This document shows positions 1 to 64,000 of a DNA stretch of 64,000 bases, in pieces. The first letter of the stretch is position 1. Every line of letters starts with the position of its first letter. The notes under the pieces are model-generated. The model worked only from the letters and a program-made list of their open reading frames with translations, was not told the DNA's origin and did not search any database. This DNA is from Holophagaceae bacterium (GTDB taxonomy: Bacteria; Acidobacteriota; Holophagae; Holophagales; Holophagaceae): NCBI GenBank assembly GCA_023257195.1, contig JALRCU010000003.1:1-64000 (forward strand). Direction: 5' to 3'. Made by a program: the position numbers and the translations under genes.

Positions 1-290
1 CTAATTTCCATGTTATAGCGAAGATCAGCACCTCGATAAACATTAGATTTTTGGCCGCCGCGACCACCACCAAAAATATCACCAAAAATATCACCAAAGG
101 CATCATTGAAGTCTGAAAATCCAGCAGAGCCATGGCCGCCCATACTAGGATCTACGCCTGCATGACCATACTGATCATAACTTGCTCTCTTTTGTGAATC
201 GGAAAGTATTTCGTAAGCCTCTTTGGCTTCTTTAAAATTTTCTTCGGCTTTTGGATTGTCGGGATTACGATCAGGATGAAATTGGGCAAG
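1..290 (-). pseudogene. dnaJ: dnaJ fragment (chaperone J-domain protein), N-terminus missing
   Basis: Read on the minus strand, the frame gives the end of a J domain (HPDRNPDN, then the helix ending EILSD, then YDQYGHAG), a Gly/Phe-rich stretch ([14 protein letters not shown]) and [11 protein letters not shown], the start of the substrate-binding region. This is typical of type I DnaJ, the Hsp40 co-chaperone of DnaK. It runs off the left edge. The first roughly 33 residues (YEVLGV and the YRKLA helix before HPD) are absent: the frame hits a stop at 297-299 only five codons before HPD, and none of the three minus frames between 300 and 400 carries a J-domain start. The adjoining plus-strand DNA instead reads as the tail of another gene. 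Either a rearrangement broke dnaJ here or the assembly joined unrelated pieces. Family identity is near certain; broken versus mis-assembled is undecided. Confidence 0.8.
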
Positions 291-376
291 GCATCTTTAC
301 CAGTCCAAGCATAGAAGGCTTTGTGTTCCGTTATATTTTGATGCCGGTACGTTTCGCCAACCCAACCCCGGCCTAG
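290..376 (+). pseudogene. dnaN: C-terminal remnant of dnaN (DNA polymerase III beta clamp)
   Basis: A plus-strand frame ending in TAG at 374-376 reads IEGFVFRYILMPVRF followed by ANPTPA. The YILMPVRF end matches the conserved carboxyl terminus of the beta sliding clamp (YVVMPMRL in E. coli). Only about 28 codons are present; upstream the frame enters the opposed dnaJ fragment and stops looking like DnaN. A dnaN tail just before gyrB fits the usual dnaA-dnaN-recF-gyrB neighbourhood. The call rests on a short motif and on position. It is not a working gene as seen here. Confidence 0.55.
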
Positions 377-2953
<2,577 letters not shown>

Positions 2954-2968
2954 ACCTAAGAGAAACCT

Positions 2969-5584
2969 ATGTTAGAAATGAACCGGATTGAACCCCTCGA
3001 TATCGAAAAAGAAATGAAACGGTCCTACTTGGACTATGCGATGTCGGTCATTATTGGGCGCGCCTTGCCCGATGTTCGCGATGGGCTAAAACCCGTCCAC
3101 CGTCGCGTGCTTTACGCCATGAAAGCCAGTGGTAACGAGTGGAATCGGGGCTACCGAAAAAGCGCACGAACCGTAGGAGACGTCATTGGTAAGTACCACC
3201 CCCATGGCGACTCTGCAGTCTATGACACGCTAGTTCGATTAGCTCAACCCTTCTCCCAGCGTCACGTCTTGATCGATGGGCAAGGGAATTTTGGCTCGAT
3301 CGATGGCGATAGCGCAGCCGCAATGAGATACACCGAAGCGAGACTTTCGAGACTTTCGAATGAACTCATGGAAGACATCAATCAAGAAACTGTAGATTTT
3401 GGCCCCAACTATGATGGGAACGAAGAAGAACCCCTAGTGCTGCCTGCCCGTTTCCCTAACCTATTGGTGAACGGTAGCCAAGGCATAGCAGTTGGGATGT
3501 CTACCAGCATCCCCCCCCATAATTTAGGCGAATGCATCAAGGCCCTGATCCATCTTATCGACAACCCCATGGCCGATCTCAGCCATCTGATGAAACACAT
3601 CCCTGCCCCTGACTTTCCAGGGGGAGGCAAAATGCTGGGTACCGCGGGTGTGCTTGACGCATACCGAACCGGCAAAGGGCGATGCGTGGTTCGTGCGAAG
3701 GCGCATACCGAGACCATCAAAATTAAAAACAAGGGAGAAGTTGAACAAATTATCTTTACCGAGCTCCCTTATCAAACTAACAAAGTTCGCGTCATAGAAA
3801 AAATTGTTGAGCTGATTAACGATAAGAAAATTGATGGCATTTCAGACATTAGAGATGAATCCGATCGAGAAGGGATTCGCTTAGTGATCGAAGTCAAGCG
3901 TAACGAACCGTCAGATATCGTGCTGAACCAACTCTATCAAATGACCGATCTTCAATCCTCGTTCCCCATTAATCTATTGGCGATCGTCAATGGGCAACCT
4001 CGCGTTTGCACCCTTAAGGAAATCCTTGAAGAATTTATCGGTTTCCGTCGCGAAGTCGTCACGCGTCGTACCTTGTTCCAACTAAGAAAAGCCGAGGAAA
4101 GACACCACATTCTATTGGGATTGACCATTGCTTTAGACCACCTCGATGCAGTTATTAAATTGATCCGCGCATCCAAAACAGGGGACGAGGCCAAGGCCGG
4201 CCTAATGGAGGGACGGTTCGCTTCCGCCTCGGAAATCAAATCAGACCCCACTCTAAAATTAAGCGATAAGCAAGCCCAAGCTATTTTGGATATGAGACTG
4301 CAACGTCTCACAGGGCTAGAAAGACAAAAAATTATTGACGAGCGCCTAGAAGTAGAAAGCACCATTGAGGAATTGAAATCAATTTTAGCGAATGAAAAAA
4401 AATTATTAGGCGTGATTAAAACAGAATTGACCGAAGTCTCCAAAATGTTTGCGGATCCTCGTCGAACAGAAATCACCCACGACACCGGCGACATCCGGAT
4501 GGAAGACGTGATTCCAGATGACCCCATGGTGGTCACTGTGTCGCAAACGGGTTACATTAAGCGTACTGATCTCAATAATTACAGACGCCAGCGTCGCGGC
4601 GGCAAGGGCAAAATCGGGATGAAAACTAAAGACGAAGATTTTGTCGCACAACTTTTCATCACGAAAGCGCACGATACACTCATGGCGTTTACGGACCGCG
4701 GTTACGTGTATGCTTTGAAGGTTTACGAAATTCCAGAAGCAGCTGCTAACACTCGGGGGAAGCATTTTAAAAACCTCATTTCACTTAAAGAGGGTGAGAG
4801 CGTTGTCACATTGATGCCCATTAAGGAATTCTCTGAGGGCATGAATCTGGTTTTTGCAACGGCCAATGGAACCGTTAAGAAGACCACCTTGAGTGCTTAC
4901 GCCAATATTCGAAGCAACGGTCTTATTGCTCTAACCATTGAGGAAGGCGACCGACTGGTGGCCGTACGTTCATCAAACGGCAAACAGCAAATTGTACTGG
5001 GTACAGCCCACGGTAAGGCTACGCGCTTTAGCGAAGAAGAAGTCCGGGCTACAGGAAGACCCTCGATGGGAGTTCGGGGTATCAAAGTGGCCAAAGGTGA
5101 TTATGTGGTGGATATGGAAGTAGCCAATTCTTTGCCTGATCTACCCGAAGGAAAAGAGGCCGATGAAAGCACCGCTAAACACGGGCTTCTCTTAACGATT
5201 ACTGACCGAGGCTATGGTAAATCCAGCTTGCTACAAGATTACAGTCTGATCCATCGTGGGGGGTCGGGGGTTATTAATATCAAACTCAACCCCAAGAAAA
5301 ACGGCTCATCTGTGGTGGGCTTCAAACTCGTTCTGCCCGGAGAGGGCTGTCTTCTGATTACCCAAGAAGGCATGGCGATTCGATTTGGGGTTGAGGATAT
5401 CCGCCGGACAGGGCGTAACACCCAAGGGGTTCGAGTCCATAACGTTTCTTCAGAGACCGACAAAGTGGTGGCCATGGCTAAAATTGATGCCTCCGCTCAT
5501 GCCCTTGATGAATCAGACGAAGAAGACGACCTAGATATCGAGACTACTTCCACGGGCACCCCCCTTGGGATCGAAGAGCAATAG
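2969..5584 (+). CDS. gyrA: DNA gyrase subunit A
   Basis: Breakage-reunion subunit of gyrase. Winged-helix/tower domain with the active-site tyrosine in RYTEARLS (Tyr121, E. coli Tyr122), then a C-terminal beta-pinwheel for DNA wrapping. The GyrA box QRRGGKG is intact near residue 540, which separates it from ParC. The quinolone-resistance region reads GDSAVYD with Ser82 and Asp86 (E. coli Ser83/Asp87), the wild-type, drug-sensitive residues. The 871-residue length is normal. The tail is acidic ([12 protein letters not shown]), as in many GyrA proteins. ATG 2969 follows AAGAGAAA; a second in-frame ATG lies three codons on. Transcription probably ends at the hairpin 20 bp past the stop. Confidence 0.97.
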
Positions 5585-5603
5585 GCCCTTCCCTCTAAGA
5601 GCC

Positions 5604-5646
5604 AAAACCCCTCGACCGTTCCACATGGAACACCGAGGGGTTTTTT
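5604..5646 (+). terminator. intrinsic terminator between gyrA and glyA, loop holds a parS-like site
   Basis: An 11-bp stem (AAAACCCCTCG at 5604-5614 with CGAGGGGTTTT at 5634-5644) is followed by a T-run to 5646. It ends gyrA; on the minus strand it has only four T residues, so it may serve glyA weakly. The loop is itself a near-palindrome, described separately. Confidence 0.8.
5617..5632. promoter_or_regulatory. parS-like centromere site 1
   Basis: CGTTCCACATGGAACA matches the ParB-binding consensus TGTTCCACGTGGAACA except for the first base and the central CG, here CA. ParB is encoded at 37338 in this window. parS sites usually cluster near the origin, fitting the gyrBA neighbourhood. It sits inside the terminator loop, which is unusual. 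Confidence 0.55.
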
Positions 5647-6883
5647 ATTGGGGGATGGGAAATTGTTGAGTGAGACCCAACACCTCTGAGCGTATCTGGC
5701 GAATGGAGGCTTCCTTCTCGGGCTCTACAAGGACCCGATGGATCCAACCGCCAACCTGAGCCATTTCGGGAATCCCCATTCCTCGAGTTGTTATTGCTGG
5801 AGTACCTAAGCGAATACCACTAGGCTTCATGGGGGGGTTTGGATCAAACGGGATGCCGTTTTTATTAATGGTAATACCAGCTAAATCAAGGGCTTTTTCC
5901 GCGACCGAGCCCAAAACACCCTTAGCGAAGACGTCCACTAAAATTAAGTGATTATCGGTTCCGCCGCTTACAATACGCCACCCTTTTTCTTGAAGGCTAT
6001 GGGACAGAGCCTTGGCATTCTCCACCACTTTCCCGCTGTAGGACTTAAAAGAGGGGTCCATTGCTTCTTTAAAAGCAATAGCTTTCGCGGCTACCATGTG
6101 CATTAAAGGCCCGCCTTGGACCCCGGGGAAGAGACTCCGATCAAGCGCTTTTGCGTGGACCTCCTTGCATAAAACCAAGCCACCCCTGGGACCCCTTAGG
6201 GTTTTGTGGGTTGTGGTGGTAACAAAATCTGCAAAAGGCACTGGGGACGGGTGGTGTCCTGACGCCACTAGGCCAGCAATATGGGCCATATCAACCATCA
6301 AAAGAGCCCCTACTTCATCGGCGATCTCTTTGAAAAGCCTAAAATCCCAATGCCTCGAGTAGGCACTTGCTCCCGCTACAATCATCCGAGGTTTGTGCTC
6401 GCGGGCTAGGGACCGCACTTCATCCATATCTAAAAGCTCATCGTCTTTACGAACATGGTAACTTTTGAAGTTGTAAAGCATTCCACTACTGTTTAGTGGG
6501 TGCCCGTGGGTCAAATGACCTCCATGGGCTAAATCTAGGCCCAGAAGGGTGTCCCCAGGCTTAAGGACGCTGAAATAGACGGCCATATTGGCTTGGGCAC
6601 CGCTGTGTGGCTGAACATTGGCATGTTCTGCGTTGTAGAGTCGTTTAGCCCTTTCAATGGCCAGTTTTTCCATATCGTCCACATGTTCACATCCCCCGTA
6701 ATATCGTCGGCCAGGGTAGCCCTCCGCATATTTATTAGTAAAATGGGACCCCATAGCCTCTAAAACAGCCTTGGAGGCGTAATTTTCAGAAGCAATCATT
6801 TCTAGATGATCCTGTTGCCTTGCAATCTCCCCCCGAAGAGATGCAAAGATTTCAGAGTCTTGTCGTTGGATATTCTCGTACAT
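5645..6883 (-). CDS. glyA: serine hydroxymethyltransferase
   Basis: PLP enzyme that converts serine and tetrahydrofolate to glycine and 5,10-methylene-THF, the main one-carbon source; cytosolic. The PLP lysine is Lys227 in [27 protein letters not shown] and the substrate-binding HSGAQAN are also intact. At 412 residues it has the bacterial length. ATG 6883 has an excellent Shine-Dalgarno (AGGAGG, about 7 bases upstream). It is divergent from purB, with two operator-like palindromes and a parS-like site between. It feeds one-carbon units to purines and, through ThyX at 20.6 kb, to thymidylate. Confidence 0.97.
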
Positions 6884-6910
6884 GGGGACCTCCTAAGGGG
6901 TTGGGATAGG

Positions 6911-6926
6911 TGTTCCATGTGGAACA
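6911..6926. promoter_or_regulatory. parS-like centromere site 2
   Basis: TGTTCCATGTGGAACA has perfect 7-bp arms (TGTTCCA/TGGAACA) around a central TG. It differs from the parS consensus only at one central base and is the reverse complement of site 1 apart from that site's first base. It lies 28 bp upstream of the glyA start. Confidence 0.65.
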
Positions 6927-6935
6927 CTTTTTAAT

Positions 6936-6974
6936 TACGAAAAGTTTCGTAGTTTACATACGAAATATTTCGTA
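6936..6974. promoter_or_regulatory. tandem operator-like palindromes between glyA and purB
   Basis: TACGAAAAGTTTCGTA (6936-6951) and TACGAAATATTTCGTA (6959-6974) are two copies of TACGAAA-NN-TTTCGTA with centres 23 bp apart, about two helical turns. Paired, same-face palindromes in a divergent intergenic region are the classic form of a dimeric repressor operator. They fall where the glyA promoter should be and just upstream of the purB promoter. The regulator is unknown. Both glyA and purB belong to the PurR regulon in E. coli, so a purine-responsive LacI-type repressor is a guess worth testing. Confidence 0.6.
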
Positions 6975-6984
6975 ATAGATCAAG

Positions 6985-7013
6985 TTGGAGATGGCCGCAA
7001 CTCACCTCATAAT
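6985..7013 (+). promoter_or_regulatory. probable sigma70-type promoter of purB, leaderless
   Basis: TTGGAG (6985-6990), a 17-bp spacer, then CATAAT (7008-7013). A start point about 7 bp on would fall at or next to the purB ATG at 7020, which fits the lack of a Shine-Dalgarno there. Confidence 0.45.
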
Positions 7014-7019
7014 AGAAGT

Positions 7020-8468
7020 ATGCCCTTTCTTCCGGATGCCCACGATAGCGCCCTTTCTGGGTTTGAAAATCCCCTAGCTTCTCGTTATGCCAGTTCGCGT
7101 ATGAGTGCCCTGTTTTCAACACTTTACAGGCAAAAAACATGGCGCCGGCTTTGGGTATTACTGGCTGAATGTGAATCCAAAATGGGTCTTACAATTAGCC
7201 CCCAACAACTCGCTGCTATGAAGGCTACCCAAGATCAGGTGGACTTACCTTTGATCGCTGAGTATGAAAAAAAATTGAGGCATGACGTCATGGCAGCGAT
7301 TCACGCGTGGGGCGAACAGATTCCCGATGCCCGAGGCGTGATTCATTTAGGTGCCACTAGTTGTTTTGTAACTGATAATGGCGACACCTTAATTGCCCGC
7401 GAGGCCTTGACCCTGGTTCGCCAAAGAATTCAAAGCGTCCTCTTGGCTCTGCGAACCTTTGCCCTTCGCCACGCAAGTTTGCCCACCCTAGGGTATACCC
7501 ATTTTCAACCCGCACAGCCCACCACGGTTGGCAAACGAGCGACTCTATGGGCGCAAGATCTCGCTTTAGACCTAGAAGATTTGGACCACCTTTTAAACAC
7601 ACTTCCTCTCCGCGGCCTAAAAGGTGCAACGGGAACCCAAGCGAGCTTCGTAGAACTTTTTGGTGGTGATAAAGAGAAAACCCAAGAACTCGAAAATATT
7701 TTTTCTAAGCAATTGGGCGTGCCCGTTATTGCCGTCAGCGGACAGACCTCAACCCGAAAACTTGAAGATCGAATCGGGCAAGTGTTGTGTGGGGTTGCAA
7801 GCAGTGCAAGTAAATTTGCAAACGACATCCGTTTGTTACAACACATGAGAGAGATCGAAGAACCCTTTGGTAAAGACCAAATTGGTTCGAGTGCAATGCC
7901 CTATAAACGCAATCCAATGCGCTCAGAACGCATCGTCAGCCTTGCCCGTTTTGTCGTAGGCTTACTGCCTAGTACCTACCAAACCTCCTCCAATCAATGG
8001 CTCGAAAGAACGCTTGATGACAGTGCGCACAGACGCCTCACAATTTCACAAGGTTTTCTTGCCATCGATGCAATCTTAATTCTTTACCAAAATATTGCCG
8101 AGGGGTTGGTCGTTCATACATCCATGATTGACGCGAATCTTCGCCGGGAACTTCCGTTTTTATGTGCCGAAATCCTGTTAATGGAAGCTACCCAACGTGG
8201 GGGGGACCGCCAAGCGCTTCATGCCAAATTTAGAACAAGTGCTCTTCAATCTGCGGAAGAAATTCGCCACGGTAAACCCAATCCCCTTCTTGCGCTCCTT
8301 GCAGAAGATCCATCGTGGGGGCTGGGGATTAGGGATATTGAATCACTCCTTAAGCCAGAGCGTTTGGTAGGCCGGGCCCCCGAACAGACGGCTGAATTTA
8401 TCGAAAAGGTCCTGAACCCAATTCTGGCTAACTTCAAACCGCTTGCTCCTGAAAGCCCCCGTGTTTAA
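7020..8468 (+). CDS. purB: adenylosuccinate lyase (eukaryote-type)
   Basis: Splits adenylosuccinate to AMP and SAICAR to AICAR in purine synthesis; homotetramer of the fumarase/aspartase fold. The three active-site regions are visible: TSCFVTDN near 113-120, GYTHFQPAQPTT at 158-169 with the catalytic histidine, and the flexible-loop signature SSAMPYKRNPMRSE at 290-303. The signature, with RNPMRSE, and the length (482; human ADSL 484) resemble the eukaryotic-type enzyme rather than the about 430-residue B. subtilis type. No Shine-Dalgarno precedes ATG 7020; the next in-frame ATG (Met28) would cut into conserved sequence. Two genes follow within 13 and 7 bp, probably co-transcribed. Confidence 0.95.
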   Translation: MPFLPDAHDSALSGFENPLASRYASSRMSALFSTLYRQKTWRRLWVLLAECESKMGLTISPQQLAAMKATQDQVDLPLIAEYEKKLRHDVMAAIHAWGEQIPDARGVIHLGATSCFVTDNGDTLIAREALTLVRQRIQSVLLALRTFALRHASLPTLGYTHFQPAQPTTVGKRATLWAQDLALDLEDLDHLLNTLPLRGLKGATGTQASFVELFGGDKEKTQELENIFSKQLGVPVIAVSGQTSTRKLEDRIGQVLCGVASSASKFANDIRLLQHMREIEEPFGKDQIGSSAMPYKRNPMRSERIVSLARFVVGLLPSTYQTSSNQWLERTLDDSAHRRLTISQGFLAIDAILILYQNIAEGLVVHTSMIDANLRRELPFLCAEILLMEATQRGGDRQALHAKFRTSALQSAEEIRHGKPNPLLALLAEDPSWGLGIRDIESLLKPERLVGRAPEQTAEFIEKVLNPILANFKPLAPESPRV

Positions 8469-8480
8469 GGTCTAAAATAT

Positions 8481-9296
8481 ATGTTAAAAATTGCTGTCGT
8501 AGGTGCGCAAGACATCTTGGGCCAAGAGTTAGTTCGTACCCTTGAAGCTCATCACTGCTCAGTGCTTCCTCTCGCTTCTGGCCCTCTCACAAAAGAACAA
8601 GAAGAAAACGATATTGTTGCTTTTGCCCCCACCCCGGAGTTGATTAAAGACTACGATGCCATCATCTTGGCGCAACCTGAACCGAAGGGTTTATTAGATA
8701 AATTCTCAGGCCGTGTGCTTGACGTAACATCGGATGCATCCCGAGGAACACCGGCACCCCTCGTGGGGGCTTGGGGTACTGAAAACAGGCTCTTTGTTCG
8801 TCCAGCGGTTGAGCAAATCCTCTTGTTGCTACCGGGCCTTATTGAAAATTTTGGAACCGTGAGCGGAGTTTATTTACGATCCGTTTCTCATCGAGGAGAA
8901 ACGGGGTTAATGGAACTCCATCAACAAAGTGTCGCCGTCCTTCAAGGCGAAGAACCGGGCACAGCTCCTTTGGGGTATCGCGCTGCTTTTGAACTCGTCC
9001 CTCAAAAACCCAAGGGTAGGATCACTGATATTTTCACCCCAACCTTTCATGGAGATATTTTAGTTTTGAATCTCATTAATCCAGATAAATTGATGTCAAA
9101 AATAACTAATGCTCCCGACCAGGTGGTATGGGTAGACACTCCCCCCACCTCTCGGGATGCATCAACGCGTAGTGAGGCTCTGGCGTACGCTGATCTAGAT
9201 TCATCGGGGCACTATGCCACACTCATCATTGGGTTTGATGCTATTTTGTGGGGTGTTCTCCGACCAATGATCCGGCTTTTATCCCTCAAGGTTTAG
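8481..9296 (+). CDS. aspartate-semialdehyde-dehydrogenase-like protein lacking the catalytic cysteine
   Basis: The N-terminus is a Rossmann fold (IAVVGAQDILGQELVRTLE) as in Asd and N-acetylglutamyl-phosphate reductase, and SHRGETGLMELHQQS resembles the dimerisation/active-site helix of Asd. At 271 residues it is shorter than Asd (about 340), and where Asd has its NPxCxT nucleophile this protein reads EQILLLLPGL, with no cysteine. The only cysteine I see is near residue 26. This is the pattern of the USG-1-type Asd paralogs, whose role is unclear. It is probably not a working dehydrogenase. It lies between purB and a ferredoxin gene in one tight run. Confidence 0.65.
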   Translation: MLKIAVVGAQDILGQELVRTLEAHHCSVLPLASGPLTKEQEENDIVAFAPTPELIKDYDAIILAQPEPKGLLDKFSGRVLDVTSDASRGTPAPLVGAWGTENRLFVRPAVEQILLLLPGLIENFGTVSGVYLRSVSHRGETGLMELHQQSVAVLQGEEPGTAPLGYRAAFELVPQKPKGRITDIFTPTFHGDILVLNLINPDKLMSKITNAPDQVVWVDTPPTSRDASTRSEALAYADLDSSGHYATLIIGFDAILWGVLRPMIRLLSLKV

Positions 9297-9302
9297 TCAC
9301 GT

Positions 9303-9953
9303 ATGCACCGGCACTTAGATGAAAAACAAGGCCGCTCAGATTTCTTTAGCTCAGTCAAGGCTCTTGCTTTTGGCTTTCTTGCGGAACGCCTAGAAGGTCT
9401 CACAACAGGACTGGGTGCTCACTTAATTCGCCCCCCCGGTGCTCTAGATGAACTTTCTTTTTTAAGTGCTTGCACGCGTTGCGATAAATGTATTGAGGCT
9501 TGTCCTCAAGATGCCCTGATTAAAGCGGATGCTAAAACAGGGCTTGCGGTCGGGACACCACACATCGATCCCCGAAGAACCCCTTGCTTTCTTTGTACTG
9601 AATTACCCTGTATTACCGCCTGCCCCGAGGGTGCGTTGGTATGGCCTACTCGCCCCACCGATGGTGGATTTAATCGCTCCGGCCCCGAGGCTGTTTTGAT
9701 AGGGACAGCCGAAGTCGCACCGGATCGTTGCCTGACCTATGAGCGTGAAGATCGTGCTGCCCGCTCCTGTCAAGTTTGTGTAGATCGATGTCCGTATCCA
9801 AACCTTGCCATCAAAATGGAATTCAACGTTGAGCATACCTTCGCACACCCCGAGGTGGTATCGGAATTTTGTACAGGTTGTGGGCTCTGTGTTTTTGGTT
9901 GTCCTACTGATCCCGCAGCCATTCGCATCATTCCCGCTCAACAATTAAACTAA
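9303..9953 (+). CDS. polyferredoxin with four 4Fe-4S cluster motifs (NapG/MauM-like)
   Basis: Four cysteine groups: C57/60/63/67 (CTRCDKCIEACP), C95/98/103/107 (CFLCTELPCITACP), C156/159/163 with C143 the likely fourth ligand, and C190/193/196/200 (CTGCGLCVFGCP). This is the array of NapG/MauM/NapF-type electron carriers. There is no clear signal peptide or twin-arginine motif, so a cytoplasmic or membrane-peripheral place is more likely than periplasm. No nitrate reductase, methylamine dehydrogenase or other redox partner is nearby. Convergent with lipA, whose radical-SAM reaction needs electrons; a link is only a guess. The start follows the upstream gene by 6 bp. Confidence 0.8.
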   Translation: MHRHLDEKQGRSDFFSSVKALAFGFLAERLEGLTTGLGAHLIRPPGALDELSFLSACTRCDKCIEACPQDALIKADAKTGLAVGTPHIDPRRTPCFLCTELPCITACPEGALVWPTRPTDGGFNRSGPEAVLIGTAEVAPDRCLTYEREDRAARSCQVCVDRCPYPNLAIKMEFNVEHTFAHPEVVSEFCTGCGLCVFGCPTDPAAIRIIPAQQLN

Positions 9954-9961
9954 GCTTACAT

Positions 9962-10888
9962 TTATAAAATCACAATTCCATCCTGTTGGCTCACCTCAAA
10001 TGCATTGAAGCTACTTCGGACCAAGGGCCCAGCATATACGGTAGAAAAACCCAGGCTTTTAGCGGTTTTAGCTAAGGATTCAAACTCTGCGGGAGGGACA
10101 TATCGAGCAACCGGCAATTGATATCGCGTGGGCCTTAAATATTGCCCAAGTGTAAGAATGTCGACGCCGACAGAACGGAGGCTTCGAAAAACTTCTAGCA
10201 ACTCTTGTTGGTTTTCACCGAGACCCAACATCAACCCGCTCTTCGTTTTGAAATCATTACCTAATAAATTTCGTCCTAAATGTTTAGCTTTCTGTAATAC
10301 CGATAGTGAGCGTTCAAAGCGTCCTGCTGGGCGGACAACAGGATATAGTCTTGGTACGGTTTCAACATTATGATTTAAGACGACGGGACCTGCGTGGACC
10401 ACATTAGCAACGGCGTCCAGGTCACCCATAAAGTCAGGAATGAGGACCTCTACTGAGACAGTGGGGCAGCGGCGGTGTATCGCTCGGACTGTTTCGGCGA
10501 ATTGGGCAGAGCCACCGTCCGGGAGATCATCCCGGTTGACGCTCGTTAAAACCGCGTAGCGTAGGCCCATGGCTTCGACCCGGGAGGCCGTATCCTCGGG
10601 CTCATGAGGGTCGAGCAACGAGGGCCTCCCGTTTTTGATGGAACAAAAACCACAGGCACGAGTACACACATCCCCCAAGAGCAAAAAAGTTGCCGTACCG
10701 TGGGAGAAGCAATGGGTTCGGTTGGGACAGCGTGCCTCCTCGCACACCGTATGCGAATGGCTTTCCCGAAGGCCCACTTTTAAATCATGGAGCTGGCTTA
10801 AAGAGGTCTTTTCTTTTGCAATCCAGGCCGGAAGTCGTTCATGGGTGCCAAGGACTTCACGACCGCTCTTTTTTGGGAAACGACCCAT
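9962..10888 (-). CDS. lipA: lipoyl synthase
   Basis: Radical-SAM enzyme inserting two sulfurs into protein-bound octanoyl groups to form lipoyl cofactors of pyruvate/2-oxoglutarate dehydrogenases and the glycine cleavage system. It shows both cluster motifs: auxiliary CX4CX5C (Cys49, 54, 60) and radical-SAM CX3CX2C (Cys75, 79, 82 in CTRACGFC), plus the conserved C-terminal RSSFNAFE from about residue 291. The 308-residue length is standard. ATG 10888 follows GAGGCTAGGAAC. No lipB or lplA neighbour is visible. It is the only gene on this strand here, divergent from the transporter at 10982. Confidence 0.95.
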   Translation of the reverse strand: MGRFPKKSGREVLGTHERLPAWIAKEKTSLSQLHDLKVGLRESHSHTVCEEARCPNRTHCFSHGTATFLLLGDVCTRACGFCSIKNGRPSLLDPHEPEDTASRVEAMGLRYAVLTSVNRDDLPDGGSAQFAETVRAIHRRCPTVSVEVLIPDFMGDLDAVANVVHAGPVVLNHNVETVPRLYPVVRPAGRFERSLSVLQKAKHLGRNLLGNDFKTKSGLMLGLGENQQELLEVFRSLRSVGVDILTLGQYLRPTRYQLPVARYVPPAEFESLAKTAKSLGFSTVYAGPLVRSSFNAFEVSQQDGIVIL

Positions 10889-10981
10889 GTTCCTAGCCTC
10901 TTATTTATTCTGACAGATGATAGGATTAGACCATTCTCGAAAACCTTATAGGCTCTTGCCTCACCTTTTAAGAAGATCTCA

Positions 10982-12889
10982 ATGGGAAATATTAAAAGCT
11001 TTTTACTTGGCAAGCGTTATTCGGACGATAATACCCATCAAACGAAAGTTAGTAAGCGCGTCGGCCTTGCAGTTTTTAGTTCGGATGCCCTAAGTTCCGT
11101 TGCGTACGCCACACAATCTATCATGGATACAATTTCGCTAGCCGCCCCCGCCGCAGGGTTATCGGGCGCACTCCTCTTAGGCGCCTTTGCTTGGTCTTGG
11201 TACGCCGCCTTAGGTATTGTAGGCCTGCTAATTATTTTATTAGTGAGCTATAACCAGACGATCCGTGCTTATCCATCAGGAGGCGGAGCGTACTTGGTGG
11301 CTCGGGACAATCTTGGCTTGGGGTTTTCTCAATCGGCAGGGGCTAGTCTTTTGGTTGACTACATTTTAACCGTCGCCGTTAGCGTCAGTGCAGGGGTATC
11401 CGCCCTAACCTCCGCCTTCCCCTCGCTGGATCCCCACCGAGTTCTTTTCGCATCCCTTGTCATTTTATTTGTAGCCTACGTCAACCTCATTGGCGTTAAA
11501 GAAAGCGGATTATTTTTTTCAATCCCCACCTATGGGTTTGTCATCAGCATTCTATCTTTGGTGGCGATGGGGGGCTATCGGGTATTCTCAGGCGACCCCT
11601 ATGCAGCAGAAGATCCCTCCGTGCGAGTGATCCCTGAGTTTAATCAATTCACTGGGTTCGCCGCTATTTGGCTGTTCGCCCGAGCGTATGCTGCAGGGTG
11701 TACCGCTTTAACTGGGATAGAAGCCATCTCCGACGGGATTCAGAATTTCAAGCCTCCGGCCGCGGAGAATGCGGTTAAAACGATGCGTTGGATGACCCTT
11801 CTCCTGGGGGCTATGTTTTTGGGTATTACGTATCTGGCTAATCATTTCCACTTAACTCATCGCCCCGATTACTCCGAAACACTTCTCTCGACTTTAGCTA
11901 AACGCATTCTCTTTGTACCCGGATCATCAGACTTTGCCTACTACTATTACCTCATCGTCCAAGGGTTCACTATGGCCATTTTATTCCTCGCTGCTAATAC
12001 GGCCTATGCAGATTTTCCCCGGCTAGCCGCTCTCTTGGCAAAAGATAAATATCTTCCTCGTCAATTCTCACAACAAGGCCATCGCCTCGTTTTTTCAAAT
12101 GGAATTATTATTCTTAGCGTAGTGGCATTTATTTTAGTTTGGGTGTTCAACGCGCGTGAACATCGGCTACTCGATCTTTACGCCTTTGGTGTTTTTCTTG
12201 GGTTTTGCATTAGCCAAGGCGCCATGGTCGTTCGGTGGAGTCGCCTCAAAGGCCCGTTCTGGAGGTTGAAACTCACGCTGAATGCCTTGGGCTTTACGGC
12301 GACGTGTTTAGTTTTACTAGTGATTTTAGCCACTAAATTCACCCATGGAGTTTGGGCCGTTACCGTTTTGATTTTTGGTCTCGTTCATGTCTTTCGCACT
12401 ATTCATAAACACTATGAAGACACCGCTCAAAAGCTATTGAACAGTACGGGTGGGTTATCGTTGCACCGAAAAAATCGCGTAATTGTTTTAGTCTCAGGCA
12501 TTCATTCGGGTGTTGTATCTGCTTTAAATTATGCCAAGACTATCGCACCCCATGATCAGATTGAGGCGCTAACGGTAGATCTTATTGATGAAAAAGGAAT
12601 TCATAATCCCGAAGTAGAAAAACTTAAAGATGATTGGCACCGATATGGCGAGGGCATTCCTCTCGTGACTATAGAAAATCGCTACCGCCAAATTGTAGAC
12701 CCCATTGTTGTGGCGATAAAAAAAATGAGAGAGACGGAACCCGAGTGTACTATCAGCGTCGTCATTCCGGAATTTGTGGCTCATGGCTTTATTGAAAAAC
12801 TTCTACACAATCAGACAGCCTTCTGGATTAAATTAAAATTACTCGTGGAACCCCAAGTCATTGTCATATCCGTTCCTTACCACTTATAA
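10982..12889 (+). CDS. KimA-like APC-superfamily potassium/proton symporter
   Basis: About 12 membrane segments in the first 460 residues, then a soluble C-terminal domain. Opening SKRVGLAVFSSDALSSVAYATQ, AYPSGGGAYLVARDNLG, SLLVDYILTVAVSVSAG and LTGIEAISDGIQNFK resemble B. subtilis KimA (YdaO) closely from memory, and the C-terminal part ends HNQTAFWIKLKLL...VPYHL as KimA does (HNQSAF, LPYHF). KimA is a high-affinity K+ importer inhibited by cyclic di-AMP through its cytosolic domain. Other APC amino-acid permeases lack this C-terminal domain. The 93-bp upstream gap is too short for the ydaO-type c-di-AMP riboswitch that controls kimA in Firmicutes. ATG 10982 follows AAGAAGAT. Confidence 0.8.
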   Translation: MGNIKSFLLGKRYSDDNTHQTKVSKRVGLAVFSSDALSSVAYATQSIMDTISLAAPAAGLSGALLLGAFAWSWYAALGIVGLLIILLVSYNQTIRAYPSGGGAYLVARDNLGLGFSQSAGASLLVDYILTVAVSVSAGVSALTSAFPSLDPHRVLFASLVILFVAYVNLIGVKESGLFFSIPTYGFVISILSLVAMGGYRVFSGDPYAAEDPSVRVIPEFNQFTGFAAIWLFARAYAAGCTALTGIEAISDGIQNFKPPAAENAVKTMRWMTLLLGAMFLGITYLANHFHLTHRPDYSETLLSTLAKRILFVPGSSDFAYYYYLIVQGFTMAILFLAANTAYADFPRLAALLAKDKYLPRQFSQQGHRLVFSNGIIILSVVAFILVWVFNAREHRLLDLYAFGVFLGFCISQGAMVVRWSRLKGPFWRLKLTLNALGFTATCLVLLVILATKFTHGVWAVTVLIFGLVHVFRTIHKHYEDTAQKLLNSTGGLSLHRKNRVIVLVSGIHSGVVSALNYAKTIAPHDQIEALTVDLIDEKGIHNPEVEKLKDDWHRYGEGIPLVTIENRYRQIVDPIVVAIKKMRETEPECTISVVIPEFVAHGFIEKLLHNQTAFWIKLKLLVEPQVIVISVPYHL

Positions 12890-12928
12890 GTCACTGTAAA
12901 TATTGGGCTTATATAAAACCAATAAGCG

Positions 12929-13633
12929 TCAGGACCGGAGAGTCGGCAGGCCTAACCATGCTTCCGTCGGTGTTCGGTGATCTCGGTCAACGAGCATAAA
13001 TAAATACGTCAGCGGCAAGCCCACTAGAGATAGCAAGTGTATGGCTGAAAATAATATTTGCTCCTGACGGTTTCTAAATGGGATATGAAGTCGGTGAGCT
13101 GACATCAAAGGTGTTTGATTGATTAAAAAAATCGGCGCAAGAATTGCAGCCCATGAACAAACAATATGTAGGCCATAAACAAACCACTGTAGGCTACCGG
13201 CGTATAAAAATTCCACAGGGGTCAAAAGTAATTCGCTAGCAGAAATAGCAACCCCCACATTCATTAAATAAACCAAGAATGACTCCAACAATAACACCGA
13301 GACAATCGGCCAAAAGGACGACACCTCAATCAACCCTCTTCGCTCATTTCCTGGGGCCACAAAGGAGGCATCGGTGGAGAGAGCCCCGTCAGGCCTAGCC
13401 CTAGGACTCTCATAGTCCACCCATAGGGGCTTGGATGAGGGGGATGGCAGCGCCTCATTAGCGCTATACGCAGAGTAGGTTTTCAGATCAGTCGATGAAC
13501 TCTGGTTAGGCGCCCTAGAGACCTCAAATAAAAGCTTTGCACGGGGGGGCATCGCTAACGGTAATCCACACCGAGGGCATTCTGACACGTACTTAGGTCT
13601 ATGCGCTCCACAGTTGGGACAAGGTTGTGTCAT
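12929..13633 (-). CDS. zinc-ribbon membrane protein of unknown function
   Basis: Not recognised. The N-terminus has two CxxC knuckles (CPNCG...CPRCG) of a small zinc ribbon, then about 75 polar, Ser/Pro-rich residues, then about four hydrophobic segments. ATG 13633 is preferred over an in-frame TTG at 13642, which overlaps the stop of the gene before it. Last of a minus-strand run (FHA protein, TPR-like protein, this), each overlapping or abutting the next, so they are probably translated together. RDD-like and Yip1-like membrane proteins have a similar layout, but I see no diagnostic motif. Confidence 0.7.
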   Translation of the reverse strand: MTQPCPNCGAHRPKYVSECPRCGLPLAMPPRAKLLFEVSRAPNQSSSTDLKTYSAYSANEALPSPSSKPLWVDYESPRARPDGALSTDASFVAPGNERRGLIEVSSFWPIVSVLLLESFLVYLMNVGVAISASELLLTPVEFLYAGSLQWFVYGLHIVCSWAAILAPIFLINQTPLMSAHRLHIPFRNRQEQILFSAIHLLSLVGLPLTYLFMLVDRDHRTPTEAWLGLPTLRS

Positions 13634-13638
13634 AAGTC

Positions 13639-14577
13639 TCAACCAAAGTAATCTAACATCTTCTTGCGCTCGTCAAAACTTCCACGCTGAAGATCTTGAA
13701 GAATCAGTAAACGTACATCCCAAACTAGATCAGTGGGGAAGACGGCACGGCCTAATTTTAAAAATCTTTCAGCGGCTTGGTCATCGCCTGACTCGAAAGC
13801 TGATTGGGCTAGGCCAGTTAAAACTTGGGCGTGTAGCGCCAGTGCTTTGGGGTTCTTGGGATTGCGGGCCAACCAATTCTCGGAGTAGGCTCGAAGTTCA
13901 GTAAATGATTGATTTGATAGATACTTAGACAACTCTCCCGGGGTGAGCTTGATCTCTTCTTGCTGGCTCAAGCGGGCCTCAAGGGCGACCACAAGCGCTA
14001 CGGATTCTTTGTGCCGACGGTCGAGTTTTGCTACCTGCTGGGCGCGATAGTAAGCGTAGAGCGGAAGTCCCTCTTTTTCAAAACGTAGCGCTTCTTCCCA
14101 AATAGCGGCTAACTCCATTTGCGGGATCACAAAAGGCGATTGATTGTTGCCGATGCGGACGGCTTGATTCTTGGCTCGTTCAGCCGCCAATTCGGAACGG
14201 TAGTCCCCGAGTAATATCCATAAACCGATGAATACAAGAAGAAATAATACACCGTATTTAAGAAGACCCTTATCGTTTAGTTTCTTCACAAAGGGTTGCG
14301 AGGGTATGCGCGCGCTCCAATCCGAAGGCTGAAACCGGGGAGCCTCTCGAGAGATCTTTATTTTCTTTTCGTCTGAAGGCTGTAATTCGTCGAGAGGACG
14401 GGGCTGAACGGGCCCCGATAAATAAGGCTTGAGGCGGGTTAGGCCTTGTTGCGCGGCCGCATGGTGGGGATCTCGGTGAAGAATTTCAGAGTAAATCGCG
14501 ACCGCTTTTCCAAAATTTCCACGCCGTGCCATTGCCTCCGCTTCTTGGAGTTTGGGAATAAAAGGGTCGGTGATCAT
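13639..14577 (-). CDS. TPR-like protein with one membrane segment
   Basis: Not assignable to a named family. Residues 5-50 read as one tetratricopeptide unit (AEAMARRGNFGKAVAIYSEIL, then DPHHAAAQQGL), followed by a basic, Pro-rich linker, a single membrane helix near 107-125 (YGVLFLLVFIGLWILL) and a helical C-terminal half with further TPR-like helices. The likely topology is a cytoplasmic TPR and an external helical-repeat domain, or the reverse. Its start codon overlaps the stop of the FHA gene by 4 bp (ATGA), so the pair is translationally coupled. Scaffold or envelope assembly role is possible but inferred. Confidence 0.7.
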   Translation of the reverse strand: MITDPFIPKLQEAEAMARRGNFGKAVAIYSEILHRDPHHAAAQQGLTRLKPYLSGPVQPRPLDELQPSDEKKIKISREAPRFQPSDWSARIPSQPFVKKLNDKGLLKYGVLFLLVFIGLWILLGDYRSELAAERAKNQAVRIGNNQSPFVIPQMELAAIWEEALRFEKEGLPLYAYYRAQQVAKLDRRHKESVALVVALEARLSQQEEIKLTPGELSKYLSNQSFTELRAYSENWLARNPKNPKALALHAQVLTGLAQSAFESGDDQAAERFLKLGRAVFPTDLVWDVRLLILQDLQRGSFDERKKMLDYFG

Positions 14578-15062
14578 GTCGACTTTCTGTTACGTGCAAT
14601 GGGGTGAATCATCAACTGGAATCGAGTTTGCCCACAAGTAAACTCTGAATTGTTCTCTAAGCGACTTTTTTCTTTAATCACTTTACCTTTGAGAAGCGTT
14701 CCATTGGTAGATCCCAAATCTTCGAGCCAAACGGATCCATCGTGTTCAAGACAAATCTGCGCGTGACGACGACTACATTGAGGATCGTGGGTTATTATTT
14801 CACCCTCGGATCGCCCAATCAAGACAAGGGCCTGTTGAATGACATAAGGATCCATAGCCACCCCCGAGACGGTCAGTACCACATATCGATTAAACCCAAG
14901 AGGGTCCAATCCCGAGGGGACTAAAGGGGCGGGTTGATGCGGGTTGAGAATCTCAAATTCGTGAACACAATTTGGGCAGCCTAATCGTTTGGTTGCCCTG
15001 CCCTGGAAACGATTCTCGTCATAGTAAAAACGACCCGAACAACTTGGGCAAATAATAATCAT
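14574..15062 (-). CDS. zinc-ribbon FHA-domain protein
   Basis: Residues 1-36 form an MJ0042-type zinc finger (CPSC...CPNC with FYYDENRFQGR between). From about 60 to 155 there is a forkhead-associated domain: GRSEGE, CSRRHAQI and LGSTNGT are the conserved strand/loop residues that bind phosphothreonine. So the protein can probably read a phosphorylated partner, although no Ser/Thr kinase is in the window. It overlaps the next gene by ATGA. Zinc-finger plus FHA proteins occur in several proteobacterial and acidobacterial genomes next to envelope genes; the partner is unknown. Confidence 0.85.
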   Translation of the reverse strand: MIIICPSCSGRFYYDENRFQGRATKRLGCPNCVHEFEILNPHQPAPLVPSGLDPLGFNRYVVLTVSGVAMDPYVIQQALVLIGRSEGEIITHDPQCSRRHAQICLEHDGSVWLEDLGSTNGTLLKGKVIKEKSRLENNSEFTCGQTRFQLMIHPIARNRKST

Positions 15063-15068
15063 AAGTGG

Positions 15069-15842
15069 CTAAGTGGAGGACAACACAGGGTGATGTTGAT
15101 CGGCAATAAAGATACGAGCACGAGGCGCATGTTGGAGGGCGAGCATGGCTGACGACCGAGCAAGTTCCGCATGATTATTTTCTTCACTGAGATGGGCTAG
15201 TACCACTCGGTTAAGACGCGACGTATCCATGGAACTCAAGAGACCGGCTGTATCTTCATTACTTAAATGTCCGACCCTGCTAAGGATTCTGGCTTTGAGC
15301 TCAGGGGTGTAAGGCCCTTCTATTAACATCTGTTCATCATAATTGGACTCAATCACGAGCGTTTCAACCCCCGCACAAGACTGCCGAACGGTTTCAGAAA
15401 TATGTCCGAGATCGGTGATGATCGCTAGAGACTGACCTTCACGTTCGACCCGAAAAGCCACAGGATCTACTGCGTCATGGGGCAAGGAGAAGGGTTGGAT
15501 GGTCCAAGAGCCAAACGATAAAGAAGACCCACTCTTAAGAGGGACCCACCGATGATCAGGGATCACTATGCGCGTTTTACTCTCGATGGCCTTTTTGGTT
15601 TGTTCCGTCAGCAAAAATACCCAAGCCGTATTTCGCAGTAAAACAGGTAACGCACTAATGTGGTCATTATGCTCATGAGTGATGGCGATGCCCTGAACCC
15701 AACCAATATCCCACCCAATTAGATTTAACCGACGTTCCACTTGCCGAAGAGAAAGGCCGGCGTCGATTAATAAAACGGTGCCATGGTGATGGATGGCGTG
15801 GCAATTCCCCTTAGAGCCCGAAGCGAGAGAAGCGTAATCCAT
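15069..15842 (-). CDS. metallo-beta-lactamase-fold hydrolase (WalJ/YycJ-like)
   Basis: The metal-binding motif THEHNDH (His56, His58, Asp60, His61), the opening SLASGSKGNCHAI and LLIDAGLS are typical of the WalJ/YycJ family, thought to be DNA- or nucleotide-processing phosphodiesterases, linked in Firmicutes to the WalKR cell-wall regulators and mutation avoidance. Later metal ligands are visible in ITDLGH and in VVLAHLSEENN near the C-terminus. The length of 257 fits. Here there is no walRK; it lies 7 bp upstream of the FHA gene on the same strand. Confidence 0.82.
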   Translation of the reverse strand: MDYASLASGSKGNCHAIHHHGTVLLIDAGLSLRQVERRLNLIGWDIGWVQGIAITHEHNDHISALPVLLRNTAWVFLLTEQTKKAIESKTRIVIPDHRWVPLKSGSSLSFGSWTIQPFSLPHDAVDPVAFRVEREGQSLAIITDLGHISETVRQSCAGVETLVIESNYDEQMLIEGPYTPELKARILSRVGHLSNEDTAGLLSSMDTSRLNRVVLAHLSEENNHAELARSSAMLALQHAPRARIFIADQHHPVLSST

Positions 15843-15857
15843 TAACCTATTGTGAGG

Positions 15858-17081
15858 TTAATAAGGGAGGAGTTCCACTTCTGTTTCAAAAACAAGCGTC
15901 AGTCGCTCTTCGTTTCCTGCTCGGTAATTTTGAACCAACTCTCCAGCCCATCGAGAGGTCCCCGGGATTCGTTTGAGGGACCAAGATTCCGACCTGACTT
16001 CACCACTGGGTAGATCTACAAAACCAGCCAAGTCGAGAGTATTCTGTGTCCGAATCCCACTGAGGGGGATGCCGTGTTTACCCGGTCTAAACCAATGAAC
16101 AACGCCACCTAGCATTTGAAAATCTAGCAGATCTTTATCCACAGTCTGCCAACCCGAGAAAACAGTTCGGGCAGTCGTCACTCTGGCCGAATCAGATCCC
16201 TGAGCGCTTTTAAGACGGGCAGCGTAGCGCCCTACTCGCTTTGGCCCGCTGTCTAGCTGCTTTGCGTCAATTGTAGGAAAGGATTCTTTTTTAATTAAAT
16301 TTAAAATGGAAAGATAATCAACTTGATTGGGATCAAACAAAGCTCTTTCATGCGATTGGGAAACCTTTTCAGAGGGCCATTCGGCAAAATATTGACGATA
16401 TTTACCAATTTGACCGGTATGTAGAGCGGCAATGAAAATATTGACCTTCTCGCTTTGAGGCATAACAATGAGCTCTTCTCGCAGGGGCGATAGTGCCTCT
16501 TCCATTTTTTTCACATCGCTTAAAGCGATAGCGATTCGAAGCCAAGTACCCGCCATCCAGGCTGAATAAGTTCGAGCTCGGTCATCAAAAGGAGTGGCCA
16601 AACCCCCGTTAAATTTTTCATACGTTAATCCCCACGCTTTGTTTAATAGAGCTCGCGTGTCACTAGACCCAAGAGAAGGATCCGCTGATCGTAAAAGATG
16701 CGCGGCAAGAAGCCAGTTTGCAGCAACATAATTTGCCATCGATAAATTGGCTGTTGTTGGGTTTAATTTTTCCATGATTAATTTTTCAATGGTCCCACCT
16801 TCTCTAAAGTCACTAAGATTGGGGCTATTATTTAAATAATTCTGTAAGGACTTGACCATCAGATTGGCTTCCGCCCCCCCGATTCCGGCATTGTTACCGA
16901 TAACGGTACCCAGCGCTTGACTCGGTTGAATCTCAAAACCCACCCCAAACCGATAAGACGCAGGGCGTCCTGACCAGAGTTCATAAGTCGGGGAAGGCCC
17001 TAGGTCCTTGCCAAGCTTGCTCCCTTGGCCCATCAAGGGGATTGTAACGGTCAATAAAGTTACTAATATTTTATGAAACAC
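15858..17081 (-). CDS. secreted protein of unknown function, paralog A
   Basis: Not recognised. Signal peptide (MFHKILVTLLTVTIPLMGQG), then a long helical middle and a beta-rich C-terminus ending in a strand-like TLVFETEVELLPY. It aligns along its length with the next gene (17098-18267): NLSDFREG/NLEDFRPG, NYVAANWLLAAHLLR/RYVAAQWLLAAQTLR, IAALHTGQ/FAAAHTGR, DPNQVDYLS/NPTEVDYSA, HWFRPGKHGIPLSGI/HWLKPGQTNLPLAGI, RSESWSLK/RRETWSLK. The two are tandem duplicates that have diverged strongly. This copy has an extra N-terminal stretch (about residues 20-70). Export suggests periplasm or cell surface. Confidence 0.75.
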   Translation of the reverse strand: MFHKILVTLLTVTIPLMGQGSKLGKDLGPSPTYELWSGRPASYRFGVGFEIQPSQALGTVIGNNAGIGGAEANLMVKSLQNYLNNSPNLSDFREGGTIEKLIMEKLNPTTANLSMANYVAANWLLAAHLLRSADPSLGSSDTRALLNKAWGLTYEKFNGGLATPFDDRARTYSAWMAGTWLRIAIALSDVKKMEEALSPLREELIVMPQSEKVNIFIAALHTGQIGKYRQYFAEWPSEKVSQSHERALFDPNQVDYLSILNLIKKESFPTIDAKQLDSGPKRVGRYAARLKSAQGSDSARVTTARTVFSGWQTVDKDLLDFQMLGGVVHWFRPGKHGIPLSGIRTQNTLDLAGFVDLPSGEVRSESWSLKRIPGTSRWAGELVQNYRAGNEERLTLVFETEVELLPY

Positions 17082-17097
17082 TTTTATCTCCGCTACC

Positions 17098-18267
17098 TTA
17101 TTTTAATATGATCTCTGCCTCGAAACGTAAGACCAGTCTCTCACCATTTTTGGACAAAGTTTCTTGAATGATGGTGCCTGACCACAGCCCTTGCCCGGCT
17201 GAAGGTTTGAGGCTCCAGGTTTCTCTTCGAGACTCGCCATCAGTTTGATCGAAGTAGCCCACCATCATCAATGCACTCTCCCCCCAAATACCTGCCAAAG
17301 GAAGATTAGTTTGGCCTGGCTTGAGCCAATGCGCTAAGGCGCCAATGCGCTGGAAAGGCCTGTCGGAGAAAGCGCTTGCATCTCGGCTTTGCCATTCACT
17401 CAACATCTTTTTTGCGGCTTCGACACGGGTCGAATTGGACCCTTCTGCAGTTAATAAGCGAATCCGATAATTTTGCACGCTGTACGCATTAAACGAGGGT
17501 AGTTGATCTAAAGAAGGCATAGGTTGTTCGGCGAGGAGAAGGAGCGCGCTATAGTCCACCTCGGTGGGGTTAGCGAGAGCTCTCGTATGGAAACTCTTCA
17601 TTGCTGATTGAGGCAATATTTTGGCAATCTTGGCGAGGGTTTGGAGACGCCCCGTGTGGGCGGCTGCAAAAAAAGCTGCCTGAAGATCAACGCCCGGTAA
17701 ATTTAAATCTCCCTCCATGACGCTCAACGCCTGAGTCGCTTTGTTCCAATCCTCCATACCCAGTGCGATAGATAAATTAAGATTGCGCATTTTAATAATG
17801 AAATCTCGATCTAAATCACGAATGCTGAGTAACTCAAGCGACTCCTCCTGTCGGGTAAGTTTAGTATCGGCTCTTCGAGCACCCGTGGTCTGGTCGAACC
17901 CCTGAGTCATTGTTGCCTTTTCGGCTCCAGAGAGTTCTCTCGGCGCGGATGACATGGCATCGAGATAAGCCCCCCAACCTAACCACCAAGCTCGATCAAA
18001 TAACGCTTTAGGATTACCGGTACCAAGCGATGGGTTTTGGACTCGCAAGGTTTGTGCAGCCAAGAGCCACTGCGCTGCTACGTACCGCATTCTGAAATCC
18101 GACTTAACCTCCATCTGCATTACAGAAGTTTCAATGGAGCTTCCAGGCCTGAAGTCTTCCAAATTAGGCTGGCCTTTGGCGTATCGCCCCAAGGATGCCT
18201 TGATAACGGCCTCTTGCGCGCCGAGAGAAGCAATGAATAAAGAAAGCATCAGAATTTTCTTCAGCAT
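17098..18267 (-). CDS. secreted protein of unknown function, paralog B
   Basis: Not recognised; sister of the gene at 15858. Signal peptide MLKKILMLSLFIASLGAQ. It shares the same blocks in the same order but carries its own insertion near residues 105-145 (Ser/Thr/Glu-rich). The helical part may be a divergent TPR-like solenoid, since alternating Ala-rich helices recur (AAQWLLAAQTL, AAFFAAAHTG, ALANPTEVDYSALLLLAEQ). No catalytic motif stands out. It follows the carboxylase gene by 29 bp on the same strand. Confidence 0.75.
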   Translation of the reverse strand: MLKKILMLSLFIASLGAQEAVIKASLGRYAKGQPNLEDFRPGSSIETSVMQMEVKSDFRMRYVAAQWLLAAQTLRVQNPSLGTGNPKALFDRAWWLGWGAYLDAMSSAPRELSGAEKATMTQGFDQTTGARRADTKLTRQEESLELLSIRDLDRDFIIKMRNLNLSIALGMEDWNKATQALSVMEGDLNLPGVDLQAAFFAAAHTGRLQTLAKIAKILPQSAMKSFHTRALANPTEVDYSALLLLAEQPMPSLDQLPSFNAYSVQNYRIRLLTAEGSNSTRVEAAKKMLSEWQSRDASAFSDRPFQRIGALAHWLKPGQTNLPLAGIWGESALMMVGYFDQTDGESRRETWSLKPSAGQGLWSGTIIQETLSKNGERLVLRFEAEIILK

Positions 18268-18296
18268 AAGACTCCTAAGAAGGGGAAGATGTCATT

Positions 18297-19835
18297 TTAT
18301 AGAGGGATATTGCCGTGTTTTTTGGCGGGTAAGTAGTCGCGCTTCGTCTCCAAGAAAGACAGGGCGTGGAGCACCTTCTCGCGGGTCTCTCTTGGAAAGA
18401 TGACTTCATCGACAAATCCCAGTTCAGCTGCAACGTAGGGGTTAGCAAACTTTTGGTTATACGCTTCCATCAATTCATTTTTCTTAGCCTGGGGGTCTTT
18501 TGATTCGCTGATCGCTTTAGAGTGCAGAATATTCATCGCTCCTTCGGCACCCATCACCGCAATCTCGGCAGTGGGGTAAGCAAAATTAAAATCAGTTCTC
18601 AAATGTTTTGAAGCCATCACACAATAGGCGCCCCCGTATGCTTTGCGGGTGATAATTGTAATTTTGGGAACCGTTGCTTCGGCAAAGGCGTAAAGTAATT
18701 TTGCTCCGTGGCGAATGATCCCTCCATGTTCTTGTTGAACACCCGGCATAAACCCGGGCACATCTTCAAAGACAACGAGTGGGATGTTAAAGGCATCACA
18801 GAACCGAATAAACCGCGCCCCTTTTTCGCTGGCTGAAATATCTAAAACCCCTGCGAGGTAGGACGGTTGGTTGGCCACAAGGCCCACCGATTGCCCGCCC
18901 ATACGGGCGAAACCAACGACTAGATTTGGAGCGAAAGCCTGATGAACTTCAAGGAAATTCTCATCATCGACCACCCCTTTGATGATTCCTCGAACATCAT
19001 AGGGCTTGTTGGGATCAGCCGGTATCAAATCATCTAGGGCGGGATTGTTCGAAGGGGGGTGACTCGGCATTGGGAATCTAGGGGCTTTGGATAAATTGTT
19101 ACTGGGCAAAAAAGAGAGGAGTTCTCGGGTGTGTAAAAGGGCCTCGGTATCATTCGCACGAACAAAGTGCGCGACTCCGCTCTTAGAGCTATGCGTCGCC
19201 GATCCCCCCAATTCTTCTTTCGTGACTTCTTCATGCGTAACAGCCTTGATAACATCAGGGCCTGTGACAAACATGTACGATGTATCTTTCACCATGGTGA
19301 TGAAATCTGTGATCGCAGGACTATACACAGCCCCTCCAGCACAGGGCCCCATGATGAGAGAAATTTGAGGTATCACGCCACTGGCTAGGGTATTGCGTAG
19401 AAAAATATCAGCGAATCCACCCAGCGACAGCACCCCCTCTTGGATCCGAGCTCCTCCACTGTCATTCAAGCCAATAAAAGGGCACCCCACTTTCATCGCA
19501 TGATCCATCACCTTACAGATTTTTTGCGCGTTCGCTTCCGAGAGCGAGCCCCCGGTTACGGTGAAATCTTGGGCATACAGAGCGACCGGACGCCCATCTA
19601 TTTTTGCGAAACCCGTGATAGCCCCGTCCCCTAGAAATTGTTCTTGAGGTGCGTGGCGATGTTTCTTGAAAGCATCCACTTCTTCAAAGGAATTTTCATC
19701 AACCAAGATTTCAATGCGCTCCCGAGCGGTTAGCTTTCCTCCTTCATGTTGTTTTTGAGTACGCTCTATACCCCCTCCCAAAAGGGCGTTAGATCGTTCC
19801 TTTTCAAGTCGATCAAATTTATTTTTTAAATCCAT
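18297..19835 (-). CDS. acyl-CoA carboxylase carboxyltransferase (beta) subunit, propionyl-CoA type
   Basis: Crotonase-fold carboxyltransferase that moves carboxyl from biotin to an acyl-CoA. Key features are [13 protein letters not shown] in the N-terminal half (acyl-CoA binding), [32 protein letters not shown], and the biotin-side [19 protein letters not shown] and GAEGAMNIL in the second half. The 512-residue length is that of PccB and other single-chain beta subunits, unlike split AccA/AccD. No biotin carboxylase or biotin carrier is adjacent, so the alpha subunit must be elsewhere. Substrate could be propionyl- or another acyl-CoA. ATG 19835 follows GGGAGA. Confidence 0.9.
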
Positions 19836-19862
19836 TTTGTCTCCCGTACAAATATTTAAGTG

Positions 19863-20510
19863 TCATCGCCCGGACTTTTTCCAGTCCTTTAGAAATCCCT
19901 CAATTCCCCTATCGGTCAAGGGGTGATGAAGCATTTGTTCAAAGACTTTTGTGGGAATGGTGGCAACGTGGGCCCCGGCAAGCGCGGCCTCTGTTACATG
20001 GATAGGCCCCCGAATGGATGCGGCGAGCACGTAGGTTTCGAGGCCATAATTCCCATAAATTTCAACAATTTGTCGAATCAACTCCATGCCATCCTGATTG
20101 ACATCATCCAAGCGGCCTACAAACGGAGAAACATACGTGGCCCCGGCTTTGGCTGCCATCAGGGCTTGCGTGGCGCTGAAACACAGGGTGACGTTAGTTT
20201 TAATTCCTTCCGCCTTAAAGGCTTTGGAGGCTTTAAGTCCCTCAAAAGTCAGCGGAACTTTGACTACAACATTGGGATGGATCTTCGCTAACTTCCTCCC
20301 TTCGCTAATCATTCCATCTGCTTCGAGACTCAGGACCTCGGCACTGATGGGGCCGTCTACTATAGAGCAAATTTCCTCAATGATGGCTTCAAAAGGTCGG
20401 CCACTTTCTTTAGCAATTAAGGATGGATTGGTCGTTACGCCATCGAGGATCCCCAAGGCGTTGATGCGCTTTATTTCATCAATATTCGCTGTGTCGATAA
20501 AGAATCTCAT
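19863..20510 (-). CDS. transaldolase, small TalC/fructose-6-phosphate aldolase type
   Basis: Class I aldolase of the short subfamily (215 residues). Opening [11 protein letters not shown] and GVTTNPSLI, Schiff-base lysine Lys84 in VVVKVPLT, and SPFVGRLDD are all present. These proteins act either as transaldolases of the pentose-phosphate pathway or as fructose-6-phosphate aldolases; sequence by eye does not settle which. ATG 20510 follows AGGAG. It is divergent from thyX and 27 bp upstream of the carboxylase gene on the same strand. Confidence 0.92.
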
Positions 20511-20586
20511 CGGTTCTCCTAGGAAGTTCGACCGTCCTCTTCCATTGTCTCAGGCTCTCGGGCAACCTTAAAGACTGGAGAAAACT

Positions 20587-21270
20587 ATGCCTCAAGACGC
20601 TGAAATTAAGGTCCTAGATCAAGGGTTTGTGCGTCTAGTAGATATGATGGGAAGCGATTTGTCCGTCGTCAATGCCGCCCGTGTTTCTTTTGGAAAGAAA
20701 AAAGATCATTTTGAAGACAAAGATAAAAAACTCATTCAGTACTTAGCGAAGCATGAACACACTTCTCCTTTTCGTCATGCCTATGTTCAATTCCACGTGA
20801 AGGCACCCATTTTTGTATTTCGACAATGGATGAAACATCAGGTCGGTTGTTCATGGAATGAGATCAGCGGCCGCTATGTGGAATTTCCCGATGACGAGTT
20901 TTTTATCCCAGCCTCTTTTCGCCAACAATCCAAAGATAATAAACAGGGGAGTGAAGGCGAAATTGAACTCGCCCATCGCGAAACGGCTCGGCATGCATAC
21001 GAGCTAGCCTGCAAGCATGCGGTCACCGAATATAAAAAACTCCTTTCCCTCGGTGTCTGCCGGGAGCAAGCTCGATGCATTCTGCCGCTCGGGCTCTATT
21101 CAGAAGTCTACTGGACCACATCGCTACAAGCCGTCGCCCATTTCATTCGCCTGCGTTCCGAAAGCCACGCCCAATGGGAAATTCAGCAGTATGCTCATGC
21201 CGTTCGATCGTTAGTCGAAGTTGCTTTTCCTGCGAGCCTAGAGGCTTTACTTTCTACGGACGTTGGGTAA
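20587..21270 (+). CDS. thyX: flavin-dependent thymidylate synthase
   Basis: Makes dTMP from dUMP with FAD, methylene-THF and NADPH. Visible family features are LIQYLAKHEHTSPFRH near 49-64, FRQWMKHQVGCSWNEISGRY near 78-97, and QARCILPLGLYSEVYWT near the C-terminus. The hallmark RHRX7S motif is altered: it reads KHQ followed by VGCSWNEIS. ATG 20587 has GGAG 8 bp upstream. The methylene-THF supply is GlyA. No thyA is present in the window. It ends 3 bp before the convergent DUF5916 gene. Confidence 0.93.
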   Translation: MPQDAEIKVLDQGFVRLVDMMGSDLSVVNAARVSFGKKKDHFEDKDKKLIQYLAKHEHTSPFRHAYVQFHVKAPIFVFRQWMKHQVGCSWNEISGRYVEFPDDEFFIPASFRQQSKDNKQGSEGEIELAHRETARHAYELACKHAVTEYKKLLSLGVCREQARCILPLGLYSEVYWTTSLQAVAHFIRLRSESHAQWEIQQYAHAVRSLVEVAFPASLEALLSTDVG

Positions 21271-21272
21271 GC

Positions 21273-23726
21273 TTAGCGGAACAAATAAGATATTTTAATT
21301 TGGATCGTGTCGTCAGAAGGAACATGCTGAAGCATCGTGAGGTCACTAAAGGGACGAATGCCACCTTGCGGACTAATGAGATCAGTATTCCTAGCATTTT
21401 TTCCATAGACCAAAAAGAACGTAGAGCCCGGAGCGTATTCCCACCGAGTAATCACATTGACCACCCATGACCGGAAACTGCCGCTCGGGGAACGTGTGGT
21501 GATTGAGGCAGGTGTGTAGAGCCCATCGCTCACATAAGACCGAAGATCGCTATAACTGTAATTGACCCCAAGCCATTCGGAACTTAATTGAAACGTTAAG
21601 CGAGGGTTGGCTACATAACCTACCTTTAGCAAATGACGAAATTCTGTCAATGCACGATAGCCCACGATGGGAGTGGTATTCGACATTCCTGCTACAAAAC
21701 CCACCGGGGTCCTCGATTGTGTTTCGAACCAGTAGTCTCCTTGGCCTTGCGTGAGATCTTGACTCATTTCGATTTTCCATTGATCCGTTAATTGAAAATC
21801 ATTCTCAACTTTGAATCCGCTTTTTGGCTCATCTCCCCCAATGTTAGCAAAGCCAAATTCCCACCGCCACACACCGTATTGGGGACTTCCAAATTCCAAC
21901 TGATAGCCCGCACCGGGTCCTCGAGGTAAATATTTTTTTCGGGCATCAGAAAAAGTTCGAAGTTCATAATCATCCTCTCTTGGCCCAAGGAAAAAACCTT
22001 CGATTTTTATGCGGTATAAGTCTTTGGTATTAAAGCGTATGGTGGTGGCCAAAATATTTTGAACCACATGGTTAGCACCATCACGAGCGTGATTCAATTG
22101 AAGATCAATATTTAAATTCTGGGCGCCCCCCATGGGTTGGTCCCAAGTTCGACCACTGAAGATACTCAGGCGCTTCTCGTCGGTTCGAGATTGATAGCCC
22201 AGATCGTTTAGTTGAAAATGAGGACCAGCATATACCGGGTTAATAGATAGAAAAGCTCCGTTCGACCACCTTTTCCGCCAATTTAATCGACCTCGCCAGT
22301 CACTAAGAATTTGCCCAGGAGGACCCACCCTTGAATTCGATAAGGTCCCCTCGAAGGTTTGATCTTGGTTGCGCCAAACCCCATCGATTGAAGTGACCAA
22401 AGCATCGTCATTCTGCTGACCCGAACGATTGACCCACGAGGCAAACCCACCGATAAAGCTTCCGCGGTCATCGAGAGCCTGCGAGACTCGCATAACCCCG
22501 TAATTAGTCGAGGGTAAAAGGGTCTCTTTCCGAGTGGATCCATCCACAGAGCGGATATAAGCTTCCGCTGTTTTTGTGTTGGCTCCAAGAATGCCAACAT
22601 TAAGGCCTTTTTCGCTCTTCGATGTATATTTAGCCGCGCCCGTAATAACTGCCGAACTATCCCAACTAAGTAGTTTTTCCCCGGGGAGGAGGGTGGCGGC
22701 TGGGGTAGGTTGCCCAATACGCCGACTATAGAAAAAAGGAGGCCCGCCGATTTGAAAAATATCGGACCCCTCCGTGAAGAAAGGTCTTTTTTCCGGGAAG
22801 GACGTTTCGAGGGCCGACAAGTTGAATACCGTTTGATCCACTTCGACCTGCCCAAAATCGGGCTGGATAGCCAAGTCTAGCTGCGCATTGTTGGGGAGAC
22901 TCAGCCGAGCGTCAAGACCATAATTAATAAGAGATTGGGAATCACGATTGGTTGCAGAACGGGAAATATCTTTCTTGGCAACAACAAAAGGAACCCATTC
23001 TCGCTTGGGTTGTATACTCAGTTGCTCGATCCCCCGGAGAAAAGGGTAGTTTGCGATACCACTGGTTACATCTCGGGGCTGCACATACCATTTACTCTCT
23101 TCTTTGCTTTGGCCATTGTCGGCTCGACATGGATTAAAGCCCCATGGGGCATTGCTGCCGATGGGGATTTTCATCGCTGATAGCGGGATTCGCATTTCAA
23201 CCGACCATCCATCATCATCAATGGATACAGCGCTTTCCCAAACCGCATCCCAGGAGAAATCAATTCCTCGATATTCCTGGCTATCATTCGCGATGAAGTC
23301 AAATTGGACCCCCGCAGCTGTAACTCCAAACACATACGCTGATCGTCGAGACAAAATGGGATCGAGGCCGATAAAAAAACTATCGGCACCTTCATTACGC
23401 TGGTCTCTGCGATTGAGCCGCGCCATAATTTTTTGAGTGGGGGTACTTTTTAAAAGTCGAGCTCCTACATAAAGATATACGTCATCAAACAGAATGCGAA
23501 CTTGGGTGAGACTCTTTGCCGGGGCTAAATAGTTTGGGAATGTCTGCCGAAAGCCTTCTGTTACATAGGCGACGCGCCAATCCTGTTCAACGAGTTTTCC
23601 GTCAAGCGTAATGAGATCTGCCCGTCGAGAAGCCTGGTGTGCAGGTAAGGATATCGTTTGAGCTAACATCCCCACCCAGCTAGAAAAACCCATCACTAGA
23701 AGACTTTTTTTAATCACATTCATCAT
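21273..23726 (-). CDS. DUF5916 outer-membrane protein with N-terminal CBM9-like domain
   Basis: Signal peptide ending in MLAQ; residues about 35-215 form a CBM9-like beta-sandwich (LDGKLVEQDWRVA, VRILFDDVYLYVGARL, DSFFIGLDP, WSVEMRIPLSAM); the rest is a long beta-rich region ending in ISYLFR with a terminal aromatic-type strand, as in outer-membrane barrels. The order is that of DUF5916 proteins, common in Acidobacteria and Bacteroidetes; function unknown, carbohydrate or metabolite handling is inferred from the CBM9-like part. 817 residues. Start ATG 23726 or the next codon, with AGGG about 8 bp upstream. Confidence 0.85.
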   Translation of the reverse strand: MMNVIKKSLLVMGFSSWVGMLAQTISLPAHQASRRADLITLDGKLVEQDWRVAYVTEGFRQTFPNYLAPAKSLTQVRILFDDVYLYVGARLLKSTPTQKIMARLNRRDQRNEGADSFFIGLDPILSRRSAYVFGVTAAGVQFDFIANDSQEYRGIDFSWDAVWESAVSIDDDGWSVEMRIPLSAMKIPIGSNAPWGFNPCRADNGQSKEESKWYVQPRDVTSGIANYPFLRGIEQLSIQPKREWVPFVVAKKDISRSATNRDSQSLINYGLDARLSLPNNAQLDLAIQPDFGQVEVDQTVFNLSALETSFPEKRPFFTEGSDIFQIGGPPFFYSRRIGQPTPAATLLPGEKLLSWDSSAVITGAAKYTSKSEKGLNVGILGANTKTAEAYIRSVDGSTRKETLLPSTNYGVMRVSQALDDRGSFIGGFASWVNRSGQQNDDALVTSIDGVWRNQDQTFEGTLSNSRVGPPGQILSDWRGRLNWRKRWSNGAFLSINPVYAGPHFQLNDLGYQSRTDEKRLSIFSGRTWDQPMGGAQNLNIDLQLNHARDGANHVVQNILATTIRFNTKDLYRIKIEGFFLGPREDDYELRTFSDARKKYLPRGPGAGYQLEFGSPQYGVWRWEFGFANIGGDEPKSGFKVENDFQLTDQWKIEMSQDLTQGQGDYWFETQSRTPVGFVAGMSNTTPIVGYRALTEFRHLLKVGYVANPRLTFQLSSEWLGVNYSYSDLRSYVSDGLYTPASITTRSPSGSFRSWVVNVITRWEYAPGSTFFLVYGKNARNTDLISPQGGIRPFSDLTMLQHVPSDDTIQIKISYLFR

Positions 23727-23766
23727 TTTTAGCCCTAGTGAACTTCAGCAGAATAATCAGTATCCT

Positions 23767-23874
23767 ATGAAAATAGTTTTTCCTTTCGCCACTTATTACT
23801 GGTTGGTGTTCTGGTATGCACGCTCCGGCCAATGGTATGAAAATTACGATGAGTGGATAAACTTAAATTCATGA
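23767..23874 (+). CDS. possible 35-residue protein coupled to the DUF192 gene
   Basis: A short frame rich in Trp/Tyr (starts MKIVFPFATYYWLVFWYARSG, ends WYENYDEWINLNS). It could form one short membrane helix with a polar tail. Its stop overlaps the DUF192 start as ATGA, typical of translational coupling. No clear Shine-Dalgarno precedes it, so it may be chance. Confidence 0.35.
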   Translation: MKIVFPFATYYWLVFWYARSGQWYENYDEWINLNS

Positions 23875-24356
23875 TTCTTGCTCATTCTTACTTGCGCCAG
23901 TTGATTCTCGCTACCGCGGTCACGACTTCTTTGATAGCGAGCGGAGGAACGATCACCGTTAAAAATAAAACCTTTTTAGCGGAGGTGGCCCTCACGCCCC
24001 AAGAACAAGCTCGTGGCCTTATGTATCGGCAATCACTTTCTGCCAATCGATGCATGATTTTCCTCTATGACAACGATCAACCACGACCCATTTGGATGAA
24101 AAACTGCCTCATTAGCCTAGATGTAGTTTGGGTTAATCGCGAAGGTCGGATTGTGGGTTTGCTATCCAACCTTCCTCCGTGCCCCCCAAGCCGAGGAGAC
24201 GACTGCCCCATGTATGGGGGATCATTTATTGCCCGCCACTTCGTTGAATTTTCGGCGGGTACAATTGCACGTCTGAATTTAAAAATAGGGGATCGGCTTA
24301 GTTGGGACATTGAGCTTGACGATGGTCGCCGAGTCCAGACTCCGACTGAACGTTAA
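23871..24356 (+). CDS. DUF192 exported protein
   Basis: N-terminal hydrophobic signal (LRQLILATAVTTSLIASGG) followed by a DUF192 domain: FLAEVALTPQEQARGLMYR, MIFLYDN, PIWMKNCLISLDVVWVN, and a C-terminal strand set. DUF192 domains are small, secreted beta-barrels of unknown function found throughout bacteria and archaea. An upstream GTG (23853) is in frame, but ATG 23871 gives a cleaner signal peptide and overlaps the stop of the small frame before it. Extra Cys/Pro-rich insertion (CPPSRGDDCP) near the middle could hold a disulfide. It converges on the phosphoesterase-like gene with 4 bp between. Confidence 0.85.
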   Translation: MILAHSYLRQLILATAVTTSLIASGGTITVKNKTFLAEVALTPQEQARGLMYRQSLSANRCMIFLYDNDQPRPIWMKNCLISLDVVWVNREGRIVGLLSNLPPCPPSRGDDCPMYGGSFIARHFVEFSAGTIARLNLKIGDRLSWDIELDDGRRVQTPTER

Positions 24357-24360
24357 AGCA

Positions 24361-25143
24361 CTAAAGAGGGGCGTCGGCCGAGGGTATCCCCCCCCGATCT
24401 TTTTTAGTAAAGCGCGCAATATGACGAAGATGTTCGGGGGGGAGTGGAAGCTGACTCAGGTCAATTGGAGAAACGCGGTCAGCCAACAGTTTGTAACCTT
24501 TGGCTTGCTTGGGGAGCCGATCAGGAAGAAACACTTCGTGCCCTTGGGCGTAGGGCATGAAAGGCGGCATAACAACCGCATATCCCGTATATAAAAAACC
24601 GGAGACTCGCATCCAGTCTTCTCCACCACTCGGTGATTTAACCGGCAAGGCGAAGACGGGATGTACACCTCCGTTAATCCAGATCTCACGATTATCTAAT
24701 CGGGGGTATACAAAAATCCGTCGGCGATGCATGAAGTGGTAGCTATCAATTTGTAAATGGTCAACAACCTTGAACAAAGGATTGGTAACCGCAGGTCCCT
24801 CACTTCGATCAGACTGTCCAACAACTTGGATTACGGGTCTAGATTTTCCTGTCAATTTAGAAATATAGGCATTCAGTTCGGACGCTTCTTCCCCAACGAG
24901 ATGACCCTGGTTGGGCTTGATATTTCCTAGAAGTACAATTTGTTCGGGTTGATAATCTGATAAAAGAGTCACCAAGCGTTCCCAAGGGTCAAGATGAGCA
25001 GCCAGCGGGAGACCCTCTAGAGCACGACGTCGCCCGGCGCCTAATCCGAAGAAAAAATCTGATAGAACGAGTGTCTTAGCACGCGTAAGCCATAGCGCTC
25101 GTCGGCTATCCATTTGGCAATCATCAAACATTTCAAGATGCAT
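24361..25143 (-). CDS. PdeM-like metallophosphoesterase homolog that has lost metal ligands
   Basis: The layout follows COG1407/PdeM phosphoesterases: LVLSDFFFGLGAGRR corresponds to the family LVADLHLGKAAAFR, QIVLLGNIKPN to LVVLGDLFH, IQVVGQSDR to WVRGNHD, and WINGGVHPVFAL to WISGHLHPA. In each block a metal ligand is changed: DxH is Asp29-Phe-Phe31, GD is Gly73-Asn74, GNHD is GQSD (109-112), and GHxHP is GGVHP with only His161 left. So the fold is probably kept but two-metal catalysis lost. In other bacteria pdeM sits with ligase and helicase genes for DNA repair; here neighbours are DUF192 and DUF1501 genes. Homology is inferred by motif order and is not certain. Confidence 0.6.
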   Translation of the reverse strand: MHLEMFDDCQMDSRRALWLTRAKTLVLSDFFFGLGAGRRRALEGLPLAAHLDPWERLVTLLSDYQPEQIVLLGNIKPNQGHLVGEEASELNAYISKLTGKSRPVIQVVGQSDRSEGPAVTNPLFKVVDHLQIDSYHFMHRRRIFVYPRLDNREIWINGGVHPVFALPVKSPSGGEDWMRVSGFLYTGYAVVMPPFMPYAQGHEVFLPDRLPKQAKGYKLLADRVSPIDLSQLPLPPEHLRHIARFTKKDRGGIPSADAPL

Positions 25144-25213
25144 CTCTTTCAGGATAAACGCAGTGCGGGGTTTTCCCTAAAGTATACGGAGTATCAAAGG
25201 AGATCCTAGGCGC

Positions 25214-26596
25214 CTAGAGAAAATTCATTCGTGGGTAATTACTACCTAGCAGGGTGTTCGTGGACGTTGTTGCTTGCCCTAGCCACCGATCCAAAACGGT
25301 TGCGTACATACTTCTAAAATCACTCTCAGAGCTGTAGCGCATGTTGGCGTTATTATCTAGATTCGCCAAATTAGGATAAGCACCATAAAGCCCCCCTTTG
25401 ATGCTATTACCAATACATAATGACAAGGAGTTGGTGCCATGGTCAGTCCCACCGCTATTTTCTGTGACGCGCCTCCCAAACTCACTCCATGTCATCATCA
25501 TTACCCGGTTCTGAGCGGACCCTGTTGAGGTTGTGATCGTACCTAAATCTTCATAGAACGACTTAATCGATCCTCCGAGCGTGGATAGAAGATTCTTCAT
25601 AGCAATCAATTGATTGCTATGGGTGTCCCAACCCCCTAAGCGGCAGTAATAAACTTGAATTGGAAGGTTGGCGGCAATCATAGAAGCAATTAATTTAAAT
25701 TGAGCGCTGAGGGAATTTGAAAGCACCGCCCCATTGGCATTGATGTAATTGGAGTCTCCGGGGTAAGGCACACTTGGCGTTCGAGCAGTTAGGGTCGATA
25801 TACTTTGTGTCGCGTCGTAAAAACTCTTTTGCGACTTGGCTACGAGTTCGTACGCGGTCCTAGAGACACTGTCAGCACTGATAGAAGTGGCTCCTAAATT
25901 ATAGGCGGATTGAAGCAGTAGGCTATCGGTTGAATAGGGGGTTTGTAGGGTGGTGTTCCTTAAACTTCCGGGGTATCTAAATCCATTTGTGCTGGTGATC
26001 GGAATAAACGATCTTCTTGCACCTGCAATCATGCGATGGACGGAACTTATTGTGGTAACTCCTTGAATCGCATTCGCCGCATCGAAGGTTTGATCGGCAA
26101 ATCGACCTAACCAACCTGTCCCATTAAGGGTTGAAGGGTTTGAACCCGAGGTTCCTCCCTGAGCCCATAAATCCCCTGCAGTGAAATGAGACAAATTAGG
26201 GTTAGGCATACTTAATCCAGCGACCCATGCCACTTTACCCTGAGCGTGTAAAACATCGAGACCAATAAAATCACCATTGAGGCCCACGCCGCTACCCAAT
26301 GTGGTTGAGGGAGTAATTCTTAACGTACTCCGTCTCGCTTGGTAAGCCGTCAGGTTAGCGCCACTGTCGGGGGGAAGAACATTTAGCCAATCCCATCCAC
26401 CGTCCACATTAATGACAACCAAAATTGGGTTGGTAAAAGCGCCTGCATTCCCACCTCCACCGGTACCGCCCCCAGAAGAGACAGAGGAGGCTGAAGTTGA
26501 GCTGCCTCCACCACTGCAGCCTACTAAACCAGCCAGGGAAGCGCCGGCCGTCAGGGATGACTGAATGAAGGTGCGACGGGATAACGCTCGTTTCAT
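25214..26596 (-). CDS. DUF1501 lipoprotein (twin-arginine exported)
   Basis: N-terminal twin-arginine motif SRRTFIQS (Arg7-Arg8) and a lipobox LVGC with Cys27, then a Ser/Gly-rich flexible stretch of about 25 residues. The DUF1501 domain follows (VVINVDGGWDWLNVLPP, YCRLGGWDTHSNQ, MMTWSEFGRRVTEN, GTDHGT), an alkaline-phosphatase/sulfatase-fold relative of unknown activity. DUF1501 nearly always pairs with DUF1800, as here with the gene 12 bp upstream. A surface or periplasmic, membrane-anchored hydrolase is inferred. It ends the minus-strand run from rnc. Confidence 0.9.
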   Translation of the reverse strand: MKRALSRRTFIQSSLTAGASLAGLVGCSGGGSSTSASSVSSGGGTGGGGNAGAFTNPILVVINVDGGWDWLNVLPPDSGANLTAYQARRSTLRITPSTTLGSGVGLNGDFIGLDVLHAQGKVAWVAGLSMPNPNLSHFTAGDLWAQGGTSGSNPSTLNGTGWLGRFADQTFDAANAIQGVTTISSVHRMIAGARRSFIPITSTNGFRYPGSLRNTTLQTPYSTDSLLLQSAYNLGATSISADSVSRTAYELVAKSQKSFYDATQSISTLTARTPSVPYPGDSNYINANGAVLSNSLSAQFKLIASMIAANLPIQVYYCRLGGWDTHSNQLIAMKNLLSTLGGSIKSFYEDLGTITTSTGSAQNRVMMMTWSEFGRRVTENSGGTDHGTNSLSLCIGNSIKGGLYGAYPNLANLDNNANMRYSSESDFRSMYATVLDRWLGQATTSTNTLLGSNYPRMNFL

Positions 26597-26608
26597 ATTT
26601 TCATCCCC

Positions 26609-28345
26609 CTAGTGTAATTGATGAGCTGGCGAACTCATCATGATGAAAGCCAGTTCTCTGATTCTAGTTTGATGCGTTGGATTAGTCAGACTGATAGAGA
26701 TCCCGTTACCGCCAAATAAAGCATTGAGCCATGCGTCCCTCAAGCTTGTTGGCGTTGGAGCGAGTTGTAAAAGATTCACGAGACGGTTGAAGACATCAAG
26801 CGAAGTGATTGGCACAGTTGGGAACCATTTGTTGAGATCGGTTGGTACAAGCGTGACGGTTAACTGTGAGGATGAAGTTCCTGAACCTTGATAGAGACCA
26901 TACCGATAGGTTTCACTCAGGGCCACGGCCGAAGCACAATAACTTCTATAGCGCATCATATTGGCATTCACCCAAACGTCATGCTCTCCCCATCCATTGG
27001 GACCTGCGGGGTCTAAAAGTGCTAAACCTAGGTTATCAAAAGTGGAGGAGTCAAACTCCGATGAACCCACCAAGAGTCTCCATGCAGGGAATCCTTTCAC
27101 TGCCAGTGAATCTGCTTCACTGAGGCTATACCCTAACATACGACAAGAAGAGACTAGCCAAACAATGGGTGAGGTAATAAGTGCAAATCGATGAGCGCTA
27201 TCAAAAAAGAACTGCGACTTAAACAAAACTTTTAAGGAAGCGCTGATATTGAAGTTGTTGGTTCTAATCACCAACCCAAAATCTTGAATATCTTGCGAAG
27301 TAAAGTGAGGAGTGACAAAGTGACCAATTATTCTCGCCGCAAGATATTCAGAACATTGAGTAGCACGAGATGTAGTGATGGAGCGAAGTACGTCCTCTCC
27401 TGGGACCATTCCTGCTTGCGCCACCGTGTAATTAAAAGTTCGGTCAAGAAAAGTAATGCTTGCAGATCCTCCCGTAGCGTTAGCTGCTGAGCTAGGATGT
27501 TGGTTCGGGAGTCGATTATTGCCTAAGGCCCCCATGAACCATGCAAGGGACCCGGCTGGAACTGTCTGGCCCTGAGCGACCACCGCTGTTCCCCTCTGGG
27601 CAAATTTATTAGCCACATTATATGGTGCGGTGACAACGTCCGATGCGGCTACATAAAAACTCCAGCCTGAAAGTGCTTTGGCCAGACTTGTAATATCTTG
27701 TTGCGAGTACCCATTATCGACACCTAATGAATAAAGCTCTAGCACTTCCCGTGCGTAATTCTCATTCGGCACAGCAGAGCCTAAAGCAGAATTAGAAACG
27801 GAATCTAGCCAAACACACATCGCTGGATTTTTACTAACCGCGACAAGGAGATCTGTAAAATTCCCAAGACCTTGGTCTCGAAATAATTGGATCTGCTCGA
27901 GCATCAGGGCTGTATTTTGGACTTTATCGTACCCAGTAGCAAAAAACTGGTGCCAAAAAAGAGACATACGTTCGCGAAATGAATCAGGCGCATATTGCAT
28001 TCGGAAAGCCCATGCTGCTTGGGCTACGCTCAATCGGTTCCGCCACGTATTGGGTCCCTCGCAAAGAAAACCATGCGCTGACGTGACAGCGGGAGCAAGC
28101 ATGTTGGCAGCATTCCCCGCCGTGGGATCGACGGCATTAATTGCTACCACATCCGATCGGTTAGCATAGACGGCATCAAAAAGAGTAGACGACTGCCCCC
28201 CGTCGATCCATGCGTTTATGAAGCTGCTCGGATCGGTTGCCGCCGCGGTTGACGCTGCTTCTGGCGTTAACCCAAAGCCTGCTCGGCGGGCAAAGTGTTG
28301 AACATCAAGAGCCGACCAAGCGTTAACAGGAGTGAGATTTGCCAT
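26609..28345 (-). CDS. DUF1800 protein
   Basis: Carries the DUF1800 hallmarks: HFARRAGFGLTPEAA at the start, RERMSLFWHQFFATGYDKVQN, and NENYAREVLELYSLGVDNGYSQQDI with LAKALSGW. The family is helical, of unknown biochemistry, and is a constant partner of DUF1501. No signal peptide is evident at this start (MANLTPVNAW), although the DUF1501 partner is exported by the Tat route; the two could be exported as a folded complex, but that is inference. ATG 28345 follows AAGGCG. Confidence 0.9.
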   Translation of the reverse strand: MANLTPVNAWSALDVQHFARRAGFGLTPEAASTAAATDPSSFINAWIDGGQSSTLFDAVYANRSDVVAINAVDPTAGNAANMLAPAVTSAHGFLCEGPNTWRNRLSVAQAAWAFRMQYAPDSFRERMSLFWHQFFATGYDKVQNTALMLEQIQLFRDQGLGNFTDLLVAVSKNPAMCVWLDSVSNSALGSAVPNENYAREVLELYSLGVDNGYSQQDITSLAKALSGWSFYVAASDVVTAPYNVANKFAQRGTAVVAQGQTVPAGSLAWFMGALGNNRLPNQHPSSAANATGGSASITFLDRTFNYTVAQAGMVPGEDVLRSITTSRATQCSEYLAARIIGHFVTPHFTSQDIQDFGLVIRTNNFNISASLKVLFKSQFFFDSAHRFALITSPIVWLVSSCRMLGYSLSEADSLAVKGFPAWRLLVGSSEFDSSTFDNLGLALLDPAGPNGWGEHDVWVNANMMRYRSYCASAVALSETYRYGLYQGSGTSSSQLTVTLVPTDLNKWFPTVPITSLDVFNRLVNLLQLAPTPTSLRDAWLNALFGGNGISISLTNPTHQTRIRELAFIMMSSPAHQLH

Positions 28346-28363
28346 ATATCGCCTTATTCTTGA

Positions 28364-28888
28364 TTAATTATTAAGAGCTCCATTTGCGATCCACGCACGG
28401 AGTGTATCAATTGTTGGTTGGCATAAAATAGGTGCGCCCTGTGGCATACGAGTGCCATAGGTTTGCCCAAAAGCCGCCAGCCCAGGATTATCTTTGGATA
28501 TTTTTTCAATGAGCCAAGAGGTATTCGGATCCCCGGGGTTGACGCGGTACCAAGAAGGTCCACTTTGGGTGACCGCCCGAAGTTGGGTATAGACACTGTT
28601 AGCGCTTCCTGAAAAAAGAATTCGTCCTGCAGGGTTGATTCCACCATGACAACTACTAGTATTAGAGCCGCAACTAAGCTGAAGCGCTGGCAAAATATCC
28701 GCAGAAAAGCTCGGTGTCATCTTGGTGGTTGAAATGGGGCAGGTCGTACCCGCGTACGGATCAGCGGGAGAAGTTGAAGCACTGCTAGAGGACCCACCCC
28801 CTCCACAAGATGCAAGACATAAAACAATAAGCATCAAAACATGTGTCCAGAAATTCTTTGTATGATCCTGAACAAAATACGATGTCAT
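28364..28888 (-). CDS. lipoprotein with cytochrome-c-like domain and atypical Cx6CH motif
   Basis: Lipobox LCLASC followed by a Gly/Ser-rich spacer. The mature part resembles the small cytochrome-like domains (PSCyt1 type) found with DUF1800/DUF1501 proteins: SADILPALQLSC, SSCHGG, then TRMPQGAP and LCQPTIDTLRAWIANGA, where Met could be the distal ligand. The heme motif is odd: the two cysteines are six residues apart (C-GSNTSS-CH) instead of two. Start ATG 28888 has AGAAAGGTG upstream and puts the lipobox at the right depth; a longer frame to 28945 is less likely. It precedes DUF1800 by 18 bp. Confidence 0.7.
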   Translation of the reverse strand: MTSYFVQDHTKNFWTHVLMLIVLCLASCGGGGSSSSASTSPADPYAGTTCPISTTKMTPSFSADILPALQLSCGSNTSSCHGGINPAGRILFSGSANSVYTQLRAVTQSGPSWYRVNPGDPNTSWLIEKISKDNPGLAAFGQTYGTRMPQGAPILCQPTIDTLRAWIANGALNN

Positions 28889-28946
28889 TTCACACCTTTC
28901 TATGGCCTCTATCATAGACACGAAAGAGCCGAGAGGAGAAAGCAAT

Positions 28947-30008
28947 TTACTGTCGTGTTCGTCCTTGGATCAGCATGGCGTCCCCGTAACTAAAAAAACG
29001 GTAGGACAAGCGGATAGCCTCTGCATAGATTTCATGGGCTTGTTGAGTGCCCAATAAACTACAAATCAAAATAAAAAGAGAGCTCTCGGGAAGATGAAAA
29101 TTAGTCAGGAGGCCGCAAGGAACCCTTGGAGGGTGGCCCGGCCTGAGAAATAAGCGGCTTTCTCCCTGAGTGAGCAATGTGTCTCCGTTCCAAGCGGTTT
29201 CTAGGGTTCGAAGGCTCGTAGTCCCAATACAAACGATCGGTCGTTGGCCTACTATCGCCTCTGAAATCTTTTTAGAAGTTTCCGTTGAAATGAAAAAAGC
29301 CTCCCGATGCATTTGATGATCATCGATTTTGTCAACTAAGATGGGTCGAAAGGTCCCGAGTCCAACATCGAGTCGTATAGGGGCCCAATCATGTCCTTTC
29401 TGTTTAAGTTCGGTAATCAGCGTTTTGGAAAAATGTAAACCTGCGGTGGGTGCTGCGACCGCCTCACCTTCATCGCTCGCAAAATCAGTTTGATACCTTT
29501 GATCATCATGATCGTCGGCTGCTCGTGTGATGTAGGGCGGTAAGGGTAAACTTCCAATACGGTCAATGTTTGACCATTCAGAGAGTTCCGGTGGATACAA
29601 GCGGACTGTCCGCTCCCCCTGGGGTCCTTCGTTAAGAATCGTTAACGAGCCAAGATTTTCCTGTGTGATGGGGTGAAGAATCTCGCAGGTGCTCCCCTTT
29701 ATTAATCGATGAGCAGGCCTGACCAAGGCGTCAAAAGTGCCGTCTTCATGTCGATGAAAAAGCAAGGCCTCACCCCCTCCCCCTGTTTGACGACGTAACC
29801 ACAAACGCGCCTTTCTCACCCGAACTTCATTAGGGATCAAAAGAGTACGAGGCGAAAGCCATTGGTGTAATTCTCGAACTGAACTATGGGCGACGATCCC
29901 TTGGTCTGGATGGATCACTAAGAGCTTCGAACTCTCACGATCTGCTAAAGGCCTTTGAGCAATTAAATGAGGAGGAAGATTAAAATTAAAATCAGATCGG
30001 AGCGCCAT
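28947..30008 (-). CDS. queA: S-adenosylmethionine:tRNA ribosyltransferase-isomerase
   Basis: Transfers and isomerises the ribosyl part of SAM onto preQ1-tRNA, giving epoxyqueuosine at position 34 of tRNA-Asp, -Asn, -His and -Tyr. Opening SDFNFNLPPHLIAQRP, GGGGEALLFH, RYQTDFASDEGEAVAAPTAGLHFS and LGTFRPI are typical. The length of 353 is standard. Other queuosine genes (tgt, queF) are not in the window. It follows the ABC exporter by 6 bp. Confidence 0.95.
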   Translation of the reverse strand: MALRSDFNFNLPPHLIAQRPLADRESSKLLVIHPDQGIVAHSSVRELHQWLSPRTLLIPNEVRVRKARLWLRRQTGGGGEALLFHRHEDGTFDALVRPAHRLIKGSTCEILHPITQENLGSLTILNEGPQGERTVRLYPPELSEWSNIDRIGSLPLPPYITRAADDHDDQRYQTDFASDEGEAVAAPTAGLHFSKTLITELKQKGHDWAPIRLDVGLGTFRPILVDKIDDHQMHREAFFISTETSKKISEAIVGQRPIVCIGTTSLRTLETAWNGDTLLTQGESRLFLRPGHPPRVPCGLLTNFHLPESSLFILICSLLGTQQAHEIYAEAIRLSYRFFSYGDAMLIQGRTRQ

Positions 30009-30014
30009 AATGAT

Positions 30015-31814
30015 TTAAAGCACTGAAAAACTATGTAACCTTGCGTATTCCCCCTGCGCAGCGAGCAGAGATTCGTGCGTTCCTTGCTCGATCAGTCGCC
30101 CCCGAGAGATCACATAAATTCGGTTGGCGCGCTGTATGGTACTTAGTCGATGAGCAATCACTAACGTCGTTCGCTCTTTGATCAGTTCATCTAAAGCCTG
30201 TTGAACAATCGACTCGCTTTCGGTATCAAGAGCGCTTGTTGCTTCGTCTAAAATTAGTACAGGTGGATTTTGTAATAGAGCCCGCGCAATGGCGATCCGT
30301 TGACGTTGACCTCCGCTCAAACTAGATCCAGTTTCAGCTAATCTTGTTTCGTAACCTTGGGGAAGTTGAGCAATAAAATCATGGGCATGGGCTCGGCGTG
30401 CGGCTTCCATGACCTCGGCTCGACTGACATTTAATCCGTAGGCAATATTGTCGTGAATTGTATCCATGAATAGGAGTGTTTCTTGAGTGACGACTCCGAT
30501 TCGAGATCTCAACTCCTTTGGATCAAATTCTTTGATATCTGTTCCGTCGATCAGTACACGACCCTCTAGGGGATCAAAAAGACGAGGGAGCAAATTCACT
30601 AACGTTGACTTACCCCCGCCGCTAGGTCCGACAAAGGCTACAATCTCTCCTTTTTGGATCTTTAAACTGACGCCCTCTATAACGGGCTGGCCTTGTTCAT
30701 AGGCAAAACATACTTGGTCAAATTCAATAAGAATAGGCGTTACCGGAACTGGTTTTGGCTGAGTGGGCCCCTGTATGGTGGGCTCAAGATCATAGAGGTT
30801 GAAAATTCGTTCAAGAGCCACTTGACTCACCTGAACCTCAGCGTACATTTTGGTGAGATGTCGAATGGGGTCATAAAGTGCGTAGATTAAGAGCAGAAGT
30901 CCAATAAAATCCCCTCCCGATAACACACCTTCTCGAATTCTGACTCCACCATAAATCACCAGAAGGGCCAAGAGAAGCCCTCCCACAATTTCCATCATGG
31001 GAGGTGCTAGCAATTGGGATCGGACCACTTTCATATTGAAACGGTAAAGTTCTTCACCTTGAGACTTGAAGCGCATACTTTCGTATTGTTCACGCGCAAA
31101 AACTTTTACAACTCTCATATTCGATAAAACTTCTTTTAGGCGAGCTAAAAGTCGATCGGCTGATTTTTGATTTTCCCGACCTCGACTTCGTATCTTGGCG
31201 GAGATCAAGCGTATGGGGAAATAGACTAAGGGGAATAAGAGTAGAACCACTAAGGGCATGTGCCAGTCCACGAGGAAAATCGCTACCAAAGTCGATAGGG
31301 CCGTCGCCACTTGTTTAATGAAATCCGATGTTTGATTGGACGCTAACTGTTGAATGGCGTTGACGTCCCCAAGGACTCGGTTCATCAGTTCACCTACTGG
31401 GTGCCGCTGAAAAAAAACAGGATCTTGTATCAGGACTCGGTCAAAAAGCCTTTCTCGGATATCACGGACCGCTCTAAGGCCTGATCGGGCAACCCAAAGA
31501 CTGCCTAAATAAAGAAAGATCGCTCTCAAAACAAAAATAGTCAGAAGCGCTAAAGGTAAAAGCCACAGGGAGAAATCTCCTGATTCCGAGTGCGGTAGAG
31601 GGAGGGACTCTGCAAAGCGCAGGGCGAAAGCCTTTAACGGCTTGACCGGTGAAGCGATATTGTTTAGGCCTAATTGCCGATCAAAAACCAAGGAAAGCAA
31701 ACCAATGCTTAAAGCCTGCAAACTACTTCCAAGGGCTAAAACTAGGCCTCCGCCTAGCGTTCCCCATAAATAGGGGCGGAGATGTTTTTGGATAAAACGC
31801 TGGAGAGGGCTCAC
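30015..31814 (-). CDS. MsbA-like ABC exporter (membrane and ATPase domains fused)
   Basis: Half-transporter that works as a homodimer. Six membrane helices lie in the first 320 residues, then an ATPase domain with Walker A GPSGGGKST (about 395), signature LSGGQRQR (about 498), Walker B LILDEATSALD (about 521) and the switch histidine in IAHRLST. The family includes MsbA (lipid A flipping), lipid, peptide and drug exporters. Size and fold favour a lipid-A/lipid flippase, but no substrate motif decides. It follows rnc by 39 bp and precedes queA by 6 bp. Confidence 0.9.
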   Translation of the reverse strand: MSPLQRFIQKHLRPYLWGTLGGGLVLALGSSLQALSIGLLSLVFDRQLGLNNIASPVKPLKAFALRFAESLPLPHSESGDFSLWLLPLALLTIFVLRAIFLYLGSLWVARSGLRAVRDIRERLFDRVLIQDPVFFQRHPVGELMNRVLGDVNAIQQLASNQTSDFIKQVATALSTLVAIFLVDWHMPLVVLLLFPLVYFPIRLISAKIRSRGRENQKSADRLLARLKEVLSNMRVVKVFAREQYESMRFKSQGEELYRFNMKVVRSQLLAPPMMEIVGGLLLALLVIYGGVRIREGVLSGGDFIGLLLLIYALYDPIRHLTKMYAEVQVSQVALERIFNLYDLEPTIQGPTQPKPVPVTPILIEFDQVCFAYEQGQPVIEGVSLKIQKGEIVAFVGPSGGGKSTLVNLLPRLFDPLEGRVLIDGTDIKEFDPKELRSRIGVVTQETLLFMDTIHDNIAYGLNVSRAEVMEAARRAHAHDFIAQLPQGYETRLAETGSSLSGGQRQRIAIARALLQNPPVLILDEATSALDTESESIVQQALDELIKERTTLVIAHRLSTIQRANRIYVISRGRLIEQGTHESLLAAQGEYARLHSFSVL

Positions 31815-31853
31815 GTATTCACTCCCTTTAAGTTAGGGTATCTACTTCCAAGG

Positions 31854-32546
31854 CTAGGGCCCGATACTTTTCATTTCTTCTAGGAGTAATCGTGCGGCTA
31901 CGGCCTCCGCTTTTTTTAAGGTATTGCCCCTACCTTCACTGCGCCATTCACTTAAGACCACCTGAACTAAAAATGTAGGAGCATGGTCTGGTCCTGTCTT
32001 GGAAATCAAATGATATACCGGTGAGCCAAGATTAAGCTTGGCCGCGCGTTCCTGAAGGGTAGTTTTGGCATCGCTGGCTTCCCAAAGTGCAACCGTAGCA
32101 TTTTCGACTAGAGACCCAAAGCGTCGTTGGAGCAAAGACACAATAAGTGAAAAACCCTCGCTATCCTGTCGAGCAGAGTCCAAGTAGATTGCGGCCAAGA
32201 GCGCTTCGAGCGCATCGGCCAGAGAGCGCTCACTCGCTGGCTGATGATCACTTGTATAAAGAGGTAATTCTATATCCGTAGCCCAAGAGGCCAGTGTCTC
32301 CGTATTGATCAATAAGGTTCTCAACTTCGACATCTCGCCTTCATTGAGATCGGGACGGAGTTGATAAATCAAAAGTGCAGCACCGAAATTGAGAATAGAG
32401 TCACCCAGAAACTCTAATTTTTGATTATTTAAACCTGAGCCCGATGGGTGTGTGAGGGCTTCTAGGAGGATCCTAGAATCCGAGAACTCGTAGTGAGTGT
32501 GTTTTTTGACCAGTTGTACAATCTGTTTGGGATCATGAGGTTGCAT
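31854..32546 (-). CDS. rnc: ribonuclease III
   Basis: Dimeric double-strand RNA endonuclease for rRNA processing and mRNA turnover. The RNase III signature is LEFLGDSILNF (Glu45, Asp49) with the second acidic pair in SLADALEALLAAIYLD, and the C-terminal double-strand-RNA-binding domain is visible (TTLQERAAKL...KKAEAVAARLLLEEM). 230 residues. A perfect hairpin lies in its leader (32601-32629), where autoregulatory cleavage could take place, as in E. coli. First gene of the minus-strand run to 25.2 kb. Confidence 0.95.
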   Translation of the reverse strand: MQPHDPKQIVQLVKKHTHYEFSDSRILLEALTHPSGSGLNNQKLEFLGDSILNFGAALLIYQLRPDLNEGEMSKLRTLLINTETLASWATDIELPLYTSDHQPASERSLADALEALLAAIYLDSARQDSEGFSLIVSLLQRRFGSLVENATVALWEASDAKTTLQERAAKLNLGSPVYHLISKTGPDHAPTFLVQVVLSEWRSEGRGNTLKKAEAVAARLLLEEMKSIGP

Positions 32547-32600
32547 ACTTCTAGTGTGGACTAAAAGCCGCGCTTTTTTTCATCTATTTTGAATTTGAAA

Positions 32601-32629
32601 ACCCTATAAATCCCCTGAATTTATAGGGT
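32601..32629 (-). promoter_or_regulatory. perfect hairpin in the rnc leader
   Basis: ACCCTATAAAT (32601-32611) and ATTTATAGGGT (32619-32629) form an 11-bp stem with a 7-base loop, 55 bases upstream of the rnc start. On the minus strand it is followed by TTTT, so it could also be an attenuator-like terminator. The rest of the 310-bp gap (32547-32856) is AT-rich and holds the candidate promoter below; I see no gene in it. Confidence 0.45.
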
Positions 32630-32745
32630 CTTGCTAGGTTTAGCGTTATCAACTTTTTCGAATAAGTTTCTTATAAAAAGGGTGTGAGATATATTTTTAC
32701 AACAATTCAGAGAGATCAAAAGCTCAAAACTTACAAAAAAACCAA

Positions 32746-32774
32746 TTGACTCAATGAAAAACCTTAGGTTTGAT
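32746..32774 (+). promoter_or_regulatory. candidate promoter for the TrpC-like/H1-like gene
   Basis: TTGACT (32746-32751), a 17-bp spacer, then TTTGAT (32769-32774). It would give a leader of about 75 bases. The -35 matches 5 of 6 and the -10 matches 4 of 6 consensus bases. Confidence 0.4.
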
Positions 32775-32856
32775 TAAGTAAAGCGATTATCTCTTCCTCG
32801 ACACACCAAAAAATTTGTACTTTATAGGACCTACTAAAATCCATGAGATCCAATAA

Positions 32857-33948
32857 ATGTTAAAACGCGTTGCGATTTTTAAAGCTCTTGATATTGAAAT
32901 CAAGAAGCAACGTGGTTCAGTTGCCGCTAAAGGAAATTACCGAGGTCATCATTCTTTGAAAGAAGAATTGAGTCAAGGAACCATCACGATCATTGCTGAA
33001 GTTGCAGGGGGGAGTCCGGGACTCGGGAAGACGCGCTCAAACTTTAAAGCTTCAACGCATGCAAAAAGCTTGATAGAAAATGGTGCAAAAGCCCTCTCGA
33101 TTGCCACCGACAAGTTCCTTTACTTCGGTGACGATAAAGGCCTTTCGGAAACTCGCTCTCAGGTCAAAGTTCCTTTGTTGCGTCGGGAATTTATTTTTGA
33201 GGAATATCAAGTCGAAGAAAGTAAAATTCTTGGAGCCGATGCCATTTTCTTAATGCCGGCTCTGTTATCTCAATCTAAATTAGTAGATTTGCATAAGTTA
33301 GCCGTTGCTAAAGGCCTAGACGTAGTATTCGAAATCACGAATGATGAAGAGATCAAACGATCCATTGAAGTGGGCGCTCAGATCTTTTGCATTGTAGGAC
33401 GTAATTTAGAAAACTGGAATCCCACCTACGATAAGTCCATCGCTCTTATTAAAAAGATTCCTAAAGATTCCCTCATTATGTTTGAAGCCGGCATTAATCG
33501 TTTGGTTCAAGTGAAGCATCTTCATGCCCTCGGAGTTCATGGCGTCATTATTGGAGACGCTCTCTTGGACGACTTTTATCCCGGTAAGCGCTTAGCCTCA
33601 TTACTGAAGGGCGAAGAGCCCCCCGTTAAAAAAATTCCCAAGGTCAAAGTAGCCCCAACCCCTGTGGTTGTCCCTCCACCTAGCAAGGCGCCCTTGGCCG
33701 CTCCTAAAGCAACAACAAAAGTTGGAAAAAAGATTACCAAAGAAAAAAATTCTTCCCCGCGGAAAGATACCGGGTCCAGAAAGCCTGGAACACCGGCTCA
33801 CCGCACCCCTTCCACAACAGCCCGCAAGGGCAAAAAGGAGCCAATCATGGCCAAGAAAAAAGCGGCTAAAAAAGCTACTAAAAAAGTAGCTAAAAAAGCC
33901 ACCAAGAAAAAAGCGGCTAAAAAAGCCACCAAAAAGAAAAAGCGTTAA
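32857..33948 (+). CDS. indole-3-glycerol-phosphate-synthase-like protein fused to a histone-H1-like lysine tail
   Basis: Residues about 35-245 follow the TrpC barrel: TIIAEVAGGSPGLGKTR, AKSLIENGAKALSIATDKFLYFG, VPLLRREFIFEEYQVEESKILGADAIFLM, VVFEITNDEEI, IVGRNLENW, IMFEAGI and GVIIGDALL. Against Sulfolobus IGPS (numbering happens to run nearly parallel), Glu51, Glu159 and Glu210 are kept (Glu48, 159, 210), but Lys53 is Ala50, Lys110 is Arg110, Asn180 is Val180 and Ser211 is Ala211, so normal catalysis is doubtful. No other trp gene is near. From about 252 a Pro/Lys/Thr-rich linker leads to residues 331-363, three repeats of xAKKATKK with 18 lysines, like bacterial H1-like nucleoid proteins. 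It may be a DNA-bound pseudoenzyme. Two terminators follow. Confidence 0.75.
   Translation: MLKRVAIFKALDIEIKKQRGSVAAKGNYRGHHSLKEELSQGTITIIAEVAGGSPGLGKTRSNFKASTHAKSLIENGAKALSIATDKFLYFGDDKGLSETRSQVKVPLLRREFIFEEYQVEESKILGADAIFLMPALLSQSKLVDLHKLAVAKGLDVVFEITNDEEIKRSIEVGAQIFCIVGRNLENWNPTYDKSIALIKKIPKDSLIMFEAGINRLVQVKHLHALGVHGVIIGDALLDDFYPGKRLASLLKGEEPPVKKIPKVKVAPTPVVVPPPSKAPLAAPKATTKVGKKITKEKNSSPRKDTGSRKPGTPAHRTPSTTARKGKKEPIMAKKKAAKKATKKVAKKATKKKAAKKATKKKKR
33847..33948 (+). CDS. possible separately translated H1-like peptide (internal in-frame start)
   Basis: Met331 of the fusion protein begins a 33-residue stretch, MAKKKAAKKATKK and onward, that on its own looks like a small H1-like DNA-binding protein. 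AAGGAG sits 7 bases before this ATG, a proper Shine-Dalgarno. Ribosomes could start here and make a free basic peptide as well as the long protein. Translation is untested. Confidence 0.4.
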   Translation: MAKKKAAKKATKKVAKKATKKKAAKKATKKKKR

Positions 33949-33953
33949 TTCGC

Positions 33954-33978
33954 AGCCCTGAAAAGGGCTTTTCTTTTT
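33954..33978 (+). terminator. intrinsic terminator 1 after the TrpC-like gene
   Basis: AGCCCT-GAAA-AGGGCT stem with a GNRA-type loop, followed by TTTCTTTTT. Confidence 0.8.
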
Positions 33979-33984
33979 AAGAAG

Positions 33985-34007
33985 ACCCCCGGAAACGGGG
34001 GTTTTCC
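33985..34007 (+). terminator. intrinsic terminator 2, in tandem
   Basis: ACCCCCG-GAAA-CGGGGGT, again a GNRA-type loop, followed by TTTCC and a short T-run. Two strong terminators between the TrpC-like gene and eno suggest that eno has its own promoter or relies on read-through. Confidence 0.7.
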
Positions 34008-34043
34008 TTTCTAAAGACCAAAATCCAACCTAAAGTTGATTAA

Positions 34044-35324
34044 ATGACCCTTATTGAAAACATTCAAGCCCTCGAAGTTCTTGATAGCCGGGGAAATCCC
34101 ACACTTCAAGTCACGGTGTACCTATCGGACGGACATTCAGGGAGCGCAATTGTTCCCTCAGGCGCTTCTACGGGATCGAAAGAAGCGTTGGAGCGTCGTG
34201 ATCAAGACCCCAAGCGCTATAACGGCAAAGGAGTTTTGGAAGCAGTTCGTGCAGTGGAAACTATCCTCGCCCCTCATCTAAAACACCAAAATCCCTTTGA
34301 TCAGAAAACCATCGATGAGCGAATGATCGATCTGGATGGAACTCCTAATAAATCTCGTTTGGGAGCTAATGCTATTTTGGGCGTTTCGATGGCGACATCG
34401 GCCGCCGCCGCTCACGCTTCAAACATTCCCCTTTATCGTCAATTGAGGTCGTGCGAGTCGCTTTATTTACCCGTTCCCATGATGAACATTCTAAATGGCG
34501 GGGCTCATGCAGATACGAATGTTGATATTCAAGAATTTATGGTCATTCCTGTCGCCGCACCTAACTTTCATGAGGCGGTTCGCTGGGGTGCAGAGATCTA
34601 CCATAACTTAAAAAAGGTTCTCAAAAAAAAGAAGCTTGCTACCGGCGTCGGAGACGAAGGAGGTTTTGCCCCCCGCCTAGAGAGTAATGAAGCAGCTTTG
34701 CACTGTATCGCGGAAGCCATTAACCATTCAGGACTTCGGCTTGGCCAAGACGTTTATCTCGCCCTCGACTGTGCTGCCTCAGAGTTTTATCGGGATGGTC
34801 ATTATCACCTAGATCAACAATCATGGACTTCCGAAGCTCTACTGCGTTACTACGAATCACTTATTCGACAATTTCCTATCATCAGTATTGAAGACGGGAT
34901 GGCAGAAGATGATCATATGGGGTGGCAACAACTGACCGCCGCCCTCGGCGATAAAATTCAACTTGTCGGTGATGATGTATTTGTGACGAATCCGGCTATT
35001 TTGAAAGAAGGCATCTCAGCGCATATCGCCAACGCACTGTTAGTAAAACTCAATCAAATTGGTACCGTGACGGAAACCTTTCATGCCATTGATGTGGCTC
35101 ACGAGGCAGGTTATCGGTGTATTATCAGCCACCGAAGCGGGGAAAGTGAAGATACGTTCATTGCCGATCTATCCCTCGCTTCATCGGCAAAACAAATCAA
35201 GACTGGAGCCCCCGCAAGGACGGATCGTGTGGCTAAATATAATCGACTGATGCAGATAGAACGAGAGCTGGGCTCTCAGGCTCGATATGCAGGTAAAGAA
35301 GCTTTCAGCTTTGAGGTAAGGTAG
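34044..35324 (+). CDS. eno: enolase
   Basis: Interconverts 2-phosphoglycerate and phosphoenolpyruvate; also a degradosome member in some bacteria. LEVLDSRGNPTLQV, VPSGASTGSKEALERRD, the metal ligands in LALDCAASEFY and SIEDGMAEDD, and LLVKLNQIGTVTET with the catalytic lysine are all present. 426 residues. The FtsB-like gene follows within 5 bp, the same order as in E. coli and relatives (eno-ftsB). Confidence 0.97.
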   Translation: MTLIENIQALEVLDSRGNPTLQVTVYLSDGHSGSAIVPSGASTGSKEALERRDQDPKRYNGKGVLEAVRAVETILAPHLKHQNPFDQKTIDERMIDLDGTPNKSRLGANAILGVSMATSAAAAHASNIPLYRQLRSCESLYLPVPMMNILNGGAHADTNVDIQEFMVIPVAAPNFHEAVRWGAEIYHNLKKVLKKKKLATGVGDEGGFAPRLESNEAALHCIAEAINHSGLRLGQDVYLALDCAASEFYRDGHYHLDQQSWTSEALLRYYESLIRQFPIISIEDGMAEDDHMGWQQLTAALGDKIQLVGDDVFVTNPAILKEGISAHIANALLVKLNQIGTVTETFHAIDVAHEAGYRCIISHRSGESEDTFIADLSLASSAKQIKTGAPARTDRVAKYNRLMQIERELGSQARYAGKEAFSFEVR

Positions 35325-35328
35325 ATTT

Positions 35329-35625
35329 ATGGACATTATTAATCGCAAGGGCAGCATCAAGTGGGCATGGATCATCTCGCTTGCGGTTACTTTAGTGGTG
35401 GTTTTGTGGCGACCTGAGTTACGCAATTTACTACGAAGTCAAAAGCAACTCAATCAGTATGAACAACGCCTAGAAAAACTTCGAAGTGAAAATGCTCTTC
35501 TAAAATCATCGTTAGATCAGATCAAAGGGAAAAATGAATTGATCTATGAAATCATGGCTCGCCAGCGTGGAATGCAGATGGCCAATGAGCGTGTATACGT
35601 CTTTCAAGAACCTCAGCAGAAATAA
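35329..35625 (+). CDS. FtsB/DivIC-family septum protein
   Basis: 98 residues: a short cytoplasmic start, one membrane helix near 13-28 (WAWIISLAVTLVVVLW), then a coiled coil near 34-75 (QKQLNQYEQRLEKLRSENAL), ending soluble. This is the build of FtsB/DivIC, which with FtsL and FtsQ activates septal peptidoglycan synthesis. Sequence identity in this family is low, so the call rests on topology and on its place right after eno. FtsL-like proteins have the same build but usually sit with mraW and ftsI. Confidence 0.7.
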   Translation: MDIINRKGSIKWAWIISLAVTLVVVLWRPELRNLLRSQKQLNQYEQRLEKLRSENALLKSSLDQIKGKNELIYEIMARQRGMQMANERVYVFQEPQQK

Positions 35626-35644
35626 AACGCAAGAGTAATTTACT

Positions 35645-36424
35645 ATGAAACTTCACGTGGCATCCGGAAGTGGTAATCGATTCGCCTATGCTTTTGCCGA
35701 AGAAGGGGTTCTTCAAAAGGATGGACCTCGTTGGGCACAGGCACTAAGAGATCATCCCGCTCATGTGGATGGCTTCTTTCTTCTTAACGCCTACCACCCG
35801 GGTCAGCCTTGGGTCATGACCCATTGGGATACGGATGGAACGGAGACTTTTTGTTCAAACGGAACGCGCGCTTCGCTCGCTCTGCTTGAGAATATTGCCT
35901 TAGAAAAAGTTTCTTGCTATTCCAACCAAGAATCTGTTTTTTTGAAAAAAACAACCGAGGGCGTTGCACTCCATTTTCCAGAAGATGATCGTATGGGTTT
36001 ATTTCATGTACCCCTCGATCTTCCAAATCCACATCGGTTTGGATTTATAGGTAATCCACAATTAGTAGTTTTGATAGATTCGATTCTATCCGTCGATTTG
36101 CCTAGCTGGGCCCCCCCTCTTCGCCACCATGAAATCTTTCCCGAGGGAACCAACGTCAATATTATTGAGATGATACGTCCCGGAGAAGCTCGAATTCGTT
36201 CTTATGAAAGAGGGGTTGAAAGAGAAACGGCCTGCTGTGGTACGGGATGCGCCGTTGCGGGGGCATGGCTTTCAGAAATGACAATGTGTACTTCATGGAA
36301 ACTTTATACCGCTCAAGACCCCGTCTATATCACCCTGTCTTCTATTGAGAACGGCCGTTGGACTAATTTATGGTTGTCGGGACCTATTCGAATTGAAGAG
36401 CCCATTGATTTGGAGCTTTCCTAA
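35645..36424 (+). CDS. dapF: diaminopimelate epimerase
   Basis: Cofactor-free racemase that turns LL- into meso-diaminopimelate for lysine and peptidoglycan. Two catalytic cysteines are Cys70 (CSNGTRA, usual CGNGxR) and Cys198 (ETACCGTG); GNPQLVVL, EGTNVNII and YERGVERET also match. The N-terminus (SGSGNRFAY instead of GxGNDF) and several stretches are divergent, and the protein is a little short at 259 residues. Still most likely a functional DapF. Confidence 0.88.
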   Translation: MKLHVASGSGNRFAYAFAEEGVLQKDGPRWAQALRDHPAHVDGFFLLNAYHPGQPWVMTHWDTDGTETFCSNGTRASLALLENIALEKVSCYSNQESVFLKKTTEGVALHFPEDDRMGLFHVPLDLPNPHRFGFIGNPQLVVLIDSILSVDLPSWAPPLRHHEIFPEGTNVNIIEMIRPGEARIRSYERGVERETACCGTGCAVAGAWLSEMTMCTSWKLYTAQDPVYITLSSIENGRWTNLWLSGPIRIEEPIDLELS

Positions 36425-36488
36425 GACAAGTTGCCCAAAAGGTCTATTAAATCAGCACTTAAACTTGTGCAACCACAGAAGGCAATTC

Positions 36489-36519
36489 GTGGAACAAGGT
36501 AAAATATAATTTGTTCCAC
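36489..36519. promoter_or_regulatory. parAB promoter with parS half-sites in everted order
   Basis: GTGGAACAA (36489-36497) and TTGTTCCAC (36511-36519) are a perfect 9-bp inverted repeat around a consensus -10 box TATAAT (36505-36510). Each arm contains one half of parS (GTGGAACA, TGTTCCAC), in reverse order to parS itself. A clear -35 is not visible. The placement over the -10 suggests autoregulation by ParB or ParA. Confidence 0.55.
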
Positions 36520-36552
36520 AGCCTAGAGCAATCAGAAAGGGTTCTCAGCAAC

Positions 36553-37341
36553 GTGACCGCAAGAATTGTTGTTATTGCAAATCAAAAAGGGGGCGTGGGC
36601 AAAACCACCACTTCCATCAATTTTGCTGCATCGCTCGCCATCCTCGAGCACATGGTTTTATTGGTTGATCTCGATCCCCAAGGGCACTCCACTACAGGTC
36701 TTGGTTTTGAGAAGCCCAATGATCAAGCAGGCGCTTACGCTTTATTAACGGGAACCCCCGCCGAGGCTCTAGTTCTGAATACCGAGATTGCCACGCTACA
36801 AATAATTCCTGCAGGTAAAGATCTTGCTCGCCTAGAGTTTAGTGATTTGACGGATGAGTCTCAACTCTACAATTTAAAAAATGCCTTGAATCAAATTAAA
36901 GAAAACTATGATTACATCGTCATCGACTCCCCTCCAGCCTTGGGGACCATGACCTTGAATGCTTTTACCGCCGCCGATGAACTTATTGTTCCCATGCCTT
37001 GTGAATTTTTGGCGATGGACGGACTTGTAGAATTAGTCGATACGCTTAATGCGGTCCAAAAACAATCGAATCCGAGCCTCCAACTCGGCGGCATCCTGCT
37101 CACGATGGCCGAAGAGCGAACGAATCTTGGCTCCGCCGTGGCAAACGAGGTTCGAAAAAGCTTCCCCGGCAAAGTCTTTAAGACATCCATTCCTAGAAAT
37201 ATTCGTCTTGCAGAAGCCCCTAGCCACGGAAAACCTATTGCATTTTACGATTTGAAATCGAAAGGGGCACAAGCTTACATCTACTTCACTAAAGAATGGC
37301 TACGTCGTAAAAAAAATGAATTTACAAAGGATACGATATGA
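36553..37341 (+). CDS. parA: chromosome-partitioning ATPase ParA/Soj
   Basis: Deviant Walker A motif KGGVGKTT near 12-19 (NQKGGVGKTTTSINFA), Walker B-like LVDLDPQG, and YIVIDSPPALGTMTLNA. These dimerise on ATP and DNA and move ParB-parS complexes. GTG 36553 (VTARIV) is chosen: AGAAAGGG lies 11 bases upstream and it gives the family's usual N-terminus; the frame is open further upstream to a TTG inside the operator, which is less likely. 262 residues. The stop overlaps parB by ATGA. Confidence 0.95.
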   Translation: MTARIVVIANQKGGVGKTTTSINFAASLAILEHMVLLVDLDPQGHSTTGLGFEKPNDQAGAYALLTGTPAEALVLNTEIATLQIIPAGKDLARLEFSDLTDESQLYNLKNALNQIKENYDYIVIDSPPALGTMTLNAFTAADELIVPMPCEFLAMDGLVELVDTLNAVQKQSNPSLQLGGILLTMAEERTNLGSAVANEVRKSFPGKVFKTSIPRNIRLAEAPSHGKPIAFYDLKSKGAQAYIYFTKEWLRRKKNEFTKDTI

Positions 37342-38207
37342 ACGTCTCTAAACGGCCTGCCTTAGGTAAGGGTCTCAAGGCACTTATGCAACAACGCACC
37401 TCTGTGGGCGATGCTAATTCGCAAGAAGTTCTCATTGATCTTTTAGTGCCCAATCGCGCTCAACCCCGCATTACCTTCAATGACGTGGCTTTGGATGAGC
37501 TCTCTGCGAGTATCAAAACCCACGGTATTATTCAACCGATCGTGACGCGCAAGGTCGGTGAGCGATTTGAAATCATTGCGGGTGAACGTCGTTGGCGTGC
37601 AGCTAAAAAGGCAGGTCTTGTTCATGTCCCCATTGTAGTTCGAGAAGTTCCTGACAACGAACTACTTGAATACGCGCTCGTTGAAAATATCCAAAGAGAA
37701 GAGCTGAATCCCATTGAAGAAGGAAGAGCCTATTGGAATCTGGGGAATCTATTGAAATATACGCAAGAACAAGTGGCGGATCGTGTTGGTAAATCGAGAC
37801 CCCAAGTGGCGAATACGCTTCGACTTTTAAAATTACCGAGTGCTGTTCAGACAATGATTTCAGAGCGACAACTGTCGATCGGCCACGCAAAAGTTTTATT
37901 AAGCTTAGAAAGCCCTCGACTTCAGGAACAGGTGGCTCGGGAGGTCCTCGAGCGTCGCCTGAGTGTCCGCGCCCTTGAAGTACGAGTGAACCAACTCCAA
38001 ACCCTCAAAACTCTCAAGAAAAAGAAACTGAATCCCAACATGGTTTTTCTAAAGGATGCTGCGGAAAAACTCACACAAGTGTGGTCAACCCGTGTTGAGA
38101 TTAAGGGGCAGGGGAAAAAAGGCATCCTTATGTTTCACTTCAGCGACGCCGAACAACTTGATCGTCTTTTCGAGGGGCTTAAAGTTGGCCCTTTTAAAAA
38201 AACCTAA
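37338..38207 (+). CDS. parB: chromosome-partitioning protein ParB/Spo0J
   Basis: CTP-dependent DNA clamp that loads at parS. N-terminal ParA-contact motif RPALGKGLKALM, CTPase motif GERRWRAAK at 82-90 and ENIQREELNP (Asn117), then a helix-turn-helix (TQEQVADRVGKSRPQVANTLRLLKL) and a C-terminal dimerisation domain. 289 residues, typical. The two parS-like sites at 5.6 and 6.9 kb, and the half-sites at its own promoter, are the likely targets. Confidence 0.95.
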   Translation: MNVSKRPALGKGLKALMQQRTSVGDANSQEVLIDLLVPNRAQPRITFNDVALDELSASIKTHGIIQPIVTRKVGERFEIIAGERRWRAAKKAGLVHVPIVVREVPDNELLEYALVENIQREELNPIEEGRAYWNLGNLLKYTQEQVADRVGKSRPQVANTLRLLKLPSAVQTMISERQLSIGHAKVLLSLESPRLQEQVAREVLERRLSVRALEVRVNQLQTLKTLKKKKLNPNMVFLKDAAEKLTQVWSTRVEIKGQGKKGILMFHFSDAEQLDRLFEGLKVGPFKKT

Positions 38208-38250
38208 TGTCTTGATAATGATTGCTCAATCCTAATAGACCTATATCTCA

Positions 38251-39540
38251 ATGATGGACTTTCATTCGGCTGATTGCTTTATCCCCGCCCTTCCGCCTGT
38301 TGATTTTGGAAAAGGGCTTACGCAGTTATCGGATCGATCTTTTTTTGGCATAAAGAAAGGGCTTCACAACACTCAAACTATTCTTAAAGCTCTTGGGCAC
38401 CCCGATCGTCATTACCCAATAGTCTTGATCGGGGGTACGAATGGTAAAGGCAGTACCGGATCGATCTTGGCTCATGCCTGCCGGGCGTCGGGTTTGAAAG
38501 TGGGATGGACGACCAGCCCACATTTGACACACCCCCGAGAACGGATATGGATCAATGGACAATACATTGCCCCCCCTACTTTTAATCGCATTCTAGAAAC
38601 GATCTTCCATAAAGAAAAAGACCTCGGAATCACATTGACTTATTTTGAGTCCATCATTGCCACGGCCTTGCAATCATTCTCAGAGGAGCACATCGATCTT
38701 GCCATTGTCGAAGTGGGCATGGGAGGTCGATGGGATGCGACCAATGTGACCGATCCCATCCTAAGTGTGATTACCAATGTGGGCTTAGATCATCAACAGT
38801 ATCTCGGTCATACGAGAGAACTGATTGGGCGAGAGAAGTTGGCTATTGCGCGCTCCCACCGTTCTCTTGTCTTAGGCCCTTCGTTATCTCAGGATTGGGT
38901 TGAACCCCTATTAGAGTGCTCACCCTCGGTTCACTTTACCTCTCCTCTCACAACCAACGTCCAGCTTTTCTGGAATCACTCGCTGATCGATGGCCAAAGA
39001 TTTGGCTTAGCCGGCCGTCATCAATTGGATAATCTGGCATGCGCTGAGGGAGCATTGGAGTGTTTAAGAAGCATGGGGTTCAAACTTCCGCACCACCTAT
39101 GTAAGGAAAGTTTGGCCTTTCTTCATTGGCCAGGACGACTTTCTGCACTCCCAGGGTTTGACAATGTGTGGCTAGACGGCGCGCATAATCCAGAAGGACT
39201 CGAAGCTCTCAGGGAGCATTGCATAGCAACAGGTATGATCCCCCATCTTTATTTTGGGGTTATGAAAGATAAAGATCTCTCGGCGATAGTACAAGTACTC
39301 AAACACTTTCCGCACCAATCCATCACTCTCCTTCAAGGAAAAGCAGATCGATTTGCAACGCTCGATAATCTCGGGACATTACTCTCATGCGCCTCCATTG
39401 ATTATAAAAATCTTTCCTCATGGGACGGATTAGAATCTCACATAAAAGTACACCAAGGAGACCCCGTCCTATTTCTAGGCTCACTTTATCTTGTAGGAGA
39501 AATCCTTGAGCATTTTGATTTAATGCCTAACCCTGAGTAA
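38251..39540 (+). CDS. folC: folylpolyglutamate / dihydrofolate synthase
   Basis: Mur-ligase-fold enzyme adding glutamate to dihydropteroate and/or folates. P-loop GGTNGKGSTG at 61-70, SPHLTHPRERIWING, and VEVGMGGRWDATNV are characteristic, with LDGAHNPEGLEALRE in the C-terminal domain. 429 residues. Start ATG 38251 or the adjacent ATG 38254. Supports the folate pool used by GlyA and ThyX. Confidence 0.94.
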   Translation: MMDFHSADCFIPALPPVDFGKGLTQLSDRSFFGIKKGLHNTQTILKALGHPDRHYPIVLIGGTNGKGSTGSILAHACRASGLKVGWTTSPHLTHPRERIWINGQYIAPPTFNRILETIFHKEKDLGITLTYFESIIATALQSFSEEHIDLAIVEVGMGGRWDATNVTDPILSVITNVGLDHQQYLGHTRELIGREKLAIARSHRSLVLGPSLSQDWVEPLLECSPSVHFTSPLTTNVQLFWNHSLIDGQRFGLAGRHQLDNLACAEGALECLRSMGFKLPHHLCKESLAFLHWPGRLSALPGFDNVWLDGAHNPEGLEALREHCIATGMIPHLYFGVMKDKDLSAIVQVLKHFPHQSITLLQGKADRFATLDNLGTLLSCASIDYKNLSSWDGLESHIKVHQGDPVLFLGSLYLVGEILEHFDLMPNPE

Positions 39541-39583
39541 TAAGACAAAAGAGCAATGTAAACTATATTCCTGTGGAGTATCA

Positions 39584-40384
39584 ATGGGTTGGCAGTTAGG
39601 TCCGCTTGAGTTCTCAAATCGACTTATTTTGGGAACGGGGAAATATCCCTCGTTCGATGTCATGCAGGCCTGTCATCAGGCCGCTGAAGTAGAGATGATT
39701 ACCTTGGCCGTTCGTCGTTTTGACCTGAGTGCAGAAGGCAAAACCAACATTCTCCATTGGATCCCCCCCCATTTACGTATTCTTCCTAATACAGCCGGAT
39801 GTTATAACGCTGAAGATGCTGTGCGTGTGGCACGATTAGCTCGAGAAGCGCTTGAAACGGATTGGATCAAACTCGAGGTGATCGGAGATCCCCATTCTTT
39901 GTATCCGGATAATGAAGCAACCCTCGTTGCAGCTCAAGCGCTAGCCAAAGAAAAATTTATTATCTTACCCTACGTAAACGCCGATCCTATTTTGGCAAAA
40001 AAATTAGCCGATCTTGGTTGTGCAGCTGTTATGCCTCTCGGGAGTGCGATTGGCTCAGGCCAAGGGGTCCAGAACCCTTCCGCTCTTCAGTTGATATGCG
40101 AAACGCTCAAGCCCTACAAGATTCCCATGATTGTCGATGCAGGCGTAGGAACAGCGAGTGACGCTTGTATTGCCATGGAACTCGGCGCAGATGGAGTACT
40201 AATGAATACGGCGGTAGCCGAAGCGAAAAACCCGGTCGTAATGGCTGCAGCGATGTGTGCTGCCATTCGCGCCGGACGACTTGCTTTTGAAGCAGGGCGT
40301 ATGCCCCATCGATCCTCCGCTCAACCAAGTAGTCCAACCCAGGGAGTTATTATGTCGTCTGCTAAGTACAGCGAGAGTCTCTAA
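39584..40384 (+). CDS. thiG: thiazole synthase
   Basis: TIM-barrel enzyme forming the thiamin thiazole ring from DXP, ThiS-thiocarboxylate and dehydroglycine. LILGTGKYPSF, the Schiff-base lysine Lys96 in WIKLEVIGD, NADPILAKKLADLGCAAVMPLGSAIGSGQG and VDAGVGTASDA are all family hallmarks. 266 residues with a slightly long C-terminal tail. No thiS, thiH/thiO or thiF is adjacent, and the 43-bp gap upstream cannot hold a TPP riboswitch. The phosphatase gene begins at the very next base. Confidence 0.94.
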   Translation: MGWQLGPLEFSNRLILGTGKYPSFDVMQACHQAAEVEMITLAVRRFDLSAEGKTNILHWIPPHLRILPNTAGCYNAEDAVRVARLAREALETDWIKLEVIGDPHSLYPDNEATLVAAQALAKEKFIILPYVNADPILAKKLADLGCAAVMPLGSAIGSGQGVQNPSALQLICETLKPYKIPMIVDAGVGTASDACIAMELGADGVLMNTAVAEAKNPVVMAAAMCAAIRAGRLAFEAGRMPHRSSAQPSSPTQGVIMSSAKYSESL

Positions 40385-42067
40385 ATGAGTAAAGTGACTT
40401 TAAAAATCTGTTTTTATTTTCTTATTTTTTCAACACTGAATATTTTTCCACAAGCAAATCCTCGACCTCGCTTAGTAGTCATACTATCGGTGGACCAATT
40501 ATCCGCTGACTTAGTAGGCCGCTATCAACCTCAATGGTCTTGGGGTTTTAAAACCCTTTTCAAAGAGGGAGTTGTTTTTTCTCAAGCTTATCAATCTCAT
40601 GCCTCTACCGAGACAGCGCCAGGACATGCCACGATCTTGTCGGGTCGATATCCCTCACATACCGGGATCGTGAGTAATACATGGTTTGGTCCAGGCTTTA
40701 AACGAATTGACTCGACCGAAGATGATAATGCTTCGGTTTTGCTTGCTCCGGCGGGGCGAAAAGGAGCGAGCAATAGTTGGTTCTCGGGCACTAGTTTGGG
40801 CGATTGGCTCATTCGTCAAGACCCTCATTCGCGAGTTGTCGCTATTGCCGGGAAAGACCGCTCGAGTATTTTTATGGCAGGTTCTTCCACTTCTCATGTC
40901 TATTGGTTTGAGCCCTTTATAGGGTTCACCACCTCAATCGCTTATCGACTTGACTTGCCCCCTTGGCTTCTAAGGGCCAACGAACAGTGGCTTAAGTCCC
41001 TAGAAAAGCAATCGATTGTTTGGTCGGCTTCAAAAACCAATCCTTCAGCAACTAATCCTCAATCTTATCTTTTGGATGGAGATTATTTCGGAGAAAGAAT
41101 CATCAAGACGGGTCTTCCCAAGACCATTAAAACCATTAATGATCCTGTAGATTCTAGTTTTTTTAAACGCTTTCGAGCCACCCCTTTTTATGACGAACTC
41201 ATTCTTCAATTTGCACAAAAAGTAATTGAGGAAGAAAAACTGGGTCAAGGAAGTCGTCTTGATGTCTTGGCAATCGGTCTTTCTGCAACGGATTATATAG
41301 GACACAACTTTGGAACCGGTGGACCCGAAATGCAGGATCACCTTTTAAAGTTAGACCAAGCCCTCGGTTCCTTTATCGGGTACCTAAAATCGATAGATTC
41401 AAACGTGGTAATTGTCCTCACTGCAGATCATGGTGCCCCTGACTTTGCTGAACGATTAAACGCACAAGGTCTTAAAGCCGAGAGAGATTCGTATACCTCA
41501 TGGCTGAAAGAACTTAATGCGCTTGCTCAAATTCAATTAGCCCTCTCGCCTACCGACACCTCGGGCATCTTTAAGGTGACAGGGAATCCTCCGAGTGAAC
41601 TCTACCTTAATCAGGTAGCGCTCGGGATAGACACCGATCCGTCTCTTCGAGCAAAACTAATGCCCAAACTCCTCGCGATGGTCAAAACCGCTCCTCATGT
41701 TGCCGAGGCTTTCAGTCGTGAAGAAATAGAGCAAGCCGCCGTTCCTCCCAAATCCGATCCTCGAACACTATCGATGTCTCAACGGTTTCATATGAGTTAC
41801 GATCCTCGTCGTTCAGGTGATATTTTTATTGTTTTCAAACCGTACACCACATGGGGCATGGGGGGATCTCAACATGGGAGTCCAATGAACTATGATCGCC
41901 ATGTCCCCCTTGTATTTTGGGGTCCATGGAAACATCAGATCATAACGGAAGGTGTAGAAATTGTAGACCTAGCGCCTACCCTCGCCTCAGAATTAGGCAT
42001 TAAGCCCCTACAAGTACTCGACGGAAAAATATTAAACCTTCAACCAAAGATCAAAATCACTCGATGA
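40385..42067 (+). CDS. PafA-like alkaline phosphatase / phosphodiesterase (exported)
   Basis: Signal peptide ending near FPQA, then an alkaline-phosphatase-superfamily domain: LVVILSVDQLSADLVGRY (Asp37 metal), STETAPGHATILSGRYPSHTGI with the nucleophile threonine, and LTADHGAPDF for the second metal set. The layout is that of the type-I phosphodiesterase/PafA group, which cleaves phosphomonoesters and is Ca/Zn-dependent in the periplasm. Start ATG immediately follows the thiG stop, and the stop overlaps the marC-type gene as ATGA, so all three are translationally linked. Phosphate scavenging is a likely role. Confidence 0.88.
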   Translation: MSKVTLKICFYFLIFSTLNIFPQANPRPRLVVILSVDQLSADLVGRYQPQWSWGFKTLFKEGVVFSQAYQSHASTETAPGHATILSGRYPSHTGIVSNTWFGPGFKRIDSTEDDNASVLLAPAGRKGASNSWFSGTSLGDWLIRQDPHSRVVAIAGKDRSSIFMAGSSTSHVYWFEPFIGFTTSIAYRLDLPPWLLRANEQWLKSLEKQSIVWSASKTNPSATNPQSYLLDGDYFGERIIKTGLPKTIKTINDPVDSSFFKRFRATPFYDELILQFAQKVIEEEKLGQGSRLDVLAIGLSATDYIGHNFGTGGPEMQDHLLKLDQALGSFIGYLKSIDSNVVIVLTADHGAPDFAERLNAQGLKAERDSYTSWLKELNALAQIQLALSPTDTSGIFKVTGNPPSELYLNQVALGIDTDPSLRAKLMPKLLAMVKTAPHVAEAFSREEIEQAAVPPKSDPRTLSMSQRFHMSYDPRRSGDIFIVFKPYTTWGMGGSQHGSPMNYDRHVPLVFWGPWKHQIITEGVEIVDLAPTLASELGIKPLQVLDGKILNLQPKIKITR

Positions 42068-42729
42068 CCCTAGAAACATTTTTTTCTACAAGTTCTTATC
42101 TGATTGGAGTGCTTGCCTCATTGTTTTCTGTATTGAATCCCGTGAGTGCCTCGGTGGTTTTCGCCTCAGCGACGGCTAATGTAGATTCAATGGCCATGAA
42201 AAAGATGGCACGACGCGCCTGTACGACGGCAGGTCTTGCGATGATTGTCTTTGCAGTACTAGGACAGTTTATCTTTAGCTTTTTTGGTTTTACAGCCCTC
42301 GCGATGAAATTTGTAGGAGGTATTTTGGTTTTATCCCGGTCCTTTGCTATGCTGTCGGGCGATAGCCAAGATCGGATTACTCCTCAGGAACAGGATGCGG
42401 CGCGCCACCGTCTTCCCGAAGATTATGCCGTGATTCCCTTTGGCATTCCTCTTCTTGCTGGCCCTGGGACACTCAGTACAGTGATGGGTTTTGTGACAGA
42501 AGTGTCTTTGTGGGACTACGCCTTAGTTCTGTTAGCTATTTTGACGAATATTACCTTGACGTATTTTGTTCTCATTAATGCCACCCGCATCTTTAAAAAA
42601 CTAGGAACCCTCGGCGAAAAAATTCTTACGAAACTAATGGGGCTGATCTTGGCAGGCGTGGGGATGCAGTTTCTCATCAACGGAATACTCTCGTTGACCA
42701 CTCAAATTCGTTCACTCACCCCTCCCTAA
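42064..42729 (+). CDS. MarC-family integral membrane protein
   Basis: Six hydrophobic segments with MarC landmarks FSVLNPVSASVVFAS and IPLLAGPGTLSTVM, plus an LTYFVLINATRIFKKLGTLGEKILTKLMGLILAG end. Family function is unsettled; early links to multiple antibiotic resistance were not confirmed. 221 residues. ATGA overlap with the phosphatase gene. Confidence 0.88.
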   Translation: MTLETFFSTSSYLIGVLASLFSVLNPVSASVVFASATANVDSMAMKKMARRACTTAGLAMIVFAVLGQFIFSFFGFTALAMKFVGGILVLSRSFAMLSGDSQDRITPQEQDAARHRLPEDYAVIPFGIPLLAGPGTLSTVMGFVTEVSLWDYALVLLAILTNITLTYFVLINATRIFKKLGTLGEKILTKLMGLILAGVGMQFLINGILSLTTQIRSLTPP

Positions 42730-42765
42730 AACTCATCACCCTTCCTTCTCTGCCATGCTTAATCT

Positions 42766-43869
42766 ATGACTATTCAGGGCCTCAGTCGTTTTACCCAAAA
42801 GACGATGCGTCTCTCTTCAACTTGGGTTGTGATCGTCATACTCACGTTCTTTCTTTTGGGTACTTTTTTATTCCAAAATAAAAATCTGCTCCTCATCCCG
42901 CAACTCAATTTTTGGCTGGGGCTCATTTTTTTATTTTCATCCTATCCCGTTGGTATCGGACTACTATCCCCTCTTCCATGGCTTTATTCGGGCGATGACG
43001 AACTTCGAGCTGGAATTACAAGAGGAGCGCTTCAGTCGATCATTTTTAATTCTTTATGGCTCGCCGTCGCCTACAGTATTGCTTTTTTTATTTTGTCCGA
43101 TGGAGATAAGGGGGTACCCGCCCATTTTGTTGGCGAGGAAATTGGCCAACACTTTAAATATTGGGATTGGGTGAAGCGGGCCCCGGTCAACTCCGTGCTA
43201 TCGACCATCATCGGTGCCCTGATTGCCAATGGCAGGGTTGAAAAAATAGAAAAAGAAACCATGACCGAAGCTCTCAGCCAAATCCGGCTCCGTGGGCTCC
43301 AGGCGCAATTATCGCCCCATGTCCTTCACAACTCTCTCAACGGCCTTGCCGAATTAGTTCATCAAAATCCTATCAAAGCGGAGAGGGGTATATTGGGACT
43401 CTCAGCCTTGTATCGGCAATTTCTCGATTTTTCAGTCCAACACAAGAGTACGATCGGCAAAGAGAAAATCTTTATTGAGCATTGGGCTGATTTAGAGATT
43501 CTACGCTTAGGCTCTCGATTACACATAGAATGGCAATGGGACGATAGTTTAAACTCTATCCCCATACCTCCACTTGTTCTTCAACCACTCGTAGAAAATG
43601 CTATCAAACATGGTGTAACACCTTCGATCCATCCTTGTATTCTTCGTATTCAATCCTTTCGCATGCCCGATGGACGCATCTCTCTATCCGTAGAAAATAA
43701 CGGTATTTCTCTCGATCCTCGCTTCGCCTGGGGGCTAGGACTTACCAATCTAGATTCGAGACTTAAAATTGTTTATGGAAATCAATCTTCGCTGCAATTG
43801 CTTAAGCGAGACGATTGGACCTACGCCCAAGTAATTATTCCAGATCATTATTTAGGATGGTCTTTATGA
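42766..43869 (+). CDS. LytS/YehU-type sensor histidine kinase
   Basis: Four hydrophobic segments in the first 150 residues, then a His-kinase (5TM-LYT class) domain. The phosphoacceptor region LSPHVLHNSLNGL (His185) replaces the usual LxPHFLFNxLN, and the ATPase part has LVLQPLVENAIKHGV with the N-box asparagine near 276 and GLGLTNLDSRL. No sensor domain other than the membrane part. The regulator follows with ATGA overlap, so they are a pair. Confidence 0.9.
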   Translation: MTIQGLSRFTQKTMRLSSTWVVIVILTFFLLGTFLFQNKNLLLIPQLNFWLGLIFLFSSYPVGIGLLSPLPWLYSGDDELRAGITRGALQSIIFNSLWLAVAYSIAFFILSDGDKGVPAHFVGEEIGQHFKYWDWVKRAPVNSVLSTIIGALIANGRVEKIEKETMTEALSQIRLRGLQAQLSPHVLHNSLNGLAELVHQNPIKAERGILGLSALYRQFLDFSVQHKSTIGKEKIFIEHWADLEILRLGSRLHIEWQWDDSLNSIPIPPLVLQPLVENAIKHGVTPSIHPCILRIQSFRMPDGRISLSVENNGISLDPRFAWGLGLTNLDSRLKIVYGNQSSLQLLKRDDWTYAQVIIPDHYLGWSL

Positions 43870-44591
43870 AAGCGCTCATTATTGATGATGAGCCACTCGC
43901 GAGACAAAGACTTCGTCGATTACTTAACGAGCTCGATGTCGAGGTTGTAGGCGAGTTTGCAGATGGTCCCGATGCACTAGCATGGTTCAAAGAACACAAT
44001 GAACCTGATGTGTGCTTTCTTGATATACAGATGCCCGGTGCCAGTGGCTTAGAAATCATTGCAGAACTGCCCCATACCTTAAACGTCGTCTTTGTCACCG
44101 CTTTTGATCAACACGCTGTGAATGCCTTTGATCTTGAAGCGTCCGATTATCTTCTCAAGCCTGTTTCCAAAGATCGCCTCGCGCGCTGTCTCGATCGTTT
44201 ACAGACTTTGCCGCCCCCGAAGCGTAAAGAGCAAGCCCTCTCTATTGGCTCACGCTATCCCGTCAAAGTAGGGAATGGCTATGTCTTCATAGATCTTAAA
44301 CGCACGACACACTTTGAGGTAGAAGAAGAGTCCGTATGGGCTTGGGTACAACTAGGCCCCGATGGCCACCAGCGCTTTCGAACCCTATGGGATACGCTCG
44401 CTCAAGTCGAAACACGGTTCATCCACGAAGGTCTTATCCGTATTCAACGACATCTTCTTTTAAGAACCCAAGCTATTTTAGGTGCTCGTACACTCGAAGG
44501 CGGTCGTCTTTCTGTGCGCGTCGCAGAGGGGGTTGAATTAGAAGTAAGTCGGTCGGTCACGCCTCAAATCAAAGAGATCTGCGGTCTCTAA
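43866..44591 (+). CDS. LytTR-type response regulator
   Basis: Receiver domain with acidic pair Asp7-Asp8, phosphoacceptor Asp53 (VCFLDIQMPG), Thr in VFVTAFD and Lys in YLLKPVS, then a LytTR DNA-binding domain (about 140-240; FIHEGLIRIQRHLLLRTQAI resembles the usual RVHRSYLVN block). ATG 43866 overlaps the kinase stop; a longer frame starting at 43815 lies inside the kinase gene and is not needed. LytTR proteins bind paired imperfect direct repeats and control envelope or secreted functions; the 62-bp gap before the BNR gene is a possible target. Confidence 0.93.
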   Translation: MKALIIDDEPLARQRLRRLLNELDVEVVGEFADGPDALAWFKEHNEPDVCFLDIQMPGASGLEIIAELPHTLNVVFVTAFDQHAVNAFDLEASDYLLKPVSKDRLARCLDRLQTLPPPKRKEQALSIGSRYPVKVGNGYVFIDLKRTTHFEVEEESVWAWVQLGPDGHQRFRTLWDTLAQVETRFIHEGLIRIQRHLLLRTQAILGARTLEGGRLSVRVAEGVELEVSRSVTPQIKEICGL

Positions 44592-44653
44592 GGAATTGAC
44601 TTCGGTGGCCTTTCCTCACTGAGGCTAAACTGTGGAGACACGAGGTCCATCCT

Positions 44654-47560
44654 ATGCGCAAAGTATTTCCTTTTTTAGTCTCCATATGTCTTGTAGGTCA
44701 AGCGATTCACCCCAAGATTCAAGAGTCCCAGACCTTCCACCCCAAAATTTCAACAGCAAGCCCGATGGCTCGAGAGGAATCTTTCCAAGTTCGTAAGCAA
44801 ATGGTGCTCGCAAGTCCATTGAAGGGCATACCTTTTAGATCGGTAGGACCCATGGCGCAAGGGGGTCGTGTCGTCGATATTTCGGTAGATGCGAATCAAC
44901 CCCACCATTGGATGGTGGCTTTTGCAACGGGTGGCCTTTGGATTACTCACAATGATGGTGCGAGTTGGACCCCGTTGTTCGACCAGGAAGAAGTTGGAAT
45001 TATTGGTGCCCTCGCCGTCCGCTGGGGAAACCAAGGACAGCCTCAAGAAATATGGATTGGAACGGGCGAACCAAATGCGAGTCGTAGTTCATACGCAGGT
45101 GCTGGCCTTTATCATTCACAGAACGGTGGGCAAACTTGGCGTCGCGCAGGTTTAAAAAATAGCCATCGTATTGCACGCATTGTCCTTCATCCCACGGATT
45201 ATCAAACCGTTTATGTAGCCGCCCAAGGCCCTCTCTATACCGACGGAGGGGAACGAGGCATTTATAAAACGACGGATAACGGAATAACCTGGGTGCAGAG
45301 CCTCAAAGGAGGCGATCGCGTGGGAGCGACTGATGTATTGATGGATTTCGCTAATCCCAATATTGTTTATGCAGCCTTATGGGAAAAAGATCGTAAGCCG
45401 TGGAATTTTCTAGAAAGCGGTCCTGGTAGTGGGATTTATAAAACGACTGATGGCGGAGCCAACTGGACTCTCGTCATGGAAGGCCTACCTCGTGGTGCCG
45501 GTGTAGGTCGTATTGGCCTTGGGCAGAGTCGACAAAACCCTCAAAAGATCTATGCCTTTATGGATAATCAGAACCTAAGACCTACCGATGAAATCAACCC
45601 TTACGAAGATGTAACTCGGTTGACGGCAAAAAAAATTCGCTCTATGTCCAAAGATCAATTCCTTAAACTCGAACCGAGAACCCTCCAAAACTTTATTCGA
45701 AGTAATGATCTAGATCCGTCATTGCGTGCCGAGACTGTTCTCGAAGATATCTCAAAAGGTACACTCCAAATTCGCGACCTCTTAAATGCCATCAACGATG
45801 ATAACGCGGCACTTTTTGAAACGGACATTATAGGACCCGAACTGTATGTGACGATTGATGGAGCGGCACGTTGGACCAAAACCCATCATCAGCGGCTTGA
45901 TAATCTGATCAATACCTATGGATATTATTTCGGACAGCTGGCGGTAGATCCGACGGATGACCGCCATGTTTATTTGATGGGAGTTCCCGTCATCCAGACG
46001 CGAGACGGGGGTAAGACCTTCGAAAGCGCTAATGGAGAAGAAGGCGCCATCCCTCATGTTGATCACCATGCGATGTGGATCAATCCCAAGAACCCTCAGC
46101 ACATTATTTTAGGAAATGACGGAGGTCTTAATATTTCATCCGATGGCGGGAGCAGCTGGCGAGAAATTGAAAATTTAGCCGTAGGCCAATTCTATACGGT
46201 CGAAGTCGACCAGGCTGAACCCTATCAAATCTATGGTGGGCTTCAAGACAATGGGGTGATGACAGGGCCGGCTAACAGACTACGACCCCGACAGGGTCGC
46301 GATACGTGGAAATCGATTTACGGGGGGGACGGTGGATTTGTGCAAGTCAATCCTCAAGATAATCAAACTATCTATACGGAAAGTCAATTTGGATTCATGT
46401 CGCGACTCAAAGGCGCCGAACGAAAATCTATACGCCCTCATGCCGCTCTTCAAGACGATCCCTATCGTTTTAATTGGCAGACGCCGATCAAAATGTCTAC
46501 CCATGCACCGGATGTGATCTATACCGGGACCCAAAAGGTACTTCGAAGTATGGATCGCGGCGATACGTGGGTTGAACTAAGCGGAGATTTAACGACGAAG
46601 CCTCGCTTGGGGGATGTGCCCTATGGCACCATCAGCGCATTGACCGAAAGCCCAAAGCGATTTGGTGTTCTCTTTGCGGGTACTGATGATGGACTCGTAC
46701 ATGTGACGAAGGATGGAGGACGATCATGGACCAATATTTCTAAAGGACTCCCCCGACAACGTTGGGTCTCGAGATTAGAGGCTAGTCGTTTTCAAGAAGG
46801 AACTATCTACGTTGTTTTAAATGCATATCGCAATGATTTACAAGAAACATTGCTTTATAAATCAACGGACTTCGGCTCGACTTGGCAGTCCATCAAGGGT
46901 AATTTACCTGAAGAAAACTTCAATGTACTTCGCGAAGATCCTTCTAATCCATCGATCCTCTATGCCGGTTCTGATGCTGGAGTATATTGTTCACTGAATG
47001 GCGGGCGCTCGTGGGATGTATTAGGTCAAGGTTTACCTAGGGTCCCCGTGCACGATATGGTGATCCAATCCAAAGCCAAGGATTTAGTAGTTGCGACACA
47101 CGGGCGAAGTGTTTATGTTGCTCCCTTAAATGTGTTGCAGGGCTATACCGATACAATTCGTTCGAAAAAAGCACATCTTTTTGAAACTCCCAAGATCGCA
47201 GCTCGAACTTGGTGGGCTAATGATCGACCTACCTGGTTTAACCCCATCACTGAAGACCCCTTAGATCTTTACTTTCACGTAGCCGCCTCCGGTCTTACTC
47301 GTCTTCGATTAGTTAATTCAGAGGGTCAAGAGGTTAAAGCCTGGCAAGTCCAAGCTACGGCAGGATTGAATCACTTTACCTGGGATTATCTGGTGGATCC
47401 TACGGGGTTGAAAAATGTACCCCCAGGAAGACGCCCCTTCGTTACGGCGGGGACTTATCAACTCTCCATGGAATTTGAGGGAGTCATTTTGACCGTACCT
47501 TTAACGGTTAGTAAACCTGCTGAAGACACCCCAGGATTTCGTCGTCGAGGTGGTCCTTAA
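44654..47560 (+). CDS. large exported BNR/VPS10-type beta-propeller protein
   Basis: A 968-residue protein with a weak signal peptide and many Asp-box repeats of the form SxDxGxxW (THNDGASW, QNGGQTW, TTDNGITW, TTDGGANW, SSDGGSSW, TKDGGRSW, STDFGSTW, SLNGGRSW). These build one or two beta-propellers, as in sialidase, sortilin/VPS10 and xyloglucanase folds. A C-terminal FlgD-like immunoglobulin unit (LRLVNSEGQEVKAWQVQA, NHFTWDYLVDPTG) ends it. Such proteins are common in Acidobacteria and Bacteroidetes, often called glycosyl hydrolase; catalytic residues are not visible, so binding or hydrolysis of surface glycans or peptides is inferred. GAGGT sits before ATG 44654. Confidence 0.85.
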   Translation: MRKVFPFLVSICLVGQAIHPKIQESQTFHPKISTASPMAREESFQVRKQMVLASPLKGIPFRSVGPMAQGGRVVDISVDANQPHHWMVAFATGGLWITHNDGASWTPLFDQEEVGIIGALAVRWGNQGQPQEIWIGTGEPNASRSSYAGAGLYHSQNGGQTWRRAGLKNSHRIARIVLHPTDYQTVYVAAQGPLYTDGGERGIYKTTDNGITWVQSLKGGDRVGATDVLMDFANPNIVYAALWEKDRKPWNFLESGPGSGIYKTTDGGANWTLVMEGLPRGAGVGRIGLGQSRQNPQKIYAFMDNQNLRPTDEINPYEDVTRLTAKKIRSMSKDQFLKLEPRTLQNFIRSNDLDPSLRAETVLEDISKGTLQIRDLLNAINDDNAALFETDIIGPELYVTIDGAARWTKTHHQRLDNLINTYGYYFGQLAVDPTDDRHVYLMGVPVIQTRDGGKTFESANGEEGAIPHVDHHAMWINPKNPQHIILGNDGGLNISSDGGSSWREIENLAVGQFYTVEVDQAEPYQIYGGLQDNGVMTGPANRLRPRQGRDTWKSIYGGDGGFVQVNPQDNQTIYTESQFGFMSRLKGAERKSIRPHAALQDDPYRFNWQTPIKMSTHAPDVIYTGTQKVLRSMDRGDTWVELSGDLTTKPRLGDVPYGTISALTESPKRFGVLFAGTDDGLVHVTKDGGRSWTNISKGLPRQRWVSRLEASRFQEGTIYVVLNAYRNDLQETLLYKSTDFGSTWQSIKGNLPEENFNVLREDPSNPSILYAGSDAGVYCSLNGGRSWDVLGQGLPRVPVHDMVIQSKAKDLVVATHGRSVYVAPLNVLQGYTDTIRSKKAHLFETPKIAARTWWANDRPTWFNPITEDPLDLYFHVAASGLTRLRLVNSEGQEVKAWQVQATAGLNHFTWDYLVDPTGLKNVPPGRRPFVTAGTYQLSMEFEGVILTVPLTVSKPAEDTPGFRRRGGP

Positions 47561-47568
47561 GCAAAGGC

Positions 47569-48726
47569 TTAGGCCTGGAGGGCTTGCTCAAGATCGGCGA
47601 TCAAGTCCTCTACGTCCTCAACCCCCACGGAAAGTCGCAAGAGGGAATCGGATAAACCTAAAGCAGCGCGATCTGTTGCGGGCACACTCCCATGCGTCAT
47701 GCTTGCGGGATGACAGACTAAACTTTCAACGCCGCCTAGTGATTCTGCCAGGGTGAAGACTTTGAAAGCAGCTCCTATCCGCCGAGTTCTTTCTACGTCT
47801 AAAGTGTCAAAACTCACCATACCGCTGAACCCCCTCATCTGTTTTTTTGCAAGCGCATGCTGGGGATGCGACGGGAGTCCCGGAAAATAAACACGAGGAA
47901 TATCCGATCGTTGAGCGAGCCATTCAGCAATCGCCTGAGCATTCTCGTTATGCTTTGCCATTCTTAAATGGAGGGTTTTGGTACCTCGTAGGATCAGCCA
48001 TGCATCCATAGGAGACAAAATAGCTCCGCCTGCGTTTTGAATAAAACGAATCTTTTCTGAGAGGTCGTCACGAGAAGTGATGACGACACCTCCGATTGAA
48101 TCGCTGTGACCATTGAGATATTTTGTTGTGCTATGCCAGACTAAATCCGCTCCTAACGCCAAGGGTAATTGATTATAGGGCGTCGCAAAGGTATTATCGA
48201 TGGCCAAGAGAGCATCCGACTGGGCCTGTTTTAAAATCGATCGAACCGCTGAAATATCCGTTAATCCCAACATGGGATTAGTAGGAGTCTCGAGCATCAC
48301 CAACCGCGTATTAGGCTTAAGCGATTGTTTTACCAAGTCTAAATTAGCCGTATCCACTTGAGTGTATGAAAGACCGAGACGGGACATAATTTTATCGACC
48401 AAGCGGTAGGTTCCCCCGTATACGTTATTCCCCAAAACAAGATGATCCCCTTGGGAGAGTAATTCAAGAATGGCTTGGGTCGCCGCTAAGCCTGAAGCAA
48501 AGGCAATCCCATGCCGGCCCCCCTCAAGGGCTGCGAGATTACCCTCCAAAGCCGCGCGAGTTAGATTATGCGTACGTCCGTATTCGTAGCCTTTATGTTG
48601 GCCAAATCCCTGTTGCGCATAGGTTGAGGTGAAATAGACTGGGGTCATGACGGCGCCAGTGGTAGGGTCGGGTTCTTGGCCGGCATGAATACAGTTCGTG
48701 GCAAAATACCGAGAAATCTTTTTCAT
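47569..48726 (-). CDS. cystathionine gamma-synthase / gamma-lyase family PLP enzyme
   Basis: Cys/Met-metabolism PLP family: YFTSTYAQQGFGQHKGYEYGRTHNLTR, FASGLAATQAILEL, ETPTNPM, DNTFATPYNQ, and the PLP lysine in WHSTTKYLNGHSD (near residue 200). MetB and cystathionine gamma-lyase cannot be told apart reliably by eye. 385 residues. Last gene of the minus-strand cell-shape cluster, 39 bp after ligA; likely carried along on that transcript. Confidence 0.88.
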   Translation of the reverse strand: MKKISRYFATNCIHAGQEPDPTTGAVMTPVYFTSTYAQQGFGQHKGYEYGRTHNLTRAALEGNLAALEGGRHGIAFASGLAATQAILELLSQGDHLVLGNNVYGGTYRLVDKIMSRLGLSYTQVDTANLDLVKQSLKPNTRLVMLETPTNPMLGLTDISAVRSILKQAQSDALLAIDNTFATPYNQLPLALGADLVWHSTTKYLNGHSDSIGGVVITSRDDLSEKIRFIQNAGGAILSPMDAWLILRGTKTLHLRMAKHNENAQAIAEWLAQRSDIPRVYFPGLPSHPQHALAKKQMRGFSGMVSFDTLDVERTRRIGAAFKVFTLAESLGGVESLVCHPASMTHGSVPATDRAALGLSDSLLRLSVGVEDVEDLIADLEQALQA

Positions 48727-48765
48727 GAGGGACCTACCTTCCGAGAGGTGAAGTGAGTTGTAACA

Positions 48766-51842
<3,077 letters not shown>

Positions 51843-51862
51843 GATGACTAAGCCTCAAAAGA

Positions 51863-53713
51863 CTATCGACGAGAAGGCGATGAAGAAGAATTGGCTGAAG
51901 GGTCTAGACGAGGACGATCCACCATCCAATATTTTACTAACTTCGCGGCAATTGGCGCAGCAGTATCTGCCCCAAACCCACCATTTTCAACCAAAACCGC
52001 AAAGGCGATCTCCGGACGATCTTTAGAGGCATACCCCGCAAACCAAGCATGATCTCTAAGAGATTTTGCCTGCTGCAGATAGTGGGATCGATTCACAAAT
52101 TTAGCGACTTGAGCGGTCCCTGTTTTACCCAACATATCAACATCATTTAACCGAGATCCGGCTGCCGTTCCAGATCGAACGGTTTGAAGTAATCCCTCAT
52201 GAATGATCGCCCAATAACGGGGCTCAAGCGTAATAGAGGGAAGGGAAGGTACATCTTTAATATTGACCTGACCAGTCGACTCACTTTTGTCACCGTAGTA
52301 CAGATGGGGCCTAACGGGACGACCTTGATTCGCTAAGGTGGCATAGAACTTAGCCAGTCCAATGGGGGTCACTCCCACTTGTCCTTGACCAATCCCTACG
52401 CTGATCGTTTCTCCTGCATACCACTTAGGATCTTGGGGAGACGCCTTTGCTTTCCATGCTCGGCTAGGGATTCGAGAGGTCTTCTCATTGGGCAAATCAA
52501 TTCCAGTATCAACGGTCAATCCCCAACGGTGAGCAATCTCATAAATATCATCCACATCGAGCCGATTAGCAATTTCATAAAAATAAATATCACAACTTTG
52601 CGCGATAGCGGGGATAAGGCTAATGGCTCCGTGGCCCGTTTCTTTATCACATCGAAAATCACGACCATAGAATTTTTTACGCCCGTTGCAATAGAAGATC
52701 GTCTCCGGTGTAATCACTTTCTTTTCGAGACCCGCGAGAGCCGTTAAGAGTTTAAAGGTTGATCCAGGAGGATAAAGGCCCTGAATGGCTCGATTCATCA
52801 TCGGCTTGTCTGGATTATTGAAGGTCGCATCGACTTGAGATTGCGACATACGTCCAGCAAAAACATTCGGATTAATACTTGGAGAAGAATACATGGCTAA
52901 CACCCCCCCATCTCGGGTATCTAAAACGATTGCCGCCCCCTTTTTCCCTATAAAACTCTCTTGTAATATTTTTTGCATCCCCAAGTCCAAGGTCAAAACG
53001 AGGCTTCGGCCCACTTGGGGAACCTCTTCATCGAGTAAAGCAATTTCATCTCCGGATCGATTGACCATAATGCGCTTAGCGCCATCTCGCCCTCTCAAGT
53101 CACTATCCCATTGCGCCTCAATGCCTTCTCGACCCACCCATTGTCCCAACTGAAAGGTACCGGGTTTTTTCTTGAGCGTTCTCGAATCCACTTCTCCGAT
53201 GTAGCCGAGTACATGACCAGCTAATTCATTGTCCCGATAGGATCGTCGCGGTGAACTTTCAATGGATAAGAAGGGAAATCGAGCTTTGAGTTGTTCTGAT
53301 AGCGCCAGTTCTGCTTCCGTTAGGTTTTTTTGAATGGTCAAGGGCACAATACCCGATTCTTCATCTCGATAGGATTGAACCGCCTTCAGAAAAGGCTCTT
53401 CCTCTAAATTAAATGCACTTGCAAATGCGGACAAAAGCTGGGGATCAAACGGGAGATCATCACGGTGAATTACCAATTCATAGGCATTCACGTTATCGAC
53501 TAAACGCACACCGTTGCGATCATATAAAATTCCCCGAGGGGCATGAATAAGTCGAAGTTTAATCGCTTGATTCTGGGCCCGTTCTTGAAAATAGCCTCGC
53601 TTAAATATCTGAATATAACCGTAATAGACAAAATTAAAGACGAGCGCGATGATGAAAAACCATTTGAGTTTTCTTGCGCTTTGTTCGACCAACCAACGAA
53701 TTTGAGGATTCAT
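51863..53713 (-). CDS. mrdA: penicillin-binding protein 2
   Basis: Class B transpeptidase for side-wall growth. One N-terminal membrane helix (about 18-36), a pedestal with RGILYDRNG and GHVLGYIGEV, then the transpeptidase domain with the acyl-enzyme motif STFK (Ser318-Lys321), SCD at 373-375 (SxN motif variant usual for PBP2) and KTGTAQ near 552. 616 residues. Its start overlaps mreD stop by 4 bp. The C-terminal tail is Ser-rich. Confidence 0.96.
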   Translation of the reverse strand: MNPQIRWLVEQSARKLKWFFIIALVFNFVYYGYIQIFKRGYFQERAQNQAIKLRLIHAPRGILYDRNGVRLVDNVNAYELVIHRDDLPFDPQLLSAFASAFNLEEEPFLKAVQSYRDEESGIVPLTIQKNLTEAELALSEQLKARFPFLSIESSPRRSYRDNELAGHVLGYIGEVDSRTLKKKPGTFQLGQWVGREGIEAQWDSDLRGRDGAKRIMVNRSGDEIALLDEEVPQVGRSLVLTLDLGMQKILQESFIGKKGAAIVLDTRDGGVLAMYSSPSINPNVFAGRMSQSQVDATFNNPDKPMMNRAIQGLYPPGSTFKLLTALAGLEKKVITPETIFYCNGRKKFYGRDFRCDKETGHGAISLIPAIAQSCDIYFYEIANRLDVDDIYEIAHRWGLTVDTGIDLPNEKTSRIPSRAWKAKASPQDPKWYAGETISVGIGQGQVGVTPIGLAKFYATLANQGRPVRPHLYYGDKSESTGQVNIKDVPSLPSITLEPRYWAIIHEGLLQTVRSGTAAGSRLNDVDMLGKTGTAQVAKFVNRSHYLQQAKSLRDHAWFAGYASKDRPEIAFAVLVENGGFGADTAAPIAAKLVKYWMVDRPRLDPSANSSSSPSRR

Positions 53714-54204
53714 GACTTACGCTGTTTCTCAAATTTGATAAGTTGCCAAGAGAGCGCACTTAGAAGCGGGATCGATACTATAGCCCACAGATACATCGAA
53801 TCCCATGCCCATACCTGATTTAAACGCCAGTTTAAAAAGAGATACCCCAATAGGTGTATGACGGTCGCTCCTGCAAATTGGATAAGGTGCGCTGCATAAC
53901 TGTAAGGTGGAATTTTTTTTCGTACCCAAAGAGCGATCAGGCCTACTGTGAGATTAGCTAAAGGAAGTGAACCTAGCCATGGAGTAGCTCTAAACGATAA
54001 CTCCACACTCCACCCGCTTAGGGTAAGCCAAAGAGTGGACAGAAGCCACGAAGTGGGATCGAGGGCCAAGGCATGAATTAAAAACGTATGGACCAACCAT
54101 TGCCCCAATGGATGTGCCCCCAACCCTAAGAGTGCTCCAAGCGATAAAAAAGCTAAGATGCGGCGAAGGGTGATGATGGATGAATTTACCTGGGTAGCGT
54201 TCAT
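53710..54204 (-). CDS. mreD: rod-shape-determining protein MreD
   Basis: Small membrane protein (164 residues, about five hydrophobic segments) in the mreC-mreD-mrdA position. MreD sequences are poorly conserved, so the call comes mainly from synteny and topology. It bridges the Rod complex in the inner membrane. Confidence 0.82.
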   Translation of the reverse strand: MNATQVNSSIITLRRILAFLSLGALLGLGAHPLGQWLVHTFLIHALALDPTSWLLSTLWLTLSGWSVELSFRATPWLGSLPLANLTVGLIALWVRKKIPPYSYAAHLIQFAGATVIHLLGYLFLNWRLNQVWAWDSMYLWAIVSIPLLSALSWQLIKFEKQRKS

Positions 54205-54214
54205 CGTAATTCCT

Positions 54215-55069
54215 TCACTGGACCACAGGTTCGCTGAGCGATTCTAAAGGAAGTGGGTGAGGAAGAACCAACACATAGCGAAGTTGATCTAAACGAGGAG
54301 CTAGTTGAACGAAGATACGAGAAGCCCCTCCCTCACTCCGGATCTCTTTGACAAACCCCACTAAAAGCCCTCGAGGATAAATATTATCCAGTCCCGAGGT
54401 AAAAATAGATTCACCAGTCTGTACCGATTTTTCTGACCGTAAATATAGAAGCTCAGCCATATTATTGCTACGCCCTTGAAGAATTCCTGACGACTTTGAT
54501 GCCGATAGGTACACGGCCATACCGATATTGGGAGCATCCACGGGTAGAATTTTTGATTGATGGGATCCGACGGACCACACCCGTCCAATGACTCCTTGAG
54601 TTGTAATCACGGGTTGATCGATTTGTAGACCTTCACTTGCACCCTTATTAATAATGAACGTCCCAAAAAATTGTGGGCGCGTGTGATAAATCACTTCAGC
54701 CGTAATCGATTGGGCAGTGGTTGATTTTTGAAGTTCGAGTATTTGGGTTAACCCCTCTAGGGATTCGCGATCTTGGCCCCATCGACGCTGTTGGTCTTGT
54801 AGGCTTTGAATTTGATTCCTGAGTTGCTGATTCTCGGCGAGGACATCCTCTAAAAACCGCATCTTCTCGACACGAGCTATCTTGTTTTGCTGACGGGCGT
54901 CCAACCACTGTAAGAGGGGCCTTGAGAGCCCGGTATCCCAAGATGGGCTTCGCAGGGATACCGGACGGATAAAGACCCAAACAAAATGTAGGGACCAGAT
55001 GAAAATAATGATCCATGAGGGCCATCGAGTCCAGAAAGGCTTCGACTTCAAACCGCCGGTATAAACCAT
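54215..55069 (-). CDS. mreC: rod-shape-determining protein MreC
   Basis: One membrane helix near 14-34, a coiled coil near 60-105 (RFLEDVLAENQQLRNQIQSLQ), then the beta-barrel periplasmic domain (FGTFIINKGASEGLQIDQPVIT, GVIGRVWSVGSHQSKILPV, ILQGRSNNMAEL). It activates PBP2-RodA. 284 residues. Confidence 0.92.
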   Translation of the reverse strand: MVYTGGLKSKPFWTRWPSWIIIFIWSLHFVWVFIRPVSLRSPSWDTGLSRPLLQWLDARQQNKIARVEKMRFLEDVLAENQQLRNQIQSLQDQQRRWGQDRESLEGLTQILELQKSTTAQSITAEVIYHTRPQFFGTFIINKGASEGLQIDQPVITTQGVIGRVWSVGSHQSKILPVDAPNIGMAVYLSASKSSGILQGRSNNMAELLYLRSEKSVQTGESIFTSGLDNIYPRGLLVGFVKEIRSEGGASRIFVQLAPRLDQLRYVLVLPHPLPLESLSEPVVQ

Positions 55070-55086
55070 AGACCTACTCGATGAAA

Positions 55087-56136
55087 TTAATCTAAGATCT
55101 GAATGCGACGAAGGAGCGGAATATCATTAAGCAAGACCGCCGTTCCCTCAACGACGCTGTAGCGGGGATTCTCGGCTCTAAAAACGGGAAGATGAGTCTC
55201 TTTTCGAATTCGCTCATCGAGACCCTTGATTAAGGAACCACCCCCCGATAGGCAAATTCCCCGATCAATGAGATCTGCTGATAATTGTGGCGGGGTTTCA
55301 GCCAAAGCCCGACGCACCAAATTCAAAATCTCATTGATCGGCCCACTTAGAGCCTCTCGAATTTCTGCATCATTCAAAACCAAAGTCTTCGGCAGACCCT
55401 CAAAGGCGTCACGACCTGAAATTTCCATTGTTAAGGTCTTACCCAAGGGGTAAGCGGACCCTAGAGTCATTTTGACCTCTTCAGCCGCTGATTCTGAAAT
55501 GACTACATTGTATTTGTCTTTTATGAACTTGGTTACGGCTTCATCCATTTCATCGCCGGCTACGAGAATGGAGTCTGAGAAGACTTTGCCGTGATAACTC
55601 ATGACTGCAATATCAGTGGTGCCTCCTCCGATATCGACAATCATGCACCCTCGTTTTTCACTAATCGCTAACCCTGCACCGATCGCTGCAACCATAGTTT
55701 GATCTGCAAGAAAAACTTCATTGGCTTTAGCATCATAGCAACATTGACGGACGGCTCGTCGTGCCACTTGATGAGCGCGCGGCGGAACGGAAACACAAAT
55801 ACGCGTAGTCAAATGTAGCCGACCATGTTTCACTTTGGCTTTTTTAATAAACGCATCGAGCATTTTTTCGGCGGCATCAACTTCGTAAATCATACCGTCA
55901 CGCATCGGACGAACCGTCTTCACGCCTTGCGGTGTTCGCCCCATTAATTGCTTCGCCTCGTCTCCGACAGCCTCAACTTCATTCGATGTGGTATTGATCG
56001 CCACAATACTGGGCTCATAGATCACCACTTGACCGAGTTGTTTGACATGAATGAGCGTGGATGCCGTCCCTAAATCAATGGCGAGATCCGTCGAGATCAA
56101 ATTGCTCCAAAAATCTGTTTTTAACCATGGATACAT
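55087..56136 (-). CDS. mreB: rod-shape-determining actin homolog MreB
   Basis: Actin-fold ATPase forming membrane filaments that guide wall synthesis. DLAIDLGTASTLIHV (phosphate 1), PSIVAINT, DIGGGTTDIAVMSY (phosphate 2) and CLSGGGSLIKGLDERI (adenosine) are intact. The N-terminal MYPWLKTDFW looks like the amphipathic membrane anchor. 349 residues. Heads the run mreB-mreC-mreD-mrdA-rodA-ligA-metB-type. Confidence 0.96.
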   Translation of the reverse strand: MYPWLKTDFWSNLISTDLAIDLGTASTLIHVKQLGQVVIYEPSIVAINTTSNEVEAVGDEAKQLMGRTPQGVKTVRPMRDGMIYEVDAAEKMLDAFIKKAKVKHGRLHLTTRICVSVPPRAHQVARRAVRQCCYDAKANEVFLADQTMVAAIGAGLAISEKRGCMIVDIGGGTTDIAVMSYHGKVFSDSILVAGDEMDEAVTKFIKDKYNVVISESAAEEVKMTLGSAYPLGKTLTMEISGRDAFEGLPKTLVLNDAEIREALSGPINEILNLVRRALAETPPQLSADLIDRGICLSGGGSLIKGLDERIRKETHLPVFRAENPRYSVVEGTAVLLNDIPLLRRIQILD

Positions 56137-56193
56137 AGTCGGGTTTCTTTCACAATGTCGGAAGAATAGATTTACGTACTTGTTGCTCGTTGC

Positions 56194-56475
56194 CTAGAGT
56201 ATATTTTTGATTTCCTGTATCAGTAGGTCGGGGCTAAACCGCTGCGGTAATTCTTTGTGATAGCCCCGAACCCACGTTTGTCCATTGACCAAAATAAAGG
56301 GGATCGCTCTTTTACCCGTTTCCGACTCTAATTTTTCGGCTGCTCCTTCAATTTTCTCAATATCCACCTTTTCGTAGACGATACCCACGGAACCAAGCCA
56401 TTGTTCTAAGCGTCGACAGTCTGGGCACCAATCGGCGGAATAAACTTGAAACTTTACATGCTTAAGATCATCCAT
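56194..56475 (-). CDS. glutaredoxin-like protein
   Basis: 93-residue thioredoxin fold: VYSADWCPDC with Cys17 and Cys20, a cis-proline region IPFILVNGQ, then a C-terminal helix. CPDC active sites occur in NrdH-like and other short glutaredoxins. GAGAGGTG precedes ATG 56475. It lies between mreB and tRNA-Phe. Confidence 0.88.
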   Translation of the reverse strand: MDDLKHVKFQVYSADWCPDCRRLEQWLGSVGIVYEKVDIEKIEGAAEKLESETGKRAIPFILVNGQTWVRGYHKELPQRFSPDLLIQEIKNIL

Positions 56476-56543
56476 GACACCTCTCCGAGTTGGCTTTGCT
56501 TTGGGCTTACTTCAATGATATTCTGCCTACTCTGAAGGCATTG

Positions 56544-56619
56544 GCCTGGGTAGCTCAGTTGGTAGAGCAAAGGACTGAAAATCCTTGTGTCGGGGGTTCA
56601 ATTCCCTCTCCAGGCACCA
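56544..56619 (+). tRNA. tRNA-Phe (anticodon GAA)
   Basis: Cloverleaf folds by hand: acceptor GCCTGGG with TCCAGGC (last pair G-U), D-arm GCTCAGTTGGTAGAGC, anticodon stem AAGGA/TCCTT with loop CTGAAAA (GAA at 34-36), T-arm GGGGG-TTCAATT-CCCTC. Discriminator A and CCA are encoded. 76 bases. Confidence 0.95.
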
Positions 56620-56653
56620 CTCCCCACTTCTTTTTTTTAACGAGTTGAACTTT

Positions 56654-57328
56654 ATGGCTAAGTCGAATATTCCTAAAATTATTCAAGTCCAAAAACCTGC
56701 TCCAAGTTTAGATCATTTTCAAAAAAGTCTATTCAAAGAAGATCCCTCCAAAGTGTTTAAAAAAATCTTGTGGGCCGTGGGGATTTTTGTGGCTCTTCTT
56801 TTGGTTACTTATTTTATAAGACAGGCCCGTGGGAAGGCCGTTCTAGCATTTCAAGCTCAGTTGAGTGCCCTTCGAATCGAAGCCTTAGGAACGGAATTTG
56901 AACCCAAGAAAGGCGAAGCCCTCACGCAATCGCTCGCGCGCCATCTCCCCCAAGCGGAGGCCTTGTTATCCCAAGTTCCTTCTAGCCAGAGAAATGGGCT
57001 CATCAACCTCATTAACAATTGGCGGCTGGTGCTCAGCCTACCTCCTTTGGCGGATACGCCGAGTTCTCTTCAGACTTGGGAACGAATCCAACAAGCCAAT
57101 CAGGCTCTTCTATTGGGTCAACCCCAAGAAGCCCAGGCCTTTTTGAAGCCCCTTGAATCCGAAGCCGACACCCCCTCTTCGTGGGCCCAAGCCTATTGGG
57201 AGATTCAACTTATGATTGATCAGGCCCAGGGGGATGCGGTTTCAGCCCGAAAACATCTCGATCTTTACCACCAAGCCTTTCCCGAGGGGAATGAAGTTTT
57301 GAAGAAATTGCGCCGATCTATACTATAG
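56654..57328 (+). CDS. single-pass membrane protein of unknown function
   Basis: Not recognised. 224 residues from ATG 56654: a cytoplasmic start of about 40 residues, one membrane helix (ILWAVGIFVALLLVTYFI), then an Ala/Leu-rich helical external domain with a TPR-like feel (ANQALLLGQPQEAQAFLKPLESEA, ARKHLDLYHQAFPEGNEVL). Longer frames start inside the tRNA and are not used. The architecture recalls YfgM/TPR_21 proteins (outer-membrane biogenesis), but sequence match is not clear. Confidence 0.72.
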   Translation: MAKSNIPKIIQVQKPAPSLDHFQKSLFKEDPSKVFKKILWAVGIFVALLLVTYFIRQARGKAVLAFQAQLSALRIEALGTEFEPKKGEALTQSLARHLPQAEALLSQVPSSQRNGLINLINNWRLVLSLPPLADTPSSLQTWERIQQANQALLLGQPQEAQAFLKPLESEADTPSSWAQAYWEIQLMIDQAQGDAVSARKHLDLYHQAFPEGNEVLKKLRRSIL

Positions 57329-57517
57329 GTATAGTTTGTAAAAAACTTCCTAAGAGCGATTCTCTTAATTTTATAGAGAGTTGAATCAGTTTTATTCATA
57401 TAAATGTTGATATATATGGATTTATAAAAATACATGATTTATGGTGCTTGTCTGAAATGAAAAGTTTCATATTTTTTATAGACATCCTCTGTAAATACGG
57501 TGTAACTTTCAGTATCT

Positions 57518-57590
57518 CCTTGAGGTTGCGGCCCCAAGGTCTTTCTATCTAGTTAAAAAACCTATCCTGACGATTCAGGATTTTTTGGAG
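57518..57590 (+). promoter_or_regulatory. two leader hairpins just before the receptor gene's ribosome-binding site
   Basis: Hairpin 1: CCTTGAGG (57518-57525) pairs with CCCCAAGG (57532-57539), one mismatch. Hairpin 2: ATCCTGA (57564-57570), loop CGAT, TCAGGAT (57575-57581), then TTTTTT and the GGAG (57587-57590) of the next gene. Hairpin 2 plus its T-run looks like an intrinsic terminator placed inside the leader, so attenuation is possible; an mRNA-stabilising 5' structure is the other reading. The rest of the 270-bp gap is AT-rich with no gene. Confidence 0.45.
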
Positions 57591-57598
57591 TTCATCCT

Positions 57599-60505
57599 AT
57601 GAACCGTATTACTTCACGTCTTGGGCTAACAGCGATTGCTCTAGTCTCAGGCTCCGTTCTTTTTGCGCAGAGCACAACTACAGGTAGTGTCTCGGGCATA
57701 GTAGTTGGATCTAACGGCAAACCCGTTGCAGGTGCTGCTGTAAAAATTACTTCGGGCCAAATCTCCCGAACAGCCCTTACGGATGCTTCAGGATCTTTTC
57801 GTTTTGGACTTTTGAATGTTGGAAATTGGTCAGTCCAAGTTTCCGCCGATTCTTACCAAAACTCCACAGGATCCGTGCTGGTTACCTCAAATGAAAATCA
57901 AGCCTTAACTCTCCGTCTTGCTTCCCTTGGTTCCGCTACGGTTGCTGTTTCGGGATCTGCTGCGGTTGTGGACTTCACCACCAACCAAACGGGTCTAAAT
58001 ATTTCGATGGAAAATTTAACCGCTGTCCCCAAAGGCCGCGATTTCAATGATCTCGTTCAATTGGCTCCTGGCGTCACCAATTCTGGTGCCCTCGGTGGTC
58101 CTTCCATCTCGGGTGCTTCTAGTTTGGAAAATTCTTACTTTATTGACGGCGTCAGCACTCAAGATACGCGTAAGGGTTTTCAAGGCGGTTCTCTCCCAGT
58201 GGACTTCATCGATCAAGTTGAAATTCAAACCGGTGGATTCAAACCTGAATTCAGCGCTCTTGGCGGTGTGTTCTCCGTTGTGACCAAATCCGGTACCAAT
58301 CAGTTCCAAGGTTCTGCTTGGGTGAATAACGATTTGTATAAATACTCAGCTGTCCCCAAGAAGAATGCAGCCGTGCAACAAGGCAATCCCTTCGAGCGTA
58401 TGGACTACGGTGCAACCGTTAGCGGTGCCTTGATTCCTGATCAGCTCTTCTACTTCATCGGTGTCAATCAAACTTCAACCGATCGACCTGGTAGCACCAA
58501 TCTGATTGGCTTAAAAGATTCTAATACCGTTGGTGAAGATACTAATCTCTACGCCAAGGTTAATTATTATTTGACAACTGATCAACAGCTAACGGCAACT
58601 ATTCAATCACGTGAAGCCACCTTCAAAACTCCTAACCTTTACCCCTTTAATGGCGATGCTCAATGGGGTGAGACCGTTACCTCTAAAACTGAGAACTTTG
58701 GCTTAAGTTACGATTGGAATATTTCATCGAATGTCCAATTGTCAGTCAAAGCGGGTCAAACGACCTTCTCGAATACAGAGAACCCAACTAATAAAACCGA
58801 CAATTTGGTCGTCGACTACATGCGTGGAGCGAATGACGGAAACCCTGCCACAACTCCTCTGTCTGCTTTCTACCGAGGCGGCTATGGTGTTTTCGATGCG
58901 GTGAACGAAAACATCACCACACAATACCGTGCGGACTTGTCTTGGTTCTCGGGTAATCACAACTATAAAATTGGTATTTCTGCTATGGAGTCCGAATATA
59001 CTTTGGACAACAGCGCAACCGGTTCAAGTGCTCAATACTTTAATGGACTTGGTCAACTCTCAACATCAGCCTTGCCTTATATTGTAGTCCTTCGCTCAAC
59101 TGCAGGGGGGGCTTGGAATGGTATTTACCGTCAGTGGTATTACAACGATCGTTCCACCATCAAAGCTAAATACATGGCCACTTATCTCCAAGACACTTGG
59201 GAAATGTCCCCAGGTCTACGTTTATCTTATGGCGGTCGGTTTGAATCCCAAGAAATCATTAACAATGCGGGTCAAACAGCGCTCAAGTTTGATGACGTAA
59301 TGGACTTATTCCAACCTCGCGTTGGTTTGACTTGGGATCCCTACAACAATGGGCAGACTAAGTTGTCCATCAATTACGCCAAGTATTTTGTGGCTATTCC
59401 GATGCAACCGGTCATGAGAACGGGTGGTACGGAAATCTATGTACGAAATTACTACACCGCTGCGAATACTTCGTATAACACCTCAACAGGCGCTTACTCC
59501 ATTAATGTCCCCACGAATGTTCGTGCCAATGTTTCCACCATCATCGACTACGGTGTTTACTTCACTGCTCCTCCTCTAGTTGACGGAACTCAACTCACTT
59601 CCCGCGTGGAATGGGTCATGGGTATCGACCACATCTTTAAGGGTGGAATGCTCGATGGGTGGACTATGGGTGCGAAGTACATCAATCGCAAACTTCGTGA
59701 TCCTATCGAAGATTCCGTCATTGATGAAGATTACGGAATGTATTCCGTTCTTTGGAATCCCAAACCAGGACCCGTCACCTACACCCCACATCCGACTCTT
59801 GACGATGCGGGTAACCCTCGTTTAAGCGGCGGCAAGATTCGATTTACCGCAGCTGAGAATCCTTTCAAAGAAGCCTACAATGATTACGATGCTGTGGTCA
59901 TCACGGGTGAAAAGAAGTCTGGAGCTTGGTACTTTAATGGTTCCTACACCTGGAGCAAACTCTTTGGAACCTATGAAGGGCTTGGTCAATCTAGTAATGG
60001 ACAAGCTGATGCTTTGATCACTTCTACCTTTGATCATTATCCTTACGTCGGTGAGGGATTACTTCCCATCGATCGCACTCACGTGCTCAAGGTCTTTGGA
60101 AGTTATAGCCTTGACTTGATGGGCAATCCCCTAACCATCGGTCTTTCGGGAACTGTTCAATACGGAACTCCCAAGAGTCTCTTTGATGACGGAACTGCCT
60201 CAGGCGATCCTTCATTAGATATCGGTGGCTACGGTAATGCAGTTCCTAAATTCGGACTTTACGGCTCCGAAGGACGAACTCCTAAAAATGCATTGTTTGA
60301 TATGTTGATTGATTACAGTTACAACTATATGGGCTACCGTATTACGCCTAGTGTGACCGTATTCAATCTCTTCAATCGACGTACGGCCACCACAACGAAT
60401 ATTTACGGAACCACGAGTGCTGGTAGTGTCAATCCCTTCTATGGATTTGAAACAGGTTGGAACTCTGGCCGTGCTATTCGGTTCGGTGTTAAGGTTCAGT
60501 TCTAA
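57599..60505 (+). CDS. Oar-like TonB-dependent-receptor-type outer-membrane protein
   Basis: Signal peptide ending in VLFAQ, then a carboxypeptidase-regulatory-like beta-sandwich (about 28-110; GSVSGIVVGSNGKPVAGAAVKI), a plug domain (VPKGRDFNDLVQLAPGV, SLENSYFIDGV, VDFIDQVEIQTGGFKPEFSALGGVFSVVTKSGTN) and a large barrel ending in AIRFGVKVQF with a terminal Phe. 968 residues. This CarboxypepD_reg/plug/barrel order is typical of Acidobacteria and Oar proteins. No ligand can be read from the sequence. Codons here look more uniform than in the neighbours, suggesting high expression. Ends at a perfect terminator. Confidence 0.9.
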   Translation: MNRITSRLGLTAIALVSGSVLFAQSTTTGSVSGIVVGSNGKPVAGAAVKITSGQISRTALTDASGSFRFGLLNVGNWSVQVSADSYQNSTGSVLVTSNENQALTLRLASLGSATVAVSGSAAVVDFTTNQTGLNISMENLTAVPKGRDFNDLVQLAPGVTNSGALGGPSISGASSLENSYFIDGVSTQDTRKGFQGGSLPVDFIDQVEIQTGGFKPEFSALGGVFSVVTKSGTNQFQGSAWVNNDLYKYSAVPKKNAAVQQGNPFERMDYGATVSGALIPDQLFYFIGVNQTSTDRPGSTNLIGLKDSNTVGEDTNLYAKVNYYLTTDQQLTATIQSREATFKTPNLYPFNGDAQWGETVTSKTENFGLSYDWNISSNVQLSVKAGQTTFSNTENPTNKTDNLVVDYMRGANDGNPATTPLSAFYRGGYGVFDAVNENITTQYRADLSWFSGNHNYKIGISAMESEYTLDNSATGSSAQYFNGLGQLSTSALPYIVVLRSTAGGAWNGIYRQWYYNDRSTIKAKYMATYLQDTWEMSPGLRLSYGGRFESQEIINNAGQTALKFDDVMDLFQPRVGLTWDPYNNGQTKLSINYAKYFVAIPMQPVMRTGGTEIYVRNYYTAANTSYNTSTGAYSINVPTNVRANVSTIIDYGVYFTAPPLVDGTQLTSRVEWVMGIDHIFKGGMLDGWTMGAKYINRKLRDPIEDSVIDEDYGMYSVLWNPKPGPVTYTPHPTLDDAGNPRLSGGKIRFTAAENPFKEAYNDYDAVVITGEKKSGAWYFNGSYTWSKLFGTYEGLGQSSNGQADALITSTFDHYPYVGEGLLPIDRTHVLKVFGSYSLDLMGNPLTIGLSGTVQYGTPKSLFDDGTASGDPSLDIGGYGNAVPKFGLYGSEGRTPKNALFDMLIDYSYNYMGYRITPSVTVFNLFNRRTATTTNIYGTTSAGSVNPFYGFETGWNSGRAIRFGVKVQF

Positions 60506-60524
60506 AAACGAACCACGTCTCTAT

Positions 60525-60552
60525 AAAAAAGGACCCGTAAGGGTCCTTTTTT
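60525..60552 (+). terminator. intrinsic terminator after the receptor gene
   Basis: AAAAAAGGACCC-GTAA-GGGTCCTTTTTT, a perfect 12-bp stem with a GNRA-type loop ending in a T-run. Confidence 0.9.
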
Positions 60553-60691
60553 AATGCTTAAAATACCAAGCCCCCTCTCGCGGGTGATGCGATGACTGTT
60601 TACACCGGTTTTTGCTCTATAAAGATCTTTTCAGTCCACCACTCGTAAACTAGAGGCAGGAGGTACTTGTCTGTTTCCAAGACGTTACATC

Positions 60692-61963
60692 ATGGCCAGT
60701 TTATTTATCGGGGGCCTTCTGCTTCTATTGTCTTTAGCGCAGGGTCTTTTTCGGAAGAGTGATGACTTGGTGTTCGGACGGGACACAACCCCGGCGCTCC
60801 TCGACATCGATAATTTTTCCGTCGAAGCTAGTCTTCATCTGGAGCCGGGTTGGAAACCCTTATTCCACAAACCCCAAGAGCCCGAATCGGAACCTTTGGG
60901 CTCGTGGGGTTTTGGATTTCCTTGGGAGTCTGCTGCTCCTTTTTCGAGCCCTCATGGTTTTCCATTGAATGGCCCCGGAGGTCGGAGCAAGATTTACCTT
61001 TGGCGAAATTTAGAGTGGCGAGCCTATTCCTATGAGGCCCCTATCGTCTCTTTTCGCTTGAACCCCTCCAACAACAAACAAGCATTAGTGACCTTTCAAT
61101 TTGGATTGAAACGTTATGAAACCCAACTCATTGATTATCCTGAAAATCGTATTCGATGGTCGATCCCCTCGGGTCCTTGGAGTCGATTTAGTTGGGATGG
61201 TCGATCGGTCCTTATTGGGTTCTTTGAAAAATCAAACAGACTTTTAGTAAGTACATGGTCGATTGATGAGGAGCCCTCGGAGAAATCCTTGGCCGCCTAC
61301 CGGGAACCCGATTTTCAAAGAGTTCCCGCCGATCTCGCGACCCGCCCCGATAGTCTTTCGGACGATGGACGTGATTTGCCCGGGAATCGCATTGTTCTTA
61401 TTTGGTCGAAGTCTCATCAGATGTGGTTTCCCCGAAGCGACCAGCTGTGGGTCAGCGACGGTTCTTTTTGGACTCTGTGGCATTTAAATGAACAGGGTTG
61501 GAAACGGACCCAAGGGGGTGCAGGTCAGTTGATTCCTCAGTTTCCCGATCATTTTCGGCTAGTAACCCCTCTCAAAAATGACACCCTCGGCATGGTGAAT
61601 GTCGATGAAAAAGCCCCATTGTCTATTCAAAAATGGGATCCCTCCAGAGACCCTCTTCCCCAAGATTCCGATCGTTGGTTTTGGAAATCGACGGGTGCCA
61701 TTTCCTATGAGGGCGAACGCTGGGGCAGCGCTCGAGCGATTCCACGAACCCGTTGGGCCGAAGAACTCAGAGAGAAGTACAAGGCAGAGACGCAACGGGT
61801 TCTTCAGCGTCGCCCAGAACTTCGCTCCGATTTACCACAAGGCCCTCGTCTCCAGCTACTAGAAGCCCATGGAAAGGCTTGGGTATGGGTCGGCGATGAA
61901 ATTTATCTCCTTAATCTTTTAGATACGTCAACAACCCGTGCCGTTCGTTCATGGTTTCGTTGA
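60692..61963 (+). CDS. exported protein of unknown function
   Basis: Not recognised. A hydrophobic N-terminus (FIGGLLLLLSLAQG) suggests a signal peptide ending at Ala-Gln; the rest is Trp-rich with repeated beta-like stretches (YLWRNLEWRAYSY, IRWSIPSGPWSRFSWDGRS, LWVSDGSFWTLWHL, KAWVWVGDEIYLL) that could be a propeller. ATG 60692 has no nearby ribosome-binding site. A GGAGGT at 60658-60664 is well placed for an in-frame CTG at 60671, which would add MFPRRYI, giving a normal basic n-region. The receiver-domain gene follows by 14 bp. Confidence 0.7.
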   Translation: MASLFIGGLLLLLSLAQGLFRKSDDLVFGRDTTPALLDIDNFSVEASLHLEPGWKPLFHKPQEPESEPLGSWGFGFPWESAAPFSSPHGFPLNGPGGRSKIYLWRNLEWRAYSYEAPIVSFRLNPSNNKQALVTFQFGLKRYETQLIDYPENRIRWSIPSGPWSRFSWDGRSVLIGFFEKSNRLLVSTWSIDEEPSEKSLAAYREPDFQRVPADLATRPDSLSDDGRDLPGNRIVLIWSKSHQMWFPRSDQLWVSDGSFWTLWHLNEQGWKRTQGGAGQLIPQFPDHFRLVTPLKNDTLGMVNVDEKAPLSIQKWDPSRDPLPQDSDRWFWKSTGAISYEGERWGSARAIPRTRWAEELREKYKAETQRVLQRRPELRSDLPQGPRLQLLEAHGKAWVWVGDEIYLLNLLDTSTTRAVRSWFR

Positions 61964-61977
61964 TGGGGAGGATTTGA

Positions 61978-62595
61978 TTGCCCATTCATTTGCTCATTAT
62001 TGACGATAACCCCAACTTACTTCGGGCTCTCACGCGCCTTCTCTGCGCTCATCAAGATTGCGTTTTACATAGGTCAACAGAGGACGCTGACGTTCGTCAA
62101 AATCTCAATGGTTTTAACATTCAAGGAGTTCTACTGGATCATGATCTAGCTAAAGGCCAGAGCCCCATTATTCTTCGAACCCTCAGAGAGGATTTCCCTT
62201 CGATGGTATCAAACACGTGGTTGATGCACGGCGCACTCGAAATACCTCAATGGACTCCCAATGATTTTGTGGGGGTCGCCGGCACCCTAGTGAAACCCCA
62301 GGGGCTCAATCAATTGATTCCCTGGTTGGATCAACTCCGCCAATCTTATCCCCCACCCCTCTCGAGCGAAACTCTGAAAACCCTTTTAAGGTCTGTGCCG
62401 GCGGAACCTGAGGAGCCAAGCCTGTCACCAGGGAAACCCGCCACGCCTTTTCAAGAGTTAGAGTGGGCCCTCAAGGATCGAGGGGCTTGGAATGTTGAAA
62501 TCGCCACGCTCCTTGAAGCCCTAGAGGAGAGACTAAGCACCCATGAGGCCCAGATTATTTTGGATAGATTTAAGTTTAAAAGACCTAATGTCTAG
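61978..62595 (+). CDS. receiver-domain protein with unknown C-terminal region
   Basis: Residues 1-115 are a CheY-like receiver: IIDDNP (Asp9-Asp10), phosphoacceptor Asp54 in GVLLDHDLAKG, Thr80, and Lys106 in GTLVKPQG. The remaining 90 residues are helical with no DNA-binding motif I know. TTG 61978 has GGGAGG about 8 bases upstream. No kinase is adjacent. Its stop codon lies within the first repeat of the operator of the CarH-like gene. Confidence 0.75.
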   Translation: MPIHLLIIDDNPNLLRALTRLLCAHQDCVLHRSTEDADVRQNLNGFNIQGVLLDHDLAKGQSPIILRTLREDFPSMVSNTWLMHGALEIPQWTPNDFVGVAGTLVKPQGLNQLIPWLDQLRQSYPPPLSSETLKTLLRSVPAEPEEPSLSPGKPATPFQELEWALKDRGAWNVEIATLLEALEERLSTHEAQIILDRFKFKRPNV

Positions 62596-62645
62596 ATATT
62601 AAAATAGACATTACAATTTATGTCTAGTTATATAATTAGACATTA
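62586..62645. promoter_or_regulatory. double inverted-repeat operator and promoter of the CarH-like gene
   Basis: Four copies of one 9-mer: TAATGTCTA (62586-62594), TAGACATTA (62605-62613), TTATGTCTA (62618-62626), TAGACATTA (62637-62645), making two palindromes each with a 10-bp gap and offset by 32 bp (three helical turns). The third has one mismatch. TAGACA (62605-62610), a 20-bp spacer and TATAAT (62631-62636) could be a MerR-type long-spacer promoter. The last repeat abuts the AGGAGA of the gene, so the bound regulator could also block it. Confidence 0.7.
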
Positions 62646-62654
62646 GGAGAATCT

Positions 62655-63512
62655 ATGAATACTAGTCTACTTAGTATTGGAGATATTTGTACTGAGACCG
62701 GCCTGTCCTCTGATGTGGTCCGAGTATGGGAGCGCCGCTATGGATTTCCAATGCCGGTTCGCTTGCCTTCCGGTCACCGCCGCTACCGGGCGGAAGATCT
62801 CAATCGTCTCCGTCTTATTGCTGAAGCGGTCGCTTCCGGCCATCGACCTTCGATGGCGGTTCGTTCGAGTACAGATCAACTTGAGGCGATGGTTTTAAAG
62901 AACGCCACTGCGGCCCCGAATCCTATACTCGATGAGTTGATGATCGCTACGCAAAATTCAAATTCAGAAAAGATCAAAAATCTTTTAGCCGAAGCGTTAT
63001 TCCAACAAGGCCTCCGAGATTTTGTCATTCATACGATTGCTCCCCTGCTTGAGCGCGTGGGCGTGGCTTGGGCAGAAGGTCGACTCGATATTCATCATGA
63101 AAAACTACTTACAGAAGTACTCGAAGATCTTCTTCGTAAACTCCGTAACGAATTGGATCAACAAGCCAAGGGTCCTCGGGAAGTGGTCTTGATGACGACT
63201 TTGCCTGGAGAGCGACATCGATTGGGTTTGCTGATGGCTGCACTAATCTATACCTACAAGGGCTACAAAACCGAAGTACTCGGCATGGATGTTCCTGTGG
63301 CCAACATCGCCAAATCAGCTCGGCAAGTGGGGGCCCACAAGGTTGCGGTCAGCTTGTCTATTCTCACTGCAGGCGAAAGTGTCCGCCGTCTCCTAAAAGA
63401 TCTGCAAGAACGCTTGCCCCAAGGTTGCGGTTTAGTTATCGGAGGCCAGGGGGCCTCAAGGACTCGCAAAGTTCAAGGGGTCGAGCGCATGACTCGACTA
63501 GAAGATATTTAA
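62655..63512 (+). CDS. CarH/LitR-like MerR-family regulator with B12-binding domain
   Basis: N-terminal MerR helix-turn-helix (SIGDICTETGLSSDVVRVWERRYGF, PSGHRRYRAEDLNRLRLI), a helical-bundle domain, then a cobalamin-binding Rossmann domain with ExHxxG (Glu186, His188, Gly191), the form used by CarH rather than DxHxxG of enzymes. In CarH, adenosylcobalamin makes a DNA-binding tetramer that light destroys. The Wx9EH light-sensing motif is present as Trp139-x9-Glu149-Lys150, with Lys for the last His. 285 residues. It follows the double operator by 9 bp, so it is likely autoregulated. No carotenoid gene is visible in the window. Confidence 0.88.
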   Translation: MNTSLLSIGDICTETGLSSDVVRVWERRYGFPMPVRLPSGHRRYRAEDLNRLRLIAEAVASGHRPSMAVRSSTDQLEAMVLKNATAAPNPILDELMIATQNSNSEKIKNLLAEALFQQGLRDFVIHTIAPLLERVGVAWAEGRLDIHHEKLLTEVLEDLLRKLRNELDQQAKGPREVVLMTTLPGERHRLGLLMAALIYTYKGYKTEVLGMDVPVANIAKSARQVGAHKVAVSLSILTAGESVRRLLKDLQERLPQGCGLVIGGQGASRTRKVQGVERMTRLEDI

Positions 63513-63569
63513 ATTATTGATAAATCTAGGCTTAGCTTTCTTTTCATTCCTTCCCCTTTAACATTCAAT

Positions 63570-63593
63570 GTATAAATATTGAAATATTTATAC
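63570..63593. promoter_or_regulatory. AT-rich perfect palindrome between CarH-like gene and last gene
   Basis: GTATAAATATT-GA-AATATTTATAC, 11-bp arms with a 2-bp centre, too tight for a stable RNA hairpin, so more likely a protein-binding site. It lies about 230 bp upstream of the last gene. Several CTAGG words follow (63616, 63700-63715); I see no gene in 63513-63797. Confidence 0.45.
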
Positions 63594-63743
63594 TTAATAA
63601 TTATTTATGTTGGTCTAGGAACTTTTTTGTGAAATTAAGCAAGACTTTATGCCTTTGTTGCTCTATTGTTCTTTTAATAGCCTTTGATTCCATATCAGGC
63701 TAGGTCTAGGCCTAGTTCTATTTATTTTCATTTACAAACCAAC

Positions 63744-63790
63744 ACGAGAAAAAGATTTCTCGTACATTTGCGACAGTTATGTCGCGGAGG
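63744..63790 (+). promoter_or_regulatory. two leader hairpins ending at the Shine-Dalgarno of the last gene
   Basis: ACGAGAAA-AAGA-TTTCTCGT (63744-63763) and GCGACA-GTTA-TGTCGC (63770-63785), followed directly by GGAGG (63786-63790). The layout parallels that at the TonB-receptor-like gene. Confidence 0.5.
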
Positions 63791-63800
63791 ACTACACGTG

Positions 63801-64000
63801 ATGCGTTTCACAAAGTTCGTTAAAGCTACCACCTTGGCCATCATGGCCACTGGCGCACTCTCAGCTCAAATGTTTTCGGGTTGGGACGGTGCGGTTAAAT
63901 TCACCACCGGTAATGCCTCCGGATCCATCGCTAACAAAACAGGTTTCAACGATGGTGAAACTTTAAACACCTTTGCATCCGGTTTTGAATTCACAAAAAA
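63801..64000 (+). CDS. start of an exported protein, cut by the window edge
   Basis: 66 codons are visible, opening MRFTKFVKATTLAIMATGALSAQ, a clear signal peptide with Ala-Gln at the probable cleavage point, then FSGWDGAVKFTTGNASGS. The window ends before any domain can be named; an outer-membrane or secreted protein is likely. GTG 63798 is an alternative start; GGAGG at 63786-63790 fits either. Leader hairpins and regular codon use suggest strong expression. Confidence 0.8.
   Translation, partial: MRFTKFVKATTLAIMATGALSAQMFSGWDGAVKFTTGNASGSIANKTGFNDGETLNTFASGFEFTK

Follow-up and report, generated by a model that had tools for sequence, protein, structure and literature searches.

A TrpC-like barrel fused to a histone-H1-like tail in Holophagaceae: one gene that probably gives two proteins

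What does a gene make when it joins a tryptophan-synthesis barrel, stripped of its catalytic residues, to a lysine-rich tail of the histone H1 kind? The question is posed by an open reading frame at 32857-33948 on the plus strand of a 64,000-nucleotide stretch of Holophagaceae DNA (hereafter the window), which runs as a single uninterrupted frame of 363 amino acids. A preliminary description had recognized in it a TrpC-type barrel, a Pro/Lys linker and a tail of AKKATKK repeats, and each part proved to be as described. The barrel, a (beta/alpha)8 fold of the TrpC/indoleglycerol-phosphate synthase (IGPS) type with its catalytic lysines replaced, comprises residues 1-252 (32857-33612, +), as supported by Pfam IGPS, AlphaFold2, PDB folds and the family alignment. 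It is followed by a hypervariable linker rich in Pro, Lys, Ser and Thr (33613-33846, +), always open and in frame in the relatives' loci, and by Lys/Ala-rich C-terminal repeats that qualify as an H1-like or AlgP/PhaF-type tail. A terminator-like hairpin with a T-run stands directly 3' of the stop codon (33954-33969, +). The preliminary description had read the product as a fusion protein. The barrel is indeed fused to the H1-like tail in all readable relatives, but the gene does not encode only a fusion, as the tail has its own conserved Shine-Dalgarno (SD) sequence and start codon (ATG 33847). Judging from these sequence features, we consider it likely that throughout the family this one gene gives not only the fusion of barrel and tail but also the H1-like tail as a free protein.

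Could the barrel be an ordinary TrpC carrying an insignificant tail? The Pfam IGPS model (PF00218) covers residues 24-239 with a score of 159.7 bits (cut-off 27), and structure prediction, a check proposed in the preliminary description, yielded a barrel (AlphaFold2 mean pLDDT 84, pTM 0.82) whose top PDB fold matches are IGPS, with a TM score of about 0.8. The NCBIfam IGPS equivalog models all stayed under their cut-offs, the best reaching 173.5 of 260 bits. Alignment with canonical TrpCs bore out the reported absence of Lys53, Lys110, Asn180 and Ser211. In the window the equivalent of Lys53 is Ala (AE-V-A-GG where canonical TrpC has AE-x-K-xx-SP), that of Lys110 is Arg (LRREF vs canonical LRKDF; Arg, His or Gln in relatives), that of Asn180 is Val (IVGRNL vs INNRDL) and that of Ser211 is Ala (FEAG vs xESG; Ala, Gly or Cys in relatives), and the aligned relatives likewise lack this catalytic set. 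Three acidic active-site residues had been thought to be retained. Two of them, E210 and E48 (the equivalent of E51), are invariant across relatives; the equivalent of E159 is kept in most fusions and is Gln in two relatives. Many further barrel positions are invariant, several of them at strand ends (D85, R109, R182, D234), and a barrel dN/dS of about 0.07 (29 same-length loci, mostly Geothrix) indicated strong purifying selection on a domain that is nonetheless unable to use the IGPS mechanism.

Such a barrel might still catalyse a reaction, though a different one, with the tail tethering the enzyme to DNA; this would be compatible with two products. The invariant polar residues at strand ends (E48, D85, R109, R182, E210 and D234) suggest a functional, remodelled pocket, but with both catalytic lysines, Asn180 and Ser211 missing and no pathway genes as neighbours, we regard this explanation as doubtful.

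The genome content also bears on the TrpC identity. The fusion is the sole IGPS of the window's genome (1.195 Mb, 97% complete, GC 47%), which speaks for an ordinary TrpC, and a search of that genome found neither a second IGPS nor a TrpA. No trp gene lies near the locus, as had been noted before. The preliminary description had proposed looking for a second, normal trpC and had set a genome lacking any other trpC against its own reading. Literally, the window's genome is such a case, but because TrpA is gone too, the lack of another trpC does not make the fusion the TrpC enzyme. The same check gave the opposite outcome in seven relatives, which hold, besides the fusion, a second IGPS of canonical type at 23-28% identity with the motifs AE[YF]K or AEVK, KGF, GIN or GWN, and RESG or SESG. 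Phylogenetically, the twelve fusions tested formed one clade with full support, set apart from the canonical TrpCs by a long stem of 1.86 changes per site. With scores under the NCBIfam IGPS cut-offs, no TrpA, and canonical paralogues alongside in relatives, ordinary TrpC identity was ruled out.

In size and GC content the window's genome looks like UBA12189/'Acidiparvus', a streamlined freshwater genus of 1.12-1.37 Mb and 44-49% GC for which Cys, Arg and Pro are said to be the only amino acids it can make (PMC11561045); its placement there is our inference. Judged by gene content, the fusion gene appears to have outlasted the loss of tryptophan synthesis in this lineage. That it was kept in a streamlined genome without this pathway points to an important role.

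The possibility that a sequencing error had joined two genes, which the preliminary description had itself raised, was ruled out as well, since the same fusion occurs in about 50 independent assemblies, cultured Geothrix among them. Taken together, the chance that the locus is an ordinary TrpC or an assembly artefact is negligible. The search for barrel-plus-Lys-tail genes in relatives, proposed earlier, found the fusion, ahead of enolase, throughout Holophagaceae. The nearest named relatives are small-genome Acidobacteriota metagenome-assembled genomes (MAGs), followed by Geothrix/Holophagaceae. In relatives the fusion is conserved over its full length at 51-95% identity, so its build is no product of chance. 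In an evenly drawn sample of the phylum, the profile matched 18/18 Holophagaceae and 0/180 other Acidobacteriota; class-wide it matched 61 of 93 genomes, every one in Holophagaceae, and the absences within the family are mostly fragmented or incomplete MAGs. Apart from minor detection gaps, the gene order fusion-eno-ftsB-dapF-parA-parB-folC is kept wherever the contig allows.

In genome G000 a strict lysine-repeat pattern matched only this locus, and a looser one matched only the fusion locus in five larger relatives; it gave no match in two same-genus genomes, whose short tails carry a different repeat. Genome G000 also encodes four HU-family proteins, so the tail is not the sole possible nucleoid protein. 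A Pfam search of the tail matched no H1 family, including none of the chlamydial Hc1/Hc2 kind. Those proteins and similar bacterial H1-like proteins are not known to be encoded other than by stand-alone genes, unlike the fused Holophagaceae tail. They share with it lysine-rich repeats in variable number (PMC2848022).

There is also a likeness to AlgP and PhaF of Pseudomonas, although to our knowledge no separate internal start is known for their tails. Both consist of a folded N-terminal part and a disordered Lys/Ala/Pro repeat tail of the KPAA type that is thought to bind DNA, and they also position polymer granules by tying them to the nucleoid (PMC9239181). By analogy with these H1-like tails, DNA or polyanion binding is the most likely activity of the Holophagaceae tail, as far as composition can tell. 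The comparison invites a further reading, likewise compatible with two products, in which the barrel would sit on a particle, for instance polyphosphate or a storage granule, and the tail would tie that particle to the nucleoid. In its favour, the repeats of the larger relatives are AAKKPAAKK-like. The N-terminal domain, however, is an IGPS-type TIM barrel unrelated to the helical domain of AlgP/PhaF, and the neighbours eno, ftsB, dapF, parA and parB are not granule genes. We entertain a granule role as possible, but only tentatively.

If the linker served merely to connect barrel and tail, would any part of its DNA be fixed? Among relatives it varies from 51 to 78 aa, nearly every residue differs and its dN/dS is about 0.5 (29 same-length loci, mostly Geothrix); the sole conserved part is the peptide motif KGxKExxM at its very end. 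Here lies the internal SD AAGGAG (33835-33840, +), 6 nt before an in-frame ATG at 33847. This opens a nested reading frame (33847-33948, +) for a free H1-like tail of 33 aa, MAKKKAAKKATKKVAKKATKKKAAKKATKKKKR, in the window and of up to about 200 aa in relatives. The AAGGAG, the 6-nt spacing and an in-frame ATG or GTG are present in the window and in 50/50 named loci that reach that far, with ATG throughout except in L072, which represents one genus and has GTG. One further relative beyond these 50, L026 (genome G010), has neither the internal SD nor the internal start, so that here at least the short product must be dispensable. L026, whose tail is replaced by AKKADPTPVPDSDPTPAKTP repeats, is the sole family member seen without the element.

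The element is constrained at the nucleotide level. Across 29 same-length loci, synonymous divergence in the 14 codons up to the internal start was 0.014, the lowest window of the gene, whereas the windows in the barrel have a median of 0.45 and none falls below 0.22; many of the loci come from MAGs and the Geothrix loci are kin, and divergence was normalized within the same gene. Rare codons are wholly or almost fixed at the element, namely CCA in 29/29 loci (1% of barrel usage), GTA in 27/29 (3%) and CAA in 27/29 (5%). Within the window's own genus, synonymous changes numbered 0/11 in the element vs 113/157 in the barrel. Between distant genera the freeze of the 14 codons is weaker (0.48 for L006-L014, for example) and only the core motif is constant. 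A second stretch of low synonymous divergence follows the barrel in the Geothrix-type fusions L034-L080, at about codons 254-270 (14-codon pS 0.065). Together with A-runs, it hinted at a programmed frameshift just after the barrel, a candidate that we rejected, as neither a slip site nor an alternative-frame stop is conserved there.

Upstream of the SD, a possible hairpin GCCC-GCAA-GGGC (33820-33831, +) ends 3 nt short of it. At this offset a GC stem of four pairs, closed by a tetraloop, can form in 42 of 43 distinct sequences, compared with at most 20% at other offsets, and L072 preserves all pairs through two compensated changes. Since the pairing is mostly invariant, the hairpin is suggested rather than proved. 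In fold energy the window's region does not stand out from shuffled sequences (z -0.94), and in its centroid fold the SD can pair upstream. Rfam had no known RNA family at the element. As a general motif, hairpin, SD and start recurred in few other places in four genomes under a looser pattern, and GCCC-N4-GGGC was repeated at no other gene. No sigma-70-like site of an internal promoter was found on the plus strand within 32500-34100.

One could read these data as a fusion made alone, in which the frozen block serves an RNA element, a regulator site or the KGxKExxM peptide motif. A conserved stem-loop beside the SD and a fusion frame open in every readable locus would fit. A peptide motif, however, would freeze neither synonymous sites nor rare codons, Rfam is without a match for an RNA element, and the SD-N6-(A/G)TG layout, with its change from ATG to GTG in one genus, matches the expectation for a start site. 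We therefore judge this reading improbable.

We favour instead the production of both proteins. The linker is open in all readable loci and its length changes keep the frame, so the fusion itself is retained; the start element is conserved down to its synonymous sites, which implies that the free tail is retained as well. Translation from 32857 would give the long protein, in which a disordered lysine-rich tail follows an IGPS-fold barrel with remodelled catalytic residues, while ribosomes that load on the internal AAGGAG and begin at 33847 would produce just the tail as a small H1-like polycation. The tail would bind DNA or another polyanion in the manner of the AlgP/PhaF repeats, the barrel could act as a folded cap that binds a partner or ligand on the long form, and the balance between free and capped tail might tune the packing of the nucleoid or polyanion. 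The sensor and anchor roles raised in the preliminary description are likewise candidates. A more specific scheme, a metabolite-gated nucleoid system, would have the barrel bind a phospho-metabolite or partner and thereby control DNA packing by the tail, with internal translation adding uncapped tail so that one mRNA balances regulated against constitutive compaction; we think this unlikely.

The predicted pairing with the anti-SD indicates how the two products may be apportioned. At the internal start it is -7.9 kcal/mol in the window and -8.0 +/- 0.2 across loci; at the main start it is -2.7 kcal/mol in the window and -7.1 +/- 1.5 across loci. Because the main SD is weak, the free tail would be favoured in the window's lineage, which suggests that the 33-aa tail is the major product in this streamlined organism. 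The sequence at 32830-32857 shows a main start almost without an SD, unlike most relatives.

In-frame internal initiation has a parallel in Cas11, which is made as a separate C-terminal protein from within cas8 or cas10d (PMC11899642); those proteins and their function are unrelated, and the short product here is a histone-like tail. From canonical IGPS/TrpC (PF00218) the barrel, with the same fold and sequence family, differs in its replaced catalytic residues, its sub-threshold scores, the added tail and the missing trp context. Among the papers searched, nothing relevant was found on an IGPS-histone fusion, an IGPS pseudoenzyme or a TIM-barrel nucleoid protein. IGPS folds, H1-like tails and in-frame internal starts are each already known; the joining of such a barrel to such a tail is an unusual new domain build. 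If the two-product reading is true, the gene would be a clear and deeply conserved case of a single bacterial gene giving both a fusion protein and, separately, the disordered DNA-binding tail of that fusion. It would also be a case of an IGPS-fold pseudoenzyme put to use outside tryptophan synthesis. Automated annotation will probably label the gene TrpC and overlook the free tail. Since cultured Geothrix species carry the fusion, these readings are testable there.

Two observations concern particular assemblies. For L036 and L057, and for genomes G077 and G094, two copies of the fusion barrel lie on different contigs of one assembly, reflecting either mixed bins or true duplication. In L082 (positions 1002-1711), from a MAG labelled Deltaproteobacteria that is probably misnamed or carries an assembly error, a frame change near residue 63 splits the barrel.
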